From the NCBI GenBank assembly GCA_012735535.1, contig JAAYHC010000068.1, forward strand, positions 1 through 62,281: 62,281 nucleotides of DNA. The letters are read 5' to 3'. Both the position numbers and the translations under genes were made by a program. The notes below the pieces were generated by a model. The model ran no database searches, had not been told where the DNA came from, and saw only the letters and a list, made by a program, of their open reading frames with translations. Each line of letters begins with the position of its first letter. Position 1 is the first letter of the stretch. Origin of the DNA: Bacillota bacterium (GTDB taxonomy: Bacteria; Bacillota; UBA5301). Shown piece after piece: positions 1-62,281 of the stretch.

Positions 1-120
1 GCCTAGCTTAGGGTACTCTACGAAACCCTGGGTGATAGCTCTACGGAACCTCAGCGGCTTCAGCACAGCTTTATGAACACCAATTGTGGCGAGGTCTCTC
101 GCCTACTAAAGCTTGACGCG
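1..120. other. Unassigned left edge, possibly structured
   Basis: No gene is recognised here. CTCTACG occurs twice (16-22 and 39-45), and a perfect 6-bp hairpin, GGCGAG/CTCGCC, lies at 88-103 without a T-tract. One plus frame is open from base 2 to a TGA at 74-76, and one minus frame is also open across the first 80 bases. Either could be the end of a gene cut by the window edge. It does not resemble tmRNA, SRP RNA, RNase P RNA or rRNA ends that I know. Confidence 0.2.
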
Positions 121-140
121 TACCAAAGCCGAAAATCAGT

Positions 141-169
141 TTGACAAAATCAATAATACCTTGTAAAAT
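141..169 (+). promoter_or_regulatory. Sigma-A promoter of tRNA-Tyr
   Basis: A perfect -35 (TTGACA, 141-146) is followed by a 17-bp spacer and TAAAAT (164-169). The tRNA begins 13 bases after the -10, as expected for a monocistronic tRNA promoter. Confidence 0.85.
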
Positions 170-181
170 TAATTCTTGTGT

Positions 182-267
182 GGAGGGATTCCCGAGCTGG
201 CCAAAGGGGGCAGACTGTAAATCTGCTGGCAATGCCTTCGAAGGTTCGAATCCTTCTCCCTCCACCA
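182..267 (+). tRNA. tRNA-Tyr (GUA)
   Basis: This is a class II tRNA with an encoded CCA end. The acceptor stem pairs GGAGGGA (182-188) with TCCCTCC (257-263), discriminator A. The anticodon stem GCAGA/TCTGC encloses loop CTGTAAA, giving anticodon GTA. A long variable arm (TGGC-AAT-GCC) precedes the T arm (GGTTCGAATCC). It has its own promoter upstream and a rho-independent terminator downstream. Confidence 0.96.
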
Positions 268-279
268 GTTTGTACTTAT

Positions 280-310
280 AACCCGGTCTGTTGACCAGGG
301 TTTTTTTATT
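280..310 (+). terminator. Terminator after tRNA-Tyr
   Basis: The stem AACCC-GGTC / GACC-(A)-GGGTT with a TGTT loop is followed by seven T and further T-rich sequence. Its T-tract overlaps the last codons of the convergent membrane-protein gene. Confidence 0.85.
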
Positions 311-722
311 TTAAATTTACTCCGACCATTCCGGCCAGTGTCCCGATGACCGCCGCCCCGCCGAGCCCAAGTAATCCGCTCTGTAGTTCGGCGGCCTGTA
401 AACCGGCGCGACCAAGGCCGAGTGCCCAGGATAACAGTCCGTATAACACACCAACCGACAGCCCGACCAACCAACCATGTTCACCCAGCGAGCGACTCGC
501 ATAGACTCCGCCGATCGCGATACTCAGATAATTGATTAGCAATAGCCCGGTTGGGCCGAGTTTGAGCCAGTTTGTGCCGACCAAAATGATGGAGATTATT
601 AGGCTGGCTACTACGGCAGCGGCGATGGCGATGGCTAGACCTTTGACGGTGGCTGTCAGCACTGAACCTTTCTGCTGAGACTTGTGAGCTTTGCTCCCGC
701 CCGCTTCGATTTTAAAACGCAT
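306..722 (-). CDS. TIGR04086-type small membrane protein
   Basis: A protein of about 138 residues with a basic N-terminus (MRFKIEAGG...) and four hydrophobic segments (roughly residues 26-50, 58-76, 84-102 and 114-136). The pattern resembles the TIGR04086 family of Firmicute membrane proteins, whose function is unknown. The start chosen is the ATG at 720-722, which has GGGGAGGG seven bases upstream; an in-frame start 24 bases earlier lacks a good SD. It follows the TPR gene with a 78-base gap, so it may be cotranscribed. Family assignment is by pattern only. Confidence 0.7.
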   Translation of the reverse strand: MRFKIEAGGSKAHKSQQKGSVLTATVKGLAIAIAAAVVASLIISIILVGTNWLKLGPTGLLLINYLSIAIGGVYASRSLGEHGWLVGLSVGVLYGLLSWALGLGRAGLQAAELQSGLLGLGGAAVIGTLAGMVGVNLK

Positions 723-800
723 GGAAATCCCTCCCCTAAGGTGCATTGCCTCATATCAAAGGTTATTCCATGGTTTACTCGAAGATGACCGGGGGGTTAG

Positions 801-1478
801 TTAGCGAAAGATTTTTTTGATCGCACCTGGTGCTTTGGCGAATTCGGCCAGAGCTTTGAGATAGTGCCCTTGTTCGTAATAGGCCAAGCCTAGCAAGAGA
901 TGGGTATACTGATTATTAGGTTGGAGACGGAGCGATTTTTGCAACCGCACCACCGCGACATCAAGTTGGCCGCACTGATACAGCGAGAACCCTTGGTAAT
1001 TCAACGGCCAAGGATTGAGCGGATCGAGTTCGATCACTCGGTCAAAAGCTTTGACCGAGTTGGGGTAGTCCTTGTCGACATAATACGCAAAGGCTAGAAA
1101 AGTCTGGATTAGCAGATCATTCTCATATTCTGGTTTCCCACCGTAGCGCTCGACGATGACTCTGGCATAACTGTCATCAGCTCCGAGACTGGTAAGGGTC
1201 TCAAAGGTCTCCATGCTCTCTTCTACCCTACCCAGCATCGCTTGGGCGGTAGCCAATCTGAACTGGTGATCTAAGTTGTTTGGATCCGTCTCGAGGAGTT
1301 GACGAGCGGTATGCAGCTGGGTCAACCAGAACGATTCTTCTGCTGCCGCTGTTTCTACAAAGGCGATGGGAATAAAAAAGAACGCCATAGCGGCTAAGAG
1401 CAGGCCGAGTAGGCCTGCCCATAGCCAACTATGCGCTGAATGACGTCTATTTAGCAAGTGCAATATCCTTCGGAACAA
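801..1478 (-). CDS. Membrane-anchored TPR protein
   Basis: This 225-residue protein has a basic N-terminus, one hydrophobic segment (about residues 18-40) acting as anchor or uncleaved signal, and then tetratricopeptide repeats. Clear units lie near 50-80, 115-150, 154-183 and 188-218 (for example the DPLNPWPLNYQGFSLYQCGQ repeat). It probably scaffolds protein contacts at the outer membrane face; no partner can be named. The start is TTG 1476-1478 with SD AAGGTGG nine bases upstream; another TTG at 1457 also has an SD-like GAAGGA. The gene lies 18 bases after the EF-G paralogue. Confidence 0.7.
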   Translation of the reverse strand: MFRRILHLLNRRHSAHSWLWAGLLGLLLAAMAFFFIPIAFVETAAAEESFWLTQLHTARQLLETDPNNLDHQFRLATAQAMLGRVEESMETFETLTSLGADDSYARVIVERYGGKPEYENDLLIQTFLAFAYYVDKDYPNSVKAFDRVIELDPLNPWPLNYQGFSLYQCGQLDVAVVRLQKSLRLQPNNQYTHLLLGLAYYEQGHYLKALAEFAKAPGAIKKIFR

Positions 1479-1496
1479 ATAAATAGTACCACCTTA

Positions 1497-3536
1497 TCAA
1501 GAGGCTTCTTCTTTATTGGCCTTTGCTTCGGCAATGATCTGTTCTGCGATTTGGGCCGGAACCTCCTCATAATGGTCAAACTCAGTGGTAAAGCTGCCAC
1601 GGGCCTGTGTGATCGAGCGCAGGTCGATCGCGTAGCGGAACATCTCGGCTTGGGGCACGAGAGCTTTGATGACCTGATACCCATTACGCGGTTCCATACC
1701 CAGTATTTTGCCGCGTTTCTTATTGAGGTCGCCCATCACATCGCCCATGTATTCCTCGGGCACGGTAATTTCAGCCTTGACGATTGGCTCCAACAATGTG
1801 GGCCGCGCATCCATGAAGCCTTTCTTGAAGGCCATGGAAGCAGCAATCTTAAAGGCCATTTCCGAGGAGTCAACACTATGATATGAGCCGTCATAGAGGG
1901 TCACCCGCACGCCGGTGACCGGATAACCGGCTAAAACGCCTTCGTCCATGGTTTCCAGGATGCCTTTTTCCACAGCCGGAATATACTGTTTCGGTACTGC
2001 TCCACCAAATATTTTATCAACAAATTCGAAACGCTGTCCATCATAGAGGGGTTCCATTTCGATCCAGACATGGCCATATTGACCACGGCCACCGGATTGC
2101 TTTTTGTGCTTACCCTCCACTTTTACGCTGCCGCGGATCGTTTCTTTATAGCTAACCCGGGGCGTCTTGAGCTCGACCTCCGCGCCAAATTTCTTTTTCA
2201 GACGGCTCATGATAACTTCGAGATGCAACTCTCCCATTCCGGAGGCGATGAGCTGACCTGTCTCGACATTTTTGTGGACGGTGAAGGTCGGATCCTCCTC
2301 GGCCAAGCGGTTGAGGCCGGTGCCGACTTTGTCCTCATCACCTTTGGCTTTCGGATGGACCGCCATCGACAAAACTGGGGCCGGGAACTCAATTTTGGGC
2401 AGTTCGATTGGCTTATCTTTGCTTGATAGTGTGTCACCGGTTACGGTCTCCTGTAGCTTAGCCACAGCTCCGATATCGCCGGCTTCCAATTCGGTTACCG
2501 GTTTTTGCTCTTTGCCGTAGATGAGCATTAGCTGGCCAATGCGCTCTTCTTTGCCTCTGTTTTTGTTGTAAACATGTGAATCGGACTTCAAAGTTCCGGA
2601 GTAGACCTTCAAGAGCGAAAGCTTACCGACATATGGGTCGGCCATCGTCTTGAACACAAAGGCTGCAAGTGGGCCGTTAGGATCGGCTTTGAGATCGGAC
2701 TTAGAATCCAATGGCGATGGGAAGTAATTGACGATCGCGTCCAAGAGGGCCGGCACGCCGGTAGTATCGGTGCCACAAGCGAAGAAGATCGGAATCAGAG
2801 CATCGGCGAGGATCCCCGAATGAAAAGCCTTGATCAGTTCGTCAACACTCAGCGCCTCTCCTTCGAAGTACTTCTCCATTAAAGCATCATCTGTTGAGGC
2901 CACCGCTTCAACCAGCATCTCGCGGTAGGTGGTGATCTCATCGGTTTCGGCGACATCGGTCCGTTCGACCTGATCTTTCTTGTTGGTGACCAGTTGCATC
3001 CGTAATAAATCAATGATGCCGGTAAAATTCTCCCCAGTACCCGCCGGAATTTGGACCGGAACGGCCCCAGGTCCGAAATGCTTGCGGATCTCGTCGATTA
3101 ACTTGGCGTAATTAACATTTTCGCGATTGACTTTGGTGACCACGATTGCTTTTGGTAGTTGATAGTCATTAGCATAAGCGGTGACTTTCTCTGTACCAAC
3201 CTGCACTCCGCTGGTGGCGTCGATTACGATCACAGCCATGTCAGCGACTCGGAGTGCACTCAAAACCTCACCGACAAAATCGAAGTAGCCCGGCGTATCG
3301 AGGATATTGATCTTGCAATCCTTCCAGAAGCAAGGGGCCACCGCCGCATTAATTGAAATAACTCGCTTCTGCTCCTCCTGATCATGATCCATCGTGGTGG
3401 TACCGTCTTCGACTCTGCCCAGCCGGTCTATCCCGCCGCTGACATAAAGCATAGCTTCGGCCAAGGTCGTTTTACCCGATCCACCATGGCCAACTAAGGC
3501 TATGTTACGCAGTTTAGCCGTTGGAACTTTTTTCAC
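1497..3536 (-). CDS. EF-G-like translation GTPase (EF-G2 type)
   Basis: A translation-factor GTPase of about 679 residues with the EF-G layout: G domain, domain II (about 290-380), then domains III-V. The G1 motif is GHGGSGKT rather than the AHxDxGKT of canonical EF-G, and G3 is DTPGYFDF, with Tyr in place of the catalytic His of PGHVDF. Both fit the EF-G2/FusA2 group. G4 reads TKVN (codons about 3126-3137) instead of NKxD. The GTG at 3534-3536 is chosen because GGAGG lies eight bases upstream; the TTG six bases earlier touches the SD. It overlaps the udg stop by 23 bases. Its role (stress or alternative translocation) is inferred. Confidence 0.88.
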   Translation of the reverse strand: MKKVPTAKLRNIALVGHGGSGKTTLAEAMLYVSGGIDRLGRVEDGTTTMDHDQEEQKRVISINAAVAPCFWKDCKINILDTPGYFDFVGEVLSALRVADMAVIVIDATSGVQVGTEKVTAYANDYQLPKAIVVTKVNRENVNYAKLIDEIRKHFGPGAVPVQIPAGTGENFTGIIDLLRMQLVTNKKDQVERTDVAETDEITTYREMLVEAVASTDDALMEKYFEGEALSVDELIKAFHSGILADALIPIFFACGTDTTGVPALLDAIVNYFPSPLDSKSDLKADPNGPLAAFVFKTMADPYVGKLSLLKVYSGTLKSDSHVYNKNRGKEERIGQLMLIYGKEQKPVTELEAGDIGAVAKLQETVTGDTLSSKDKPIELPKIEFPAPVLSMAVHPKAKGDEDKVGTGLNRLAEEDPTFTVHKNVETGQLIASGMGELHLEVIMSRLKKKFGAEVELKTPRVSYKETIRGSVKVEGKHKKQSGGRGQYGHVWIEMEPLYDGQRFEFVDKIFGGAVPKQYIPAVEKGILETMDEGVLAGYPVTGVRVTLYDGSYHSVDSSEMAFKIAASMAFKKGFMDARPTLLEPIVKAEITVPEEYMGDVMGDLNKKRGKILGMEPRNGYQVIKALVPQAEMFRYAIDLRSITQARGSFTTEFDHYEEVPAQIAEQIIAEAKANKEEAS

Positions 3537-4095
3537 TGACAACTCCTCCTTTTACTCTAGCAATTACCTGTTTAAGATCTTCCCACACGGGGCGTTTCTT
3601 ACTTGGGTCGCGTAATAAAGCCGCCGGATGAAAAGTTAACATCACCGGAATGCCTTGAAAGGTAAACCAGTTGCCGCGTGAGCGTGTGATACTGATGCTT
3701 TGGCTGATCAAGTGTCTGGCGGCTGTCGAACCGAGGGCGATAATAATCCGGGGTGAAACCAGAGCAATTTGCTGCTCCAGCCAGTACATGCAAGCTTGGC
3801 CTTCACTGATGGTCGGGACACGGTTTTGGGGGGGACGACATTTGACAATGTTGGCAATATAGACATCCGTGCGTTTCCAGCCGCAGGCAGCAATCATTTT
3901 ATCCAACAGTTGACCGGCCGGACCGACAAAGGGTCTTCCCTGTTGGTCTTCGTGAAAGCCGGGACCTTCGCCGATAAACATAATCTCGGCGTGAGGATTA
4001 CCTTCTCCGAAAACAACTTTCGAAGCTGTCGCCCGCAGACCGCAGCGATTACACTTGGAGACAACCAGTTCTAATTCTGTTAGGGATGTATACAC
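3514..4095 (-). CDS. Type-4 uracil-DNA glycosylase (Fe-S)
   Basis: This family removes uracil from DNA. At 193 residues it matches the usual family-4 length. Visible motifs are the iron-sulphur cysteines CNRC (15-18), VKCRPP and ACMYW, the water-activating motif GEGPGFHED near residue 42, and FHPAALLRD near the C-terminus. Start is GTG with a strong GAGGAGGGG SD six bases upstream. The 3' end overlaps the EF-G-like gene by 23 bases, suggesting translational coupling. The family occurs both in thermophiles and in many anaerobes, so it does not fix growth temperature. Confidence 0.9.
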   Translation of the reverse strand: MYTSLTELELVVSKCNRCGLRATASKVVFGEGNPHAEIMFIGEGPGFHEDQQGRPFVGPAGQLLDKMIAACGWKRTDVYIANIVKCRPPQNRVPTISEGQACMYWLEQQIALVSPRIIIALGSTAARHLISQSISITRSRGNWFTFQGIPVMLTFHPAALLRDPSKKRPVWEDLKQVIARVKGGVVSEKSSNG

Positions 4096-4123
4096 AAAAC
4101 ACCCCTCCTCAAATTACCACTCA

Positions 4124-5554
4124 TTAGTTAGGGAAAAGGTAGGCCGTTTCCTTTAACCAATAAGTTGTGAAGTTAAACATACTCTCGGCCAACGGCAAGG
4201 AGAGTGAAAAGATACCGTTGATCTTTTTCAGTCCTCCGGGAAGTTTGACTGGGACACCATTAAAATAGGCGACCTGATCAACATCGTTCAAAACTATGAA
4301 GACGGTTTCCGTACTCAAATAAGCAAATCCGCTGATTGGATCAAAGTTCAACGACATCCCGAAGAGAGAAGCCATTTGCCGGAGAGGAATCCAGATCTCA
4401 CCTCTGTGAATCAGAAACTCAAGTTTCCGGAAGCTGAGTCCGCTTTGGTTGAAGTAAATGCGGAGTTCATCGGGGCGGTACTCGACCAGGCGAAGGGCAA
4501 TGCCCTGGGCATCCCATGCTAAAAGAGAGGGCTCGGCAGGAGTGAAGAGTTGCCAGCCGCTCTGCTTGACTTTGACTGTCGCGTGCGGTTGAGGCGCTCC
4601 ACTTCTGGAGAGGGGCCAAATTAATAGAGTACCGCGAATCTCCCCCGCTAAAGCCGGGCGCTGACTTTGCGGCAATACCAGATAGGTGAGTTGCTGAATT
4701 ATGCCTGGTACCTCTTCGTACTTCCATTTTTCAATGTATGAGCCGCGATACCATTCAAAAGCATATAAAAGTCCCGCCGGACTCGCCACAACCAACTCTT
4801 CCGCCCGGTCATTGTCGAGGTCCACCAAATAGCTGCTGGAAATCCCGCCCCAGGGGAAGTTGGTCCAAACCGGTTTGAGCTGAGCTTTACCCGGTGAATA
4901 TATCTGTAGTTCGGCTCGGTTAACAACTAGGGCGAAATCCGACTCTCCGTCGAGGTCGAAGTCTCCGGAGCCAATATAGTAAAGCTGCGAACCTTTGAGA
5001 TGGTTAGATGTCCAGAGGGTTTCCGGATGAACGCCGTTCCAGCGGAAGATACTTAACGAACCGTCTTCAGTTATCGCGAGAATTAGTCTGAAGGGAAAAC
5101 CTGAGATTTTAAGGGAATCAAGACTGGCTACTTTCGACCAGAGGTAGACGCGAGTGTATGATTTCCAGAACTCGCCTGCCGACCATCCGATGACATCGAG
5201 GATCCCGATGTCATCGTAGGCTACAATGACCTCGTAGATGCCGTCACCATCCAAGTCGGCCAATTTGAGTGCGCTCACGGCAGCTTCAAAAGTAACTTCT
5301 TCCCAGAGCTGAAAAGCGCCGTCATCCGCGCGGTCATAAATGCGCACAGCATTATCATTGGCAAAGACCCATTTGGCCCTGCCATCGCCGGTTAGGTCAG
5401 CTTGCCCGCCAAAGAGGACTGCCCCCTGTTCAGGCAGGGGACTACCTGGCTGTACCTGGAAAAAATACTCCGGTTCGGCTGCCAGACCAGGAGAAACGAA
5501 CAAACCAACAGCAAGTAAAGATAAAAGAAAAATCTTATATGGTAAATATTTCAA
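4124..5554 (-). CDS. Secreted FG-GAP propeller / stalk-domain protein
   Basis: An exported protein of about 476 residues. A signal peptide (KYLPYKIFLLSLLAVGLF..., ending near GLAA) is followed by FG-GAP/VCBS-like repeats with calcium-loop signatures (DLTGDGRAKW, DLDGDGIYEV, DFDLDGESDF, DLDNDRAEEL), typical of beta-propellers. The last ~100 residues (GEIWIPLRQMASLFGM...) look like a copper-amine-oxidase N-terminal 'stalk' domain, common on Clostridia surface proteins. The start is TTG 5552-5554, with AAGGATGG seven bases upstream; an upstream in-frame start would put 17 residues before the signal peptide. Ligand unknown. Confidence 0.75.
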   Translation of the reverse strand: MKYLPYKIFLLSLLAVGLFVSPGLAAEPEYFFQVQPGSPLPEQGAVLFGGQADLTGDGRAKWVFANDNAVRIYDRADDGAFQLWEEVTFEAAVSALKLADLDGDGIYEVIVAYDDIGILDVIGWSAGEFWKSYTRVYLWSKVASLDSLKISGFPFRLILAITEDGSLSIFRWNGVHPETLWTSNHLKGSQLYYIGSGDFDLDGESDFALVVNRAELQIYSPGKAQLKPVWTNFPWGGISSSYLVDLDNDRAEELVVASPAGLLYAFEWYRGSYIEKWKYEEVPGIIQQLTYLVLPQSQRPALAGEIRGTLLIWPLSRSGAPQPHATVKVKQSGWQLFTPAEPSLLAWDAQGIALRLVEYRPDELRIYFNQSGLSFRKLEFLIHRGEIWIPLRQMASLFGMSLNFDPISGFAYLSTETVFIVLNDVDQVAYFNGVPVKLPGGLKKINGIFSLSLPLAESMFNFTTYWLKETAYLFPN

Positions 5555-5680
5555 GAAATACCATCCTTCGGCGATGTTCAAGGTTAGATAATAATATTCT
5601 TCCACAGCGCCCTAGCTATTCCTGCCTAGGCCTTTGGTGGCGCAAATGCCAATCCAATTGCCGGTGAAATAAAAGTGAAT

Positions 5681-5715
5681 AAAAAAAGAGCCCTCACCGA
5701 TCAGGTGAAAGCTCT
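5681..5715 (-). terminator. Terminator after tRNA-Pro(GGG)
   Basis: On the minus strand AGAGCTTTCACC and GGTGAGGGCTCT form a 12-bp stem with one mismatch, followed by seven T. It lies just downstream of the tRNA-Pro gene. Confidence 0.85.
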
Positions 5716-5730
5716 GTAGAAACAATAAAA

Positions 5731-5808
5731 TGGTCGGGGCGACTGGATTCGAACCAGCGGCCTTTTGACCCCCAGTCAAACGCGCTAACCAAGCTGCGCC
5801 ACGCCCCG
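5731..5808 (-). tRNA. tRNA-Pro (GGG)
   Basis: A cloverleaf with encoded CCA. The acceptor stem pairs CGGGGCG with CGCCCCG, discriminator A. The anticodon stem TTTGA/TCAAA encloses CTGGGGG, giving anticodon GGG with G37, as usual for proline tRNAs. The T arm is CTGGTTCGAATCCAG. A second proline tRNA with anticodon CGG lies at 60428-60504; their acceptor stems are identical. Confidence 0.96.
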
Positions 5809-5819
5809 ACGCAAAGTCC

Positions 5820-5848
5820 ATTATATCAAACAAACTACAGCAGGTCAA
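5820..5848 (-). promoter_or_regulatory. Sigma-A promoter of tRNA-Pro(GGG)
   Basis: TTGACC (5843-5848), a 17-bp spacer and TATAAT (5820-5825) on the minus strand. The -35 and most of the spacer are inside the last codons of lysC. Confidence 0.85.
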
Positions 5849-7088
5849 CCGGTGACGGCGGCAACTCCGAGGGGTCTTGATCTAATTTGAAGGCGCTATG
5901 AATTGCGCGGACCGCATCCTGGACCCGTGCACGATCAATTAGACAAGAGATCCGGATCTCGGAGGTGCTGATAACTTGAATGTTAATCCCGGCCGAGCTC
6001 AGCGCTTTAAACATCAGCGCAGCAACGCCGGGGTTGGTGACCATCCCGGCTCCGATAACCGACACTTTCGCTACCGAATCATCGCAGTGCAATCCCTGGG
6101 CCCCCAACTCATCAATCAGCCCTTCAATAATGTGGACAGCCTGGCGGGTATCATCCGAGGAAATGGTGAACAGGAGGTCGGTAACGGTCTCGGCTTTTGT
6201 GCTTTGCACAATCATATCCACGTTGATCCGGGCTTTGGCTAAAGCTTCAAAGATTGTATAAGCAACGCCCGGACGATCCGGCACGCCGATCACCGTGATT
6301 TTGGTTACGTTGCAATCATGAGTAACTGCACTTACATACATCTCGCGTTCCATATCCGAAACCTCCTTAACCATTGTACCGGGATGATCATTAAAGCTCG
6401 ATCTAACCGTGATTGGCATTCGATATTGGGCGGCAAACTCAACAGCCCGCGGTTGTAATACCACAGCTCCCGAACTAGCCATCTCCAGCATCTCTCCATA
6501 AGAGACAACGGACATTTTACGGGCTTCCGGCAAGATGCGCGGATCAGCCGTATAGACGCCATCAACATCGGTGAAGATTTCACAGACATCAGCCTGGAGA
6601 GCGACGGCTAAGGCAACTGCGGATGTATCGGAGCCGCCGCGGCCGAGGGTGGTGATATCCCCCATCTCATTGATGCCTTGAAAGCCGGCGACGATGACAA
6701 TCTGATCGGCTTCAAGCTCTTTTTGAATGCGGTGAACATCAATGCCTTTAATCTTGGCTTTACCATGTAGGTTTTCGGTTTGCACCCCGGCCTGCCAACC
6801 TGTGAGAGAAACGGCGGTATGACCATAACTTTGGATGGCGATGGCCAACAGGGAAATGGAGATCTGTTCTCCGGTTGACAGGAGCATATCCAACTCCCGT
6901 GGGGTCGGATCGGGGGTAATTTCATGCACCATTTTAATCAGGTCGTCAGTCATATCTCCCATCGCACTAACCACAACCACGACCTGGTGGCCTTGGTCTT
7001 TGGCATTGCAGACCCGTTGAGCGACGGCCTTGATTCGTTCAATATTGCGGACGGAACTTCCGCCGAATTTTTGGACTATTAAGCTCAC
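5835..7088 (-). CDS. lysC: Aspartate kinase
   Basis: Phosphorylates aspartate, the first step towards lysine, threonine and methionine. The 417 residues are standard for the monofunctional class with a kinase domain (KFGGSSV at 7-13; FTDVDGVYTADPR near 175) and two C-terminal ACT domains (about 265-335 and 345-410) for feedback control. The GTG start overlaps the thrB stop (GTGA), so it is coupled to the threonine operon. This context suggests threonine-responsive control, but the ACT specificity cannot be read from the sequence. Confidence 0.95.
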   Translation of the reverse strand: MSLIVQKFGGSSVRNIERIKAVAQRVCNAKDQGHQVVVVVSAMGDMTDDLIKMVHEITPDPTPRELDMLLSTGEQISISLLAIAIQSYGHTAVSLTGWQAGVQTENLHGKAKIKGIDVHRIQKELEADQIVIVAGFQGINEMGDITTLGRGGSDTSAVALAVALQADVCEIFTDVDGVYTADPRILPEARKMSVVSYGEMLEMASSGAVVLQPRAVEFAAQYRMPITVRSSFNDHPGTMVKEVSDMEREMYVSAVTHDCNVTKITVIGVPDRPGVAYTIFEALAKARINVDMIVQSTKAETVTDLLFTISSDDTRQAVHIIEGLIDELGAQGLHCDDSVAKVSVIGAGMVTNPGVAALMFKALSSAGINIQVISTSEIRISCLIDRARVQDAVRAIHSAFKLDQDPSELPPSPVDLL

Positions 7089-8065
7089 GAGGCTTCTTCC
7101 CTTCTCTCTACTTTGGTTCCGTTAGTTTCAACTTTGCTGACGATGTACTCAGCATTAAGTTGGGCATGGTCGTTAAAGGCGCGGACGATTGCTTCCCCGA
7201 TGGTTTCAGGAGCATATAGCGTCAGCGCTAAAACGCTTGGACCGGCCCCACTAATTGTAAACGCACATGATCCTGCCTGATAGGCAGCTTGCTCTACCGC
7301 GTGATAACCCGGGATTAGTTCGGCCCGGTAAGGAACATGGAGCGGGCTGTGGATCAATTTAGCCAGGAGGGAAAAGTCTTTGTTTTGCAACGCCAGTAGT
7401 AACCCACCTAGATTGGCACTGTTTGTGATCGCCTCCGCCAAACTGACCGTCGCAGGCAAGACCTTACGGGCGGCTTCCGTACTAAGCTTGATATCGGGTA
7501 TGCCAATGACAAAAGAAAGTTCTTCCGGCACCTGAAACTGCAGGGTAATCGGAGCTTGCCCCGCCTGCACGATATTGATACAGGCGCCGCCATAGAGGGC
7601 CGGTAAGACATTATCCGGATGTCCTTCGATTTTAACGGCTTCCTCTACAATATCAGTAAAGGAGATTTTCTGCTGCGCGGAAGCAGCTATCTCTCTGGCC
7701 AAACACAAAGCAGAGACGATGCAGGCCGCGCTGCTGCCTAGTCCGCGGGCCAGAGGGATTTCCACTTTTAATTGTAGCATTAACCCTTCCGGTTTCAAGC
7801 CGGCTTTAGCCAGCAGCCGTGCTAAGGCTCGATAGAAGAGTTCCAGCCCAATTTCTTGCAAGTCGGTGGCATACCGCCCGGAAAAGCTTACTGTCGTTTC
7901 CCTGGCTAGGCAAGCCTGTAAATCGGCTTCGCTGCCTGAATATTTGCTCGTCGCAGTCCAACTGGCCGAGACCGTGTTAAATAATTCTAAGGCAATTCCA
8001 ACACAGTCGAAACCGGGTCCGAAGTTTGCCGTAGTTGCCGGGGTTGTAATTGTCACACGGGGCAT
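7085..8065 (-). CDS. thrB: Homoserine kinase
   Basis: A GHMP-family kinase that makes O-phosphohomoserine from homoserine and ATP. The 326 residues carry the N-terminal substrate motif (GPGFDCVGIAL, 16-26), the ATP loop PLARGLGSSAA at 104-114, and the C-terminal FTISGAGPSVLAL motif. The ATG overlaps the thrC stop as TAATG, with GGGGGAAGAGG as SD. Third gene of hom-thrC-thrB-lysC. Confidence 0.95.
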   Translation of the reverse strand: MPRVTITTPATTANFGPGFDCVGIALELFNTVSASWTATSKYSGSEADLQACLARETTVSFSGRYATDLQEIGLELFYRALARLLAKAGLKPEGLMLQLKVEIPLARGLGSSAACIVSALCLAREIAASAQQKISFTDIVEEAVKIEGHPDNVLPALYGGACINIVQAGQAPITLQFQVPEELSFVIGIPDIKLSTEAARKVLPATVSLAEAITNSANLGGLLLALQNKDFSLLAKLIHSPLHVPYRAELIPGYHAVEQAAYQAGSCAFTISGAGPSVLALTLYAPETIGEAIVRAFNDHAQLNAEYIVSKVETNGTKVERREEAS

Positions 8066-9129
8066 TAACCTCTTCCCCCCATTACCAAATTGCGTACTGC
8101 GACGTAATCAGCTGGAGCGGTAATGATCTCCGGAGATTCTTTGATGGCATTATCCGGATCTTTGAGTCCGTGGCCGGTTAACACGCAAACAACTTTAAGT
8201 GATTGCTGATCATAGCGGTTAAAGTAGCCGCTTTTGACCAACTTGAGCAGCCCGGCTACCGAAGCTGCCGAAGCAGGTTCGCAGAAGATTCCGGTTTTTG
8301 CTGCCAAGAGTCGATAGGCTGCCAGAATTTCGGAATCGGTTACGGAGTCAATGAGGCCGCCGGATTCGTCACGCGCTTGGACCGCCCGTTGCCAACTGGC
8401 CGGATTGCCGATTCTGATCGCCGTAGCAATGGTCTCCGGGTGTTCTACCGGGTGTCCAAGCACGATCGGGGCGGCGCCGGCGGCTTGGAAACCTAGCAGC
8501 ACCGGGCGCGTTTGAACCTTGCCCGCCCGATGATACTCACAAAATCCTTGCCAATAGGCGGTGATATTGCCGGCGTTGCCGACCGGAATGCAGAGGTGGG
8601 TCGGTGCCTCGCCTAATTGGTCACAGATCTCAAAAGCGGCTGTTTTTTGGCCTTCAATCCTGTACTGGTTAACCGAGTTCACTAGAGTGATTGGTTCGTT
8701 GGCAGCTAACTCCCGCACGATATGCAAAGCGGCATCAAAGTTCCCCTCGATGGCGATGACTTTGGCGCCGTGAATGAGCGCTTGGGAGAGCTTGCCAAGA
8801 GCAATTGCTCCTTTCGGTAGTAAAACAAAACAGGCCAAGCCGGCTTTGGCCGCATACGCTGCTGCCGAGGCTGACGTATTTCCGGTTGAAGCACAGATGA
8901 CCGCTTGAGAGTCGGCCTCAACGGCTTTAGAGATCGCCATACACATGCCGCGATCCTTAAATGAACCGGTCGGATTTAGCCCCTCATATTTGAGATAAAC
9001 GCGAAACGGAAGCCCTAACTCAGTGCTCACCTCGATTAAAGGGGTATTCCCTTCTTGCAAGGTAACCACCGGGGTGTTTTCGTTCACCGGCAAATAGCTG
9101 CGATATTCTTCAATTAGGCCGCGCCACAT
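8065..9129 (-). CDS. thrC: Threonine synthase
   Basis: A PLP enzyme (fold type II) converting O-phosphohomoserine to threonine. The PLP lysine is K59 in GSFKDRG, and the phosphate-binding loop is PVGNAGNIT at 182-190. The 354 residues place it in the shorter bacterial class (Bacillus type) rather than the long E. coli type. Both the start and the stop overlap the neighbouring genes as TAATG, so hom, thrC and thrB should be translationally coupled. Confidence 0.95.
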
Positions 9130-10400
9130 TATGCTTCACCCTCAACTCTGATGATGTTGTCGACAGAATAAACACAATCTAGGGACTTGATACCGTTGAT
9201 CGCCTGATTAAGGTTGGCTTCCGTGACTTCATGGGTGACAAAGACCAGCGGTACCGGCTCTCCGCGGCCAAGTTGAATGACCGAATGCAAGCTCACTTTG
9301 TTTTCGCCAAATTCGTGGGAGATCTTCGCTAGTACCCCGGGATTGTCTTTGACCGAGATGCGCACATAATACCGGGAAACAGTCTGCTCCATCGGCAGCT
9401 GTTTCTTCTCGTAGATACACGAACAAACCTTGCGTGTCCCGCAATTAAGCGCCACGTCGATGATGTCCGAACAAACAGCGCTGGCGGTCGGCATTTGTCC
9501 CGCCCCGCGACCATAAAACATCAATTCTCCGACTGCGTCACCTTCTACATAGATGGCGTTAAAGACATCGGAGACCGCAGCCAAAGGATGTTTGCTTGGG
9601 ATAAAGGTGGGATGAACCCGAGCTTCGATCCCTTCCGGGGTTTCTTTAGCAATAGCCAACAGTTTGAGCGTGTAGCCCAGCTGCCGTCCATATTCGAGGT
9701 CGATGGGGGTGATCTTCCTAATCCCTTCGGTGTAAATCTTTTCGATGTCTAAGCGCGATCCGAACGCGATGCTGCCTAAAATGAGCAGCTTATAAGCGGC
9801 ATCAAAACCATCAATGTCATTGGTCGGATCAGCTTCTGCATAACCCTGGGCCTGAGCTTCACGCAGGGCGGTCTCGATATCAACGCCTTCGTTGGACATT
9901 CTCGTCAGAATGTAGTTGGTAGTCCCATTGATGATGCCCATCACTTGGCTGATCCGATTAGCCCCTAATGACTCTTTGAGAGCCTTGACAATGGGCACAC
10001 CACCGGCTACGCTGGCCTCGAAACGAAACTGCAGCCCTTGTTCATCAGCTAGAGTAAGCAGTTCTTTACCATGCTTGGCCAGCAGCTCCTTGTTGGCGGT
10101 AACCACATGCTTGTTGGCTTGCAGTGCTTGGCGGATATAATCATAGGCGGGGTGAGTGCCGCCCATAACTTCGACAATTACGTCGATGGACGGGTCGGAG
10201 ACAATCTCCGCAAAATCGGTTGTTAGTAATGATTCGGGAACACGAGTGCGATGTTTGGCGATGTCTCTGACCAGGATTTTGCGAATGGCAATCCTGCTGC
10301 CGATTTTGTTTTCCAAATCGGCTTCGTGCTCGGCAATTATGCGGTAGACCCCGGTTCCAACCGTCCCTAGGCCTAGCAAAGCTACGTTAAAAGTTTTCAC
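9129..10400 (-). CDS. hom: Homoserine dehydrogenase with ACT domain
   Basis: Reduces aspartate semialdehyde to homoserine. It has an N-terminal Rossmann fold ([13 protein letters not shown]), the catalytic middle domain ([32 protein letters not shown]) and a C-terminal ACT domain (about 345-420). The start is GTG 10398-10400, with SD AAGGTGG five bases upstream; longer in-frame starts lack an SD and run through the spoIVA terminator. First gene of the threonine operon. A weak TTCAGC-18-TATAAA promoter may sit between the terminator and the gene. No T-box or riboswitch is visible. Confidence 0.95.
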
Positions 10401-10467
10401 AGGCACCACCTTACCACGAATACGTAATTTATATCGTTTTATACATTTAAAGCTGAACTCCTGCCAC

Positions 10468-10497
10468 AAAAAAGAAAAACCGGGCCAGTCACCCGGT
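10468..10497 (-). terminator. Terminator after spoIVA
   Basis: The minus strand forms ACCGGG-TGACTGG-CCCGGT followed by TTTTTCTTTTTT. It separates spoIVA from the threonine operon. Confidence 0.85.
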
Positions 10498-10531
10498 CGG
10501 TCTAGCTCGGCGGGTACAATTAGTCGGTTGA

Positions 10532-12010
10532 TCAGAGGATGATACAGATTAGCCCGCCGCTGCCTTCGTTAACGATCCGCGTAAGCGTCTCCCTGAGCTT
10601 TTCCTGTGCGGTCTCCGGCATCTGGAAGAGCTTGTTTTTGATCCCCTCTTCAACGAACTCATGCAGCGGTTTGCCGAGAAATTGCGAATTCCACAAAGCA
10701 TCAGGATCTTTTTCAAACTCCTCCGTTAGATAACGCAACATCTCTTCGCCTTGCCGCTCATTGCCGACAAAAGGCACCACTTCTGTAGTTAGTTCGGTTC
10801 TGATGATATGCAGAGAGGGCGCGCCGGCTTTAAGCTTGATGCCAAATCGACCGCTTTGTCTGAATAATTCCGGCTCTTCAAAGACGATATCTTCGATATT
10901 TGGCGAAACAATGCCGTAACCTTTTCGCTCCACATCAAGCATCGCCTCGGCAATTTTATCATACTTCTTCTTGGTGGTGGCCATTTCAACCATAAGGGTG
11001 AGCATATCATGCTCGCCTTCGATACTAAAACCTGTTAATTCTTTAACGACTGCGAAAAAGAGGTCTTTCTTAACCTCGGCTTCGATGAGCACCCGTCCGG
11101 AGCCGAGATCAACTTCCACCACTGAGGCATTGGCGATGAAATCGAGCTTGGCAATGCTCTCCGCCGCTGTATAGGCATCCCGGACTTTGCTCACGGCCTC
11201 GATTTCTTTAAATCCGGCCTCATAAGCGGTTTGGCGTAGCCAGAAATCAGGTTGGAGAGCATCCACCCACTTACTGTACCGGAGAGCGATCTCTTGGATC
11301 GGAAATTCGTATAAGACTAGATTGATCAGGTTGTAAAGGTCGTCTTCTTTCATTTTTAAGCAATCAATTACGCTGACTGCGACCCCGTACTTATCGCTTA
11401 GCTCGGCGGCTAGTTTTTGTGTCTCGGCAGCTTTTGGTCTGGTAGTATTGAGGATGATGACAAATGGCTTGCCAAGCTCTTTTAATTCGGAAATTACCCG
11501 CTCTTCCGCATCTAGATAATTTTCGCGCGGCAGGTCGGTAATCGAGCCGTCGGTGACGACCACCAAGCCAATGGTCGAATGGTCGACGATTACTTTGCGC
11601 GTCCCGATTTCAGCCGCTTTGGCAAACGGAATTGGCTCGTCAAACCAGGGGGTGTTGACTAAGCGCGGGCCTAAGTCGTCGGTATATCCGATGGCACCCG
11701 AGACTGCGTATCCGACACAATCTACCAGTCTAATTTTGGGCGCCAATCCTTCACCGAGGTTGATTTGGATAGCTTCATCCGGAACAAACTTCGGTTCCGT
11801 AGTCATAATTGTTCTGCCGGAGCCGCTTTGGGGCAACTCATCCTTGGTACGACCTAACACAGCGGCATCCCCGATATTCGGGAGTACCAAGAGTTCCATA
11901 AAACGCTTGATAAAAGTGGACTTCCCGGTGCGAACAGGACCGACAACACCTAAGTAGATGTCGCCGCCGGTACGCTCGGTAATGTCTTTGAGCAAATCAA
12001 ACCGTTCCAT
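10532..12010 (-). CDS. spoIVA: Stage IV sporulation protein A (coat ATPase)
   Basis: The morphogenetic ATPase that polymerises on the forespore surface as the base of the spore coat. At 492 residues it matches the family. The Walker A motif is GPVRTGKS (24-31), the start MERFDLLKDITERTGGDIYL is the classic N-terminus, and the C-terminus ends SGGLICIIL as in Bacillus. The ATG has SD GAGGAGGG. It is monocistronic between two terminators. In Bacillus it is read by sigma-E in the mother cell; a possible sigma-E -10 lies about 100 bases upstream. Confidence 0.97.
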   Translation of the reverse strand: MERFDLLKDITERTGGDIYLGVVGPVRTGKSTFIKRFMELLVLPNIGDAAVLGRTKDELPQSGSGRTIMTTEPKFVPDEAIQINLGEGLAPKIRLVDCVGYAVSGAIGYTDDLGPRLVNTPWFDEPIPFAKAAEIGTRKVIVDHSTIGLVVVTDGSITDLPRENYLDAEERVISELKELGKPFVIILNTTRPKAAETQKLAAELSDKYGVAVSVIDCLKMKEDDLYNLINLVLYEFPIQEIALRYSKWVDALQPDFWLRQTAYEAGFKEIEAVSKVRDAYTAAESIAKLDFIANASVVEVDLGSGRVLIEAEVKKDLFFAVVKELTGFSIEGEHDMLTLMVEMATTKKKYDKIAEAMLDVERKGYGIVSPNIEDIVFEEPELFRQSGRFGIKLKAGAPSLHIIRTELTTEVVPFVGNERQGEEMLRYLTEEFEKDPDALWNSQFLGKPLHEFVEEGIKNKLFQMPETAQEKLRETLTRIVNEGSGGLICIIL

Positions 12011-12110
12011 TAAAACTTTCCCTCCTCAATCCAGGTGTAGAGGACAAATCGGGTTATGGCGCGGGAAGGTGTACCAGAATGAGCCTCTCCCTTTAATAGC
12101 AATAAATATA

Positions 12111-12118
12111 TATGTATG
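12111..12118 (-). promoter_or_regulatory. Possible sigma-E -10 element of spoIVA
   Basis: CATACATA on the minus strand matches the sigma-E -10 (CATACANT), and spoIVA is sigma-E controlled in Bacillus. The A/T-rich block upstream (GATATATT) is only nine bases away, so the -35 spacing is wrong. Treat as weak. Confidence 0.3.
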
Positions 12119-12144
12119 CCCCGTCCGAATATATCACCGATTTC

Positions 12145-12174
12145 AAAAAAAAGCGGCTTGCCGTCAGCAAGCCG
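12145..12174 (-). terminator. Terminator of the DUF3189-der-gpsA operon
   Basis: CGGCTTGC-TGACG-GCAAGCCG followed by CTTTTTTTT on the minus strand: an 8-bp perfect stem, downstream of the CBM9-like gene. Confidence 0.9.
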
Positions 12175-12203
12175 GTTATGCGAGCGAGTTAACTTGGTTG
12201 CAC

Positions 12204-12830
12204 TTACAGAGTAAAAGGCAGATAATAGGTGGGATTTTGCCACTCAGTTGGTCGGTTATTCAGCGTAAAGGCCTGTTGAATCAGGCCATCAGCCAGATCG
12301 ACGATTACCAGTTGTAAGGAAAAGTTGCGGTGCTGGTCGTTCGCCAAACCGAGGGCGCTGCGAGCAATGCTCAATTCTACCGCATACCCTTGAGGGTGTG
12401 GCTGGAGTCTGGCGATAGCCCACCGCGTATCCAGCGAATCGGGTATTAAAGGGAGGATTACTGTCTGTTTGCTCCGGCCCCAACAGGTAATCGCCCAACC
12501 GACTTTGGCTTCGGCAGCCTGAAGGTACACGTGGACCGCATCATTGCGGAGACTGGTTTTGCTGGTGATGTCGGAGAACTCAGGGGTTGGGTCCTGCACA
12601 ATTACTGCTAAATGCAAAAAAATGTCATCATAAGCGATCGCCCAACGATTTCCGACTTCAGTCGGGCCTAAAGCGGAAAAGAACTCGGGCGGCCAGTCCG
12701 CAGTCGAACCGTCAGGCACGATCGTCCCGCCGGCGATTTTAGTTACCTTGAAAATGGCCTGGGCCGGTAGGCCGAGCGCGCAAACCAGGGCGATACAGGT
12801 TATGAAGAAAACAATTGTTCGCCAGGGCAA
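12204..12830 (-). CDS. Secreted CBM9-like domain protein
   Basis: An exported protein of about 208 residues with a signal peptide (RTIVFFITCIALVCALG, ending at AQA) and one domain like the family-9 carbohydrate-binding / DOMON-like fold (TADWPPEFF..., NRWAIAYDDIFLHLAVIVQD, DAVHVYLQ). No catalytic motif is seen. The TTG at 12828-12830 lies nine bases after GGAG; a TTG three codons earlier overlaps the gpsA stop and the SD, so the start is uncertain. Last gene of its operon. A spore or cell-surface binding role is a guess. Confidence 0.65.
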   Translation of the reverse strand: MPWRTIVFFITCIALVCALGLPAQAIFKVTKIAGGTIVPDGSTADWPPEFFSALGPTEVGNRWAIAYDDIFLHLAVIVQDPTPEFSDITSKTSLRNDAVHVYLQAAEAKVGWAITCWGRSKQTVILPLIPDSLDTRWAIARLQPHPQGYAVELSIARSALGLANDQHRNFSLQLVIVDLADGLIQQAFTLNNRPTEWQNPTYYLPFTL

Positions 12831-12835
12831 CGGTG

Positions 12836-13876
12836 TCAACTCCGTAACAGATATGAAGATAAAATATACGACTCCTCTTCTCTGGTTGCATCGCGTTCCA
12901 TCAAATCAATTACCGCTTCACGAGCCGATTTACCCTCAAATAAAATTGCATATACTTGCCGGGTGATTGGGAGTTCAACATTAAGGCTGTCTGCTAGCTG
13001 ATAGGCAGCTTGAGTGGTCCAGACCCCTTCGACCACCATATTGGTGGAGTCCAGTATCTCTTGGAGCGTTTTTCCCTCACCCAAGGCCCGTCCGGCTTTA
13101 GCATTACGACTATGCCGGCTGGTACAGGTGGCAATTAAATCGCCCATACCGGCGAGTCCGGAAAAGGTCATGGGGTTGGCTCCTAGAGCCACACCCAAAC
13201 GGGCGATCTCGGCGAGACCACGAGTTAACAGCGCTGCTTTGGTGTTATCACCAAAACCCAAACCATCGGAGATACCTGCCGCCAGCGCGATCACATTTTT
13301 CATCGCCCCGGCAACTTGGACTCCGATTAGGTCATCATTGGTATAGACCCTAAAATGACTGGAGATCAAGGCTTTCTGAGCAATGCGGGCAGCTTCCCGA
13401 TTGAGTGTGCTGATTACCGTCGCGCTCGGCACCTGCCGGCCGACTTCTTCGGCGTGATTCGGTCCGGTTAAGACGCCAATGCGGTCAAAGACCGGATCGG
13501 CGAGAACCTCCGCCATCACTTGAGACATCAGCAACTGGGTGCTCCTTTCGATACCTTTGGAAGCGCACAAGATGATCTGGTGCGGATCTAAGAAGGGTTT
13601 GGCCCGTTCCATGATTTCGCGTAGGGCTTGTGCCGGAACCACAAATAAGACGATCATGGCCCCACGGATGGTAGAAGTTAAATCATCAGAAATAGTGATA
13701 CTAGCGGGAATTTGCACTCCTGGAAGGTATTCCTTGTTTTCGCGGGTAGATCTGAGTTGTTCAGCCTTATGTGGGGTGCGAACCCACAAGGAAACGTTAT
13801 TGCCGGCCAGATCGGCGATGATGGCCAGGGCCGTACCCCAGCCTCCCGATCCAATAACCGCAATTTTATTACTCAT
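12836..13876 (-). CDS. gpsA: Glycerol-3-phosphate dehydrogenase [NAD(P)+]
   Basis: Reduces dihydroxyacetone phosphate to sn-glycerol-3-phosphate for phospholipids. It shows the N-terminal dinucleotide motif GSGGWGTALA, the catalytic region VAGAMKNVIALAAGI, and GMGDLIATCTS. Length is about 346 residues, as usual. The ATG at 13874-13876 is used, with AAGGTG nine bases upstream; a GTG four codons earlier overlaps that SD. It overlaps plsY by 8 bases, so the pair makes and acylates G3P together. Confidence 0.96.
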   Translation of the reverse strand: MSNKIAVIGSGGWGTALAIIADLAGNNVSLWVRTPHKAEQLRSTRENKEYLPGVQIPASITISDDLTSTIRGAMIVLFVVPAQALREIMERAKPFLDPHQIILCASKGIERSTQLLMSQVMAEVLADPVFDRIGVLTGPNHAEEVGRQVPSATVISTLNREAARIAQKALISSHFRVYTNDDLIGVQVAGAMKNVIALAAGISDGLGFGDNTKAALLTRGLAEIARLGVALGANPMTFSGLAGMGDLIATCTSRHSRNAKAGRALGEGKTLQEILDSTNMVVEGVWTTQAAYQLADSLNVELPITRQVYAILFEGKSAREAVIDLMERDATREEESYILSSYLLRS

Positions 13877-14462
13877 TTCTCTTTTCACCTTTTTGTCCTA
13901 ATTTTAATTCGGTACCATTTAACAGCCGGACGATATTGGGTTTATGTCGATAAATCGCCATGGCTGCCAAAGCCAGACTGAAGAGAAAGTATTGCCAAGG
14001 ATAGCCGGCCAAAGCGGTTAGTAAAGGAAATGAACCGGCTGCTAGTATTGAGGCCAGAGATACATAGCGAGAGATGAGCAGCACAACAACCCAAATAACG
14101 AATAGAATCGCGACGACTTGCGGCATGAGAGCCAACAAAGCCCCGGCCGAAGTCGCAATACCTCTCCCGCCCTGAAATTTCAGAAAGACGGTATAATTAT
14201 GGCCAAGGGCTACACAGACGGCGGCCCCTAATGGGAGCAGCAGCGAACCGGTTTGCTGGGCTAGCTTTACCGCAATGAAACCCTTGGCGATATCGGTAAC
14301 GAGAACTACCGAGCCTATTTTCAGGCCAAAGGTGCGCATAACGTTGGTAAAGCCGATGTTGCCGGAGCCATACTCCCGGACATCTTTACCCAGTAGGATT
14401 TTGGGCAACAGATAACCAAAAGGGATCGCCCCCAATAGATATGCCAATAGGAGATAGATCAT
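13869..14462 (-). CDS. plsY: Acyl-phosphate:G3P acyltransferase
   Basis: An integral membrane enzyme of 197 residues transferring acyl groups from acyl-phosphate to glycerol-3-phosphate. The three loop motifs are present: PFGYLLPKI with GSGNIGFTNVMR, then GHNYTVFLKFQGGRGIATSAG, then YRHKPNIVRLL. Five or more membrane segments are visible. The start ATG overlaps the der stop, and the end overlaps gpsA. Confidence 0.96.
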   Translation of the reverse strand: MIYLLLAYLLGAIPFGYLLPKILLGKDVREYGSGNIGFTNVMRTFGLKIGSVVLVTDIAKGFIAVKLAQQTGSLLLPLGAAVCVALGHNYTVFLKFQGGRGIATSAGALLALMPQVVAILFVIWVVVLLISRYVSLASILAAGSFPLLTALAGYPWQYFLFSLALAAMAIYRHKPNIVRLLNGTELKLGQKGEKRNE

Positions 14463-15784
14463 CGAGACCTTGTCCTTTCGCTCAAACTTAGCTTGAATCT
14501 GATCGGTGTTCCCTCGAAACCGAAGGCTGCTCTAATCTGATTTTCGAGGTAGCGCTCATACGAAAAATGCATGAGGGTTGGGTCATTCACAAACAACGCA
14601 AAGGTGGGAGGCTTCACACCCACTTGAGTCGCATACTTTATTTTCAACCGTTTATCTTTATATGACGGTGGAGACTGGCGGAGCACGGCTTCTTCGATAA
14701 CCCGATTTAACTCCGCAGTCGGTATACGCCTGGACTGTTGCTCAGCGACGAACTGGGCGACATCCATCAACTCGCCCACGCGCTGTTTGGTTTTCGCCGA
14801 AATAAACAACAACGGGGCATACAAAAGATACGCAAAATGGTCGCGAATCTCCTTCTCGAACTCCAGGTACGTTTTTGAATCCTTTTTGATGGTATCCCAT
14901 TTATTGACCGCGATGATAATTCCGCGTCCGGCCTCATGGGCATAACCGGCTATCCGCTGGTCTTGCTCGGTGACCGGTTCGTTGGCATCCAGTACGAGCA
15001 CGGCGATATCGCACTGCTCGATCACTTTCATCGCACGTAGTACACTGTAATGCTCGATAGATTGATTGATTTTCGATTTCCGGCGAATGCCGGCCGTATC
15101 AACGAGAATATAATGCTGCCCTTTCCAAGTGAAAGGGGTATCAATCGCATCCCTGGTCGTGCCGGCAATATCGCTAACAATCACCCGTTCATCATCGAGG
15201 AGGGCGTTAATCAGCGAAGATTTGCCGACATTTGGCCGTCCGACTACCGCTATCCTGGTGACGGCCGGCTCCACAAGCTCCTCCTGTTCCGGTAAGTACC
15301 GTAAAACCTCGTCGAGCAAGTCGCCCGTACCTTGTCCGTGGAGGGCGCTGAGCGGAAAGACTCGCTCGAAGCCTAGTTCGTAGAACTCAAAAACGTGTTG
15401 GCTATCGAGATTATTTTCGAGCTTGTTGGCTACGACAATGACCGGTTTGTTGGATTGACGCAAAATCTGGGCAACTTCGTGATCTTGGGCAGTCACTCCG
15501 ACGCTCCCGTCGACGACAAATAGGATCAGATCAGCTTCTTCGATCGCCAGTTGTGCTTGTTTGATGATCTGATCACCTAAAACTACAGTTTCTCCAAAGT
15601 CAATGCCCCCGGTATCGACAACAATGAAGTGGCGGCCGCTCCATTCGACACTGCGATAGATGCGGTCCCGAGTGACCCCGGGGGTCTCCTCCACAATCGC
15701 CCAACGCTCTTGGATCAGGCGATTGAACAAAGTGGATTTACCAACATTAGGTCTGCCGACAATAGCAACGATTGCCTTACTCAT
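14459..15784 (-). CDS. der: Double GTPase Der (EngA)
   Basis: An essential 50S ribosome assembly GTPase with two tandem G domains and a C-terminal KH-like domain. The P-loops are GRPNVGKST (about 10-18) and GRPNVGKSSL (about 183-192); DTGG and DTAG Walker B motifs and two NKxD-type motifs (VVANKLE, AVNKWD) are visible. The first G4 reads NKLE rather than NKxD, a conservative change. Length of 441 is normal. SD GAGGTGGC precedes the ATG. Confidence 0.96.
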   Translation of the reverse strand: MSKAIVAIVGRPNVGKSTLFNRLIQERWAIVEETPGVTRDRIYRSVEWSGRHFIVVDTGGIDFGETVVLGDQIIKQAQLAIEEADLILFVVDGSVGVTAQDHEVAQILRQSNKPVIVVANKLENNLDSQHVFEFYELGFERVFPLSALHGQGTGDLLDEVLRYLPEQEELVEPAVTRIAVVGRPNVGKSSLINALLDDERVIVSDIAGTTRDAIDTPFTWKGQHYILVDTAGIRRKSKINQSIEHYSVLRAMKVIEQCDIAVLVLDANEPVTEQDQRIAGYAHEAGRGIIIAVNKWDTIKKDSKTYLEFEKEIRDHFAYLLYAPLLFISAKTKQRVGELMDVAQFVAEQQSRRIPTAELNRVIEEAVLRQSPPSYKDKRLKIKYATQVGVKPPTFALFVNDPTLMHFSYERYLENQIRAAFGFEGTPIRFKLSLSERTRSR

Positions 15785-17120
15785 TAAGCCACCTCATATA
15801 CTTTGTCTTCTTTGGCCGGGATAACAGTTTAGCTAGCTGACGACCGTCAGGGGCAACAGTTTTGATCGTAAAACCAGTACTCCGGGCAATATCATCAACG
15901 GTCAGATCATCTAAGGTCAGCCGGTCGCGGTTGAAGATTATGTCCGGTATAATAACTGTCCAATTATCGTTATAACCTAATTCACGCCAATTTAGCAAGG
16001 TTCTGATAATATCCCGCCCGCCGAGCAATCCGGTAACTGTCACCGCTCCGCCAAAGAGGGTGTTGGGGACGGTGACGATCCTAATATGGCTCTGCAACTC
16101 GGGATTGAAGCCCAGTACCAGCTGCTGCAGCACTCTCGCCCCGGACACCCCGGTAACCAGCAAATACTTCTCCTTGATCGCACCGGGCCGGTAGTGATCG
16201 GCGAAACTGTCCCAGAACAGACGGGTTAAGCCAACTCCGTTTTCAAGTTGAGGATAGTCCTCATACTCCGGAGCTGCCGGTATCGGATAACCGGCCAGCC
16301 AGAAAAACTCATCAGCGGCATAGAGAATTCTTTGTCCACGTTGGTTCCAAAACTTGGCCTGCCAGGTATGAACTGTATTCAACACCCGTCTCGCCCCCTC
16401 CGAATCGAAGGCGGACAGATTTGGCAAACCTCGCCTGAATCCGGTCAGGCCGACCGGTACCACCGCAATCGACAAGCAGGCTTCTCCGAGTTCGGCCAGT
16501 CGCATGAGCGAATATTCTAACTGAGCTCCGTCATTGAGACCGGGGATCAACACTAATTGCAAATGAAACTTGATCCCGCCGGCGGCCAGCCGACCGAGAT
16601 CGGCCATGATGTTGGCAGCGCGCGGGTTACCCAACAGCTTGGCGCGCAGCTTTGGGTCACAGGTATGAACCGAGATGTAGAGCGGCGAAAGTTTGCTATT
16701 AACAATCCGTGCGAAATCGGCCTCGGTTAAGTTGGTCAAGGTAATGAAGCTGCCTTCTAAAAAGGACAGCCGGTAATCATCATCCCGGACATACAAGGAT
16801 TTACGCAACCCGCGTGGCAGTTGATGAACGAAACAGAATTCACAGCGATTTCGGCAGGTTCTAAGGCCATCGAAGATACTTGCAGCAAAGACCAGACCCA
16901 ATTCGGCATGGGGGTCTTTTGTGATTATTAATTCTCTCAGTCCATCAGGGCTGCTAATTACCAGGCTTATTTCCGGAACGGAAATAATTTCTTTGTACTC
17001 TAATATATCCCGAGGCCGGAGTCCGTTCACCGAAATCAGGTGATCTCCGGCCTTGATGCCAAGCTCATCTGCGAGGGAACCAGGTTGGACCGCATGGATC
17101 GGGATGCCGGTCTCGCTCAA
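15777..17120 (-). CDS. PDZ-radical SAM DUF512 protein
   Basis: This 447-residue protein starts with a PDZ-like domain (PGSLADELGIKAGDHLISVNG), followed by a radical-SAM-like core with a cysteine cluster CRNRCEFCFVHQ near residue 92-103, and a C-terminal DUF512 domain (GVSGARVLQQL; GLLGGRDIIRTL). The family sits next to der in many Firmicutes but has no established reaction. Start TTG has GGAGG nine bases upstream. The 3' end overlaps der by 8 bases. Confidence 0.85.
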   Translation of the reverse strand: MSETGIPIHAVQPGSLADELGIKAGDHLISVNGLRPRDILEYKEIISVPEISLVISSPDGLRELIITKDPHAELGLVFAASIFDGLRTCRNRCEFCFVHQLPRGLRKSLYVRDDDYRLSFLEGSFITLTNLTEADFARIVNSKLSPLYISVHTCDPKLRAKLLGNPRAANIMADLGRLAAGGIKFHLQLVLIPGLNDGAQLEYSLMRLAELGEACLSIAVVPVGLTGFRRGLPNLSAFDSEGARRVLNTVHTWQAKFWNQRGQRILYAADEFFWLAGYPIPAAPEYEDYPQLENGVGLTRLFWDSFADHYRPGAIKEKYLLVTGVSGARVLQQLVLGFNPELQSHIRIVTVPNTLFGGAVTVTGLLGGRDIIRTLLNWRELGYNDNWTVIIPDIIFNRDRLTLDDLTVDDIARSTGFTIKTVAPDGRQLAKLLSRPKKTKYMRWLNE

Positions 17121-17169
17121 ACGCCCTCACCTCCGCCCTCTAATTCTCGATTTATCTTCGCTTATCCTG

Positions 17170-17658
17170 TTAGCTGGCAGAATTATCCTCTGCCAACAGA
17201 GCGGCTTGTTGTTGCACCATGTTAACTAAGGTCACGAAATTAGCATAGCAGTTTTTAATCCCCCAGATAGTTAGCGGCCGGCCCAGTCGAACCAGGCCAA
17301 AACCGCGGGACAGGGTTCCACCAATAGTGGTGATGATGCTGAGGCGTTCGAGCGCGTTAACCAAAAGGATTTCGTGCGGCGAATGATTGTAATATGCGAG
17401 TACGCTTTTAATCAGATTTTCCACCATATAGGCGGCATTTTTTCGACCTAAGATATAAACTTCATGCCCATACTCATCGACGCCGACCAAAAATGGTGTG
17501 CCCAGATCTCTCGTCATTGTCCGGTCGTAATGAGGAATGTTCATGATTTCTCTGCGCGTCGGAATGCGGTCTTTTGGCAGATAATTTAGATGGATGGCTG
17601 CCGCGACAACTGAGGAATGGGCACTGCCGTAACAGTGGTAGATTATTTTCAGTTTCAT
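17170..17658 (-). CDS. DUF3189-type protein, copy 2
   Basis: A 162-residue protein homologous to its upstream neighbour. Shared motifs are YHCYGSAHSSVVAAAIHL at the N-terminus, DRIPT, GxDxxGxEVxxLG in the middle and LSRxxGLxRLGRPLxxWG towards the C-terminus. This matches the Firmicute family DUF3189, of unknown function. The conserved His, Cys and Ser in the first motif could form an active or metal site, but that is a guess. Its ATG overlaps the first copy's stop by 4 bases. Confidence 0.8.
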   Translation of the reverse strand: MKLKIIYHCYGSAHSSVVAAAIHLNYLPKDRIPTRREIMNIPHYDRTMTRDLGTPFLVGVDEYGHEVYILGRKNAAYMVENLIKSVLAYYNHSPHEILLVNALERLSIITTIGGTLSRGFGLVRLGRPLTIWGIKNCYANFVTLVNMVQQQAALLAEDNSAS

Positions 17659-18131
17659 CGCGAACCATCCTTGTAATGACTTAAGCGGGAGTGGGTCTGT
17701 TCTACCAATCCCACCAGAGCGGGATATGCTTTGCGTACGCCCCAGGTGACGAGCGGTCGCCCTAAACGAATCAACCCGACCGCCCGCGAGAGAAAACCCC
17801 CGATACGCATCCAGATGTTTATACAGGGTTTTACATCAACAAAAAGATAGTCTTGGTAGTCTTCACCGATCATTCGGGTTACGCCCTTGAGTACCTTCAA
17901 GAGAATTTCCGCATCGTTTCGAGCACCCAGGACAAAAACTTCATTGCCTTGGTTATCCAGGCCTAAAGGGAAAAGTGTACCGTACATCGCTGGGGAAACC
18001 CGGTCGAAGAGCTGTAAAGCGAGAATTTCTTCTTTCGTTGGAATTCTGTCAGCCGGTAGAGTCTGCAGATGAATGGCGGCCGCAACCGGAGAGGCGTGGC
18101 TGCCGCCATAACAATGGTAAATGACTTTCAT
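17655..18131 (-). CDS. DUF3189-type protein, copy 1
   Basis: A 158-residue paralogue of the next gene, starting YHCYGGSHASPVAAAIHL and carrying DRIPT, GLDNQGNEVFVLG and LSRAVGLIRLGRPLVTWG. The two copies are clearly related but well diverged, so the duplication is old. It heads the operon DUF3189-DUF3189-DUF512-der-plsY-gpsA-CBM9. No signal peptide or membrane segment is visible. Function unknown. Confidence 0.8.
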   Translation of the reverse strand: MKVIYHCYGGSHASPVAAAIHLQTLPADRIPTKEEILALQLFDRVSPAMYGTLFPLGLDNQGNEVFVLGARNDAEILLKVLKGVTRMIGEDYQDYLFVDVKPCINIWMRIGGFLSRAVGLIRLGRPLVTWGVRKAYPALVGLVEQTHSRLSHYKDGSR

Positions 18132-18200
18132 AAACTTGGCTCCCTGGCTGGTAAAATCACTTTTTAGGATACCCGTTCAATGAGGCCGGTATCCGAAAAC

Positions 18201-18226
18201 AAAAAGGGCCTCCTATCTGGAAGCCC
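18201..18226 (-). terminator. Terminator after ispH-S1
   Basis: GGGCTTCC-AGATA-GGAGGCCC followed by TTTTTGTTTT on the minus strand (one G-T pair in the stem). Confidence 0.85.
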
Positions 18227-18249
18227 TAGTCCGGTTGACAAGGTGGAGA

Positions 18250-20358
18250 TTATTCGTCTTTTTTCAAGGAGTCGAAAATATCGCCTAGCCGATCGGCAAT
18301 TGTATACCCTTCGGTTTCCGGTTCGGCGCTGATAGCAGCCGTACCGGCAGACTCGACTTTGGCTTTCGCCAGCGCCGGTTCTTTTTTCGGCTCAGGCTTG
18401 GCTTGTTTGATCGAGAGACTAACTCTGCGAGCGTCAGGATCGATGCTCAGCACTTTAACCTCAACCTGGTCACCCGGTTTGACGACTTCTTCGGCTGAAG
18501 CTACATGGTGGTGAGCTAGTTCGGAGATGTGAACCAATCCCTCAACCCCTTCGGCTATCCGTACGAAGGCGCCAAAATCAACTACTCTAGTCACCTCGCC
18601 AGGGATTACGGAACCGATCTTGACATTTTTGGCCAAAGTAGTCCACGGATCCGGGAGCACTTGCTTGCGCCCAAGGGAAATCCGGCCCTTTTCCCGGTCA
18701 ACCCCGAGCACCTTAACTTCAATCTCCTCTCCTTCTCTGAGAACATCGGCTGGGTGCTGCACTCGTTCCCAAGCAATCTCGGATACATGCAGTAGCCCTT
18801 CGACCCCCGGTTTGATCTCGACGAAGGCGCCAAAATCGGTCAGTCTCTTTACCCGGCCGGTGATCACCTGGCCCTCTTGTAGAGAGTTGAAGACTTCTTG
18901 CTTTGCGCGTTCTTGGGCTTCTTCTTCGACCTCTTTATGTGAGAGAACTACATTCTTACGCGCCTCATCAATCTCGACGACTTTGAACTCGAGTTCTTGA
19001 CCGATAAAGTCGCTCAGATTTTCGACGTAGCGAACCGAAACTTGCGAAGCGGGCACGAAGCCGCGGATGCCTAAATCGACGAGTAAGCCGCCTTTAACTT
19101 CGGCTTTGACGGTAGCGGTGATCGTGCCGTCCTCTTCTTTGGCGGCGAGAACTCTTTGCCAATCACGCTCGCGATCTGCCCTTCTTTTTGACAAAATCGG
19201 ATGACCGTCTTCATCTTCAACCTTGATGACGACGGCATCAAACTCATCCCCATCTGATACCAGTTGACCGGCGTTTTCCGGTTTAAAACCGCCTAATTCA
19301 TTTAAGGGGATGATCCCTTCCGATTTATCACCAACGTTCACCCAGACTTTGTCTGGTTCGACCCGGACTACTTTGGCTTTTACGGTTGCCCCTTTCTCCA
19401 ATTTGGGTCCGGCATCTTGTAGAGCATCAGACATTACTTGGTAAGCGTCTTGCTCTCCCTCGTTGGTCGCCTCTGCCGAGACCTCCCCTGCGGAAATGTT
19501 TGCTGTTTGCAGGTCTTTGATTTCGTCCATTCTTGCAATAACCCCCTCAATAATCCATCTTGGAGTCGAGGCACCAGCGGTAATACCTACGGTCGTAACT
19601 CCTCGAAACCACTCCGGGTCGATTTCCCCGGCATCCTCAATATGGTATGTTTGTGCCCCCGAATTGCGGGCGATATTAGCTAAATTAGTAGTGTTGGCGC
19701 TATTTTTCCCTCCGATGACTAAGACTACCTCATTGTTTTTGGCAAGGTCAGCGACCTCTGCTTGTCTTTTCGTTGATGCCGGGCAGATCGTGGAGTAAAA
19801 ACGCAGCTCTCCAACTAGCGGAATCAATGTAGTGATACATGCCTGAAGATTTTCCCATCTTTGGGTTGTTTGCGCGATCACCCCAACCTTGTCGCTCAAA
19901 CGAAAGCAGGAGTCGTCGAGTTCATTCGGGTTTCTGATAACCATCGCCGTGTTGTCGGTGTGTGCTGCAATGGCGACAACCTCCGGATGTCCGGGGTCGC
20001 CGATGATCACTACCTTATAGCCGGCTTGGTACAACTCTTTTGCATAGTTCTGAGCTCGTCTGACAAAGACGCAGGTGGCGTCAACAACGTGTAATCCAAG
20101 TTTATTTGCCCGCTCAAGCTCCTGTGGTGGGAGTCCGTGCGAGCGAACTAAAATGGTTGACCCCGCCGGCAGATCAGCCAAATCCTCGACAACTTGAACC
20201 CCACGCGATTGTAAATCCTCAACGACCTGCGGATTGTGTATGATCGGTCCAAGGGAGTAAACCTCCCGCCCACTCTCGCTAGCCGTTTTAATAGCCAGCT
20301 GAACCGCTTTATCAACCCCCGGACAATATCCGGCGCTTTCCGCAAGGGTTATCTTCAA
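18250..20358 (-). CDS. ispH: IspH fused to ribosomal protein S1 domains
   Basis: The N-terminal ~285 residues are 4-hydroxy-3-methylbut-2-enyl diphosphate reductase, the last step of the MEP isoprenoid pathway. Its three Fe-S cysteines lie in ESAGYCPGV, DATCVFVRRAQ and STICPASTKRQ. A ~35-residue linker leads to four S1 RNA-binding domains (the last two DFGAFVEI and DFGAFVRI) and an acidic tail. Such fusions are common in Clostridia. The TTG at 20356-20358 is chosen because GAGGG lies seven bases upstream and homologues begin at this point. Confidence 0.94.
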   Translation of the reverse strand: MKITLAESAGYCPGVDKAVQLAIKTASESGREVYSLGPIIHNPQVVEDLQSRGVQVVEDLADLPAGSTILVRSHGLPPQELERANKLGLHVVDATCVFVRRAQNYAKELYQAGYKVVIIGDPGHPEVVAIAAHTDNTAMVIRNPNELDDSCFRLSDKVGVIAQTTQRWENLQACITTLIPLVGELRFYSTICPASTKRQAEVADLAKNNEVVLVIGGKNSANTTNLANIARNSGAQTYHIEDAGEIDPEWFRGVTTVGITAGASTPRWIIEGVIARMDEIKDLQTANISAGEVSAEATNEGEQDAYQVMSDALQDAGPKLEKGATVKAKVVRVEPDKVWVNVGDKSEGIIPLNELGGFKPENAGQLVSDGDEFDAVVIKVEDEDGHPILSKRRADRERDWQRVLAAKEEDGTITATVKAEVKGGLLVDLGIRGFVPASQVSVRYVENLSDFIGQELEFKVVEIDEARKNVVLSHKEVEEEAQERAKQEVFNSLQEGQVITGRVKRLTDFGAFVEIKPGVEGLLHVSEIAWERVQHPADVLREGEEIEVKVLGVDREKGRISLGRKQVLPDPWTTLAKNVKIGSVIPGEVTRVVDFGAFVRIAEGVEGLVHISELAHHHVASAEEVVKPGDQVEVKVLSIDPDARRVSLSIKQAKPEPKKEPALAKAKVESAGTAAISAEPETEGYTIADRLGDIFDSLKKDE

Positions 20359-20476
20359 ATCTGTGTCCCTCAATCCCTATTATGTACTGATCACTGAAAT
20401 ATCTAAGCTACGAAAATGCAAGTTCTGCATCAGCGATTGAATTCCTTCTTAAAGTTCTCATTAGCGCTGTTCTACG

Positions 20477-21043
20477 TTATAAGTTGCGGATTTTCTCCAT
20501 TACTAAATTGCTGAAGGCAGACAAATCATCTTTGCTCGGTTTAGGCGTCTCGATAACCGAGGCGAAGGTAATCGGGTCCCCCAGTCGGATCTCGATCTGC
20601 TTGCCGTTATCTACTACCCGTACCGGCAAGACGGGCGCTCCCGTTCGGGAAGCGAGCAAGGCGATGCCATTTTGGGCAGCGGCTGCTTCACCAGGTTTGA
20701 CCCGTGTCCCCTCAGGAAACATCGCTAAAGCTTGACCGCTTTTTAGGATCTCCAAAGCCGAACGGATGGCACGACTATCCCCTTTGCCGCGATTGACCGG
20801 AAACGCTCCTAGCCAGGTAATAGCTTGCTTCAAGATTGGCCAGCGGAATAGTTCAACTTTGGCCATAAAACGCAACTGCCGTTCGAGTGCCAAACCAACA
20901 AAGATTGGATCCCAGGCGCTTTGGTGGTTCGCGGCCACAATCACGGCGCCTGACTTCGGTTCGCGTTCCGCATTCAGCACCCGAATTCGAAATCTGGCCC
21001 GTAGCAAAACCGACAATAGAGATTTGGCAAACCGGTAAAACAT
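20477..21043 (-). CDS. plsC: 1-acyl-G3P acyltransferase
   Basis: Adds the second acyl chain to make phosphatidic acid. The 188 residues show the catalytic HX4D box (HQSAWD near 40) and FPEGTR near 110. It lies 4 bases after cmk. The 118-base gap to ispH may hold a separate promoter, but nothing convincing is seen. Confidence 0.93.
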   Translation of the reverse strand: MFYRFAKSLLSVLLRARFRIRVLNAEREPKSGAVIVAANHQSAWDPIFVGLALERQLRFMAKVELFRWPILKQAITWLGAFPVNRGKGDSRAIRSALEILKSGQALAMFPEGTRVKPGEAAAAQNGIALLASRTGAPVLPVRVVDNGKQIEIRLGDPITFASVIETPKPSKDDLSAFSNLVMEKIRNL

Positions 21044-21047
21044 GAGC

Positions 21048-21725
21048 TCACCTACATAGATATCCTTTAATCTTTTCTATCACTTCGGATATGGTTAGGT
21101 CGGTTGTATCAATCAAAATCGCATCCTTGGCCTGCCGCAGCGGTGCAAATTCACGAGAAGAGTCAATCAAATCGCGTTCGGCCAGATTCTGTTTGACGCT
21201 TTCAAACTCGGCACAATCTCCCTGGTCGCCGAAGATCTCCTGATAGCGCCGGGCAGCCCTGGTCTCCAAATCTGCGGTCAAGAAAAACTTATAGTCTGCT
21301 GAAGGCAAGACGACCGTGCCAATATCGCGGCCATCCATGATGACCGAGTGTTCGGCGGCGAGTTTGCGCTGCAGATGCAGGAGACGACTCCGCACGCCGG
21401 CTACTTTCGCCACCTCGGAAACATGTTCATTCACCGCTTTGCTGCGGATCTCCCGGGTTACATCCTTACCGTCCAGGAGTATCGCCTGGGGGCGATCTCC
21501 TCTTGCCGGGATAATTTCCAAATTGGTATCGAGGGCCAATTCGGTCAACTTTTTTTCATCCGTTAAATCTATCCCTTTGACCAAGGCTTTATAGGTAATG
21601 GCTCGATACATCGCCCCGGTATCAATATGGATAATGCCGAGTTCTTGAGCTAATAAGCGGGAGATTGTGCTCTTACCAGCTCCAGAAGGCCCATCAATTG
21701 CAATGGTAATTTTTCCGCCGGGCAA
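21048..21725 (-). CDS. cmk: Cytidylate kinase
   Basis: Phosphorylates CMP and dCMP. P-loop GPSGAGKST near 13-21, the CMP-binding insert, and the conserved MDGRDIGTVVLP motif are all visible. Length of 225 is standard. The TTG start has GGAGG eight bases upstream. The aroA-cmk-plsC-ispH order is widely conserved in Firmicutes. Confidence 0.95.
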   Translation of the reverse strand: MPGGKITIAIDGPSGAGKSTISRLLAQELGIIHIDTGAMYRAITYKALVKGIDLTDEKKLTELALDTNLEIIPARGDRPQAILLDGKDVTREIRSKAVNEHVSEVAKVAGVRSRLLHLQRKLAAEHSVIMDGRDIGTVVLPSADYKFFLTADLETRAARRYQEIFGDQGDCAEFESVKQNLAERDLIDSSREFAPLRQAKDAILIDTTDLTISEVIEKIKGYLCR

Positions 21726-21739
21726 CGGTCGTTCCTCCC

Positions 21740-23062
21740 CTAGTCTAAAATTTTCTGCAGCGCTGCAGATCCAAAAAGTGTGGTAAACGTAGCTTCGAAT
21801 TCCGGGTAAGAAATAGCGATCGCCTCAGCGCCATGCACTGTTACGGGTGAATCCGCTACCAGAGCTAATATTGCCAAAGCCATAGCAATGCGATGATCGT
21901 GGTGGCTTGTCACATTGCCGCCCCGAATATATGATGAACCGATAATTTCTAAGCCATCCGAAAGCTCGGTAACATTGATCCCTAATTTGGCAAACTCGGT
22001 TACAATCGATTTGATGCGGTCAGATTCCTTTACTCGCAACTCGCCGGCTCCGGTAATGCGTGTCCTGCCGGCTGCCACCGCGGCCGCTACCGCTAAAATG
22101 GGTATTTCATCGATGAGATCGGGAATCTCGGCCGGCGATATCTCACAACCGTGCAACTTCGAGCTCACAACTTCGAGATCAGCAACCTCTTCTCCGCCCC
22201 AGATCCGGTGATTACGCAACGTGATTTTGCCGCCCATACGCCGTAATACCGAAAGATAACCGATTCGGCGCGGATTAACTCCGACATTGCGGATAGTTAG
22301 TTGAGTATTAGGTCGAAGCAAAGCGGCAACCGTCCAAAAGGCGGCAGATGAAGGATCACCCGGAATCTGCATGCTGATTGGCCCCAAGTCTTTACCCCCG
22401 GAAAGCTTAATGAGACCATCGGTGGTTTCCAAATTGGCCCCGGCTGCTAGCAGCATGAGTTCGGTGTGGTTCCGGGTCGGTGTTGGTTCGTAGTAACTGC
22501 TGCTACCTGGGATTTGAACTGCGGCAAGTAAAAAGGCCGACTTAACTTGGGCGCTCGGCACCGTGCCGGTCACAGAAGCAGAAGTAAGTCTCGTTGGTGG
22601 CAAGCAAACTACGGGGGGTTTGGAGTTATTGGCCCTGGCAACATAGGAGAGTCCGAGGGCGGAGAGCGGTTTGATCACGCGATCCATTGGGCGGTTATTC
22701 AGCGAAGCGTCGCCGCTAAAAACGGCGAAGACTTTGCTTGGACCGACCAGACCGAGTCCAAGCCGGATCGTAGTCCCGGAATTGCCCATCTCCAAGACAT
22801 ACTTGGGTTCGGAAAAACGGGCCAGGCCTTGCCCGTGTACCAGGATCGCCCGCCCCTCCTTGTGGACGGTAACGCCCAGAGCTTGCACAAGCTTTTTGGT
22901 TGCTTCAATGTCCGCCGACTCCAGAAGATTAGTAAACTCGGAGATGCCATTGCTAATGCTTCCGATCATCAGGGCGCGATGAGAGATGGATTTGTCCCCG
23001 GGTATTGTTACCGACGCGGTAAGACTCTGGGGGAGAACCAATGGATTAATCGTTAACTTCAT
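21740..23062 (-). CDS. aroA: EPSP synthase
   Basis: Makes 5-enolpyruvylshikimate-3-phosphate from shikimate-3-phosphate and PEP. Visible motifs are PGDKSISHRALM (PEP/S3P binding), GNSGTTIRL (about 92-100), IPGDPSSAAFW and DHRIAMALAI near the C-terminus. Length of 440 is normal. The region at 92-100 reads GNSGTTIR, not the GNAGTAxR of class I enzymes, suggesting class II. Confidence 0.95.
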   Translation of the reverse strand: MKLTINPLVLPQSLTASVTIPGDKSISHRALMIGSISNGISEFTNLLESADIEATKKLVQALGVTVHKEGRAILVHGQGLARFSEPKYVLEMGNSGTTIRLGLGLVGPSKVFAVFSGDASLNNRPMDRVIKPLSALGLSYVARANNSKPPVVCLPPTRLTSASVTGTVPSAQVKSAFLLAAVQIPGSSSYYEPTPTRNHTELMLLAAGANLETTDGLIKLSGGKDLGPISMQIPGDPSSAAFWTVAALLRPNTQLTIRNVGVNPRRIGYLSVLRRMGGKITLRNHRIWGGEEVADLEVVSSKLHGCEISPAEIPDLIDEIPILAVAAAVAAGRTRITGAGELRVKESDRIKSIVTEFAKLGINVTELSDGLEIIGSSYIRGGNVTSHHDHRIAMALAILALVADSPVTVHGAEAIAISYPEFEATFTTLFGSAALQKILD

Positions 23063-23069
23063 GCCTACC

Positions 23070-23882
23070 TCAAACTCTTCTCATTTCAATCTGGCGTAAG
23101 GCTCCGACCAGCTGCCGAAACTCTTTCAAAGTGATAGATTGCGCTCCATCGGACAGGGCCTGTTCGGGCTCTTCATGCACCTCAACCATAATCCCATCGG
23201 ACCGAACGGCAATCGCCGCCTTGGCAAGCGGCGGGACCAACTCCGCACGTCCACAGGCATGGCTAGGATCGACAATGATCGGCAAATGGCTGCGCAACTT
23301 GACCAAGGGAACCGCGCTAATATCTAAAGTATTGCGAGTTGACGGCTCGAAAGTCCTGATCCCGCGTTCGCAAAGAATGACCTGGGAATTCCCTTCAGCC
23401 AAGATATATTCGGCTGCAAGCAGCCATTCGTCTATTGTGGCCGCGAATCCTCTTTTCAGCAGCACCGGTTTATCGAGGCGTCCAACCGCCTGGAGCAGAG
23501 GGAAGTTTTGCATATTACGCGAGCCAATCTGGAAAATATCGATATAATCGTAGGCGATGCGGACCTGCTCGGGTGCCAAAACCTCACTAACAACGGGTAG
23601 ACCGGTTAATTCTCGTATTTCGGCCAAAATTGGTAACCCGGCCTCTTTGAGCCCCTGAAAACTGTATGGGCTGGTCCGCGGCTTGAAAACTCCACCCCGA
23701 AAAAGCTGGGCTCCGGCCTCTTTCAGAGCAGCCGCCAGCGCCAACGCCGAATCCCGATCCTCGATTGAACATGGGCCCGCGATGATAACCGGCGGGTGTT
23801 CACCGCCAATTATGGTCCCGCCGACCTTTATTACGGTCGGCCGTCTGTCTTCTCCCCACTCTGCCAGTTTGGCAAAGGACAT
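23070..23882 (-). CDS. aroF: DAHP synthase, short AroF form
   Basis: Condenses PEP and erythrose-4-phosphate, the entry step of the shikimate pathway. The motifs [21 protein letters not shown] and the metal site [19 protein letters not shown] are present. At 270 residues it lacks the N-terminal ferredoxin-like regulatory domain (about 70 residues) seen in many AroF-type enzymes. A strong SD (AGGAG) precedes the ATG. A KDO-8-P synthase is unlikely here given the context. Confidence 0.9.
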
Positions 23883-23891
23883 CGAAAGTCA

Positions 23892-24998
23892 CTACTCCTG
23901 GTCAGCTAATATCTTGGCAACGGCCTGCAAAAACAGAGCATTTTCCTCTTCAGTGCCCACAGTAACTCGAATATAGGTTGGCAAGCCGAAAATATCTGCA
24001 GGCCGAATGATAACGCCTTGGGCTAACAGCTGTTTAAAGAGCTCACGAGCATCTCTTTTGGTGTCAACCAAAATAAAGTTGGTTTGGGTCGGTACAGGTT
24101 CCCAGTCAAAGCGAGCAAACCCGGCCAACAGCTGTTCAATTCCCGCGTTGTTTGATTGACGGGAACGCTCAAGAAACTCGGTATCACTTAAAGCGGCTCG
24201 GGCAGCGATTTGAGCCAAGCGGTTGACATTGAACGGTTCCCGGGCTTTCTCCAAGAGACCAATGATCTCTGGGGATGCCATCGCGTATCCGATGCGCAAC
24301 GCCGCCAACCCGTATATTTTCGAAAAAGTTCGCAATACAACAACATTCGGATACTCTGGTAGGAGACTAAGGCCGCTCGCATAGTCGGACGCAGTGACAT
24401 ATTCGGCATAGGCCTCGTCAAAAATCACGAGGAGATCCCGGGGTAACTGGGAGATAAAGTCGGCGATTAGCTCCCCCGGAACATAGGTGCCTGTCGGGTT
24501 GTTCGGGTTACATATGAAGACCATTTTTGTTTTCGGTCCGATCGCCTCACGCATCCCGGCCAGATCATGCAGGCCGTCCCGGCACGGAACCTCACGGGTG
24601 GTTGCGCCCATTAACTGAGCGGCAAACCGATATTCGCTAAAGGTCGGTTTGGCAACAACGATCTCATCCTCAGCGGTCAAAAAAGTCTCGGCTAAACGTT
24701 TAATCAGCTCATCCGATCCGTTGCCAACCGCGATCTGGTCCGTGCTAAGGTTGAAACGAGCAGCCAGGTCGGCTTTTAAAGCGGTCGAATTTGCATCGGG
24801 ATATAAATGCAATTCGCCTAAGGCTTGACTGATGGCCGCAACAGCTTTAGGCGAAGGACCGAGCGGATTCTCATTTGAAGCTAGTTTGATAATACGGGTT
24901 AAACCATACTCTGCTTTGACTTCTTCGATTGGTTTCCCGGGCTCATAGGGCCGAATTTGGTCGAGCGCGCGCCGGCTCAACTCCTTAATTGTCCTCAC
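23892..24998 (-). CDS. hisC: HisC-type aminotransferase
   Basis: A fold-type I PLP aminotransferase annotated in this family as histidinol-phosphate aminotransferase. The PLP lysine lies in RTFSKIYGLAALRIGYA; FICNPNNPTG and the C-terminal IRVTVGTEEEN are also typical. Its place between aroH and aroF suggests it (also) transaminates prephenate or phenylpyruvate/hydroxyphenylpyruvate. Start GTG has GGAGG eight bases upstream and overlaps the aroH stop by 14 bases. Confidence 0.9.
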   Translation of the reverse strand: MRTIKELSRRALDQIRPYEPGKPIEEVKAEYGLTRIIKLASNENPLGPSPKAVAAISQALGELHLYPDANSTALKADLAARFNLSTDQIAVGNGSDELIKRLAETFLTAEDEIVVAKPTFSEYRFAAQLMGATTREVPCRDGLHDLAGMREAIGPKTKMVFICNPNNPTGTYVPGELIADFISQLPRDLLVIFDEAYAEYVTASDYASGLSLLPEYPNVVVLRTFSKIYGLAALRIGYAMASPEIIGLLEKAREPFNVNRLAQIAARAALSDTEFLERSRQSNNAGIEQLLAGFARFDWEPVPTQTNFILVDTKRDARELFKQLLAQGVIIRPADIFGLPTYIRVTVGTEEENALFLQAVAKILADQE

Positions 24999-25371
24999 CT
25001 ACACTACCTCCTACTAAGTCAGGGCGGAGCACCCGTGCGCCACGTAAGTAAACGTGCTGCATTTGGGCTTGATCTAGTTCGGTATTAACTAATAATAAAA
25101 CTCGGATACACTTTGGCAGTGAACCCGATACCTCCAACTCCGCAAAACATGATAGTGGCACGCCGGTCCATCCCATCTCCCTAGCGGCCACTGCCGGATA
25201 GACTGATCGTAAGTCGGGGGTAGTAGTGAAAATTGCGGCGGCAATATCATCCACTACTATCTGATTTTTCTTCTCCATCGTCTGGAGCAATTCCTTCGTA
25301 GCCTCGATAATTAACGCCGGCACGTCGGCTTCAACGGTGGTGGCCCCGCGAATTCCCCTCACTTTGCCCAC
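24985..25371 (-). CDS. aroH: Chorismate mutase, AroH class
   Basis: Converts chorismate to prephenate. About 128 residues, matching the monofunctional AroH fold of Bacillus. The motifs VRGIRGATTVE, FTTTPDL, PAVAAREMGW and the C-terminal VYLRGARVLRPDL are seen. Start chosen is GTG 25369-25371, eight bases after GGAGG. Its beginning overlaps the rluB 3' end by 41 bases. Confidence 0.95.
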   Translation of the reverse strand: MGKVRGIRGATTVEADVPALIIEATKELLQTMEKKNQIVVDDIAAAIFTTTPDLRSVYPAVAAREMGWTGVPLSCFAELEVSGSLPKCIRVLLLVNTELDQAQMQHVYLRGARVLRPDLVGGSVGEDN

Positions 25372-26101
25372 AATCAACACCTCCTTGTGCAGCCTGCCCT
25401 AGTAATTCGGCTACCTCGGCAGCTGTTAATGGCCGAACTTCACCACGCTCCAGGCCTGTGAGTGAGATGCTCCCAAAACGGGTGCGGATTAACTTGAGTA
25501 CCGGGTGACCAACGGCACTACACATTCTTTTGACCTGCCGTTTGCGGCCTTCAACCAAAACCAGCTCTAGCAGCGAGGTTTGCTGATTTGCTTCGATGAG
25601 GCGCACTTTAGCCGGGAGCGTCGGCCCATCTTCAAGCATCACACCGGTGCGCAAACGGCGGATCGCTGCTGCGCTTACTTTACCTTGGACCAGGGCCAAA
25701 TAAGTTTTTGGGATCTTAAAACGCGGATGGGTTAGTTTATAGGCGAAATCCCCATCATTAGTTAACAAGAGCAATCCTTCGGTATCGTAATCCAACCTAC
25801 CGACAGGAAATAAGCGATGGCCTTGCCATTTTGGCGGGAGGCAATCGATTACCGTCGGGCGATTATGTGTGTCCCGCACACTTGTAATTACACCGCTCGG
25901 TTTGTGTAGAGCTAAATAGATGCGTTCTGTTGACGGTTCTATTATCCGGCCATCGACCTCGACCAGATCATTCGGTCCGACTCTGGTGCCTAATTCGGTG
26001 ATGACTACGCCATTCACCGTCACCCGTCCCTGTTGGATTAATTGTTCAGCTTGCCGCCGCGAAGCGACGCCTTGCTGAGCGAGAAATTTGTGTAGACGCA
26101 T
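25331..26101 (-). CDS. rluB: 23S rRNA pseudouridine synthase, RluB/RsuA family
   Basis: An N-terminal S4 RNA-binding domain (MRLHKFLAQQGVASRRQAE) followed by the RsuA/RluB catalytic domain with GRLDYDTEGLLLLTNDGD, which contains the catalytic Asp. Length of 256 is usual. RluB and RsuA cannot be separated with certainty by eye. It heads the rluB-aroH-hisC-aroF-aroA-cmk-plsC run, an arrangement seen in related Firmicutes. Confidence 0.9.
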   Translation of the reverse strand: MRLHKFLAQQGVASRRQAEQLIQQGRVTVNGVVITELGTRVGPNDLVEVDGRIIEPSTERIYLALHKPSGVITSVRDTHNRPTVIDCLPPKWQGHRLFPVGRLDYDTEGLLLLTNDGDFAYKLTHPRFKIPKTYLALVQGKVSAAAIRRLRTGVMLEDGPTLPAKVRLIEANQQTSLLELVLVEGRKRQVKRMCSAVGHPVLKLIRTRFGSISLTGLERGEVRPLTAAEVAELLGQAAQGGVDCGQSEGNSRGHHR

Positions 26102-26179
26102 AGTTTTACTCCGGCAAATTGCTATGCTTAGTATTCGGACTTAAGGACCGCATTCCCTACTAATATCACTAAAAGATGG

Positions 26180-26204
26180 AAAAAAGGACGGCCACTCCGT
26201 CCTT
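26180..26204 (-). terminator. Terminator after ytfJ
   Basis: AAGGACGG-AGTGG-CCGTCCTT, a perfect 8-bp stem followed by a T-run on the minus strand. Confidence 0.9.
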
Positions 26205-26230
26205 CACCGGTCAACAGTATTTACGCCGGC

Positions 26231-26692
26231 TTATTTAAGTGTTGATTTATATTTGATCCGTTTCTGCTCCTCGTGACCTTCAACTCCATTATGCCGGATT
26301 TTGTCGATAATTTTGGGCGCTAGGTCCAGTAAACGGTCATAAATTGCTTGGCCACCCAAAGGAAGTACCCGTGTCTCGTCTGAGCCAACGATCAAAAAAC
26401 CCATCGGTTGTATGGATACCCCGGCGCCGCTACCACCGCCAAAGGGCAGTGTTTTACCGTTTTCATTTTGCTCAGCGCCGTTTTTTCCGTCTTTAGGAGG
26501 ATTTGGATTGGGTGCGGGGTCGAATTCACTACCGCCGGCTGCGAAACCGAAGGCGACTCTGGAAACCGGTACGATGACCTTCCCGTCAGGAGTTTCCACC
26601 GGCTCACCCATAATGGTATTTACGTCAACCATATTTTTAATACTATCTAAAGCGGTTTTCATCAAACCTTCAATGGGATGTTGTGTTTCCAC
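26231..26692 (-). CDS. ytfJ: Sporulation protein YtfJ (GerW)
   Basis: A 153-residue protein of the GerW/YtfJ family. The signature is HPIEGLMKTALDSIKNMVDVNTIMGEP, followed by FGFAAGGSEF and the glycine-rich GGGSGAGVSIQPMGFL. In Bacillus YtfJ is made in the forespore and needed for normal germination. The GTG start has SD GGAGGG and overlaps the DUF2953 gene by 23 bases. Confidence 0.93.
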   Translation of the reverse strand: METQHPIEGLMKTALDSIKNMVDVNTIMGEPVETPDGKVIVPVSRVAFGFAAGGSEFDPAPNPNPPKDGKNGAEQNENGKTLPFGGGSGAGVSIQPMGFLIVGSDETRVLPLGGQAIYDRLLDLAPKIIDKIRHNGVEGHEEQKRIKYKSTLK

Positions 26693-27389
26693 TAGCGTCC
26701 CTCCTCATCAAGGTGCGCGATCGAATCAAATACTTAGCCCCTTCAAAGATAATTTCACCGACCCGTAGCGAGACTATGCATCGAAGTCGACCCTGGATCA
26801 GCCATTCATTAAAAACTGGTGTTATACTGATCCGAGGCAAAGCAGCAAACTGTAAGTGCTGAAAATGCTTTTGCGCCAGGCTCGTTGCTAGGCCAAGCAA
26901 CGACCAAACCAAACCCACACCAATGCCGGTAAGAGCAGCATCACCCAAGCCCAGCCGGCTCTGGAGAACCAACTCTTTGACGGTGATATGTAAGTTTGGA
27001 ACGATCGCGGCACCGAGCGCCGTCCATCTCAGTTGGCGGTCAGTAGACTTTTTGATGCGGAGAAAACCGCTCTGCCGGACTTGTTGGATCAGTGTTTTTA
27101 GGCGCTGAAAGAGCTGTTGTTGTTCGGCCAGAGTATAAACATACTCCTGACGGGGGCCGTCCTCGGCCTGGCGTAGCAAACGGGTGGCGAGCTGACCGTG
27201 TTTCTCGACCAATTCTGCGACCGGATAAGATATTTGCCGGTGTACCAAGGGCGGCAGGGAGACATGGATGGTGAGTTGATCATCGGACCCGTTTTTTAGA
27301 GCAAAAAAACCTAATTCCAGCTCTAGCCGGCTGATAGCGATAATGCAGGCAATGATCAATCCAATTACTAAACTCAGCACGAACACCAT
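26670..27389 (-). CDS. DUF2953 membrane-associated protein
   Basis: A 239-residue protein with an N-terminal membrane segment (about 2-20), a middle part rich in basic residues and a second hydrophobic stretch near 165-180. The layout fits DUF2953, a family found next to ytfJ and scpB in sporeformers. The ATG has almost no SD, so expression may depend on readthrough coupling. Function unknown. Confidence 0.75.
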   Translation of the reverse strand: MVFVLSLVIGLIIACIIAISRLELELGFFALKNGSDDQLTIHVSLPPLVHRQISYPVAELVEKHGQLATRLLRQAEDGPRQEYVYTLAEQQQLFQRLKTLIQQVRQSGFLRIKKSTDRQLRWTALGAAIVPNLHITVKELVLQSRLGLGDAALTGIGVGLVWSLLGLATSLAQKHFQHLQFAALPRISITPVFNEWLIQGRLRCIVSLRVGEIIFEGAKYLIRSRTLMRRDASGNTTSH

Positions 27390-27419
27390 TAGCTTTAGTA
27401 TTCATCTGAGTTTGCGCTC

Positions 27420-27950
27420 TCATTCGATGAGGGTCTCCGGGCTCTCTGCAAGCGGAGGCAGGTCATTCAAGTCTTTGAGACCAAAAGCTTCGAGGAAACG
27501 ATCTGTAGTACCGAAAAGGATGGGGCGCCCGATAGCCTCTTTGCGGCCGACTTCGGCGATTAATTCCCGTTCGAGTAATGATTGTATAGCACTATCCGAA
27601 CGGACGCCTCTGATCTCATCAATTTCAACCCGCGTTATCGGTTGCTTGTAGGCGATGATGGCCAAGCATTCCAGGGCGGCCGGAGAAAGCTGTTGGCTCC
27701 GGGAGGTGCGCCCGATAGCTCTTATATACTCGGCGTATTGCGGTCTCGTACAGATCTGATACCCTTTGGCTACCTGTCGAATAGTTAGAGCGCTTTTGCG
27801 AGCGGCATAGTCATCATCCAGCTGGCGGATGAGCAAAGCGGCGGTACGCTCACTAACGCCCAAGATGCGGGCACATTCTCTTAGGGTGATAGGTTCCGGA
27901 GCCGCAAAAATCAAAGCTTCAAGGATGGCTTTTGCTTCGGCGATGTTCAC
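27420..27950 (-). CDS. scpB: Segregation and condensation protein B
   Basis: The winged-helix subunit of the SMC-ScpAB condensin. Typical start (AKAILEALIFAAPEPIT) and the conserved LAIIAYKQPITRVEIDEIRGVRSD block. The 176 residues are normal. The GTG start lies 2 bases after the scpA stop, with SD GAGGG. Confidence 0.95.
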   Translation of the reverse strand: MNIAEAKAILEALIFAAPEPITLRECARILGVSERTAALLIRQLDDDYAARKSALTIRQVAKGYQICTRPQYAEYIRAIGRTSRSQQLSPAALECLAIIAYKQPITRVEIDEIRGVRSDSAIQSLLERELIAEVGRKEAIGRPILFGTTDRFLEAFGLKDLNDLPPLAESPETLIE

Positions 27951-27952
27951 TT

Positions 27953-28720
27953 TTATCCCTCTGATACAAGTTCGATAGTTGAGGTTTCGCTTCTGACGAG
28001 GCTGACAAAGCCTAGTTTAATCAGTTCCAAACAGGCCAAAAAGGTTGCGATTAATTCGGCCCGGCTGCGCGCCTCCAGCAGCAAGTCACGAAAACCACAG
28101 CGATAACCACCTTGAAAACGTTGTTGCAAGCGAAAGATTGTCTCCGGTAGTGAGACGAATTCGCGAGGAATTTGGGGTTCCGGTTTGGCCTCAGGTTCGG
28201 GGCGGTATGTCGCTAATAGTTTTTGGACGATTTCGAGCAACTCCCAGATGCTGACATTGATTTCCCCAGTTGTTGCCGGTTGATCCTCCTGTGCCAGCAG
28301 GTTAACGTCTAAGTATACTTTGGTAAAGACCTCATTCTCTTGTTCGGCTCGCCGGGCAAATTGTTCAGCCGCCGTTTTGAATTTCTTATATTCCACCAGC
28401 CGCAGAAGTAGACTTTCTTCGGTTTCATCCTCTGTTTCATCCGCAACGGCCGGCGGTTTCGGCAGTAAAGAGCGGGCTTTGATTTGCACCAAGGTGGCGG
28501 CTAAAACCAGAAATTCACAGGTCACTTCGAGGTTAAGCTCCTGCATGGTATCGAGGAAACGTAGGTACTCCTCGGTTACTTTGGCTAAGGAAACATCCCA
28601 GATGCTGACCTGTTCTTTTTGAACCAGATGTAAAAGCAGATCTAGCGGTCCGGAAAAGACCGGCAATTCAATTGTAAACCGGTTTTGATCATCATCCACT
28701 TGTAGGATACCAGACTGCAT
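27953..28720 (-). CDS. scpA: Segregation and condensation protein A
   Basis: The kleisin subunit bridging SMC heads. The N-terminal motif FSGPLDLLLHLVQKEQVSIW and LEFLVLAATLVQIKARSLLP-like block are seen. The start is ATG 28718-28720 with GGGAG seven bases upstream; an in-frame start eight codons earlier lacks an SD. A C-terminal winged helix ends the protein (LELIKLGFVSL). Confidence 0.95.
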   Translation of the reverse strand: MQSGILQVDDDQNRFTIELPVFSGPLDLLLHLVQKEQVSIWDVSLAKVTEEYLRFLDTMQELNLEVTCEFLVLAATLVQIKARSLLPKPPAVADETEDETEESLLLRLVEYKKFKTAAEQFARRAEQENEVFTKVYLDVNLLAQEDQPATTGEINVSIWELLEIVQKLLATYRPEPEAKPEPQIPREFVSLPETIFRLQQRFQGGYRCGFRDLLLEARSRAELIATFLACLELIKLGFVSLVRSETSTIELVSEG

Positions 28721-28753
28721 AATCGCTCCCGTCTTACACGGCATAACCGGGTA

Positions 28754-29248
28754 TTAAAACATACTATCGGCCTCATGTAGTAGTGCGGCTAGTTTACTCG
28801 TTGGCTGTTTATGGTGGTCTCTAATCAACTCGACGATTTCCGGGTCGATCCCAAAAGTCTCCGCCATATGGGCTCCCCGTTCAGCATGGCCTGATAAAAT
28901 CCGGGTTTTCGCACCGGATCGCCGCTCGATCGACCGACGGCGTAAAACATAAGCAACTCTGGTCAGCAAGGTTGTTTCTCCCCTGATCTTACCGATGTCA
29001 TGCAACAGCGCTGCCTTTACCAGTGTGGCTCGTTTTGGTCCTAACCCGCGGGCAGTCGCTATTCGATAAGCATGTTGGGCCACGTCGAGGCAGTGACGCT
29101 GGTCGATGGGATCCATCTGGTAAAAAAGGGCTCTTTCCTGCTCACCCAGGTACTTTTGGAGAAAATCTCGATCAGCCGGTTCAATTTTGGCTGTGAGTGC
29201 CCGGTAAAACTGTTTGACCCTGACCATAGCTTGTCCCCACAATCCCAT
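28754..29248 (-). CDS. HD-domain hydrolase
   Basis: About 164 residues. The metal-binding HD motif is LLHDIGK, with upstream RHCLDVAQHA and downstream RDHHKQP providing further His ligands. Similar genes are found beside lysA and scpA in Clostridia; the substrate is unknown. Start ATG 29246-29248 is preceded by GAGGTGAGGTG. Confidence 0.8.
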   Translation of the reverse strand: MGLWGQAMVRVKQFYRALTAKIEPADRDFLQKYLGEQERALFYQMDPIDQRHCLDVAQHAYRIATARGLGPKRATLVKAALLHDIGKIRGETTLLTRVAYVLRRRSIERRSGAKTRILSGHAERGAHMAETFGIDPEIVELIRDHHKQPTSKLAALLHEADSMF

Positions 29249-29278
29249 CGCCAAAGACACCTCACCTCATCTGGCCGA

Positions 29279-29878
29279 CTACAGCAAGAACAAACGTTGT
29301 AAAAGCACGATCATCGGTCTGACAATCTGTCCGATTACGCCGCTAAAGACCAGCAACAAAAGGATCAGCGGTCCATACTGTTCGAACTTATACCAGCGAT
29401 AAGTATAACGATATGGCAACAATCCGTAGAGCACCTTTGAACCGTCCAAAGGCGGAATCGGTACCAGGTTAAAGACGCCCAGACTGATGTTGACCAGAAT
29501 GTTAATCAGGAGAAACTGAACCCAGAACGGGTTATTAATCAGCACTTTTAACAGTAGTGAAAAGACAAAGGCCAGCGTGAAGTTTGCTAACGGGCCGGCC
29601 AAGCCGACCAGAACCAGCCCTTTTTTATAATTTCTGTAGTAGCGCGGGTCAACCGGCACCGGTTTGGCCCAGCCGAAACCGAGGCCTGCTTGAATAGAAA
29701 TCAGGAAGGCCAACGAGCCCATCAAGTCTAAGTGTGCCAGTGGATTCAGCGTTAACCGACCGGCATACGCCGGAGTCGGGTCCCCTAGCCGGTATGAGAC
29801 CGCACCATGGGCAAACTCATGCATTGATAAGGCTAGCAAAAAGGCGAACACATATGTAAACAACCCAAATAGTGACAT
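29279..29878 (-). CDS. Site-2 protease family membrane metalloprotease
   Basis: A 199-residue M50-family intramembrane protease. The zinc motif HEFAH sits at 20-24 inside the first membrane segment, and the third ligand motif is PIPPLDGSKVLYG near 143. It is the short form without PDZ domain (YwhC type). The substrate is unknown. Its ATG lies directly after the lysA stop with SD GAGGGG. Confidence 0.9.
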   Translation of the reverse strand: MSLFGLFTYVFAFLLALSMHEFAHGAVSYRLGDPTPAYAGRLTLNPLAHLDLMGSLAFLISIQAGLGFGWAKPVPVDPRYYRNYKKGLVLVGLAGPLANFTLAFVFSLLLKVLINNPFWVQFLLINILVNISLGVFNLVPIPPLDGSKVLYGLLPYRYTYRWYKFEQYGPLILLLLVFSGVIGQIVRPMIVLLQRLFLL

Positions 29879-29879
29879 T

Positions 29880-31211
29880 TTACCCCTCGTTCAGCGAAAA
29901 CTCGCAGTTTAATAGATCTTCATAAGACTGCCGGCGGACAACAAGCTTACTCCGACCGTCGCGGCAGAAAACTACGGCCGGACGAAGCAAGCGATTATAA
30001 TTGGAGGCCATAGAATAAGTATAAGCTCCGGTTGAGAAGACTGCAAGCACATCGTCCGGTTGCGGATCTGCTAAGGCAATATCCCAAATCAGCATATCTC
30101 CGGATTCACAGCATTTCCCGGCCACCGAGACCACCTGATCAGGTACAGAATTGGCCTTCGAAGCATTGACCGCACTATATTTCGCTTGGTACAAGGCCAC
30201 ACGCGGATTATCCGTCATGCCGCCATCAACCGCGACATAGGTACGAATGCCGGGAATGGTCTTACAAGCCCCAATCGTATATAAAGTCAAGCCGGCTTCA
30301 CCGACTATCGAACGACCCGGTTCCAACAATAAGCGGGGTTTAGGCAACGAGTACTTTTGACAACCGGTGGAGACCGTTGCTATGATCTGCGCGGCTAACG
30401 ATTCTATCGGTTGTGGATCGTCTGACTCTACATACCTGACGCCGAGCCCTCCGCCCAAATTAAGTTCTTTCCAGACAAAGCCCGTCTGTGATCTCACCTC
30501 GGCAGCGAACTGCAACATTACGTCAATAGCGGCTCGGTAAGAGTCCAAACTAAAGATCTGGGAACCAATGTGGCAATGAAAGCCCAACAATTTAAGGTTC
30601 TGATCGATAAGGACTCGGCGCACGGCCTCGATAGTTGAATTGTCGAGCAGCGAAAAACCAAACTTGCTGTCAAGCTTGGCCGTCTTAATGTATTCGTGAG
30701 TATGCGCCTCTACACCAGGATTGATGCGCAGAAGCACGGTCTGAACAACTTGTTTGGCCTTGGCGATGGCGGAAACCCGCTCCAACTCGAGTAGATTATC
30801 GACGATAATGCCGCGGATGCCTGCATCAATGGCCTCTGCTAACTCCACCGGGCTTTTGTTATTGCCGTTAAAGTAAATCTTGTCCGGAGACACCCCGGCT
30901 TTAAGAGCGGTATAGAGCTCTCCCCCGCTCATCACATCCAGGCCTAGCCCTTCTTGCTCGATCAACTCGGCCATGGCCAGCGGCAGAAAAGCTTTGGAGG
31001 CATATAAAATCTCGTAACCGGGTTCGTAGGAGGTAAAAGCTTGTCTATACCGCTGGCAACGTCGACGCAGAGCCGCCTCATCATAGACATATAGCGGAGT
31101 TCCAAACTCCTTAGCCAACGCCACCAGGTTGCATCCGGCCAGCTCCAGTTGGCCACTTGCCGATACACTGAGGTCAAGATCAAATTCTGGAATCCACTTT
31201 GGCCGACTCAT
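29880..31211 (-). CDS. lysA: Diaminopimelate decarboxylase
   Basis: A fold-type III PLP enzyme making lysine from meso-diaminopimelate. The PLP lysine is in YASKAF; HCHIGSQ, the glycine-rich LNLGGGLGVRY, LLEPGRSIVGEAG and the second-subunit cysteine motif KCCESGDML are all present. At 443 residues it is a normal length. It leads the operon lysA-M50-HD-scpA-scpB-DUF2953-ytfJ and has its own promoter. Confidence 0.96.
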   Translation of the reverse strand: MSRPKWIPEFDLDLSVSASGQLELAGCNLVALAKEFGTPLYVYDEAALRRRCQRYRQAFTSYEPGYEILYASKAFLPLAMAELIEQEGLGLDVMSGGELYTALKAGVSPDKIYFNGNNKSPVELAEAIDAGIRGIIVDNLLELERVSAIAKAKQVVQTVLLRINPGVEAHTHEYIKTAKLDSKFGFSLLDNSTIEAVRRVLIDQNLKLLGFHCHIGSQIFSLDSYRAAIDVMLQFAAEVRSQTGFVWKELNLGGGLGVRYVESDDPQPIESLAAQIIATVSTGCQKYSLPKPRLLLEPGRSIVGEAGLTLYTIGACKTIPGIRTYVAVDGGMTDNPRVALYQAKYSAVNASKANSVPDQVVSVAGKCCESGDMLIWDIALADPQPDDVLAVFSTGAYTYSMASNYNRLLRPAVVFCRDGRSKLVVRRQSYEDLLNCEFSLNEG

Positions 31212-31245
31212 AAAGTACCTACCCTCTGTCTATCATAATTAAGTA

Positions 31246-31275
31246 ATTTTAACATAGCTGGTTCTTCAGCGTCAA
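31246..31275 (-). promoter_or_regulatory. Sigma-A promoter of lysA operon
   Basis: TTGACG (31270-31275), an 18-bp spacer and TAAAAT (31246-31251) on the minus strand, 35 bases before the lysA ATG. Confidence 0.65.
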
Positions 31276-31298
31276 ACGCAGGATGAGGAGGCATTTAC

Positions 31299-31493
31299 AT
31301 GAAGGGCAAGCGCCGTTTATTTACTAACAAAGGCAGACTGGGTGACCGTCGGCATCTGGCTCAGGTACAAAGCCCGGATGACTTGGAGATCGGCGTAATG
31401 CTTAAGCCGCAAACTCAAGGTAACCGCAACCAATTAATTAATGAAGAAAGCCCGGATGATTTGGAGATCAACAATGAGCAAGAACGAAATTAA
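31299..31493 (+). CDS. Small unknown ORF upstream of MFS gene
   Basis: A 64-residue, charged, non-membrane protein. GAGGAGG lies seven bases upstream of its ATG, which argues that it is translated. The heptad SPDDLEI occurs twice (about residues 25-31 and 51-57), encoded by a 23-base repeat. Its last 20 bases overlap the start of the MFS gene in another frame, so it could be a leader whose translation controls the transporter. I do not recognise the family. Confidence 0.5.
   Translation: MKGKRRLFTNKGRLGDRRHLAQVQSPDDLEIGVMLKPQTQGNRNQLINEESPDDLEINNEQERN
31369..31469 (+). repeat. Duplicated 23-base RBS-containing segment
   Basis: 31369-31391 and 31447-31469 match at 22 of 23 bases and are 78 bases (26 codons) apart. 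Both copies contain TTGGAGATC and are followed within 4-6 bases by an ATG (31398 and 31474); the second is the MFS start. Confidence 0.85.
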
Positions 31494-32709
31494 GCAAGGG
31501 GCTACGAAAAATCACTATACTTTTCCTGTTATCACCGTTATTTGCGCCGTACCCTTTCTCATGGTCTTGGGCAACTCGATGCTGATCCCGGTCTTACCGA
31601 AAATGAAGAGCGTGATGGGTCTCAGCCAGTTTTGTTGTGGGTTGGTCATCACCGCATTCTCCATTCCGGCCGGTCTGGCCTTCATCATCGCCGGTCCGCT
31701 CTCCGACCGTTTTGGGCGGAAAACGATCATCGCCCCAAGCCTCTTGCTTTATGGAGTTGGCGGTTTACTGGCCGGCATCAGTGCTTTGCTATTTAAGAAC
31801 CCCTATTATCCGATTTTGGGCAGTCGGTTTATCCAAGGTGCAGCAGCCGCCGGAACATACCCGATTGCCATGGCCTTGATTGGAGACGTGTACCAGGGCG
31901 AGGAACGCAGTAAGGTCCTCGGCCTCGCCGAAGCAGCCAATGGGTTGGGTAAAGTGGTGAGTCCGATTCTGGGCTCGGCGGCCGCCTTAATCAGTTGGTA
32001 TTTCCCTTTCTTCGTTTATGGCGTTTTGGCGTTGCCCACAGCCATCGCCCTCTGGTTCTTAATTGCGGATCCCGGAAAGACCAGTAAAGATACGAGCATT
32101 CGCAAATACTTCACAGAGGTAAAAGATATCCTCGTGGAAAAAGGCAAGGAATTGCTAATCGTCTTTCTCTCCGGAGCAATTATCCTCTTTTTACTGTTCG
32201 GCTTACTTTTTTATTACTCCGACACCCTTGAAGCGGTGTACAAAATAGTCGGGTTCAAGAAAGGTCTGGTCTTGGCCATTCCGGTGCTGGTTATGTCCAT
32301 CACCAATTACATCACCGGCCGGTTGGTGAAAGAAAAGCTCAATCTCATGAAAACTCTGACTTGGGTCGGCTTGACCATTTCGGGACTCGGGCTGCTGTCG
32401 ATGGGTTTGATCAAAGCACACTGGTACCTCTTTTTGGCCGTCTCGATCGTGGGCTTAGGTAACGGATTGGCCTTGCCGTCAATCAATTATCTGGTCACCA
32501 GTAGTACTACCGATAGGAAAAGAGGCATCATTACCTCTGTCTATGGCTCGGTGCGTTTCTTTGGCGTTGCGCTCGGTCCGCCTTTATTTGGGTTGGGCTT
32601 GGATTGGTCAAAGGCCGGCTTATTCATCGTTGCCGGAATCATCGGCTTGTTGACCGCGGTTTTGGCCTTTATCTTTGTCCAGCCTGAACAATTGGTAGCT
32701 AACGAGTAG
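31474..32709 (+). CDS. MFS exporter
   Basis: A 411-residue major facilitator with 12 predicted membrane segments. The loop 2-3 signature is GPLSDRFGRKT, and motif C-like GSRFIQGAAAAGTYPIAMALIGDVY is present in helices 4-5, typical of drug:H+ antiporters. The start ATG has GGAG eight bases upstream, supplied by the repeat unit. It ends 11 bases inside the convergent YqhV gene. Substrate unknown. It stands alone on the plus strand among minus-strand genes and may have been inserted there. Confidence 0.88.
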   Translation: MSKNEIKQGATKNHYTFPVITVICAVPFLMVLGNSMLIPVLPKMKSVMGLSQFCCGLVITAFSIPAGLAFIIAGPLSDRFGRKTIIAPSLLLYGVGGLLAGISALLFKNPYYPILGSRFIQGAAAAGTYPIAMALIGDVYQGEERSKVLGLAEAANGLGKVVSPILGSAAALISWYFPFFVYGVLALPTAIALWFLIADPGKTSKDTSIRKYFTEVKDILVEKGKELLIVFLSGAIILFLLFGLLFYYSDTLEAVYKIVGFKKGLVLAIPVLVMSITNYITGRLVKEKLNLMKTLTWVGLTISGLGLLSMGLIKAHWYLFLAVSIVGLGNGLALPSINYLVTSSTTDRKRGIITSVYGSVRFFGVALGPPLFGLGLDWSKAGLFIVAGIIGLLTAVLAFIFVQPEQLVANE

Positions 32710-32965
32710 CCAGAAGGATTAAGAGAACACCCAGAATGATGTAGACGGTCTTAAAAGGATTAATGCGGCCGACTAAGCCGATGATCCCCAAAGAAGCCAC
32801 GGTTAACATCATAACCGGTCCGACCAAACCGAGAAGGGCGTTGATTTGCAGTGCTCTGTTGATTTTGCCGAAACGTAACATCAACAAAGCCGCACAGATC
32901 TCAAGGCTACCAGCGAGAAAACGTATTGCGGCCATTCCGCGGACCGTTGCGGTTTCTTCAAGCAT
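32699..32965 (-). CDS. YqhV-like DUF2619 membrane protein
   Basis: About 88 residues with three hydrophobic segments. The string RFLAGSLEICAALLMLRFG followed by INALLGLVGP fits Bacillus YqhV (DUF2619), often near sporulation loci. The ATG at 32963-32965 is used with AGGTGG upstream; an in-frame GTG overlaps the SD. Last gene of the SpoVAE-N-like operon. Confidence 0.8.
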   Translation of the reverse strand: MLEETATVRGMAAIRFLAGSLEICAALLMLRFGKINRALQINALLGLVGPVMMLTVASLGIIGLVGRINPFKTVYIILGVLLILLATR

Positions 32966-32980
32966 TGAACAAATCACCAC

Positions 32981-33436
32981 CTAGAAAAAGCTATTGACTA
33001 GGTATAACAACACCGCGGTTATGCCTGCCGCCGCCAGCGGACCAACGGGGATCCCCTGGAAGAGAGTTACGCCGAGGATTGTACCGACAAGAATCCCCAC
33101 TATTATTTGTGGCGAATCTTGCAGCAGACACACTCCTCGTTGATTCATGAACGAGGCCACCACCCCGCCGGCCACCGCGATCATTCCCTGCACCGACCAC
33201 AATGACGCCCAAATCTCGCGCAACCGAATTTCGCCGGTACTAAACGGCAAGAGGACCGCAATAACCAGTAGGATTAGGCCGCACTCGAGTGAGCGCCGCT
33301 CTAATATTGCCAACGCGAGATCAAGTCGGAGCACCTTGAAAATCAACAGCAGGGCGGCTCCGGCTGAAATCAGTTTATTGTTGGAGAGAATCCCTAGAGC
33401 GGTCAGGAAGAGAAGAACAATGCTGTGTTCATCCAT
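32981..33436 (-). CDS. DUF441 membrane protein
   Basis: A 151-residue protein with four or five hydrophobic helices and the motifs GILSNNKLISAGAALLL, LLPFSTGEI and GVTLFQGIPVGPLAAAGI, typical of DUF441 (YtwI-like). No function is known. ATG 33434-33436 has GGAGG eight bases upstream. The gene lies 24 bases after the activase-like pair. Confidence 0.85.
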   Translation of the reverse strand: MDEHSIVLLFLTALGILSNNKLISAGAALLLIFKVLRLDLALAILERRSLECGLILLVIAVLLPFSTGEIRLREIWASLWSVQGMIAVAGGVVASFMNQRGVCLLQDSPQIIVGILVGTILGVTLFQGIPVGPLAAAGITAVLLYLVNSFF

Positions 33437-33460
33437 CGCGGATACCTCCACAGCATCTTA

Positions 33461-34558
33461 TTAGCTGCCGGCCAGAGATATGTCGACCGGAGGCAATAAA
33501 TCCACAAAAGCTTCCAGACGAGTTTGCAGACCGGCTTCCGCTGTCTGTTCATCAACGTAAATTGTGAGGATTGGTTTGCCGAAATCACGACTAACATTTG
33601 GTAGTACGCTATGTGCAACAATCTCCGGCATACAAGTTAAGGGAGCGATCTGGATCACCCCGGAAACTAATCCGCTCTGACAGTACCGGAGTGCATGGGC
33701 GACACTCTCCAAACCATGGCCCCCGACGAAGTATTGCAAATATGGCTTGGCCCACCGTTCCAATTCGCTGCGGAGAGCGGCTTTTTTCTTGGCGTTCAAA
33801 GTTAAATGTTCAGCAATCCAATGACTGAGCCGTAAATCTCTAATGACTTCAACACCCAAATTCCCCAGTTTCTTTAGTAGATCAAGGTTTGCACTTGGTT
33901 CGAGCACAGTATAGATTTCTCCGACCACCCCGATCCGCAAAGGCGAACGGCGACCTTGCCGCAGCTCACGTAGGTGGCGACTATACTCTGAGGCCAAAGT
34001 CTCGACCTCTGCGAGCAAATCGATAGCTGCCAACTGAGTGAGAAAAGCTTGATAGATCTGATCTACGATGGTTGGGTTGGCGATTGGCCTGGTCTTCTCC
34101 ATCTCCATTTCGACTAGATCAATAGCCTTAGCTTTGGCCAGACCCAACAACCAACCGCGGCGAAACCGACGAACTGGAAAACTCCCCAGGAGCTCGCGAA
34201 TCCGGTGTAAAAATTGCAACCAACCATTTTGTGGTGCTTCCAGGACGAGCATCTGGAAGTTGCACCCTAAATCAGTCAGGATTTCACGTTGAACTTGGGC
34301 GTAGTAACCAAATCTGCACGGACCGCATCCACCGGCCATAATGATCGTTTCGGCTCCGAGTTCCAGAGCTTCGAGAAAATTGCCTAAGGTGATTTTAAAG
34401 GGCAAACAGGCAAATTCTGGCGAGTTGGCTGCTCCAAGCGCTAACGTCCGCTTACTGGTGGGGGGTGGTTCGATCACCTCCAAACCCAGTTCATGCAAAA
34501 CAGAATTGAGCACGATATTTAAGGTTCCCATATGCGGATAGGTAACCTTTTGGGACAT
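33461..34558 (-). CDS. Acyl-CoA dehydratase activase-related protein (DUF2229)
   Basis: A 365-residue protein related to the 2-hydroxyacyl-CoA dehydratase / benzoyl-CoA reductase superfamily, usually labelled 'CoA protein activase'. Conserved cysteines are in EFACLPFK, GGCGPCRFGYYAQ, CQSGL and PLTCMPEIV, likely Fe-S ligands. No ASKHA ATPase domain is present. It forms a pair with the next gene upstream, to which it is related. Reaction unknown. Confidence 0.75.
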   Translation of the reverse strand: MSQKVTYPHMGTLNIVLNSVLHELGLEVIEPPPTSKRTLALGAANSPEFACLPFKITLGNFLEALELGAETIIMAGGCGPCRFGYYAQVQREILTDLGCNFQMLVLEAPQNGWLQFLHRIRELLGSFPVRRFRRGWLLGLAKAKAIDLVEMEMEKTRPIANPTIVDQIYQAFLTQLAAIDLLAEVETLASEYSRHLRELRQGRRSPLRIGVVGEIYTVLEPSANLDLLKKLGNLGVEVIRDLRLSHWIAEHLTLNAKKKAALRSELERWAKPYLQYFVGGHGLESVAHALRYCQSGLVSGVIQIAPLTCMPEIVAHSVLPNVSRDFGKPILTIYVDEQTAEAGLQTRLEAFVDLLPPVDISLAGS

Positions 34559-34560
34559 TT

Positions 34561-35556
34561 TTAGCCCTCCACAGCTCCCTTGATAGCATTAAATTCAATC
34601 ATGTCACAAAAAGCTTCCAGTCTTGTCCGAATTCCGGCTTCTCCGGAATGCTCGTCGATGGTTACCAGGAGATACGGTAGTTGACCGGATCGACGGATTA
34701 ACCGTTCGATCAGTTCGCCGGTAATCGAATCTGTACCACAGCCAAAAGTCTCCAGATGGATAATCCCGTCGACCAGATGGTATTTTGACCACAGTAAAGC
34801 CGCACCAACCATGCGCCGTCCGTACGACCAAAATAATTCTTTGGGTAAAGATCGCGCGTATTGGGTCAACAGTTGCACCCGATAATGGACGGGAGTTAAA
34901 ATCCTGTAGCCGTGGGCGCGCAGAAAAGTCAGCAGATTTAGATTGATCACCTCATCAAAGAGCGTGTATGGATGGCCGATGAGACCGATGGTTCGTGCCC
35001 CGTCGGCCTTAGCTGGTGCTACCTTCGGCTTAGATAGAAGTTCCGACGGCATTAAGCCCTGGCATAGTTGGGATCGGTAGGTCCGTTGCGCCTTGATTCC
35101 CGCCCATAATGCGCGTCCGACCTGCACCGCTGATCCTACCCCCACGGACTGGGCGGTGGTCATAGCTGCAGCCCAGAGATTGTGCAGGTAGCGCCGGGGA
35201 TCACGTAGATCTATTACCGGATCCAGCAGATTCCGGTACCCAAGAGAACGCAGCAAATCCGGTAAGCCCATAAACTTCGGACAAATGTAAGTCCGTGGCT
35301 CTACACTGACGAGGCGTGGCAGAAAGATTAGGTCGCAGGTATCAACCAATTCCAGAAAATGACCGTAGAAAACCTTTACCGGTAGGCAGGTTTCATCAAC
35401 TGCTGCCAGCACGCCGGAATCTAGTGTGGCCTTGGTTGTTGGGGAGGAAACGACCGTCTTAACGCCTAAATGGGTGAAAAATGCATGCCATAAAGGGAAG
35501 TAATCGTAATACAAAAGGGCGCGGGGTACCCCAACCGTAAGCATATTCTCCTTCAT
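34561..35556 (-). CDS. Acyl-CoA dehydratase activase-related protein (DUF2229)
   Basis: A 331-residue homologue of the following gene, with GVPRALLYYDYFPLW at the N-terminus and cysteines in DETCLPVK, YICPKFMG and ETFGCGTDS. The ATG overlaps the SpoVAE-N-like stop (ATGA), so both are coupled. Pairs of this kind are found in anaerobic Firmicutes, but their substrate is not known. The location in a sporulation operon is notable. Confidence 0.75.
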   Translation of the reverse strand: MKENMLTVGVPRALLYYDYFPLWHAFFTHLGVKTVVSSPTTKATLDSGVLAAVDETCLPVKVFYGHFLELVDTCDLIFLPRLVSVEPRTYICPKFMGLPDLLRSLGYRNLLDPVIDLRDPRRYLHNLWAAAMTTAQSVGVGSAVQVGRALWAGIKAQRTYRSQLCQGLMPSELLSKPKVAPAKADGARTIGLIGHPYTLFDEVINLNLLTFLRAHGYRILTPVHYRVQLLTQYARSLPKELFWSYGRRMVGAALLWSKYHLVDGIIHLETFGCGTDSITGELIERLIRRSGQLPYLLVTIDEHSGEAGIRTRLEAFCDMIEFNAIKGAVEG

Positions 35557-36131
35557 CCTCGTTTGTCAGTGTGGTTTAGAATAAACTGAACCGCCTTGGT
35601 GGTAATTGGAGCACCTCTGGCATAATCATCGTGATGATCCATTTTGCCAATATCGCCAATCCCAACGATCAGTGGAATCTTTGCCGTGTTTAAAGTATCT
35701 ACCGTATCCCCGTAAATGATCGGCTCTTGGTCGGGCTTTTCATGGCCGCTCTTGTCGACAGCTGCCCGAACTATCTTGCCATCCCGGGTAACCGAATAAT
35801 CGACCGTAATACCGTCAACCCCATCGGTTGCCGAGGCTACGGCTAAGGCCCCAATGATGTCCAACTCCGGGCTTTGCAACAGCTGCGCCAGGACGCGCTC
35901 GCCCCGTCCTTGCTGCTGATCGCCGTCATCATCGACCATCACCAAGACGGGATCATACGGAGTTTGCTTGACCAACTCGACTATTTCGTCGGCTGTAAGA
36001 AGTGTTGGATTTCCCGAACTGGCGGAAATGCAACGGCCGCCGACATTCTTAGCGGCTACTTCTACCGCTTTTTTCGCTTGACAATCACCATCGGTGACGA
36101 TAATCACGCGCTTTCGTTTTTGTGACAGCAA
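35553..36131 (-). CDS. spoVAEA: SpoVAE N-terminal-type protein (SpoVAEA)
   Basis: A 192-residue soluble protein. RVIIVTDGDCQAKKAVEVAA and SGNPT, followed by VLVMVDDDGD and VGIGDIGKMDHHDD, match the SpoVAEA family (Toprim-like fold). In Bacillus it belongs to the spoVA operon for dipicolinic acid movement, but it is not essential there. Start TTG with GGAG eight bases upstream. It is separated from spoVAC-D-E here by a plus-strand gene, and heads its own operon. Confidence 0.88.
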   Translation of the reverse strand: MLSQKRKRVIIVTDGDCQAKKAVEVAAKNVGGRCISASSGNPTLLTADEIVELVKQTPYDPVLVMVDDDGDQQQGRGERVLAQLLQSPELDIIGALAVASATDGVDGITVDYSVTRDGKIVRAAVDKSGHEKPDQEPIIYGDTVDTLNTAKIPLIVGIGDIGKMDHHDDYARGAPITTKAVQFILNHTDKRG

Positions 36132-36163
36132 ACCATGGGCTCCTCTCGCTACAGCTACCTGCC

Positions 36164-36194
36164 TAGTATGAGCAAAATAACTTGCAGCTATGTA
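36164..36194 (-). promoter_or_regulatory. Sigma-G/F-like forespore promoter
   Basis: CATACTA (36164-36170) is an exact match to the -10 CATNNTA of sigma-G/F; 18 bases upstream TACATA (36189-36194) differs by one base from the -35 TGHATR. It sits 33 bases before the spoVAEA start. Confidence 0.6.
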
Positions 36195-36258
36195 ACCGTA
36201 TGAAACGTGTCAGAAGAGAGAAACTATCTTTAAACTACATAACTAGGAGGTGAACCTA

Positions 36259-36591
36259 ATGGAATGGTTAGGTCATATACTGCGCTTCATCGCTTCAGCA
36301 ATTGTGCTCATGTTTCTGGGGTTTTTGCTGCCAGGTTTTAGCGCGTTAACCTTCGGACAGGCTTTGCTTGCTGCTGCGGTGATCACTGCCCTCGGATACC
36401 TGATCCAGGCGATGCTAGGTAAAAATGTCTCACCGTATGGTCGTGGTATTGTGGGTTTTCTCGTTTCCGCTGTTGTTATCTACGCAGCTCAGTTCCTTGT
36501 GCCGGGTCTGCGGGTAACAATTCTCGGAGCACTGCTAGCGGCGTTTGTCGTCGGGATCGTCGATCTGTTTGTACCCACGACTGTTAGGTAG
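36259..36591 (+). CDS. Phage-holin-family-type membrane protein
   Basis: A 110-residue protein with four hydrophobic helices (about 6-26, 30-50, 60-80 and 84-104). It fits the widespread 'phage holin family' (superfamily IV) of chromosomal membrane proteins; no phage genes are nearby. The ATG 36259-36261 has AGGAGGTG eight bases upstream; an in-frame GTG nine bases earlier overlaps the SD. It sits between the two spoVA parts on the opposite strand. Confidence 0.8.
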   Translation: MEWLGHILRFIASAIVLMFLGFLLPGFSALTFGQALLAAAVITALGYLIQAMLGKNVSPYGRGIVGFLVSAVVIYAAQFLVPGLRVTILGALLAAFVVGIVDLFVPTTVR

Positions 36592-36604
36592 TTTGAGATA
36601 AGAT

Positions 36605-36640
36605 GGCCGGCATCACGTAAAGTCATGCCGGCCTTGCTGT
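36605..36640 (+). terminator. Terminator after holin-like gene
   Basis: GGCCGGCAT and ATGCCGGCC form a perfect 9-bp stem with an 11-base loop, followed by a weak T-rich tail (TTGCTGTTCT). Confidence 0.65.
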
Positions 36641-36645
36641 TCTAA

Positions 36646-36996
36646 TTAGCCTTTCGGACGGCAAATGATCCCAAAAATGAAACCAAAAAAGATCGCCGCG
36701 GCAATCGCTCCACCGGCCAGATTAAATACGCCCGACCACACTCCCCCAATTCCTTTACTTAAAAGCGATTCATACACTCCTTGGGTCAAAACGTAACCGA
36801 AATTAGAGACCGGAATTGCCGCGCCGGCACCGGCCAGTTCGACCAACGGCTCATAAAGACCCACAGCGGTCAGAGCGCTACCGGTGACGACAAGAATCAC
36901 CATGACATGGCCCATGGTGAGTTTGGTTAAATCAAAAATCAGTTGTCCAATGGTTACGATAATACCTCCGACAACAAAGGCCAGTAAATAGTCGAT
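36646..36996 (-). CDS. spoVAE: Stage V sporulation protein AE (SpoVAEB type)
   Basis: About 116 residues with three or four membrane helices. FVVGGIIVTIGQLIFDLTKL, GLYEPLVELAGAGAAIPVSNFG and the end FGFIFGIICRPKG are the family signatures; it is a paralogue of SpoVAC. Part of the inner-membrane channel for dipicolinic acid. There is no ATG, GTG or TTG near the expected N-terminus: GAGGTG sits eight bases before an ATC (36994-36996), where homologues start. The in-frame GTG at 37035 lacks an SD and lies in spoVAD. Confidence 0.88.
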   Translation of the reverse strand: MDYLLAFVVGGIIVTIGQLIFDLTKLTMGHVMVILVVTGSALTAVGLYEPLVELAGAGAAIPVSNFGYVLTQGVYESLLSKGIGGVWSGVFNLAGGAIAAAIFFGFIFGIICRPKG

Positions 36997-36998
36997 TT

Positions 36999-38009
36999 TT
37001 AAATCACCTCTATAGCAACAGCATGGCAAATACACGGTATATTTTCATTTTGCAGGCTGGTTAACGGACTTAATAAAGCACCGGTTCCGGCCAACAGAAC
37101 TTTGTTGAGCTTCCCGGCTTGGATCAGCTTAAAAAAATGACCGGCAAATCCGACTGCTAAAGCGGCGCAGCCACTGCCGCCCGCATGCACATCTTCATCA
37201 GGATGAAAAATGGAGGCTCCGCAGTCAAGATAGTTGTCGACAAAACCGAAACCGGCCTCTTCCATCAATTCCGCCAGAATTGCCGAGCCCACTTTACCCA
37301 AGTCACCGGTCACAATAAGATCATAATCAGCCGGTTGTTTCGCCAAATCTTTGAAATGAGCAAGCAAGGTATCGGCAGCTGCCGGAGCCATGGCCGAGCC
37401 CATGTCGTTCGGATCTTTACATCCCATGTCAACAACCCGCCCAACCGTAGCACAGGTGATCCGCGGGTTCGTTGCCGAATCATCGATGAGAAAGCTGCCA
37501 CATCCGGTCACGGTCCACTGGGCTGTCGGCGGTCTTTGCGTGCCGAATTCGATCGGAAATCTGAACTGGCGCTCTGCGGCCTTATTATGGCTCGAAGCTG
37601 CGGCAATTACTCGGCTGCCATAACGTCCGTCGATTAACATGGCCCCGAGTATTAATGCTTCAGCAATTGTCGAGCAGGCGCCGAAGAGTCCGAAAAACGG
37701 GATCGGAAAGGTGGCTGCGGCGAAATTGGAAGAGATGATCTGATTTAATAAGTCGCCTGCTAATAAAAAACTTATCTCATCGGGTTGAAGCTTTGCTTTT
37801 TGAATCAGATTATTGACCGCTTCGACAACTAACTTTCGCTCCGCCTTTTCCCAGGTCTGTTCACCGTATACTTCATCGGGTAAAACGGTGTCATAATCAG
37901 GGCCCCATGGGCCTCGCCCTTCTTTCGGACCCACGATACTAAAAGTATGTGAAATGCTGGGCAGGGAGCGAAAGACGACCGTTTGCTTGCCGATGTGATT
38001 AGTTTGCAT
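36999..38009 (-). CDS. spoVAD: Stage V sporulation protein AD
   Basis: The dipicolinic-acid-binding SpoVA protein, thiolase-fold. FGLFGACSTIAEALILGA, AAASSHNKAAERQFRFP and HAGGSGCAALAVGFAG are the conserved blocks. About 336 residues from the ATG at 38007-38009 (SD AAGGGTGAG). Overlaps nothing upstream but is 10 bases after spoVAC, and directly precedes spoVAE. Confidence 0.95.
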   Translation of the reverse strand: MQTNHIGKQTVVFRSLPSISHTFSIVGPKEGRGPWGPDYDTVLPDEVYGEQTWEKAERKLVVEAVNNLIQKAKLQPDEISFLLAGDLLNQIISSNFAAATFPIPFFGLFGACSTIAEALILGAMLIDGRYGSRVIAAASSHNKAAERQFRFPIEFGTQRPPTAQWTVTGCGSFLIDDSATNPRITCATVGRVVDMGCKDPNDMGSAMAPAAADTLLAHFKDLAKQPADYDLIVTGDLGKVGSAILAELMEEAGFGFVDNYLDCGASIFHPDEDVHAGGSGCAALAVGFAGHFFKLIQAGKLNKVLLAGTGALLSPLTSLQNENIPCICHAVAIEVI

Positions 38010-38019
38010 CTTCTCACCC

Positions 38020-38472
38020 TTAGTGGACCAAAATCCATTTGACCACTCCGGCAATTATAGCGCTGACTACGCCGTAGGTAATCACCGGACCGGCAATCTT
38101 GTACATTTGAGCCGCCATCCCGAGAACGTAACCTTCGGAGCGAAAATCCATCGCTGCCGAGACGATCGTGTTGGCAAATCCGGTGATTGGCACGGCTGAG
38201 CCGGCCCCACCAATCTTGGCCAGCTTATCATACAATCCGAGAGCTGTGAGCAGGGCTCCGAGAAAAACCATGGTAATTGCAGTAAAAGCACCTGCTTCGC
38301 TTGGCGACAACCCTCTACTTAAAAAAAGATTGTTGATCGCCTGGGCGATGACGCAAATGAGGCCTCCCACGAGGAAGGCATTACAGCTGTTACGGAAGAT
38401 CGGCGGTTTGGGAATATGTTTTTGGGCTATTCTTTGGTAATTCTGTTGTGCTTTGGTGCGCTGAGCCATCAT
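38020..38472 (-). CDS. spoVAC: Stage V sporulation protein AC
   Basis: A forespore membrane protein of the DPA channel, about 150 residues with four helices. FLVGGLICVIAQAINNLFL and GLYDKLAKIGGAGSAVPITGFANT are typical. The ATG at 38470-38472 follows a GGATGGTGAG SD; the next codon is also ATG. First gene of spoVAC-spoVAD-spoVAE. Its upstream region has an inverted repeat, but no good sigma-G promoter (closest CATAGTG). Confidence 0.95.
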   Translation of the reverse strand: MMAQRTKAQQNYQRIAQKHIPKPPIFRNSCNAFLVGGLICVIAQAINNLFLSRGLSPSEAGAFTAITMVFLGALLTALGLYDKLAKIGGAGSAVPITGFANTIVSAAMDFRSEGYVLGMAAQMYKIAGPVITYGVVSAIIAGVVKWILVH

Positions 38473-38498
38473 TAGCTCACCATCCTGAGAGTAAACGA

Positions 38499-38551
38499 GC
38501 ACTATGTTAGTGCCCGTTGAAGTACGCTTGACGCTGGGAACTTAGGTTCCC
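38499..38551. repeat. Two short inverted repeats between dodecin gene and spoVAC
   Basis: GCACTA-TGT-TAGTGC (38499-38513) is a perfect palindrome upstream of spoVAC. GGGAAC-TTAG-GTTCCC (38536-38551) is a perfect hairpin that contains the dodecin stop codon. Neither is followed by T, so simple terminators are unlikely. Confidence 0.6.
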
Positions 38552-38757
38552 TCGACCGTAAAGGCGATATGGACATCGCATTTGTAATCGGTAACCCGAC
38601 CATCATCCACACTGCAGGTTAGGTTCATTACTTCCACGCCACTGATGTTACGGATGGTCTTAGAAGCTTCAGCTACCGCGTTTTGAATCGCATCTTCCCA
38701 ACTATGCGGTGATTCTGCAACGAGTTCGATCACCTTAACGACAGCCAATCGATTCAC
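38542..38757 (-). CDS. Dodecin family protein
   Basis: A 71-residue protein: KVIELVAESPHSWEDAIQNA and VTDYKCDVHIAFTVEGT match the dodecin fold, which forms dodecamers binding flavin or CoA. It has the usual length. SD GAGGTGA before the ATG. Located between spoVS and spoVAC; a spore role is possible but not shown. Confidence 0.92.
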   Translation of the reverse strand: MNRLAVVKVIELVAESPHSWEDAIQNAVAEASKTIRNISGVEVMNLTCSVDDGRVTDYKCDVHIAFTVEGT

Positions 38758-38821
38758 CTCACTTTGCGCAATTTATCAGTAAGTATTTTGGTTTGATGAC
38801 CGCTGATTAATACTTGTAAAC

Positions 38822-38850
38822 AAAAAAAAACCGATGTAGTAGACATCGGT
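38822..38850 (-). terminator. Terminator after spoVS
   Basis: ACCGATGT-CTACT-ACATCGGT followed by nine T on the minus strand. Confidence 0.92.
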
Positions 38851-38877
38851 AGAATAATAATAATTGCTACGTAAGCA

Positions 38878-39138
38878 TTAGCGAGGCTGCACGATAAGCT
38901 TGATTGCAGTTCTCTCTTCACCGTCGATCTGAATGTCGGTAAAAGCCGGTATGCAAACCAGATCCATACCGCTGGGTGCGACAAAACCACGTGCGATGGC
39001 TACCGCTTTGACAGCTTGGTTAAGTGCGCCAGCGCCAATTGCTTGTATCTCCGCGCCCCCACGCTCACGTAAAACACCTGCTAAAGCTCCTGCAACGGAA
39101 TTTGGACTGGATTTTGCTGAAACTTTCAATACTTCCAT
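38878..39138 (-). CDS. spoVS: Stage V sporulation protein S
   Basis: An 86-residue Alba-like protein, very highly conserved. MEVLKVSAKSSPNSVAGALA, ERGGAEIQAIGAGALNQAVK and GMDLVCIPAFTDI are diagnostic. In Bacillus it is sigma-H dependent and needed for spore coat/core maturation. SD GGGGGAG precedes the ATG. A sigma-H-like promoter and a 0A box lie 60-97 bases upstream. Confidence 0.97.
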   Translation of the reverse strand: MEVLKVSAKSSPNSVAGALAGVLRERGGAEIQAIGAGALNQAVKAVAIARGFVAPSGMDLVCIPAFTDIQIDGEERTAIKLIVQPR

Positions 39139-39197
39139 GTTTTGACCCGCTCCCCCTTTATATTAATACCATGATAAAAAATGTATGGATATTAATA

Positions 39198-39235
39198 GAA
39201 TTATTTGGAAGAAGCAAAAATCCTTTTTTTCGACA
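39198..39235 (-). promoter_or_regulatory. Sigma-H-like promoter and 0A box of spoVS
   Basis: An exact Spo0A box TGTCGAA (39229-39235, minus) is followed by AAAGGATTT (39218-39226), 11 bases, then AAATAATTC (39198-39206). The -35 fits RNAGGAWWW and the -10 fits RNNGAATWW except TAAT for GAAT. Confidence 0.6.
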
Positions 39236-39238
39236 AAT

Positions 39239-40030
39239 TTATTCAGGTTCATTTGTGAATATTCGTTCAATTGAAACGGCACGGCGGTTTGTGAGGTCAA
39301 AGGTTATGACTACACCTTGAAAAGTATAGGGACCGCTTGCTACTTCGAAACGGGCCGGCATCTGGGTGAGAAACTTGTTGATAATTATCGCGCGGTCCAT
39401 GCCTAGAACTGAGTTTAGTGGTCCGGTCATCCCAACATCTGTGATGTAGGCAGTTCCTTCGGGTAAAATCCGCGCATCTGCGGTTTGGATATGAGTATGA
39501 GTACCCACTACGGCTGCAACCTTGCCGTCAAGGTACCAGCCAAGGGCAACCTTTTCCGCAGTTGCTTCGGCGTGAAAATCCACCAAAATTAGATCTGCAT
39601 TACCAAAATCGGTTTGTAACAGCGCACTAATTGCTCTAAACGGGTCATCAAAGCCGGGTAGAAAGACCCGGCCTGATAAATTGACCAGTCCCAAACGCCA
39701 ACCATCACCCTGGTACACCAGGGAGCCGCGACCGGGAACACCGGGCGGATAATTAAGCGGGCGTAATAAAAATGGGGTTTCGTCGATCAGATCGTACGAC
39801 TCCCGTTTATCCCAAACATGGTTGCCGGTGGTCATCAAGTCTATGCCGCTGGCCCGCAGTTCTTCGACGACACTGGCCGTAACTCCAAAACCTCCTGCGG
39901 CATTCTCTACGTTGGCAATGACCAGGTCAACACCATGAGTACGCTTCAAAATCGGTACCTCGGTGCGCACTGCACGGCGCCCGGGTCTCCCAACAATGTC
40001 CCCGATAAATAGTACGGTTAAGGTCTGCAT
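39239..40030 (-). CDS. ymdB: YmdB-type metallophosphoesterase (TIGR00282)
   Basis: A cyclic-nucleotide phosphodiesterase that in Bacillus affects biofilm and sporulation decisions. Motifs are FIGDIVGRPGRRAV, NVENAAGG, GNHVWD, DFHAEATAEK and GTHTHIQTAD. About 263 residues from the ATG at 40028-40030, with AGGAG ten bases upstream. It follows rny in many Firmicutes; here one unknown gene lies between. Confidence 0.95.
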   Translation of the reverse strand: MQTLTVLFIGDIVGRPGRRAVRTEVPILKRTHGVDLVIANVENAAGGFGVTASVVEELRASGIDLMTTGNHVWDKRESYDLIDETPFLLRPLNYPPGVPGRGSLVYQGDGWRLGLVNLSGRVFLPGFDDPFRAISALLQTDFGNADLILVDFHAEATAEKVALGWYLDGKVAAVVGTHTHIQTADARILPEGTAYITDVGMTGPLNSVLGMDRAIIINKFLTQMPARFEVASGPYTFQGVVITFDLTNRRAVSIERIFTNEPE

Positions 40031-40091
40031 TATCAAAAGGCTCCTTTCTCGCCTAGTATGCCTTCTGTGCAAGAAAGGAATAATCCTCTAG

Positions 40092-40637
40092 TTAGCTGGT
40101 TTTGTTATAGACAAAGACACGACCATTTTCGCGGAAACCGATTAAATCTTTGGGTACGATTTCAAACCGAGTATCTTCGAGCATGTTTTCAATAATTTCA
40201 TCTTGAACATCCAATTCTTCTTCGCCCCAATTGGAATAATCTTCAAGGACCAAGCGATCCTTGAAGTGATTGGCCACCAAGGTGGAAAGCAAAGCGATCT
40301 CTTGGCGAGTCAGAGACGCGACATCCCGTTTAACCTCCAGTAGTGAAAACTGGCCGTACTCAGTAAAATTGAGCGTGAATTCATTAACGCGTACTGACTG
40401 CAGCTGATGGAAGGCAGCTATCGAAGTGGACAAAAAGGCGGAAAAATCCTCTTTAACCTCGTCAGCCAGACTACCCCGCAGAATATATGTAAAACGGATA
40501 CATCCATCGGCAGGCGAAAGTTTACAGGTGGCAACCTCCGGATAACGTACCAAGATGGATACGAGCAATCCGATACTGTTTTGAACTGCATCCCTTGTGC
40601 TAGCTGAAACTGAGATACTGTAATTCGCTTTGGACAT
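40092..40637 (-). CDS. Conserved unknown protein between rny and ymdB
   Basis: A 181-residue acidic protein without signal or membrane segments. It starts NYSISVSASTRDAVQNS and contains two parts: an N-terminal alpha/beta half (about 1-100) and a helical, acidic C-terminal half (ANHFKDRLVLEDYSNWGEEE). I do not recognise a family. Start ATG with GTGGGGTGAG upstream. It sits behind the rny terminator. Confidence 0.6.
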   Translation of the reverse strand: MSKANYSISVSASTRDAVQNSIGLLVSILVRYPEVATCKLSPADGCIRFTYILRGSLADEVKEDFSAFLSTSIAAFHQLQSVRVNEFTLNFTEYGQFSLLEVKRDVASLTRQEIALLSTLVANHFKDRLVLEDYSNWGEEELDVQDEIIENMLEDTRFEIVPKDLIGFRENGRVFVYNKTS

Positions 40638-40717
40638 AACTAACTCACCCCACTTATGCCCCGAGTTAATGTTAAATTCGGTTAGGTTTATCTTAATCCT
40701 GCTTAGTGTATATTGTC

Positions 40718-40745
40718 AAAAAAAACGGGTGCCGACAGGCACCCG
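40718..40745 (-). terminator. Terminator after rny
   Basis: CGGGTGCC-TGTC-GGCACCCG followed by eight T on the minus strand. Confidence 0.92.
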
Positions 40746-40753
40746 GTATTGAC

Positions 40754-42301
40754 TTACTTGGCATAATCTACTGCGCGGGTCTCGCGGATTACTGTCACCT
40801 TAATCTGACCAGGATATTCCATTTCCGCTTCGATCTGTTTAGCGATATCCCGAGCTAGTTTTGCAGCCATGACGTCATCAATGGTCTCAGGTTTAACTGC
40901 AATTCGGATTTCTCGCCCAGCCTGGATCGCATACGATTTTTCCACTCCCGGATAAGAATCAGCGATGCTTTCCAACTTTTCGAGGCGTTTAATATACGCT
41001 TCTAGCGTTTCGCGCCGGGCTCCGGGTCTAGCTGCCGATAATGCATCTGCGGCTGCAACCAAGACCGCAATCAAGGATTTCGGCTCGGTATCACCGTGGT
41101 GCGATCCGATTGCATCGATGACCGTTTCGCTCTCACGATATTTCCTGGCCAGTTCAACCCCGATTTGAACGTGAGACCCTTCAACTTCATGATCGGCTGC
41201 TTTGCCGATATCATGCAACAAACCTGCCCGTCGTGCCAAGGTTTGATCGAGACCTAATTCGCCGGCCATCATTCCGGCCAAATGTGCTACTTCTATACTA
41301 TGTTGCAGGACATTCTGTCCGTAACTGGTTCGGTATCGCAATCTACCCAACAAGCGAATGAGCTCGCCGTGCAGTCCATGCACACCACATTCAAGGGTTG
41401 CTTGCTCTCCGGCTTCTCTAATCGCAGTCTCCACCTCTTTACGAGCCTTATTCACCATTTCTTCAATGCGAGCCGGATGAATACGGCCATCAGCAATTAA
41501 TTTCTCGAGGGCAATGCGCGCTATTTCGCGCCGGACCGGATCAAAGCCGGACAAGATTACAGCTTCCGGAGTATCGTCGATGATCAGATCGATGCCGGTC
41601 GCTGTTTCCAAGGCTCTGATATTGCGGCCTTCCCGGCCGATGATCCGCCCTTTCATCTCGTCATTCGGTAATGCGACTACGGAAACGGTGGATTCGGTGA
41701 CGTGATCGGCAGCCCATCGCTGAATGGCTGTGGAGATGATTTCGCGACTTCTTTTTTCCGCTTCTTCTTTTGTCTTCGTCTCATATTCTTTGATCATTAC
41801 CGCCATATCATATTGTAACTCGTTTTCTAAGTCGCGCAGCAAAATTTCTTTCGCTTCACTGCTGGTCAAACCGGAAATGCGTTCGAGCTCAAGTCGCTGT
41901 TTTTCCTGTAATTCTTCCAGACTACGGCGTAAGGACTCAATCTCAGCCTCTTTACGCTGGAATTGCGCCTCTTTTTGCTCCAAAGCTTCGGCTTTACGAT
42001 CCAGCATTTCCTCTTTTTGAAGTAAGCGTTTTTCGATGCGAGAAAACTCTTGCCTGCGTTCTTTGCTCTCATTATCTAAATCATTTCGGCCTTTAAGCAC
42101 AATCTCTATGGCCTCTAAATTGGCTTCCCTAATCTTGGCTTCGGCTTCGCGCTGTGCTTCGGCCAAGATTCTTTCCGCTTCGTCTTGGGCTAAGCCAATC
42201 CTGCGCTTACTCAGATATTGATAGAACAAATATCCGCTGATAAATCCAACGATTGCCACTATAATCAGTAGCAATATTGTACTTCCGCTAATGCTACTCA
42301 C
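40754..42301 (-). CDS. rny: Ribonuclease Y
   Basis: The membrane-anchored endonuclease initiating mRNA decay. One N-terminal membrane helix (about 8-28), a long coiled coil (30-200), a KH domain ([19 protein letters not shown]) and an HD domain with [17 protein letters not shown]. The 515 residues are normal. Two starts are possible: a GTG (42299-42301) fused to the SD, and an ATT (42290-42292) exactly eight bases after GGAGG. It has its own promoter, in the recX 3' end. Confidence 0.95.
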
Positions 42302-42353
42302 CTCCCTATTTAGTTGTCAAGCTGCAAAAGTTGATATCCCAGATATTAATACA

Positions 42354-42382
42354 ATTGTATCTGTCGTCACAATGCATGTCAA
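42354..42382 (-). promoter_or_regulatory. Sigma-A promoter of rny
   Basis: TTGACA (42377-42382), a 17-bp spacer and TACAAT (42354-42359) on the minus strand, overlapping the recX stop codon and 50 bases before the rny start. Confidence 0.85.
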
Positions 42383-42882
42383 GAATTGGTGTCCGAATCT
42401 TGTTCGCGATAAAAACGACAAATCTTGGCTATTACCCCGGTAGAAAAGCCGCGTCGCTCCAACCAGGTTGCGAGTCTCTGCAAATCCTGCCTGGTACCTC
42501 TTCCGCCTGCATTTCGGCGCATATTTTTCTGCCATTGCTCCCGTGCGAGCTCGCTAGCCAGCTGATACTCTTTCTCCTCATCGTAAGCGGCCAAGACCTC
42601 ACTGACGATCTGCGGGGAGATTCCTTTAGCCGCCAGTTCGTGCTGCAGCCGGCGGCGGCCCATCGGTTTACACGCTTCCCGACTGCCCACCCATAAGCGA
42701 GAGAATGCCATATCATCGAGTTCTCCGGCGCTTTCCAATTGCTCAATGACCTGCTCGATTACCACGGGAGAATATCCTTTCCTTTGTAAACGCGTCCGTA
42801 ACTCCGCACAGCTGCGTGGGCGATACGAAAGCAAACGCCACGCATATTGAAGTGCTTTTTGCAGCTGGTCACCTTCGCTCAC
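42379..42882 (-). CDS. recX: Regulatory protein RecX
   Basis: A modulator of RecA, 167 residues. LSYRPRSCAELRTRLQRKGY, MGRRRLQHELAAKGI and the C-terminal LATWLERRGFSTGVIAKICR match the three-helix repeats of RecX. The GTG start overlaps the recA stop (TAGTG) with GGAGGAG 11 bases away, so the two are coupled. The rny promoter begins in its last codons. Confidence 0.93.
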   Translation of the reverse strand: MSEGDQLQKALQYAWRLLSYRPRSCAELRTRLQRKGYSPVVIEQVIEQLESAGELDDMAFSRLWVGSREACKPMGRRRLQHELAAKGISPQIVSEVLAAYDEEKEYQLASELAREQWQKNMRRNAGGRGTRQDLQRLATWLERRGFSTGVIAKICRFYREQDSDTNS

Positions 42883-43919
42883 TATTTAGCAGGCTCCTCC
42901 GTCTGGCTTTGGTTAACGGGCACACTCAGCCCGAGTTTTTGGCGCAAGGTACGTTCAATCTCGGCGAGGATTTCTTTGTTTTCTTGTAGATAAGCTTTGG
43001 CGTTATCACGGCCTTGGCCCAGGCGCAGATCGCCGTATGAAAACCACGAGCCGGACTTGCTAATAACATCATGTTCGACAGCCAGATCGAGAATTACACC
43101 CTCGCGGGAGATACCCTCACCGTACATGATGTCGACCTCAGCTTCTTTAAAAGGTGGTGCCACCTTGTTTTTGACCACTTTGATCTTAACACGGCTACCA
43201 ATCATCTGAGTTCCTTGTTTGAGGGTCTCCAGTCGGCGGACATCTAAGCGAACGGAAGAATAAAACTTTAGTGCTCTACCGCCGGGGGTGGTCTCCGGAT
43301 TGCCGAACATGACCCCAACCTTCTCCCGGAGTTGATTAATGAAGATCGCACAGGTTTTGGATTTACTTATCGCTCCGGTAAGTTTGCGCAAGGCCTGGGA
43401 CATCAGACGGGCCTGTAAACCCACGTGAGCATCGCCCATTTCTCCCTCTAACTCTGCCCGCGGCACCAGAGCGGCAACGGAGTCTACCACAATCACATCA
43501 ATGGCTCCGCTGCGCACTAAGGCTTCCGCGATTTCTAAAGCCTGTTCCCCGGTGTCCGGCTGCGAGACGAGCAGATTATCAAGATCCACCCCGAGCCGAC
43601 GTGCGTACTCAGGCGAAAAGGCGTGTTCGGCATCGATGAACGCAGCAATTCCACCAAGTTTTTGCGACTCAGCGATGATGTGCAGAGCTACAGTTGTTTT
43701 GCCCGAGGACTCCGGACCGAAGATTTCCACGATTCTGCCCCGGGGTACTCCGCCGACGCCTAGCGCAAGGTCGAGATTCAGTGCTCCGGTCGGAATGACT
43801 TCAACATTTAGCACAGATTCACTGCCCAATTTCATAATCGACCCTTTGCCAAATTGCTTTTCAATTTGCCCGATGGCAACTTCCAGGGCTTTTTCTTTTT
43901 GCAGATCTAGATTTGACAT
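42882..43919 (-). CDS. recA: Recombinase RecA
   Basis: Catalyses strand exchange and LexA cleavage. Walker A GPESSGKT at 68-75, [15 protein letters not shown] (Walker B), loop L2 region [19 protein letters not shown], and the [15 protein letters not shown] block are present. Length of 345 is standard. SD GAGGAGG before ATG. No SOS box (CGAAC-N4-GTTCG) is visible upstream, and it lies in a seven- to eight-gene operon, so its SOS control is unclear. Confidence 0.97.
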
Positions 43920-43937
43920 TGTCAGCCTCCTCTTCCA

Positions 43938-44504
43938 CTAGTTACCTAACAGGGGCATCACATGTAATTGCGTGTACTTTGGACCGCTAGGAAAAAGTTC
44001 GCTCTTGAAAAGTTCGATCTGGCGCACGGTAAAGCTTGCTCGTACCTCATTAAGCGCAGCAGGCACATCGCTAAGAACCAGATTGCCCAGTGAGGTCTTC
44101 ACTCTGCCGATCGTCAAATGAGGTTGAAATGAGCGGTCGGCGGAAAATCCGAGGGGTACCAGAGCGGACCACACGCATCGATATGCCTCCTGCAGCAAAT
44201 CAGTACCTTTAGAGATACCTAGCCATAATACGCGGGCTCGGTTCCGTGACGGAAAAGCGCCAAAACCGTTGATTTCGATAATAAACGGAGGCAGACCGAC
44301 CAGTTGTGCAGCCGTTGCCTCCGCAATGATTGGAAGCTGCTCTTGGCTTACTTCGCCAAGGAAGGCCAGGGTAAGATGGTACTGTGCCGGCGGCACCCAT
44401 TTGACCTGATCAGCAAGTGATCTCCACTGGCGCACAGCTTGGTTGATTGAACTTTTGACCTCCTCCGGCAGGGTAATCGCGATAAAAGACCTACAGGTGG
44501 GCAA
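43938..44504 (-). CDS. thpR: RNA 2',3'-cyclic phosphodiesterase
   Basis: A 2H phosphoesterase of 188 residues. The two HxTx motifs are HLTLAFLG (about 43-50) and HLTIGRV (about 129-135). The TTG start overlaps the stop of the upstream gene, with GGAG nine bases before. ThpR often lies next to recA or cinA in Firmicutes. The tRNA-ligase activity of older names is a side activity. Confidence 0.93.
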   Translation of the reverse strand: MPTCRSFIAITLPEEVKSSINQAVRQWRSLADQVKWVPPAQYHLTLAFLGEVSQEQLPIIAEATAAQLVGLPPFIIEINGFGAFPSRNRARVLWLGISKGTDLLQEAYRCVWSALVPLGFSADRSFQPHLTIGRVKTSLGNLVLSDVPAALNEVRASFTVRQIELFKSELFPSGPKYTQLHVMPLLGN

Positions 44505-44507
44505 ATG

Positions 44508-45944
44508 TCAACTCTCCAAACCGGTTGTTCTATCACCATCACTAGATTTCTCCAGTGAAGAACCATTTCCTTTTATCGCTTTGCGGCTCAAACTAAAACC
44601 GATACCATCAGGGGCAAACTCGAGGAAGTCTATAGTGGTTAAAGAATATTCTGTGGTTTCTTTAGTAAAATACAACAAAATCGCAGTATAAGGGGTTCCA
44701 GCTTCTTTTTGTAAACCTCGAATTCCTTCTGCCCCAGTAGAGCCGGGATTAACGATTACCGTCTCCCCCGCCTTGGTCCAGCCGGCCTTGTGACTATGGC
44801 CGGTCAAGATAAGCGGAGCATAGCCGGCAAGTTCCTGGGCAACTCGGTGATTATGCACCACCAGAAAATCAAGTTCGATGCCAGCCACTTGGTCACGCAA
44901 GAACTCCGTATACTCGCTCAATTCTTCGGGTAGTGAAATCACATCATTACCGTCGGCGGCCGGATCCGGCCAGCCGGCGACCTTTAAACCGGCAATCTCG
45001 GTGCTGCCGTCAAGGACTATGACATTATCGATTTGCCGCATTTTCTTGATGATTTCCGGGGAATCATGATTGCCGGGAACCCACAGGTAACGCACGTTTA
45101 AGTCGGCGATAGCCGACACCAAGCTCGCCTCCAGCGCGGTACCAAAATCCGAGGTATCACCGTTATCGACAACCAAGTCGACCTGAAACTGTTCAATGAT
45201 CCCTTTAACCATCTGGTAACCGGCCGGATTATTATGAATATCACTTATGTTCAGCACCACCAGATCATCCGGATTTTTGCCGGCGTTAACCAAGTCGGAA
45301 GCAGCCTGGGCCCGGGCGCTCAGAGTCTGAATACTTTTGGCCATCTGGTTGAGCTGTTCGCTCCAATCATCGAGACCGGAAATAGCGCGCTGTACAAAAG
45401 AGATCATCCAAGGCGCATACTCCATCATCCCGGTGAAACGCGGACTTTCCAAAGCGGCCAGGTCAAAACTGGTATAGCTAAGAATGATCAAACCGGAGCT
45501 AAGCGCCACTCCTATCAGTAAACCCAGCAGGGCGCTTTGCCATCGGCGGGGTCCGACCAGTAAAAACCCGATCAGGCCGGCAAAGGCCGAAATGATTAAT
45601 ACTCTTGCGATTAATTGCCGGGCGGCTGCTTCGGCGATCACCGTGAGATCTTGATATAATTTCGCTTGCGGCTGTTCATGAGTTAATGATTCTTGTAAAG
45701 CCCGTAGATCAATGGCATCCAGGGTTAACTCGATCAGCACCGGACCTCGGTGCGTTTTGGCTTCAATTGCCCCGACCGGAGGGAGCATAATCCGGGTTCC
45801 ACCGGTGTAGGGGGTTAATTTGACCTCAGCAACAGTGGTAAAGGGCGGGATTGGTATGGCGACGGCTGAGAAATAGTTGATCGCAACAATGATGAAGACA
45901 AGAGCTACCAATCCGGGAACGACCCAGCGAAGCCAGTTTTTCAT
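44508..45944 (-). CDS. Membrane metallophosphoesterase
   Basis: A 478-residue protein with one N-terminal membrane helix (7-26), an outside segment (28-105), two helices (about 110-130 and 137-158) and a C-terminal calcineurin-like domain. The five metal motifs are visible: ISDIHNNP, VDNGDTSDF, PGNHDSP, VVHNHRVA and GHSHKAG. Similar proteins are found in soil Clostridia and Actinobacteria. Substrate unknown. Confidence 0.85.
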   Translation of the reverse strand: MKNWLRWVVPGLVALVFIIVAINYFSAVAIPIPPFTTVAEVKLTPYTGGTRIMLPPVGAIEAKTHRGPVLIELTLDAIDLRALQESLTHEQPQAKLYQDLTVIAEAAARQLIARVLIISAFAGLIGFLLVGPRRWQSALLGLLIGVALSSGLIILSYTSFDLAALESPRFTGMMEYAPWMISFVQRAISGLDDWSEQLNQMAKSIQTLSARAQAASDLVNAGKNPDDLVVLNISDIHNNPAGYQMVKGIIEQFQVDLVVDNGDTSDFGTALEASLVSAIADLNVRYLWVPGNHDSPEIIKKMRQIDNVIVLDGSTEIAGLKVAGWPDPAADGNDVISLPEELSEYTEFLRDQVAGIELDFLVVHNHRVAQELAGYAPLILTGHSHKAGWTKAGETVIVNPGSTGAEGIRGLQKEAGTPYTAILLYFTKETTEYSLTTIDFLEFAPDGIGFSLSRKAIKGNGSSLEKSSDGDRTTGLES

Positions 45945-45966
45945 CCTCCCCCTCCTTCATACCGAG

Positions 45967-46440
45967 CTACAATTCTGCCAACAACAAACGTAACACCGCC
46001 TCAGTCGCCTGGTGCTTAATACCAATTCGGTCACCCATAAATAACTGACGACTACTGACGACCCCTCGCGGTCCGGCCAAGCCGAGATAAACCAGTCCAA
46101 CCGGCTTGTCCGCTGTCCCGCCACCAGGGCCGGCGATCCCTGAAGTAGCTAAGCCATAGGTTGCGCCGGTTAACCGCCGGACCCCCAAGGCCATCGCTTC
46201 AACCGTTTCGGCACTTACAGCCCCTTTCGTGGCCAGCAGATCAGGGCTGACACCCAAGATGGAGATTTTCAGCTCGTTACTGTAAGCCACGACTCCGCCA
46301 AGGTAATAGGCCGAGCTCCCGGGCCGATTGGTGATGATATGAGCTACCAGGCCGCCCGTACACGATTCGGCGGTAGCCACTGTTGCTTGACGACTTGCTA
46401 AACGCTCGGCCAATATGCTACTGAGCTGATCAAAATCCAT
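45967..46440 (-). CDS. pncC: Nicotinamide-nucleotide amidase (CinA C-terminal)
   Basis: Deamidates NMN in pyridine nucleotide salvage. A 157-residue stand-alone CinA C-terminal domain: ATAESCTGGLVAHIITNRPGSS, then VVAYSNELK, GLATSGIAGPGGGTADKPVG. The N-terminal CinA domain is not encoded here. ATG 46438-46440 has GGAGG eight bases upstream. In other Firmicutes cinA precedes recA; here ThpR and the phosphoesterase lie between. Confidence 0.92.
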   Translation of the reverse strand: MDFDQLSSILAERLASRQATVATAESCTGGLVAHIITNRPGSSAYYLGGVVAYSNELKISILGVSPDLLATKGAVSAETVEAMALGVRRLTGATYGLATSGIAGPGGGTADKPVGLVYLGLAGPRGVVSSRQLFMGDRIGIKHQATEAVLRLLLAEL

Positions 46441-46469
46441 TACCACTACCTCCCTGTCGGAAAACTCCG

Positions 46470-47972
46470 CTATGCAGCGCTGCTGTTTTGCTGTATTAAC
46501 TCCCGGATGAAGGAGCCGCTAATCTTCTCCTCCGCCAGCAGGCGATCAGCACAACAACGCAAGATATCTCGGCGTTCGGTTAGTTCGCGCCGCACTTCAT
46601 CTTCCAACGCCCCGACAATATTATGCACCGTCCGATAGACTATGGTTTCCGGCAGGTCCGCCAGAATGACCGTGCCGAGCTCGGACATCCCACTGGCAAT
46701 CATCTGTTTGGCTAATCCGACCGCTTGCTGTAGATCATTCTGGCACCCGGTACTGCGCATCCCCAACATCAGTTCCTCTGCAACCGCACCGGCTAAGGCG
46801 ATTTTTATCTGGTTAGCCAGGTCGGCTTTGGTGTAAAGGTACTGATCATCCCGGGGTGCTTGGCGCATATAACCCAAAGCCTTGCCGCGTGAAGTGATTG
46901 TGACCGAAGAAACCGAACCAGGGACGGCCAACTCGCTTGCGATTGCATGTCCGGATTCGTGGAGCGCGATCCGTTCCAATTCGTCCGGTCCCGGCCGTCG
47001 ATCGAGTTTCTCGCCTAAGATCACTTTATCTACGGCTTCCCGGAAATGCCGATTACAGATCGTTTTACTCTGTTCGCGCATCGCCAGAATCGCGGCCTCA
47101 TTCACCAAACTCTCCAGGTGGGCGCCGCTAAACCCGAAAGTTTCCCGGGCCAGTTGGTCTAAGTCTACCTCCGGATCGACCGGCTTGCCGGCTACATGAA
47201 TCTTGAGGATCTCGAGACGACCTAGCCGGTCAGGAAGCTCAACTTTAACGATCCGGTCGAATCTGCCAGGGCGCATTAACGCATCGTCCAAGAGGTCGGG
47301 CCGGTTAGTCGCCCCGAGAACGAGAACGCGCACATCTTCGTCGGAAGCGATCCCGTCCATCTCGACGAGCAGCTGGTTGAGGGTTTGGCCATACTCGTGG
47401 TGATTTGTATTCGTCCCACGCTTTCCGCCCAGGACCTCCAACTCGTCAATGAAGATAACCGCACTGTTCTTTCCCGCTCGTCGGGCAGCTTCCCGGGCTT
47501 CTTGAAACAGTTTCCGCACCCGCTGGGCGCCGACACCGGCATACATCTCGACAAACTCGCTGCCGGAGGCTGAGATAAATACCGACTGTGTATAATGTGC
47601 ACCGGCTTTGGCCAACATAGTTTTACCCGTTCCCGGCGGACCGGTCAACAATATCCCCTTCAAGGGACGAATACCTAGCTTTTTGACCTGGGCTTCGTTT
47701 TTTATGAAATCGAGAGCCTCCAAAAACTCGCGTTTGGCTGCCTCTTGTCCGCCAATATCAGCAAAGCTCACGCTTTGACGCTGTTTGCTCCGGCTATCGG
47801 CGGCGATCCGAAAACGTTTTTTGGTGCCAAGGCCGGATAAATCGCGGCGCAAAATCAGGTAAAACAGCCCGCTGATCGCTGCCAAGACCAAAACCGGCGT
47901 AATATCAAACCCTTGCCAAGCTAAAAAACTTATCAGCCCTAGAAACGCTCCAACCGCTACTGAAATGCGCAT
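46470..47972 (-). CDS. FtsH-like AAA protease, reduced
   Basis: A 500-residue AAA protein with two N-terminal membrane helices (about 2-19 and 26-42) without the ~75-residue outside domain of FtsH. The AAA core has GPPGTGKT (about 110), VIFIDELEVLGG, and RPGRFDR. The protease domain has HESGHA and the third ligand in CQNDLQQA, so it should be active. It differs from housekeeping FtsH in the loop (SVFISASGSEFVEMYAGVGA is conserved though). SD GGGGTGAG. The neighbour 5 bases upstream may be a partner. Confidence 0.85.
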   Translation of the reverse strand: MRISVAVGAFLGLISFLAWQGFDITPVLVLAAISGLFYLILRRDLSGLGTKKRFRIAADSRSKQRQSVSFADIGGQEAAKREFLEALDFIKNEAQVKKLGIRPLKGILLTGPPGTGKTMLAKAGAHYTQSVFISASGSEFVEMYAGVGAQRVRKLFQEAREAARRAGKNSAVIFIDELEVLGGKRGTNTNHHEYGQTLNQLLVEMDGIASDEDVRVLVLGATNRPDLLDDALMRPGRFDRIVKVELPDRLGRLEILKIHVAGKPVDPEVDLDQLARETFGFSGAHLESLVNEAAILAMREQSKTICNRHFREAVDKVILGEKLDRRPGPDELERIALHESGHAIASELAVPGSVSSVTITSRGKALGYMRQAPRDDQYLYTKADLANQIKIALAGAVAEELMLGMRSTGCQNDLQQAVGLAKQMIASGMSELGTVILADLPETIVYRTVHNIVGALEDEVRRELTERRDILRCCADRLLAEEKISGSFIRELIQQNSSAA

Positions 47973-47977
47973 TTATC

Positions 47978-48508
47978 TCACCCCTTCCCCATTTGTGCTA
48001 AGGAGACAATCTGATATGTTTTGTCAGATCCGGCAGCCAGCTCAATTAAGAGCTGTTCTCTGCTCAGACTGACTTGTGAAGCTATTCCGTATTCCGTTTC
48101 CAGCTCTGCCAGGACCTTTGGAATGGTGGTATAAGCCCCGGTAGCCACGGATTCCTGGACGGCCAACTCTAAAATCACGGCCGCCTTCTCAAGCTCTGCC
48201 GGCAGCTCCTTACTTTCGCAGATCCGAAATGCAAAACGACCCGGATCGTCTATCGTTGCCGCCGCCTCCATGATTTGGGGCCAAATAGTTGTAATATCGC
48301 CATCCGGCGATAAGGTTAAGTTGACCACCACTTCGCCTTTGTCGGTGCTGAGCTCTAACTGCTCTACCCCGTCAATACCGCCGATTTTCTGAAGAAACGG
48401 CTGCACGATTTGGGTTTTTTGATAAAAGAAATTCGTGGTCCACAACAATCCGCTGACAATCAGAAATGATGCGACCCCGACAAGAAGTTTTTGCACTCGT
48501 CCGGGCAT
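47978..48508 (-). CDS. Unknown membrane-anchored protein
   Basis: A 176-residue protein with one N-terminal membrane helix (about 8-27) and an extracytoplasmic domain of mixed alpha/beta pattern. No known motif. ATG with GGAGGAGG SD. It is the first gene of the operon that ends with recA-recX, 5 bases before the FtsH-like protease, which suggests they work together. Confidence 0.55.
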   Translation of the reverse strand: MPGRVQKLLVGVASFLIVSGLLWTTNFFYQKTQIVQPFLQKIGGIDGVEQLELSTDKGEVVVNLTLSPDGDITTIWPQIMEAAATIDDPGRFAFRICESKELPAELEKAAVILELAVQESVATGAYTTIPKVLAELETEYGIASQVSLSREQLLIELAAGSDKTYQIVSLAQMGKG

Positions 48509-48549
48509 GAAGTTTTCCTCCTCCCATTCTCCCCATTAACCCGAAGATC

Positions 48550-48558
48550 ATTATAACA
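48550..48558 (-). promoter_or_regulatory. Extended -10 promoter of the recA operon
   Basis: TGTTATAAT on the minus strand is an extended -10 (TGN plus TATAAT at 48550-48555). A matching -35 is not visible: the region is taken by the pgsA terminator. Confidence 0.5.
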
Positions 48559-48571
48559 TAGCTACAGGAAG

Positions 48572-48612
48572 AAAAACGCCGCTTTCTCCAAGTAATACGA
48601 GGAAAAAGCGGC
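48572..48612 (-). terminator. Terminator after pgsA
   Basis: GCCGCTTTTTCC and GGAGAAAGCGGC pair over 12 positions with one mismatch and are followed by GTTTTTC on the minus strand. Confidence 0.8.
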
Positions 48613-48635
48613 ATAATGTGCTGAGAATGGGATAA

Positions 48636-49166
48636 TTAATTTCCAGAGCCGCGAGGTTCCTGAAAAACCGGCGCTGCCTTCGCAAAATAGTCGATTCCGG
48701 ACCAAACCGTGATGGCTACTGCCAGCCATAGCAGTGCCTGGTTACCCGGAAAGTCTATTAAAACGGCGACGATGGCTACGATTTGAGAAATTGTTTTTAA
48801 CTTGCCTAACTTACTAGCCGAAAGCACCATCCCTTCGGCGGCCGCGACCAAGCGCAAGCCGGTAATTGCGAACTCACGGCCGAGGATAAGCATGGCCACC
48901 CAAGCGGAAACCCGGTCCAGTTGGATCAAGGAGACTAGAGCCGCCGTGATCAGCAATTTATCCGCCAGCGGATCCAGGAGGATGCCTAAACGAGTCACTT
49001 CATTGCGGCTCCGAGCGAGATAGCCGTCGAGGCCGTCGGTGGCGGCTGCGAGAATAAAGACGGCAGCCGCTAATAGGGCTCCGTACTTTATATTAACCAG
49101 TAAAAAGACCATGAACACAGGAATTAACATGATTCGCGCTGTGGTAACCATGGTCGGCAAGTTCAT
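48636..49166 (-). CDS. pgsA: Phosphatidylglycerophosphate synthase
   Basis: Joins CDP-diacylglycerol and glycerol-3-phosphate for phosphatidylglycerol. The CDP-alcohol phosphotransferase motif DG-x2-AR-x8-G-x3-D-x3-D is complete (DGYLARSRNEV...GILLDPLAD). Five or six membrane helices. ATG 49164-49166 has GGGAGG nine bases upstream. In the cobO-rimO-pgsA operon; rimO-pgsA is a common Firmicute pair. Confidence 0.95.
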   Translation of the reverse strand: MNLPTMVTTARIMLIPVFMVFLLVNIKYGALLAAAVFILAAATDGLDGYLARSRNEVTRLGILLDPLADKLLITAALVSLIQLDRVSAWVAMLILGREFAITGLRLVAAAEGMVLSASKLGKLKTISQIVAIVAVLIDFPGNQALLWLAVAITVWSGIDYFAKAAPVFQEPRGSGN

Positions 49167-49182
49167 CTGCCTCACCTCCCGA

Positions 49183-50529
49183 TTAGTCTTCTACTATGGC
49201 TGACAATATCTGGCTATCAGCATCTGTAATTCGTACTCGCACAATCTCGCCCACTTGCGGCAAACGCTCACCCGGTTTAACCTGACAACTGAAGACGGCA
49301 TCAATCTCCGGCGCTTCAAACTTGCTGCGACCGGTGAAGAGCTGTTCAGAAGGTACAACCGACTCCACTAAAACAGTCTCCAAGGTGCCAACCCGCAATT
49401 GGTTCTGTTCGGCTGCAATAACCGCCTGCAAATCAGTGAGCCGGTGCATGCGTTCGCGCGCGATTTCGCTCGGCACCTGATCCGGTAAGGTGGCAGCTTT
49501 GGTTCCTTCTTCCGGGTAGAAGGTGAAGACGGCAAGTTGATTAAACTTGACCTCATCAACAAATTCGAGCAACTCGGCAAACTCGGCCTCAGTTTCGCCG
49601 GGATACCCCACGATGAAAGTGCTATGCAGCGCCACCCGCGGGAGGTGCCGGCGGATCTGTTCGATCAAACGCAGGTATCTGCTCCCTCCGCCGCTACGCC
49701 CCATGCTGCGCAAGATGCGTGGTGAAATATGTTGGAGGGGTAAATCCAGATACGGACAGACCTTCGGTTGCTGGGCCATTACAGTGAGTAGCCGGTCATC
49801 AACCAGTTCAGGGTAAGCATATAAGAAGCGAATCCAGGCCAACTCCGGAATATCGGCCAACTGATTCAGCAAGTTGGGTAAGAGCGAGCGTTGGGCCAGA
49901 TCTAAGCCATAAGCGGTTGTATCCTGTGCTACCAAAATGATTTCTTTAACCCCCTGGGCAACCAAGGCTTCAGCCTCGGTTACGATCTCTTCGATCTGGC
50001 GCGAACGTAGCGGCCCGCGTATAGTCGGAATAACACAATAACTGCAGCGGCGTGGACAGCCTTCGGCCACTTTCAAGTATGCGCTAGGCCCCGGTTGTAA
50101 GGAGACTCTCGGTAGGTTCGTCCGGTAACCGGAGGCGAGTTGATAAGACTCGGGGCGCCCTCCGGCCATCGCTTGTTCTAAAATCATGGCAATTCGCTCA
50201 TACTCACCAGTCCCCACAAAGCCATCCACTTCGGGAAACTCAGCCGCTAAGTCACGTTGATATCGCTGGCTAAGACATCCTGCCACGATCAAGCAGCTCA
50301 GCTTCCCGGATTCTTTATAAGCGATCAACTCGAGGATGGCTTCGATATTTTCCTCGACCGCCGGCTGAATGAAGCCGCAGGTATTAATAATTGCTGCTTC
50401 CGCCTGATCCAGCGATTCACAAATCCGGTGGCCCGCGCGGCTAAGATATCCGGCCATGTGCTCGGAGTCCACCGCGTTTTTGGCGCATCCCATGGTGGTA
50501 ATGTAAATATTGATAGTGGTTCCCTCCAT
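49183..50529 (-). CDS. rimO: Ribosomal S12 methylthiotransferase
   Basis: A radical-SAM enzyme methylthiolating Asp of ribosomal protein S12. N-terminal MTTase domain (MGCAKNAVDSE; NTCGFIQPAVEE), SAM cluster CPRRCSYCVIP, and a C-terminal TRAM domain (about 375-440). Two starts are possible: ATG 50527-50529, with no SD but 12 bases after the cobO stop, and ATC 50512-50514, which lies eight bases after GGAGG and exactly where homologues begin (I-N-I-Y-I-T-T-M-G-C). Confidence 0.95.
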   Translation of the reverse strand: MEGTTINIYITTMGCAKNAVDSEHMAGYLSRAGHRICESLDQAEAAIINTCGFIQPAVEENIEAILELIAYKESGKLSCLIVAGCLSQRYQRDLAAEFPEVDGFVGTGEYERIAMILEQAMAGGRPESYQLASGYRTNLPRVSLQPGPSAYLKVAEGCPRRCSYCVIPTIRGPLRSRQIEEIVTEAEALVAQGVKEIILVAQDTTAYGLDLAQRSLLPNLLNQLADIPELAWIRFLYAYPELVDDRLLTVMAQQPKVCPYLDLPLQHISPRILRSMGRSGGGSRYLRLIEQIRRHLPRVALHSTFIVGYPGETEAEFAELLEFVDEVKFNQLAVFTFYPEEGTKAATLPDQVPSEIARERMHRLTDLQAVIAAEQNQLRVGTLETVLVESVVPSEQLFTGRSKFEAPEIDAVFSCQVKPGERLPQVGEIVRVRITDADSQILSAIVED

Positions 50530-50541
50530 TAAATCAAGATC

Positions 50542-51057
50542 TTAAAACTCAATCCCGGCTAGTGCCTGGCGGCCGGTGGAATAATCGTGCTTGACTTCTA
50601 TCAACTCGGAGACGATATCCGCTGCCTCAATAATCTCGGAAGCAGCCCCCCTACCGGTCAAAACAAGGTGAACAGGGCCTCGTTTGGCAATTAGCTCCAA
50701 TACATCTGATACAGCAATCAACCCGAGCGAGGTAGCGACATTGATCTCGTCTAAAACCAGCATTTGGTAGCGACCGCTCTCCAACGCTGCCTTGGCCTGC
50801 CGCAGGGCTGTGGCAGCCAATTCATAGTCTCGCGACTGCGGCTGGCTAATGATGAAACCCTCTCGGCCGCAAGGAATGATTTCGATGTTGGGCAAATGGC
50901 GTAAAGCCTTGTGTTCACCGCCATTGGCGCCGGATTTGAGGAATTGGAAGATCAGCACTTGCCCGCCTTGTCCGGCTTGGCGTAAAGCCAAACCAAGCGC
51001 AGCGCTGGTCTTGCCTTTACCGTTGCCGGTGTAAACTATAACCAGCCCATTTTGCAT
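50542..51057 (-). CDS. cobO: Corrinoid adenosyltransferase
   Basis: Adds the adenosyl group to cob(I)alamin precursors (CobA/BtuR family). P-loop GNGKGKTS at 11-18; ESGRYQMLVLDEINVA is the second family motif. The 171 residues are normal. No other cobalamin genes or riboswitch lie nearby. Start ATG with GGAG nine bases before. Confidence 0.93.
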   Translation of the reverse strand: MQNGLVIVYTGNGKGKTSAALGLALRQAGQGGQVLIFQFLKSGANGGEHKALRHLPNIEIIPCGREGFIISQPQSRDYELAATALRQAKAALESGRYQMLVLDEINVATSLGLIAVSDVLELIAKRGPVHLVLTGRGAASEIIEAADIVSELIEVKHDYSTGRQALAGIEF

Positions 51058-51167
51058 TTACATCAACTCCGAATGATTGAGCATTCAATACCCGGTACAC
51101 TAACTCCTCTTCATGAAAGCTGTCTCTTATATTAGGGAACAATACCGCTTGTGAGGAGGAAGTATCG

Positions 51168-52979
51168 TTGGAAATTATTATCACGCAACCGTTATTACGT
51201 GGAAGCACTCGTTTTCAACCCGGACAAGTGCTGAAAGCAGAAGACCGCAGTCTATATCAGGAGGCCCAGATACCGGAGGCAAATGAACTGTCTTTCAAAA
51301 TATATGTCCATAAGGAGGGATATCGTTACCTGCGGCAGCTCATCAGAACCGGCTCGGCAGTAAGCTGGGATCTTTTCTCATTAGCTCAATGGGCCTACCA
51401 ACTTAGTTTAAAGGCCACCGAGCAAAAGCTGATCGCGCTGGAACATTTAAAAGACATTTGGCGACGCTCCGGCGTCCTGTACTACCAACACCAACTGAAT
51501 ACGGCCTACCGGGTGATCAATGAGTTTCACGGCCGAGCGATCTTAGCTGATGAAGTCGGACTCGGGAAAACCATTGAAGCCGGCTTAGTACTCAAAGAAT
51601 ACCTCCTCCGCAAAATGGTGCGCAAAGTTCTGATCCTAACACCGGCTTCCTTGTGTCGTCAATGGCAACAAGAATTGCGGGAAAAGTTCGATATTAGCGC
51701 CTGGATCGCCAAGCGACCGTGGGATTGGCAGACTAATGACTTATTGATTGCCTCGTTGGACTTAGCCAAGCATGGAGCAAACCGACAAGCGGTCTTGAGC
51801 CAAGCGTATGATTTGGTAATTGTGGATGAGGCACATAAACTAAAAAACGAACACACTCAGAACTGGCAATTGGTCAATGCGCTGAGCACCAAATACCTAC
51901 TCTTATTGACGGCTACCCCGGTGCAGAATAATCTAAAAGAACTCTACAATTTGATCACTTTATTAAAACCAGGCCAGCTTGGGACTTTTCGCGAGTTTAA
52001 AAAGGCTCACATCACCTCAGACCGGAAACCGCGGGATTCAGAAAAACTAAAACGTCTGCTCAAAGAAGTCATGATCCGCAATCGCCGAACCGATGCCGGG
52101 ATCAATCTTCCCCGTCGGATTATCAGATCAATTCCGATAGAACTATCCGAGGCTGAACGCGCGTTATATCAGGAAATTACCCGGTATATACGGGAAAAAA
52201 CGCGCCGCCTTGGACTACAAGCCGGCTTACCCCTAATCACTTTGCAGCGCGAGGTTTGCTCCAGTCCGATGGCTGCCGCGTATACATTGGCGCGGATGCA
52301 TCGAAAAGCTGATCCGGAGGATCAACCGGAACTCTATCGACTGCTGGAGCGGGCAGTTGCCATTACAGCGCCGAGCAAGGCCAAGATTTGCTTGGAGCTA
52401 ATTAGAGAGCATCGCGACAAAGTGATTATCTTCACCGAGTATCGGGCCACTATGAACTATTTGTTGCAATTCTTCTTTGAGCAAGGCTACCAAGTTGTCG
52501 GCTTCGACGGCTCTCTTTCAGCCGGTCGCAAGCAGTGGGCAGCCCACCTATTCCGCAACAAGGTGGATATCATGGTTAGTACCGAATCCGGCGGTGAAGG
52601 ACTGAATTTTCAGTTTTGTAATGCGATGATCAACTATGATTTGCCTTGGAATCCGATGCGCTTAGAACAACGTATCGGCCGGATTCATCGGCTCGGTCAG
52701 ACCCGGGATGTTTCAATCTTTAATCTTTCGACAACAGATACCGTTGAAGCCCATCTCCTACGCTTGCTTGACGAAAAAATCGCCATGTTCAACATGGTTA
52801 TCGGCGATATAGAGGCACTCTTCGGTACACAGGGAGCTCTTAGATCTTTTGAAACCGAGCTGTACCAGGCGGTGCTGCAAGCGGAAAATGACGAAGAGCT
52901 GAGGCAAAACTTTGAACGGTTAGCCCAAACAGTCCGTGAAAAAAGACAACAATTGCGGGAGGAAGCATGGATTCTTTAA
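51168..52979 (+). CDS. SNF2-family helicase (YqhH-like)
   Basis: A 603-residue SNF2 ATPase. Motif I is DEVGLGKTIEAG (128-139), motif II VDEAHKLKNE, motif III LLTATPVQNN, and motifs V-VI GGEGLNFQ and QRIGRIHRLGQ. The N-terminal ~100 residues are a small extra domain. It looks like B. subtilis YqhH and the bacterial RapA-like group. Start TTG with GAGGAGGA SD. It overlaps the next gene by 13 bases, so both are made together. Confidence 0.88.
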   Translation: MEIIITQPLLRGSTRFQPGQVLKAEDRSLYQEAQIPEANELSFKIYVHKEGYRYLRQLIRTGSAVSWDLFSLAQWAYQLSLKATEQKLIALEHLKDIWRRSGVLYYQHQLNTAYRVINEFHGRAILADEVGLGKTIEAGLVLKEYLLRKMVRKVLILTPASLCRQWQQELREKFDISAWIAKRPWDWQTNDLLIASLDLAKHGANRQAVLSQAYDLVIVDEAHKLKNEHTQNWQLVNALSTKYLLLLTATPVQNNLKELYNLITLLKPGQLGTFREFKKAHITSDRKPRDSEKLKRLLKEVMIRNRRTDAGINLPRRIIRSIPIELSEAERALYQEITRYIREKTRRLGLQAGLPLITLQREVCSSPMAAAYTLARMHRKADPEDQPELYRLLERAVAITAPSKAKICLELIREHRDKVIIFTEYRATMNYLLQFFFEQGYQVVGFDGSLSAGRKQWAAHLFRNKVDIMVSTESGGEGLNFQFCNAMINYDLPWNPMRLEQRIGRIHRLGQTRDVSIFNLSTTDTVEAHLLRLLDEKIAMFNMVIGDIEALFGTQGALRSFETELYQAVLQAENDEELRQNFERLAQTVREKRQQLREEAWIL

Positions 52980-53905
52980 AAGCAGCCCACGATCAAGAAG
53001 TAGCCTCGTTTGTCTGTGCTTTTTACCGGCTCTACCGCGCGAAGATTGATACAGATGGTCGGGTAGTCAGAGTCAGCCTCGATGATGCTTTGGCCAAAGA
53101 ACTAGATGGGCAGTGGGCCCGCGGCTATGAACTTGAATTTGTTTTTCGGGAGCAGGATCTGAGGGAACGAGAAACTGCCGAATTAGTCACCCTCGGCAGC
53201 TATCGATTTCATTATCTAGTCCAATTGGCACTACAAAAAGGATTATTCTGTCAAATTGCCCTCTCCCCTGAATCTATCCCGGCGCAACCGAGGCTTCCGC
53301 TGGCTCGACCAGGTGAAAAATACTACCGGCTACATGCGCGCATCACCTACCGGCCTAGCCTGGCCATTACTTTTACCAGTGCCTTTTCTGGTGAACGACG
53401 CTGGGAGGAAAGCAAGACTTTCATTATCGACCGAATTAACGGAAGAGTGTGTGAACTGGTCTGGGAAAAAATCGGCGGTTACGTACAAGACCTACTACCT
53501 GAACACACCAAGCATCTCAAGAAGCCAAAGCTTAGTTTGAAAAAAGCTTACACTCGACTCGAGAAAGCGGCTCTTGATTGGTTACTCGCCCACGATCAGG
53601 CCTGGACAATGATTGCCAAGCAAAAACTCGCGACCGAAGAAGCCGAGCTCAATGAGTATTATCGCAAGAAATTACAAGAAGAAGCGGCGCTTAACCCGGA
53701 AGCAGCGGCTCAGCTCCGCCAGATTTGGCAAGTTCGCCTCAAGGAACAACAAGAACGGTTTGCGCCAAAAGTAATGGTGCGACCGGTGCAATATGCGGTG
53801 GTGGCGGTACCGGAGGCCGAAACTGTTTATCTGCGTACCGGCCGCTTCACTGAAACGAAAATCTGCACCCGCATAACCCCTTTTTATGCGGAAACAACAG
53901 ACTGA
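52967..53905 (+). CDS. YqhG-like helicase partner
   Basis: A 312-residue protein of unknown function. The N-terminal 170 residues are alpha/beta; residues about 185-265 form a charged coiled coil (EEAELNEYYRKKLQEEA...), and the C-terminus is a beta-rich tail. Placement behind an SNF2 gene and length resemble B. subtilis YqhG, which pairs with YqhH. ATG with GGGAGGAAGC SD. The 3' end overlaps the convergent rpe gene by 22 bases. Confidence 0.7.
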   Translation: MDSLKAAHDQEVASFVCAFYRLYRAKIDTDGRVVRVSLDDALAKELDGQWARGYELEFVFREQDLRERETAELVTLGSYRFHYLVQLALQKGLFCQIALSPESIPAQPRLPLARPGEKYYRLHARITYRPSLAITFTSAFSGERRWEESKTFIIDRINGRVCELVWEKIGGYVQDLLPEHTKHLKKPKLSLKKAYTRLEKAALDWLLAHDQAWTMIAKQKLATEEAELNEYYRKKLQEEAALNPEAAAQLRQIWQVRLKEQQERFAPKVMVRPVQYAVVAVPEAETVYLRTGRFTETKICTRITPFYAETTD

Positions 53906-54537
53906 CGTAAGGCCTGAATCGCACCAGGAATATCACCGGTGCCGAAAACCGCCGAACCGGCGACCAGCATTTGCGCCCCTGCTTCGTAAACCAGTCGGGC
54001 GGTCTTGACATTAATACCACCATCAACCTGTAAAATCGGGTGGTGATCTGCTTGATCTAGGATCGCTCTGGCTTCGCGAATCTTGGGCAGCATTGCGGGA
54101 ATAAAGGATTGACCGCCGAAACCGGGGTTAACGGTCATCAGCAACACCAAATCGGTAAGGTCTAAAACATAGGGCAAAAACGAAAGAGGGGTGGCCGGAT
54201 TAACTGCTACTCCGGCTTTGACGCCGGCCTGTTTAATCAGGGTTAATGTGCGCTGCAGGTGTGGACAGGCCTCAACATGAACGGTAATCAAATCTGCCCC
54301 GGCCTCGACGAACGGTTCGATCATGCGTTCCGGCTCGACAATCATTAAGTGGACATCTAACGGTAGCGGTGATACCTTCTTCACATCTTTAACCACCACG
54401 GGCCCGATCGTAATGTTGGGCACAAACCGCCCATCCATAACATCAACATGCAGCATATCGGCATCACGGCATTGATTAATATCGGCGGCAAGATTGGCGA
54501 AATCTGCAGATAAGATTGAAGGGGCGATTTGGACCAT
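53884..54537 (-). CDS. rpe: Ribulose-phosphate 3-epimerase
   Basis: Interconverts ribulose-5-P and xylulose-5-P (TIM barrel). APSILSADFANL, HVDVMDGRFVPN, HLMIVEPERM, MTVNPGFGGQSFI and VDGGI are the family blocks; 217 residues. Last gene of the trxB-rlmN-prpC-prkC-rsgA-rpe operon. GGAGG lies nine bases before the ATG. Confidence 0.96.
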   Translation of the reverse strand: MVQIAPSILSADFANLAADINQCRDADMLHVDVMDGRFVPNITIGPVVVKDVKKVSPLPLDVHLMIVEPERMIEPFVEAGADLITVHVEACPHLQRTLTLIKQAGVKAGVAVNPATPLSFLPYVLDLTDLVLLMTVNPGFGGQSFIPAMLPKIREARAILDQADHHPILQVDGGINVKTARLVYEAGAQMLVAGSAVFGTGDIPGAIQALRQSVVSA

Positions 54538-54563
54538 GACATTTTACCTCCCGTCGGTTTTGC

Positions 54564-55466
54564 TTACCATTTCCGCTGCGCCTGAATCTCGGCAACCATT
54601 TGGCAATAATTTCGATAACGGCTTGCACTAAGCTTTTCTTCGGCCAAGGCCTGCTTCACTGCACAGTCCGGCTCCGGGATGTGCATACAGCTGGAAAACT
54701 TGCAGTCAAGCCGATAATCGGCGAATTCAGGAAATAAAAGCGGCAATTCGGCCAGTTCAATCTGGTCGAGATTAATATTGCTAAAGCCTGGCGTATCAGC
54801 GATATAGCCGCTTCCAGGAATTGCAAGAAGCTCCACATGCTTGGTGGTATGCCTACCACGCGCAGTCTTCTGGCTGACATCTTGAATCTTGGGCTCATAA
54901 TCCGGAATTAACTTCATGAGCAGTGATGATTTACCAACCCCGGAAGGACCGGCCATAACCGAAATCCGGCCGAGCAAGGCCTGTTTCAAGTCGGTTAGAC
55001 CCTCGCCGGTAACCGCGCTGGTCTTGATTACCGGGTATGGCAGGCCACGCAAATGTTGTTGCAACTGACCAAGAATCTCCTCGCGGGCCGAATCGATTTT
55101 ATTGATGACGATCACTACAGCAAGTTTCTCTGCCTCTGCCCGAACGGTGATGCGATCCATCAGCTGAAAATCGGGTACCGGCACAGAAGCTGCGCAAACC
55201 ACTACGACCTGATCAATATTAGCTATTGGCGGGCGAATTAATTCCGAACTGCGTGGGTGGACTTTGACGATCACCGCCGCAGCATTATCCTCGATGAAAT
55301 CCACCTTGTCGCCAACTACTACGGGTGGAAGCTCCGAGTTCGCGGTGGATAATTTCAATTTACCCCGTACCGTGGCTACGATCAAAGGTTGATTGTTATT
55401 GTCACCTGTGAGCTTCTTCAAGTAGAAGAAGCCCCCGTACGCTTTGACAACTAAGCCACTCGGCAC
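54564..55466 (-). CDS. rsgA: Ribosome small subunit GTPase RsgA
   Basis: A circularly permuted GTPase for 30S maturation. OB-fold N-terminus, then INKID (G4) before GPSGVGKSSL (G1) and DTPGF (G3), and a C-terminal zinc site (CKFSSCMHIPEPDC). About 300 residues from the GTG at 55464-55466, which has AAGGGG seven bases upstream and a 13-base gap to prkC; the GTG seven codons earlier would overlap prkC. Confidence 0.95.
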   Translation of the reverse strand: MPSGLVVKAYGGFFYLKKLTGDNNNQPLIVATVRGKLKLSTANSELPPVVVGDKVDFIEDNAAAVIVKVHPRSSELIRPPIANIDQVVVVCAASVPVPDFQLMDRITVRAEAEKLAVVIVINKIDSAREEILGQLQQHLRGLPYPVIKTSAVTGEGLTDLKQALLGRISVMAGPSGVGKSSLLMKLIPDYEPKIQDVSQKTARGRHTTKHVELLAIPGSGYIADTPGFSNINLDQIELAELPLLFPEFADYRLDCKFSSCMHIPEPDCAVKQALAEEKLSASRYRNYCQMVAEIQAQRKW

Positions 55467-55479
55467 ACCATTGCCCCTT

Positions 55480-57561
55480 TCAATCACGGAAAGATTGCTC
55501 TTTATACATCACACCGTCGATGTATACCTGCAATTTTACCGACGGGCCGTAACCCTCAACAATCTGAACAATTCGGTCACCCGGTCGATGGGTCCGACTA
55601 TAGACCTCTCTAGCCGGATAGGAATCGATCACGATAATCTGAACCAGCTGATTAATCGGTCCTGGGGGCACCAAAATCTGAACCTCAGCCCGTTTGACCT
55701 GGTCAGCCGGGCTGACTATCGGTTCATCTGCAGGGGTTTCCGGTTCAGGCTCGGGCTCAGGAGTTGGCTCCGGTTCAAAGGTCTGTGGGATTTCCGGCTC
55801 TACAGGTTGCTCAGGACCAGCCGGCAGCTCGGCCCCGGGCAGAGTGGGTTCTGCCGGGACATCCGGACTTGGCTGTTGTGGCTGTTCAGGTTGGGTTCCA
55901 GGGCCTGCAGCCTGTTCCGGGCTGATAACAAAATCAACGCTCGAACCCGGTGGGATAGCCACCCCAGCCGGAGGATTATGATCCAAGACGATTCCCGGTG
56001 CTCGCCCTTGCCCCGCTCTGGCGTCAGAAATAACCCTGCCCGGGACTAACCCAATTGAACGCAACTCGCTAAGAGCCTCGGCGTACGGCCGACCGATGAA
56101 ATTGGGAACTACGACCGTGGCCGGTGCGATTCCGCGACTAAGGGTGACCGTAACCGAGGTACCTTTTTCTACGCGCGAGAATGCGGGCGGGTCTTGCAGC
56201 ATTATCGACCCCTCAGGAATGCTGGAACTAAAATCGGTCAGTTCGGTTCCGTAAACCAACCCTGCGCTGCTGAGCGCAACTCGGGCTTCCCGTGGCGTCA
56301 GGCCCACAATATCCGGAACGCTGACCAGTTCCGGGCCCATACTGACGATAACCTCTACTTTTCGGTTAACCTTGATCCAACGGTTTGGACGGGGGTCTTG
56401 CTCAATAATGTGGTCCTTCGGTACGTTGTTGTCAAAGACTCGCCGTTGCACGTGTAGCGACAAACCAACTCTTTCCAAAGTTTGCTGAGCCTCGGAAAGA
56501 CTCATCCCGATAATGCGTGGAACCATCACTTCATCAACATTAAACAAGGATGGATAAACAACGAAAAGAAAAGTTGCGCCGGCCAGGCCAATGAAAGCGA
56601 TGAATAATAATAATTTTTTCCAGACCGAGTTTTTTCGGGCCACTTTAGTTTCCTCCTGGACAATGCTTGACCGATTTAGTACTTTTGTTTGCTCTAGCTC
56701 GGGTGCGACAGGCGCAGCGGCCCGATCAGATTCACGCCAGACCACGCGCTCCAGATCTTGACGCAGCTCGCGCGCGGATTGATACCTCTCCCGCAAATTT
56801 TTGGCCATCGCAGTTCTGACGATCTTTTCCAAAAAAACCGGAACGGCCGGATTAATCTTGCGTAAGCTCGGCACATCCCCTTGGGCATGCTTAAGCGCAA
56901 TCGCAATCGGAGTGTCTCCCGAATACGGTAATTGGCCGGTTAACAACTCAAAGAGTACCACACCCAAGGAATATAGATCCGATTGTGGTCCGATATTCGC
57001 GCCTTTAGCTTGTTCCGGAGAAAAATAATGGACAGATCCGATAATCATCCCGGTCTGGGTCAAAGTTGCTGAACTGACCGCGCGAGCGATGCCAAAATCG
57101 GTTACCTTGACGACACCATCATCGGTAATCAAAATGTTATGCGGTTTTATATCACGATGAATAACATTTTTCGCATGCGCATGTTCGAGAGCACGGCAGA
57201 TCTGAATGGCGATATCGACAACCTTTTTGACCGTGAAAGTCGCCGGATCCTCCCGCATAATGGTTTTGAGGTCGCGACCTTGCACAAACTCCATGACAAT
57301 GAAATAGATCCCGCCGTCCTGGCCGACATCATAAATATTGACAACATTAGGGTGCGATAAGCTGGCCGCAGCTTGTGCTTCCCGCCGAAAACGTTCAACA
57401 AATTGGGCATCACTGGCAAACTGCGGTCGAAGAACCTTAACGGCCACAATCCTATTTAACAACAGATCGTTGGCTTTGTAGACTAAAGCCATTCCGCCTT
57501 CGCCAATTAACTCCATGATGCGATAGCGTGATATTAGGGTCTGTCCAATTAAAGAATCCAT
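55480..57561 (-). CDS. prkC: PASTA-domain Ser/Thr kinase
   Basis: A Hanks-type kinase sensing cell-wall fragments. Cytoplasmic kinase domain 1-270 (GEGGMALVYKA; K42; HRDIKPHN with D137; DFG 155-157), a membrane helix (about 314-334), and three PASTA repeats (about 338-402, 403-472 and 473-545). A Pro/Glu-rich linker (about 548-620) leads to an extra ~70-residue C-terminal domain not present in Bacillus PrkC. Pairs with prpC just upstream. Confidence 0.95.
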   Translation of the reverse strand: MDSLIGQTLISRYRIMELIGEGGMALVYKANDLLLNRIVAVKVLRPQFASDAQFVERFRREAQAAASLSHPNVVNIYDVGQDGGIYFIVMEFVQGRDLKTIMREDPATFTVKKVVDIAIQICRALEHAHAKNVIHRDIKPHNILITDDGVVKVTDFGIARAVSSATLTQTGMIIGSVHYFSPEQAKGANIGPQSDLYSLGVVLFELLTGQLPYSGDTPIAIALKHAQGDVPSLRKINPAVPVFLEKIVRTAMAKNLRERYQSARELRQDLERVVWRESDRAAAPVAPELEQTKVLNRSSIVQEETKVARKNSVWKKLLLFIAFIGLAGATFLFVVYPSLFNVDEVMVPRIIGMSLSEAQQTLERVGLSLHVQRRVFDNNVPKDHIIEQDPRPNRWIKVNRKVEVIVSMGPELVSVPDIVGLTPREARVALSSAGLVYGTELTDFSSSIPEGSIMLQDPPAFSRVEKGTSVTVTLSRGIAPATVVVPNFIGRPYAEALSELRSIGLVPGRVISDARAGQGRAPGIVLDHNPPAGVAIPPGSSVDFVISPEQAAGPGTQPEQPQQPSPDVPAEPTLPGAELPAGPEQPVEPEIPQTFEPEPTPEPEPEPETPADEPIVSPADQVKRAEVQILVPPGPINQLVQIIVIDSYPAREVYSRTHRPGDRIVQIVEGYGPSVKLQVYIDGVMYKEQSFRD

Positions 57562-57590
57562 GGCTTCCGTCCTTTGGTTAACACAATTAA

Positions 57591-58358
57591 TCAGACTAGA
57601 GTTAAATCGGTGCCGACCAAATCTTCCAAGGATAACTCAAGACTATATCCGTCTCGCGGCGGCAGAAAACTAACAACGATGGCAGTTGCGTTATCGGTAC
57701 CCCCATGGCGTTCGGCTTCACGGCACATGGTCTCCGCTACCCGTTGAGGATCCTCATCGGACTCCACAATTGCTAATATTTCCTGATCCGACAAAGCCCC
57801 GCAAACACCGTCCGTACACAATACTAAAATGTCGGCAAGCATAATCTCTTGGGTGTACAGATCAACGTTAATGGTAGGTGAAACCCCGATGGCACGTGTT
57901 AAAATGTTCCGGTTGGGATGATTAAGCGCATCCTCCGGGGTGATGGTGCCATCTCTGAGCAGTTCACCGACAAAGGAATGGTCCTGGGTTAACTGTTGGA
58001 TTTGGTGATCACGGACCAAGTAGACACGGCTGTCGCCAACATGTCCGATATGAACCGTCCGGCCGACCAGATAAGCAAGGGTCAGCGTCGTTCCCATACC
58101 ACGTAAGGCCGGATCGGAATTGCTTTGTTGAAAAATCACTTCGTTCGCTTGCAACATCGCATTCCGAATGGATTCTTCCGGTTGGTCAGGATCAAACGGA
58201 AAATCTGAGAGCACCTGAACAGCAAGGGAAGCCGCACGGGCTCCACCCTGGCACCCACCCATACCATCAGCTACAATCCAGAGATTGGGTAGGACCCCAT
58301 AGCGATCCTGATTCTCACCTCGCATACCTCCGATGTAGCTATATGCTCCAACTTTCAA
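57591..58358 (-). CDS. prpC: PP2C-type protein phosphatase
   Basis: The phosphatase partner of PrkC, about 255 residues. RGENQDRYGV, VADGMGGCQGG, MGTTLTLAYL, HVGDSRVYLV, LVLCTDGVCG and HGGTDNATAIVV are the PP2C motifs with the metal-binding Asp residues. The start is TTG 58356-58358, ten bases after AAGGAG and 7 bases after the rlmN stop; a start ten codons earlier would overlap rlmN. Confidence 0.95.
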   Translation of the reverse strand: MKVGAYSYIGGMRGENQDRYGVLPNLWIVADGMGGCQGGARAASLAVQVLSDFPFDPDQPEESIRNAMLQANEVIFQQSNSDPALRGMGTTLTLAYLVGRTVHIGHVGDSRVYLVRDHQIQQLTQDHSFVGELLRDGTITPEDALNHPNRNILTRAIGVSPTINVDLYTQEIMLADILVLCTDGVCGALSDQEILAIVESDEDPQRVAETMCREAERHGGTDNATAIVVSFLPPRDGYSLELSLEDLVGTDLTLV

Positions 58359-58365
58359 CCGGATA

Positions 58366-59397
58366 TCACTCCTTAGAACCGAAAGCATCTTGATCTAGCC
58401 GGGCCCTCAGCTGACCACAGGCAGCTTCGATATCTGAGCCCATCTCACGTCTAACTGTAGCAGCAATTCCGAAAGAAGCCAACACCTTTAGGAAATTTTC
58501 GACCTTTTTAGTTCCACTCCTCTCATAGTTTTTCCCCGCTACCGGGTTGAGAGGAATCAGGTTAACGTGGCATAGTCGCCCGCGCAACAATTGCGCTAAC
58601 ATTCTCGCTTGGTCCGGATGATCATTTACCTTAGCGATCAGCGCATACTCTACACTATACCGACGGCCGGTTTGCTCGGCATGATAATCCGCTGCCGCCA
58701 AGATTTCAGAGATCGGGAAACGTTTATTGATCGGCATGAGGTTTGAGCGTAGCTCATCATCAGGAGCATGCAATGAAATTGCCAAAGTTATCGGCAACCC
58801 GGTATCGGCTAATGCTCTAATACCGCGCGGAATGCCGGCAGTGGAAATGGTGAAGTGTCGATAGCCTATATTCATGCCCCGTTCTTCGTGAAGAATCTCG
58901 CAAAAGGTCAGTACTTTATCGAGGTTGAGCATTGGCTCACCCATGCCCATCAGCACAATACTATGCACAGGCTCGCCAAAGGATAATACTTGATCAACCA
59001 TTTCCGCAACGCTCAGATTGCGAATAAACCCGGCAAGCCCGGTAGCGCAGAATACACAGCCCATCGCACAGCCGACCTGACTGGACACACAAATGCTATT
59101 CCCGTAATTATGGGGTAAGAAGACCGATTCGATTCTCTGTCCGTCCGCAAGCTCCAGCAACAGTTTCCGCGTCTGATCGATACGTGATCTTTGTTCCCGA
59201 ATGATCTTCGGCCAAACAAGCGGAGCAGTTGTCTTTAACTCTTCACGCAGCGCTTTCGGTAAGTTGAGCATCGCATCATAACTTCCGACGCGGTGCCGGT
59301 ACAACCATTCGAAAACCTGCACGGCACGGAATTTCGGGAGTCCGTGGGAGGCAAACCATTCGGTTAGTTCGGGAAGAGTAAGCTCTTTAATATTCAC
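58366..59397 (-). CDS. rlmN: Dual-specificity RNA methyltransferase RlmN
   Basis: A radical-SAM enzyme methylating A2503 of 23S rRNA and A37 of tRNA. The cluster motif CAMGCVFCATG is near residue 105, and the methyl-carrying Cys is in SDIEAACGQL near the C-terminus. The 343 residues are normal. GTG start with AAAGGCG just upstream, inside the trxB end. Confidence 0.96.
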   Translation of the reverse strand: MNIKELTLPELTEWFASHGLPKFRAVQVFEWLYRHRVGSYDAMLNLPKALREELKTTAPLVWPKIIREQRSRIDQTRKLLLELADGQRIESVFLPHNYGNSICVSSQVGCAMGCVFCATGLAGFIRNLSVAEMVDQVLSFGEPVHSIVLMGMGEPMLNLDKVLTFCEILHEERGMNIGYRHFTISTAGIPRGIRALADTGLPITLAISLHAPDDELRSNLMPINKRFPISEILAAADYHAEQTGRRYSVEYALIAKVNDHPDQARMLAQLLRGRLCHVNLIPLNPVAGKNYERSGTKKVENFLKVLASFGIAATVRREMGSDIEAACGQLRARLDQDAFGSKE

Positions 59398-59399
59398 GA

Positions 59400-60332
59400 T
59401 TACGCGCCTTTCTTGGATAAGTACATCGCAGCAGCGGTAGCCGCGGTGGCTCCATCACTGCAGGCGGTTACAACTTGGCGGAGAAACTTGTGTCGTACAT
59501 CGCCGGCCGCATAAAGACCCGGCAATGAGGTCTGCAACTCGTCATCGACCAACACAAAACCTTGCTCATCCAACTCGACGAGGCCCCTTACCAACTGTGA
59601 ATTCGGAATATTACCAACATAGACGAATACCCCGTCACAAGGCAAGAACTTATCTGGTCCGCCGGCGGTTGATGCGAGGTTTAAACCGGTCACTTTATCT
59701 TCTCCGGCAATGCTGGCGACCACATAATTATAGAGCAGCTTGATATTGGGGTTATTGATAGCCTCTTCTTGGATCACCTTATCCGCCCTTAATTCGGAAC
59801 GCCGGTGAACAATGGTCACCTCATTAGCAAACTGGGCTAAAAAGAGGGCCTCTTCAACCGCAGAATTGCCGCCACCGACCACAGCCACATTTTTGCCCCG
59901 GAAAAAGGCTCCGTCGCAAGTGGCACAGTAAGACACGCCTCTGCCTGTCAAACGAGCCTCCCCATCCACCTCTAATTTACGCGGCGAAGCCCCGGTGGCC
60001 AGAATTACCGCCCGCGCCGTATAGGTATCGGTGGTTGTCTGGACCACAAACAGATCGTTGTCCGGCACTAGTCCGACAACTTCCTCTTGACTGAAAACAG
60101 CACCAAACTGAAGAGCTTGGGTCTTCATTCTTTCAGCCAGATCAAATCCGGGAATCTCCCCGCTCACACCGGGATAGTTCTCAATGCGAAAGGTACTTGC
60201 CAATTGTCCGCCGCCGATTCCCTTATCGATCATCAACACGCTGCGACCGGCTCGCGCAGCATAGAGACCAGCGGTGTAGCCGGCCGGTCCGGCACCAACA
60301 ATCAAAATATCGTATCTTTTTTCATTAGGCAT
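59400..60332 (-). CDS. trxB: Thioredoxin reductase
   Basis: A FAD flavoprotein reducing thioredoxin with NADPH. FAD motif GAGPAG (13-18), redox pair CATC (C136, C139), NADPH motif GGGNSAVEEALFL, and YAAGDVRHK. The 310 residues are normal. First gene of its operon, 95 bases from the divergent tRNA-Pro; the trxB promoter is not clear. Confidence 0.96.
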   Translation of the reverse strand: MPNEKRYDILIVGAGPAGYTAGLYAARAGRSVLMIDKGIGGGQLASTFRIENYPGVSGEIPGFDLAERMKTQALQFGAVFSQEEVVGLVPDNDLFVVQTTTDTYTARAVILATGASPRKLEVDGEARLTGRGVSYCATCDGAFFRGKNVAVVGGGNSAVEEALFLAQFANEVTIVHRRSELRADKVIQEEAINNPNIKLLYNYVVASIAGEDKVTGLNLASTAGGPDKFLPCDGVFVYVGNIPNSQLVRGLVELDEQGFVLVDDELQTSLPGLYAAGDVRHKFLRQVVTACSDGATAATAAAMYLSKKGA

Positions 60333-60387
60333 AACTTTGCCCTCCTAGCTTTAGTTAGTTTGTGCCCCGGAACATGTAAAATTATCT

Positions 60388-60417
60388 TTGACAAAACATC
60401 AGTACCTAAGCTATAAT
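60388..60417 (+). promoter_or_regulatory. Sigma-A promoter of tRNA-Pro(CGG)
   Basis: TTGACA (60388-60393), an 18-bp spacer and TATAAT (60412-60417), ten bases before the tRNA. Confidence 0.85.
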
Positions 60418-60427
60418 AAAGGTCGTT

Positions 60428-60504
<77 letters not shown>

Positions 60505-60521
60505 TTCCCAATAATAGCATT

Positions 60522-60557
60522 AGCCGCAGTTCACTTCAACCGCGGCTTTTTATTTTG
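60522..60557 (+). terminator. Terminator after tRNA-Pro(CGG)
   Basis: AGCCGC/GCGGCT with inner GTT/AAC pairs and a short loop, followed by TTTTATTTTG. Confidence 0.8.
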
Positions 60558-60593
60558 TTTCAAGCGATTAAAACCAGCCGTTATTGATGTTGC

Positions 60594-61388
60594 CTAGCTT
60601 GCATCGGTCATCCGGATGCGCAATTGATCGGCAATCTTTGCGATCATCAGCGAATTGGAAGGGAATTTACCCTTGGTAGAGATAGCGCTTTTGCCAACAA
60701 TCTTGGAAATGTAATCGCGATTCCCGTGCTCCCACGCTGTGAGAATCGCATTGCGGATCGCCGCTTCGACACCACCGGTTGTCGTATTATATTTTGCGGC
60801 AATGCGTGGATAAAGTTCTTTGGTCAAATTGCCGCCCGGAACAAACTTCTCGGTTAAGACCATCATCACCGCATCCCGCAAATAATTATAACCCTTAAAA
60901 TGAGCAGGGACACCCATGCCATGAATAATCTCGGTAACCATGGTCAACAAATCTTGCTTGCTGGTCGCAGCAGCGTGAGTCCCGGCGGTAAGCTGGCTAT
61001 TTTTAAACAGGGGATCATCATCTCCGGCGAACTGTCTAATCCGAGTGACCAGTACTTCCATATCAAAAGGTTTAACCACATAGTAATCTGCGCCAAGCTG
61101 AGTTAATTTGAGAATCAAGTCTTCGCGGCCAAATGCTGACAAAATAATTATTTTTGGACGCTTCGCAATGTTGAGATTGGGCAAGCGCTCCAGCACGGCC
61201 AAACCATCGAGTATTGGCATGGTGATATCTAAAATTACCACGTCCGGCTCGACCTCCTCTATGAGGTTCAGAGCCTGTTCGCCGTCGTAAGCAACACCGG
61301 CGACTTCGATATCGTTTTGTCTTTCAAAATAACGGGTCAGGATATCACATAGTTCGACGTTGTTGTCCGCTATGAGCACTCGGATCAC
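60594..61388 (-). CDS. spo0A: Sporulation master regulator Spo0A
   Basis: The response regulator that starts sporulation. Receiver domain 1-120 with the acidic pair DN near 8-9, phospho-Asp D54 in VILDITMP and a Lys in VVKPFDM; C-terminal DNA-binding domain (GVPAHFKGYNYLRDAVMMV... and TTTGGVEAAIRNAI). About 264 residues from the GTG at 61386-61388 with GAGGGGG upstream. Normally spoIVB lies upstream; here it is rsmB. A 0A box and sigma-H-like promoter lie 34-61 bases before the start. Confidence 0.96.
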   Translation of the reverse strand: MIRVLIADNNVELCDILTRYFERQNDIEVAGVAYDGEQALNLIEEVEPDVVILDITMPILDGLAVLERLPNLNIAKRPKIIILSAFGREDLILKLTQLGADYYVVKPFDMEVLVTRIRQFAGDDDPLFKNSQLTAGTHAAATSKQDLLTMVTEIIHGMGVPAHFKGYNYLRDAVMMVLTEKFVPGGNLTKELYPRIAAKYNTTTGGVEAAIRNAILTAWEHGNRDYISKIVGKSAISTKGKFPSNSLMIAKIADQLRIRMTDAS

Positions 61389-61421
61389 GGCACCAACCCC
61401 CTCGGTCAACATCAGAACAAA

Positions 61422-61449
61422 CTTTCGACATTTTTTGAGGGAATCCTTT
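61422..61449 (-). promoter_or_regulatory. Sigma-H promoter overlapping a 0A box, spo0A
   Basis: AAAGGATT (61442-61449) fits the sigma-H -35, the spacer is 12 bases, and GTCGAAAG (61422-61429) fits the -10 RNNGAATWW with one change. The exact 0A box TGTCGAA (61424-61430) covers the -10, so Spo0A should act on its own promoter. Confidence 0.65.
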
Positions 61450-61490
61450 GCCGATTACCAAATTTTTATAATAACACCGTTAACAGGAAA

Positions 61491-62281
61491 TCACCGTCGC
61501 CGTAGCCGCGCAGCAAAAAAGCCATCGGTTTTTTCCCGGTGGGGATAAAGGTATAAAAACTCGGGCGGGCTTTCCTGGCTCAAAGCGGTTCCAAAATCCG
61601 GCGGAAGATCTAGGACTGTCCGGAAATCCTCAACAATCCAACCGGGAAAACGTTGCAAAAACCAGTCAATCACTTCCTGATTTTCGGCCGGGTCGATCGA
61701 ACAGGTACTATATACTAACACCCCGCCGGGCTTGACCATCTCCGCACTACTAGCAATGATTGCTTTTTGGATTGTCGGCAACTCCGTTAAGTCCTGCAGC
61801 TGCTTTCTCCACCGCAAATCTGCTCTTCGCCGCAATACACCGGTTCCGGTACACGGAGCATCAACCAACACCCGGTCAAAGCTTTGCCGCCATTGTGATC
61901 TTTCATGTAATAAAACAGCATCCTGAACCTCCGTTCGGACACAAGTGATACCGAGCACCCGGCAATTATCTTGCACCAACCACAGGCGCGCGGTATTGAC
62001 ATCAGTCGCGACAACTTCGCCTCGGTCATGCATCAACTGGGCGATATGCGTAGTCTTGCCGCCTGGTGCGCTGCAAGCGTCCAAGATGCGCTCTCCCGGC
62101 TGCGGATCAAGCAGATGACTGATCAGTTGGGAGCCGACATCCTGGACAAAACACTGACCGGACTGTAAAGGAGCGAGTTTAGAAATCGCTACCCCCTGGG
62201 AGAGATTGATGCCCTCGACCGTTAAAGGTTCGGCCGTTGCTCTAATGCCCAGTCGTGCAAACTCCTGCAGGAGCTCAGCGC
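61491..62281 (-). CDS. rsmB: 16S rRNA m5C967 methyltransferase, 3' part
   Basis: The gene runs off the right edge, so its 5' end (the NusB-like domain) is missing. About 263 codons remain. SAM-binding DACSAPGGKTTH, motif IV DAPCTGTGVLRR, and the catalytic-Cys motif VYSTCSIDPAEN are visible. Upstream in the frame, FVQDVGSQLISHLLDPQPGERIL fits RsmB. Family members also include RsmF, but the N-terminal sequence left (ELLQEFARLGIRA) agrees with RsmB. Confidence 0.9.
   Translation of the reverse strand, partial: AELLQEFARLGIRATAEPLTVEGINLSQGVAISKLAPLQSGQCFVQDVGSQLISHLLDPQPGERILDACSAPGGKTTHIAQLMHDRGEVVATDVNTARLWLVQDNCRVLGITCVRTEVQDAVLLHERSQWRQSFDRVLVDAPCTGTGVLRRRADLRWRKQLQDLTELPTIQKAIIASSAEMVKPGGVLVYSTCSIDPAENQEVIDWFLQRFPGWIVEDFRTVLDLPPDFGTALSQESPPEFLYLYPHREKTDGFFAARLRRR

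Follow-up and report, generated by a model that had tools for sequence, protein, structure and literature searches.

The sporulation programmes known best are those of Bacillus and of a handful of Clostridium species. The locus considered here raises the question of what two DUF2229 proteins are doing in an operon headed by spoVAEA, a gene of the calcium-dipicolinate (DPA) channel cluster, and whether their work belongs to the spore. It lies in a stretch of 62,281 nucleotides from a Bacillota bacterium (contig JAAYHC010000068.1, assembly GCA_012735535.1), analysed whole and referred to below as the window. A preliminary description of this DNA proposed that a forespore-type promoter drives five closely packed genes, among them two 'CoA activase-like' proteins with many cysteines that act in the developing spore. 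The two DUF2229 proteins (DUF2229-A and DUF2229-B) are here named CdA and CdB. The features of the locus, from ORF calls and profile searches, are as follows.

38542-38757, minus strand: dodecin gene (PF07311, 1.5e-27), directly upstream of spoVAC
38502-38020, minus strand: spoVAC, upstream part of the spoVA cluster
38054-36999, minus strand: spoVAD, upstream part of the spoVA cluster
37035-36646, minus strand: spoVAEb, upstream part of the spoVA cluster
36164-36193, minus strand: putative sigma-F/G-like promoter, with -35 ACATA (36193-36189), an 18-bp spacer and -10 CATACTA (36170-36164)
36131-35553, minus strand: spoVAEA, TTG start (PF14097, 8e-74; NF052647, 214 bits, cut-off 200)
35556-34561, minus strand: CdA, DUF2229 with an HGD-D-like C-terminus (PF09989, 5e-49)
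34558-33461, minus strand: CdB, partial DUF2229 match (PF09989, 37 bits) and a weak HGD-D match
33451-32981, minus strand: DUF441 membrane protein (PF04284, 5e-41)
32980-32699, minus strand: DUF2619/YqhV membrane protein (PF10942, 3e-26)
29880-31211, minus strand: lysA-like gene, a diaminopimelate decarboxylase judging from its sequence and the usual downstream landmark of the locus

The operon runs from spoVAEA to the DUF2619/YqhV gene, entirely on the minus strand, and the claim that its five genes form one closely packed unit is borne out by the family matches and by intergenic gaps of 2 bp (CdA-CdB), 9 bp (CdB-DUF441) and 0 (DUF441-DUF2619/YqhV). The ATGA said to tie spoVAEA to the first DUF2229 gene is likewise present, as a 4-bp overlap at 35553-35556. 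An oppositely oriented gene separates spoVAEA from the spoVAC-spoVAD-spoVAEb block, which is supported by PF03862 and PF07451; dodecin directly precedes spoVAC in 57 of the 84 loci with spoVAC-spoVAD. The DUF441 gene, which we take to be YtwI-type, forms an operon tail with the DUF2619/YqhV gene in three of 202 loci scanned, all from the window's family, and the two were therefore ruled out as part of a conserved module.

By their predicted fold, CdA and CdB are enzyme-component subunits of the superfamily that unites 2-hydroxyacyl-CoA dehydratases, class I benzoyl-CoA reductases and DCCP. The AlphaFold2 models, both of high confidence (pLDDT 94 for CdA and 91 for CdB), match over their full length the enzyme-component subunits of 2-hydroxyisocaproyl-CoA dehydratase, BzdNO and DCCP. 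The best Z scores for CdA were 16.4 with DCCP, 15.9 with BzdNO chain B (8s02_B, more likely BzdN, to judge from chain length) and 15.5 with 2-hydroxyisocaproyl-CoA dehydratase; for CdB they were 16.6 with the dehydratase, 16.5 with DCCP and 15.4 with BzdNO chain B. Across ten superfamily entries Z ranged from 13.7 to 16.4 (CdA) and from 12.8 to 16.6 (CdB) over 275-312 residues, the longer HAD and BzdNO chains giving the lower values of 12.8-13.9, while the best fold outside the superfamily reached 9.9 and 9.3, respectively. Such a match speaks to fold and does not imply function. In sequence searches of the PDB, DCCP was the sole match of CdA (7e-6, within the C-terminal 70 residues), and CdB had no match at E <= 0.01.

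The view that the pair are themselves ATP-hydrolysing activases takes its cue from a Pfam name, 'CoA enzyme activase uncharacterised domain', and we give it almost no credence: the models match enzyme-component subunits, the PF01869 ATPase domain was found in neither protein at E <= 0.01, and a separate activase gene exists. The fold and the missing PF01869 rule that identity out, and 'CoA activase-like' is a misnomer for two proteins whose three cysteines follow a pattern known from the enzyme component. Nor are all their cysteines alike, since each protein has six, as the label 'many' would suggest, and only three in each are invariant across relatives: C57, C92 and C273 in 179/179 alignment rows for CdA (166 distinct), and C51, C81 and C309 in 181/181 rows for CdB (168 distinct). 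No other column of either subunit has cysteine in over half of its rows. In sequence they are spaced much like Cys95/128/380 of BzdO, the ligands of a single [4Fe-4S] cluster held by three cysteines, as in HadB, according to PMC11971306.

The separate activase, Act, belongs to PF01869 and TIGR00241, and its PDB matches include the activators MbdQ (9e-38), HgdC (2e-37) and 4eht (6e-33). Its two putative cluster cysteines, C133 and C172, align with MbdQ, and a C-terminal four-cysteine motif lies outside the region matched by solved activators. In 73 of 102 loci Act lies no more than 50 bp after CdB, an adjacency which suggests that it is the partner of CdA-CdB; the other 29 lack an activase at that distance, in some of them because the contig ends. 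In the source genome, which is 98% complete, a single PF01869 match passes the cut-off; it lies on another contig, which points to a single relocated copy of Act. The same genome encodes two PF09989 proteins, and its search with HGD-D gave no match apart from CdA.

Gene order with the spoVA genes is conserved across genomes. CdA and CdB lie within 50 bp of each other in 101 of 102 loci; in 90 of the 102 fetched CdB loci, the first recognised gene upstream of CdA belongs to spoVA and is no more than 1 kb away; 62 of 79 spoVAEA neighbourhoods contain both genes; and the order was kept with the pair in all 16 RefSeq (NZ_) records among 80 named loci. One could hold that CdA-CdB-Act is a vegetative anaerobic enzyme, hitch-hiking next to spoVA and lysA through ancient synteny and playing no part in the spore, as lysA, the neighbour on the other side, is a housekeeping gene and relatives of CdA-CdB are found in non-spore contexts. 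We consider this improbable, though worth keeping in mind. Against it stand the short gaps between spoVAEA and cdA (median 9 bp in 26 loci), to which the overlap in the window conforms, and two further lines of evidence, from promoters and from genome content.

The putative promoter of the window, ACATA-N18-CATACTA, ends 32 bp before the spoVAEA start. The exact CATACTA of the preliminary description is there, and with its -35 element the site agrees at 11 of 12 positions with GYATR-N17-19-CATAMTA, a score that 5 of 2000 randomly chosen 120-bp segments of the window also attained. On its own CATACTA was dropped as evidence, because CATAMTA occurs in the window about as often as chance predicts (10 times, 8.2 expected). 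The blocks TACATA and ATACTA are kept in two further genera of the same family (both relatives sampled), and the -10 element of both is TATACTA, one base off that of the window, so the promoter may instead be of the sigma-A type. Across loci, predicted promoters of the sigma-F/G type show enrichment ahead of both cdA and spoVAEA, which agrees with the proposal that a forespore-type promoter drives these genes. The strict pattern precedes 7 of 58 lead cdA genes with a leader of their own, some of the seven from near relatives, compared with 8/646 in the comparison group and 0/106 internal cdA genes, an enrichment that hitch-hiking would not lead one to expect.

Co-occurrence carries the link with sporulation well beyond the window. 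Among 299 genomes of the phylum, in counts that ignore relatedness, CdB (present at E <= 1e-40) was found in 204 of 254 with SpoIVA and in 10 of 45 without it. As it is absent at that threshold from the remaining 50 SpoIVA-bearing genomes, CdB is not required for spores as such. Because the phylum table takes no account of relatedness, a single mixed class was analysed to lessen that effect: the high-scoring form (about 470 bits, a threshold set after the scores were seen) occurs in 23 of 26 genomes with SpoVAD and in 0 of 24 without, again contrary to hitch-hiking. The DUF2229 domain itself is not spore-specific, because relatives outside spoVA loci occur without spore markers. Were DUF2229 pairs equally common in non-sporeformers, a role in the spore would be in doubt, and at the level of the domain this is half the case (PF09989 in 274/299 genomes; six genomes with no clear match to SpoIVA or SpoVAD have CdA, CdB and an activase grouped away from any spoVA locus), but not for the spoVA-type form. 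The CdB of one genome lacking both SpoIVA and SpoVAD nevertheless groups within the spoVA branch in the tree. No PF09989 was found in B. subtilis. The proposed tie to sporulation is supported, and the activase identity that accompanied it is not. Among the full-text literature matches listed, no paper appears, by its title and the opening of its abstract, to link these proteins to sporulation.

The best reading, suggested by fold, cysteines, gene order and co-occurrence, each of them observed or predicted, is an Fe-S reductase or dehydratase that is driven by ATP and works in the forespore. CdA and CdB would form a heterodimeric enzyme component, a small member of the superfamily, with one Fe-S cluster per subunit on three cysteines; the BcrAD/BadFG-type activase Act, whose gene is often adjacent and in this genome is a single copy on another contig, would hydrolyse ATP to supply it with low-potential electrons. 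The genes would be an old part of the spoVA operon of anaerobic endospore formers, transcribed in the forespore alongside the DPA-channel genes, and the complex would use ATP to drive a reduction or a radical dehydration while the forespore develops or the spore germinates. We put the probability of this reading at roughly 70%. That dodecin, CdA-CdB and Act make up a dedicated forespore redox module in the DPA-channel operon of anaerobic endospore formers, with an ATP-driven Fe-S radical enzyme of very low potential for a spore-specific reaction that B. subtilis dispenses with, is a bolder step for which we see about even odds.

Could the reaction be DPA chemistry? The place of the pair among the DPA-channel genes, together with the activity of class I benzoyl-CoA reductases on aromatic rings, raises the idea that the complex replaces or assists dipicolinate synthase in anaerobes, which we regard as very unlikely. 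The source genome has a DpaA-like match (3.7e-85, 285 bits, curated cut-off 320), and among the 254 SpoIVA-bearing genomes DpaA (E <= 1e-20) is matched in 171/204 with CdB versus 45/50 without (Fisher p 0.38). Replacement was dropped, as CdB shows no anticorrelation with DpaA; an assisting role is less affected by that result. Under the preferred reading of a forespore reductase or dehydratase, the channel cluster of many anaerobic spore formers would also carry a two-subunit Fe-S enzyme, usually along with its electron pump powered by ATP, and the formation or revival of spores may then include a redox step that has gone unrecognised. If true, this would point to redox chemistry at the spore stage for which B. 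subtilis is no model, place an uncharacterised radical-enzyme family in a physiological setting, and provide a gene pair open to direct testing in non-pathogenic anaerobes such as Moorella.

Fused acyl-CoA dehydratase activase-like proteins (PF09989, about 1,430 aa), for which we know of no function, have comparable modules in a single chain. Each joins one or more ATPase modules to a CdA-like module and to another that both profiles match, in the order ATPase module then two DUF2229/HGD-D-type modules in 10/10 examined, whereas CdA, CdB and Act are encoded separately; open frames of that size are also present in genomes without SpoIVA. DCCP/DCCP-R offers the closest fold for CdA, tied within 1 Z unit with HAD and BzdNO, but it is homodimeric with a double cubane, and the six conserved cysteines per subunit are not kept in CdA or CdB (NF040772 gives 18 bits for CdA, cut-off 350). 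The class I benzoyl-CoA reductases BzdNO/BzdPQ and MbdON/PQ share the fold (longer BzdNO chain Z 13.9 for CdA, 12.8 for CdB), the three-cysteine pattern of BzdO and an ATPase, MbdQ, related to Act; they differ in having two activase genes rather than one and, in BzdN, an [8Fe-9S] cluster on six cysteines where CdA and CdB have three invariant cysteines each. The subunits of (R)-2-hydroxyisocaproyl-CoA dehydratase HadBC are homologous and share the fold (Z for the best chains 15.5 with CdA and 16.6 with CdB), albeit at 10-15% identity in structural alignments, and the HadBC activator (4eht) is of the same family as Act, which differs by the extra C-terminal motif. The three-cysteine [4Fe-4S] coordination reported for HadB (PMC11971306) resembles the invariant cysteines of both proteins. 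HadBC acts on a CoA-ester substrate, while CdA-CdB is known here from sequence and predicted fold; unlike HadBC, CdA-CdB, with its shorter CdA of 331 aa, is encoded in the spoVA operon.

A preliminary description had proposed that spoVAEA, two DUF2229 genes, a DUF441 gene and a DUF2619/YqhV gene form a five-gene operon. This was borne out, on the minus strand, with gaps of -4, 2, 9 and 0 bp between successive genes; the two DUF2229 (PF09989) proteins are here called CdA and CdB. Upstream lie an opposite-strand holin-like gene and then spoVAEb, spoVAD, spoVAC and dodecin, and downstream an MFS gene followed by a lysA-like gene. The YqhV gene and the MFS transporter gene, which converge, share their last 11 bp (32699-32709). 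Two of the upstream genes are placed as follows:

36250-36591, plus strand, holin-like gene (PF04020) in opposite orientation, separating spoVAEb from spoVAEA
38542-38757, minus strand, dodecin gene immediately upstream of spoVAC

A PF04020 gene is found near spoVA genes in 7/7 loci with a match, two of which look like one contig. Dodecins are a flavin-binding protein family. Dodecin immediately precedes spoVAC in the window, as it does in 57 of the 84 loci fetched that carry spoVAC-spoVAD, so this spoVA operon may begin with a gene for a flavin-binding protein, which fits a redox theme and proves nothing.

Because the holin-like gene cuts spoVAEA off from spoVAEb, spoVAEA in the window appears to depend on a promoter of its own. 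Its start lies 32 bp beyond the end of a sigma-F/G-like sequence, ACATA-N18-CATACTA. CATAMTA alone occurs at chance level (10 in the window against 8.2 expected), and a two-box score as good as that of the site was reached by 5 of 2000 random 120-bp window stretches. The blocks TACATA and ATACTA are unchanged in the two other members of the family that were sampled. Since both of these relatives carry TATACTA at -10, the site may, going by sequence, be a sigma-A promoter. Across genomes, a strict pattern (GYATR-N17-19-CATAMTA, searched within 120 bp upstream of a gene) precedes 7/58 lead cdA genes (p 7e-5, the seven including several close relatives), 3/30 lead spoVAEA genes (p 0.010) and 6/104 lead spoVAC genes (p 0.007), against a background of 8/646 other lead genes, and was found upstream of 0/106 internal cdA genes. 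The window's own site matches a relaxed pattern and falls outside the strict one.

SpoVAEA (PF14097) is present in 79 of 299 phylum genomes, and all 79 neighbourhoods were fetched. CdA and CdB share the stretch with it in 62; two of the 17 neighbourhoods lacking the pair run off the contig, and CdB was not found at E <= 1e-40 in five of the 79 genomes. Among the matches listed, 40 extra CdB loci were picked (35 from genomes without SpoVAEA, five from SpoVAEA genomes with a displaced pair); a spoVA gene accompanies the pair in 30 of these stretches, and another two loci lie behind sigF and dodecin. In 90/102 loci overall, the first gene recognised on going upstream from CdA along the same strand belongs to spoVA and is at most 1 kb away. 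The best 80 named loci by similarity include 69 with spoVAD, spoVAEA or spoVAF in the surrounding sequence (at most 8 kb to either side), and their RefSeq records, among them the anaerobes Moorella, Natroniella, Orenia, Heliorestis, Desulfofundulus and Syntrophomonas, have spoVA genes and an activase (Act) in 16/16.

With CdB presence defined as a profile A1 match at E <= 1e-40, the 299 genomes divide into 204 with CdB and the sporulation marker SpoIVA, 10 with CdB only, 50 with SpoIVA only and 35 with neither (Fisher 7e-14, kinship ignored). A role for the pair as a replacement dipicolinate synthase is unsupported, with DpaA matches in 171/204 CdB-bearing and 45/50 CdB-less SpoIVA genomes. 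Three CdB-only genomes (G074, G118, G295) are likely spore formers whose SpoIVA was missed or is missing from the bin, since SpoVAD is present. Six others (G023, G025, G078, G180, G221, G283) carry CdA, CdB and activase outside a recognised spoVA locus; G025 has only a sub-threshold SpoVAD match, and in G180 one gene lies between activase and CdB. The remaining genome, G234, has a DpaA match; its CdA, CdB and activase genes sit on a contig of 4.75 kb, which is too small to reveal any spoVA context. A quickly built tree of 110 CdB rows groups the 91 spoVA-linked rows, without exception, and 12 others on one branch (SH-aLRT 96); G234 belongs to this branch, and those six genomes do not.

In one class of 50 genomes, CdB scores above ~470 bits, a threshold chosen after the scores were known, in 23/26 SpoVAD genomes and 0/24 others (Fisher 2e-11). 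In 20 of these 23, CdB and SpoVAD share a contig and are no more than 6 kb apart. With E <= 1e-40 as the only bar, CdB occurs in 26/26 and 16/24, respectively. The proposed tie of the DUF2229 pair to sporulation therefore holds for the spoVA-type form, which is largely spore-specific, but not for DUF2229 itself, found in 274/299 genomes. Among 14 control genomes, B. subtilis has SpoVAEA, and PF09989 was not found in it.

The pair had also been described as activase-like, an identity that did not stand: neither protein has an ATPase domain, and their models match enzyme-component subunits. CdA (331 aa) matches PF09989 over residues 7-222 and PF06050 (HGD-D) weakly at its end, while both matches are weak in CdB (365 aa). 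The AlphaFold2 models (pLDDT 94.0 for CdA, 91.3 for CdB) match the double-cubane cluster protein (DCCP), BzdNO/MbdON and 2-hydroxyisocaproyl-CoA dehydratase (HAD) over 275-312 residues, with best Z of 16.4 and 16.6, against 9.9 and 9.3 for the best fold outside this superfamily; the first 19 Foldseek rows with the CdA model all come from the HAD/BzdNO/DCCP superfamily. The best scores are with DCCP and, for HAD and BzdNO, with the shorter chain; the longer chains of these two reach Z 12.8-13.9, and the BzdNO chain that matches best is unlikely to be the catalytic one.

The ATPase is instead found in Act, a 'GIDVGSVSTN' protein of ~325 aa that follows CdB in most relatives, as the next recognised gene in 78/102 loci and within 50 bp in 73/102. 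No activase lies within 50 bp in the other 29 (L209, L211, L213 and others), for which contig ends explain part, and in several lineages, the window's included, the gene appears to have relocated. The window's genome encodes Act on another contig (C60, L125:9745-10734, 329 aa; PF01869 9e-52; TIGR00241; PDB matches MbdQ 9e-38 and HgdC 2e-37). Its score against the Act profile, which may have been built partly from this very sequence, is 519.8 (most members ~480-563, partial copies lower), and it is the only PF01869 match above cut-off, a second at 20.3 bits lying below. In this 98.1% complete genome, no HGD-D match besides CdA and no third PF09989 protein were found. Two Act cysteines align with MbdQ. 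Act also has a C-terminal CxxCxxxC...C motif, outside the part that aligns with activators of solved structure, which is kept almost without exception (C290, C293 and C297 in 138/138 rows, C316 in 137) and may be an additional metal or Fe-S site. C198 is conserved too, in 134 rows. Ten fused proteins, cut by the fetched stretch to ~1,220 aa, join in one chain, in this order, ATPase modules, a CdA-like module and a further module matched by both profiles, which supports these modules being one functional unit.

We give a probability of roughly 0.7 to CdA-CdB and Act forming an ATP-driven Fe-S enzyme of the forespore. By analogy with the superfamily (PMC11971306), Act would pass ATP-activated electrons to the predicted cluster(s) of the pair, which would then carry out a reduction or radical dehydration. 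A full-text search of open-licence papers found none, among those listed, joining CdA/CdB-type proteins with sporulation, and 'dehydratase' and 'activase' are absent from the main text of a sporulation-gene survey (PMC3533761). We rate the enzyme as of a known kind, in a spoVA setting apparently undescribed in the searched literature. CdA keeps three cysteines in 179/179 rows and CdB another three in 181/181 (166 and 168 distinct sequences, counting displaced copies), and the same holds for 9/9 rows of each from extra loci. According to PMC11971306, the single [4Fe-4S] cluster of BzdO is held by Cys95, Cys128 and Cys380, HadB coordinates its cluster in the same way, and the double cubane of BzdN has six cysteine ligands. 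With three invariant cysteines each, as in BzdO and HadB, CdA-CdB thus looks like two predicted one-cluster subunits.
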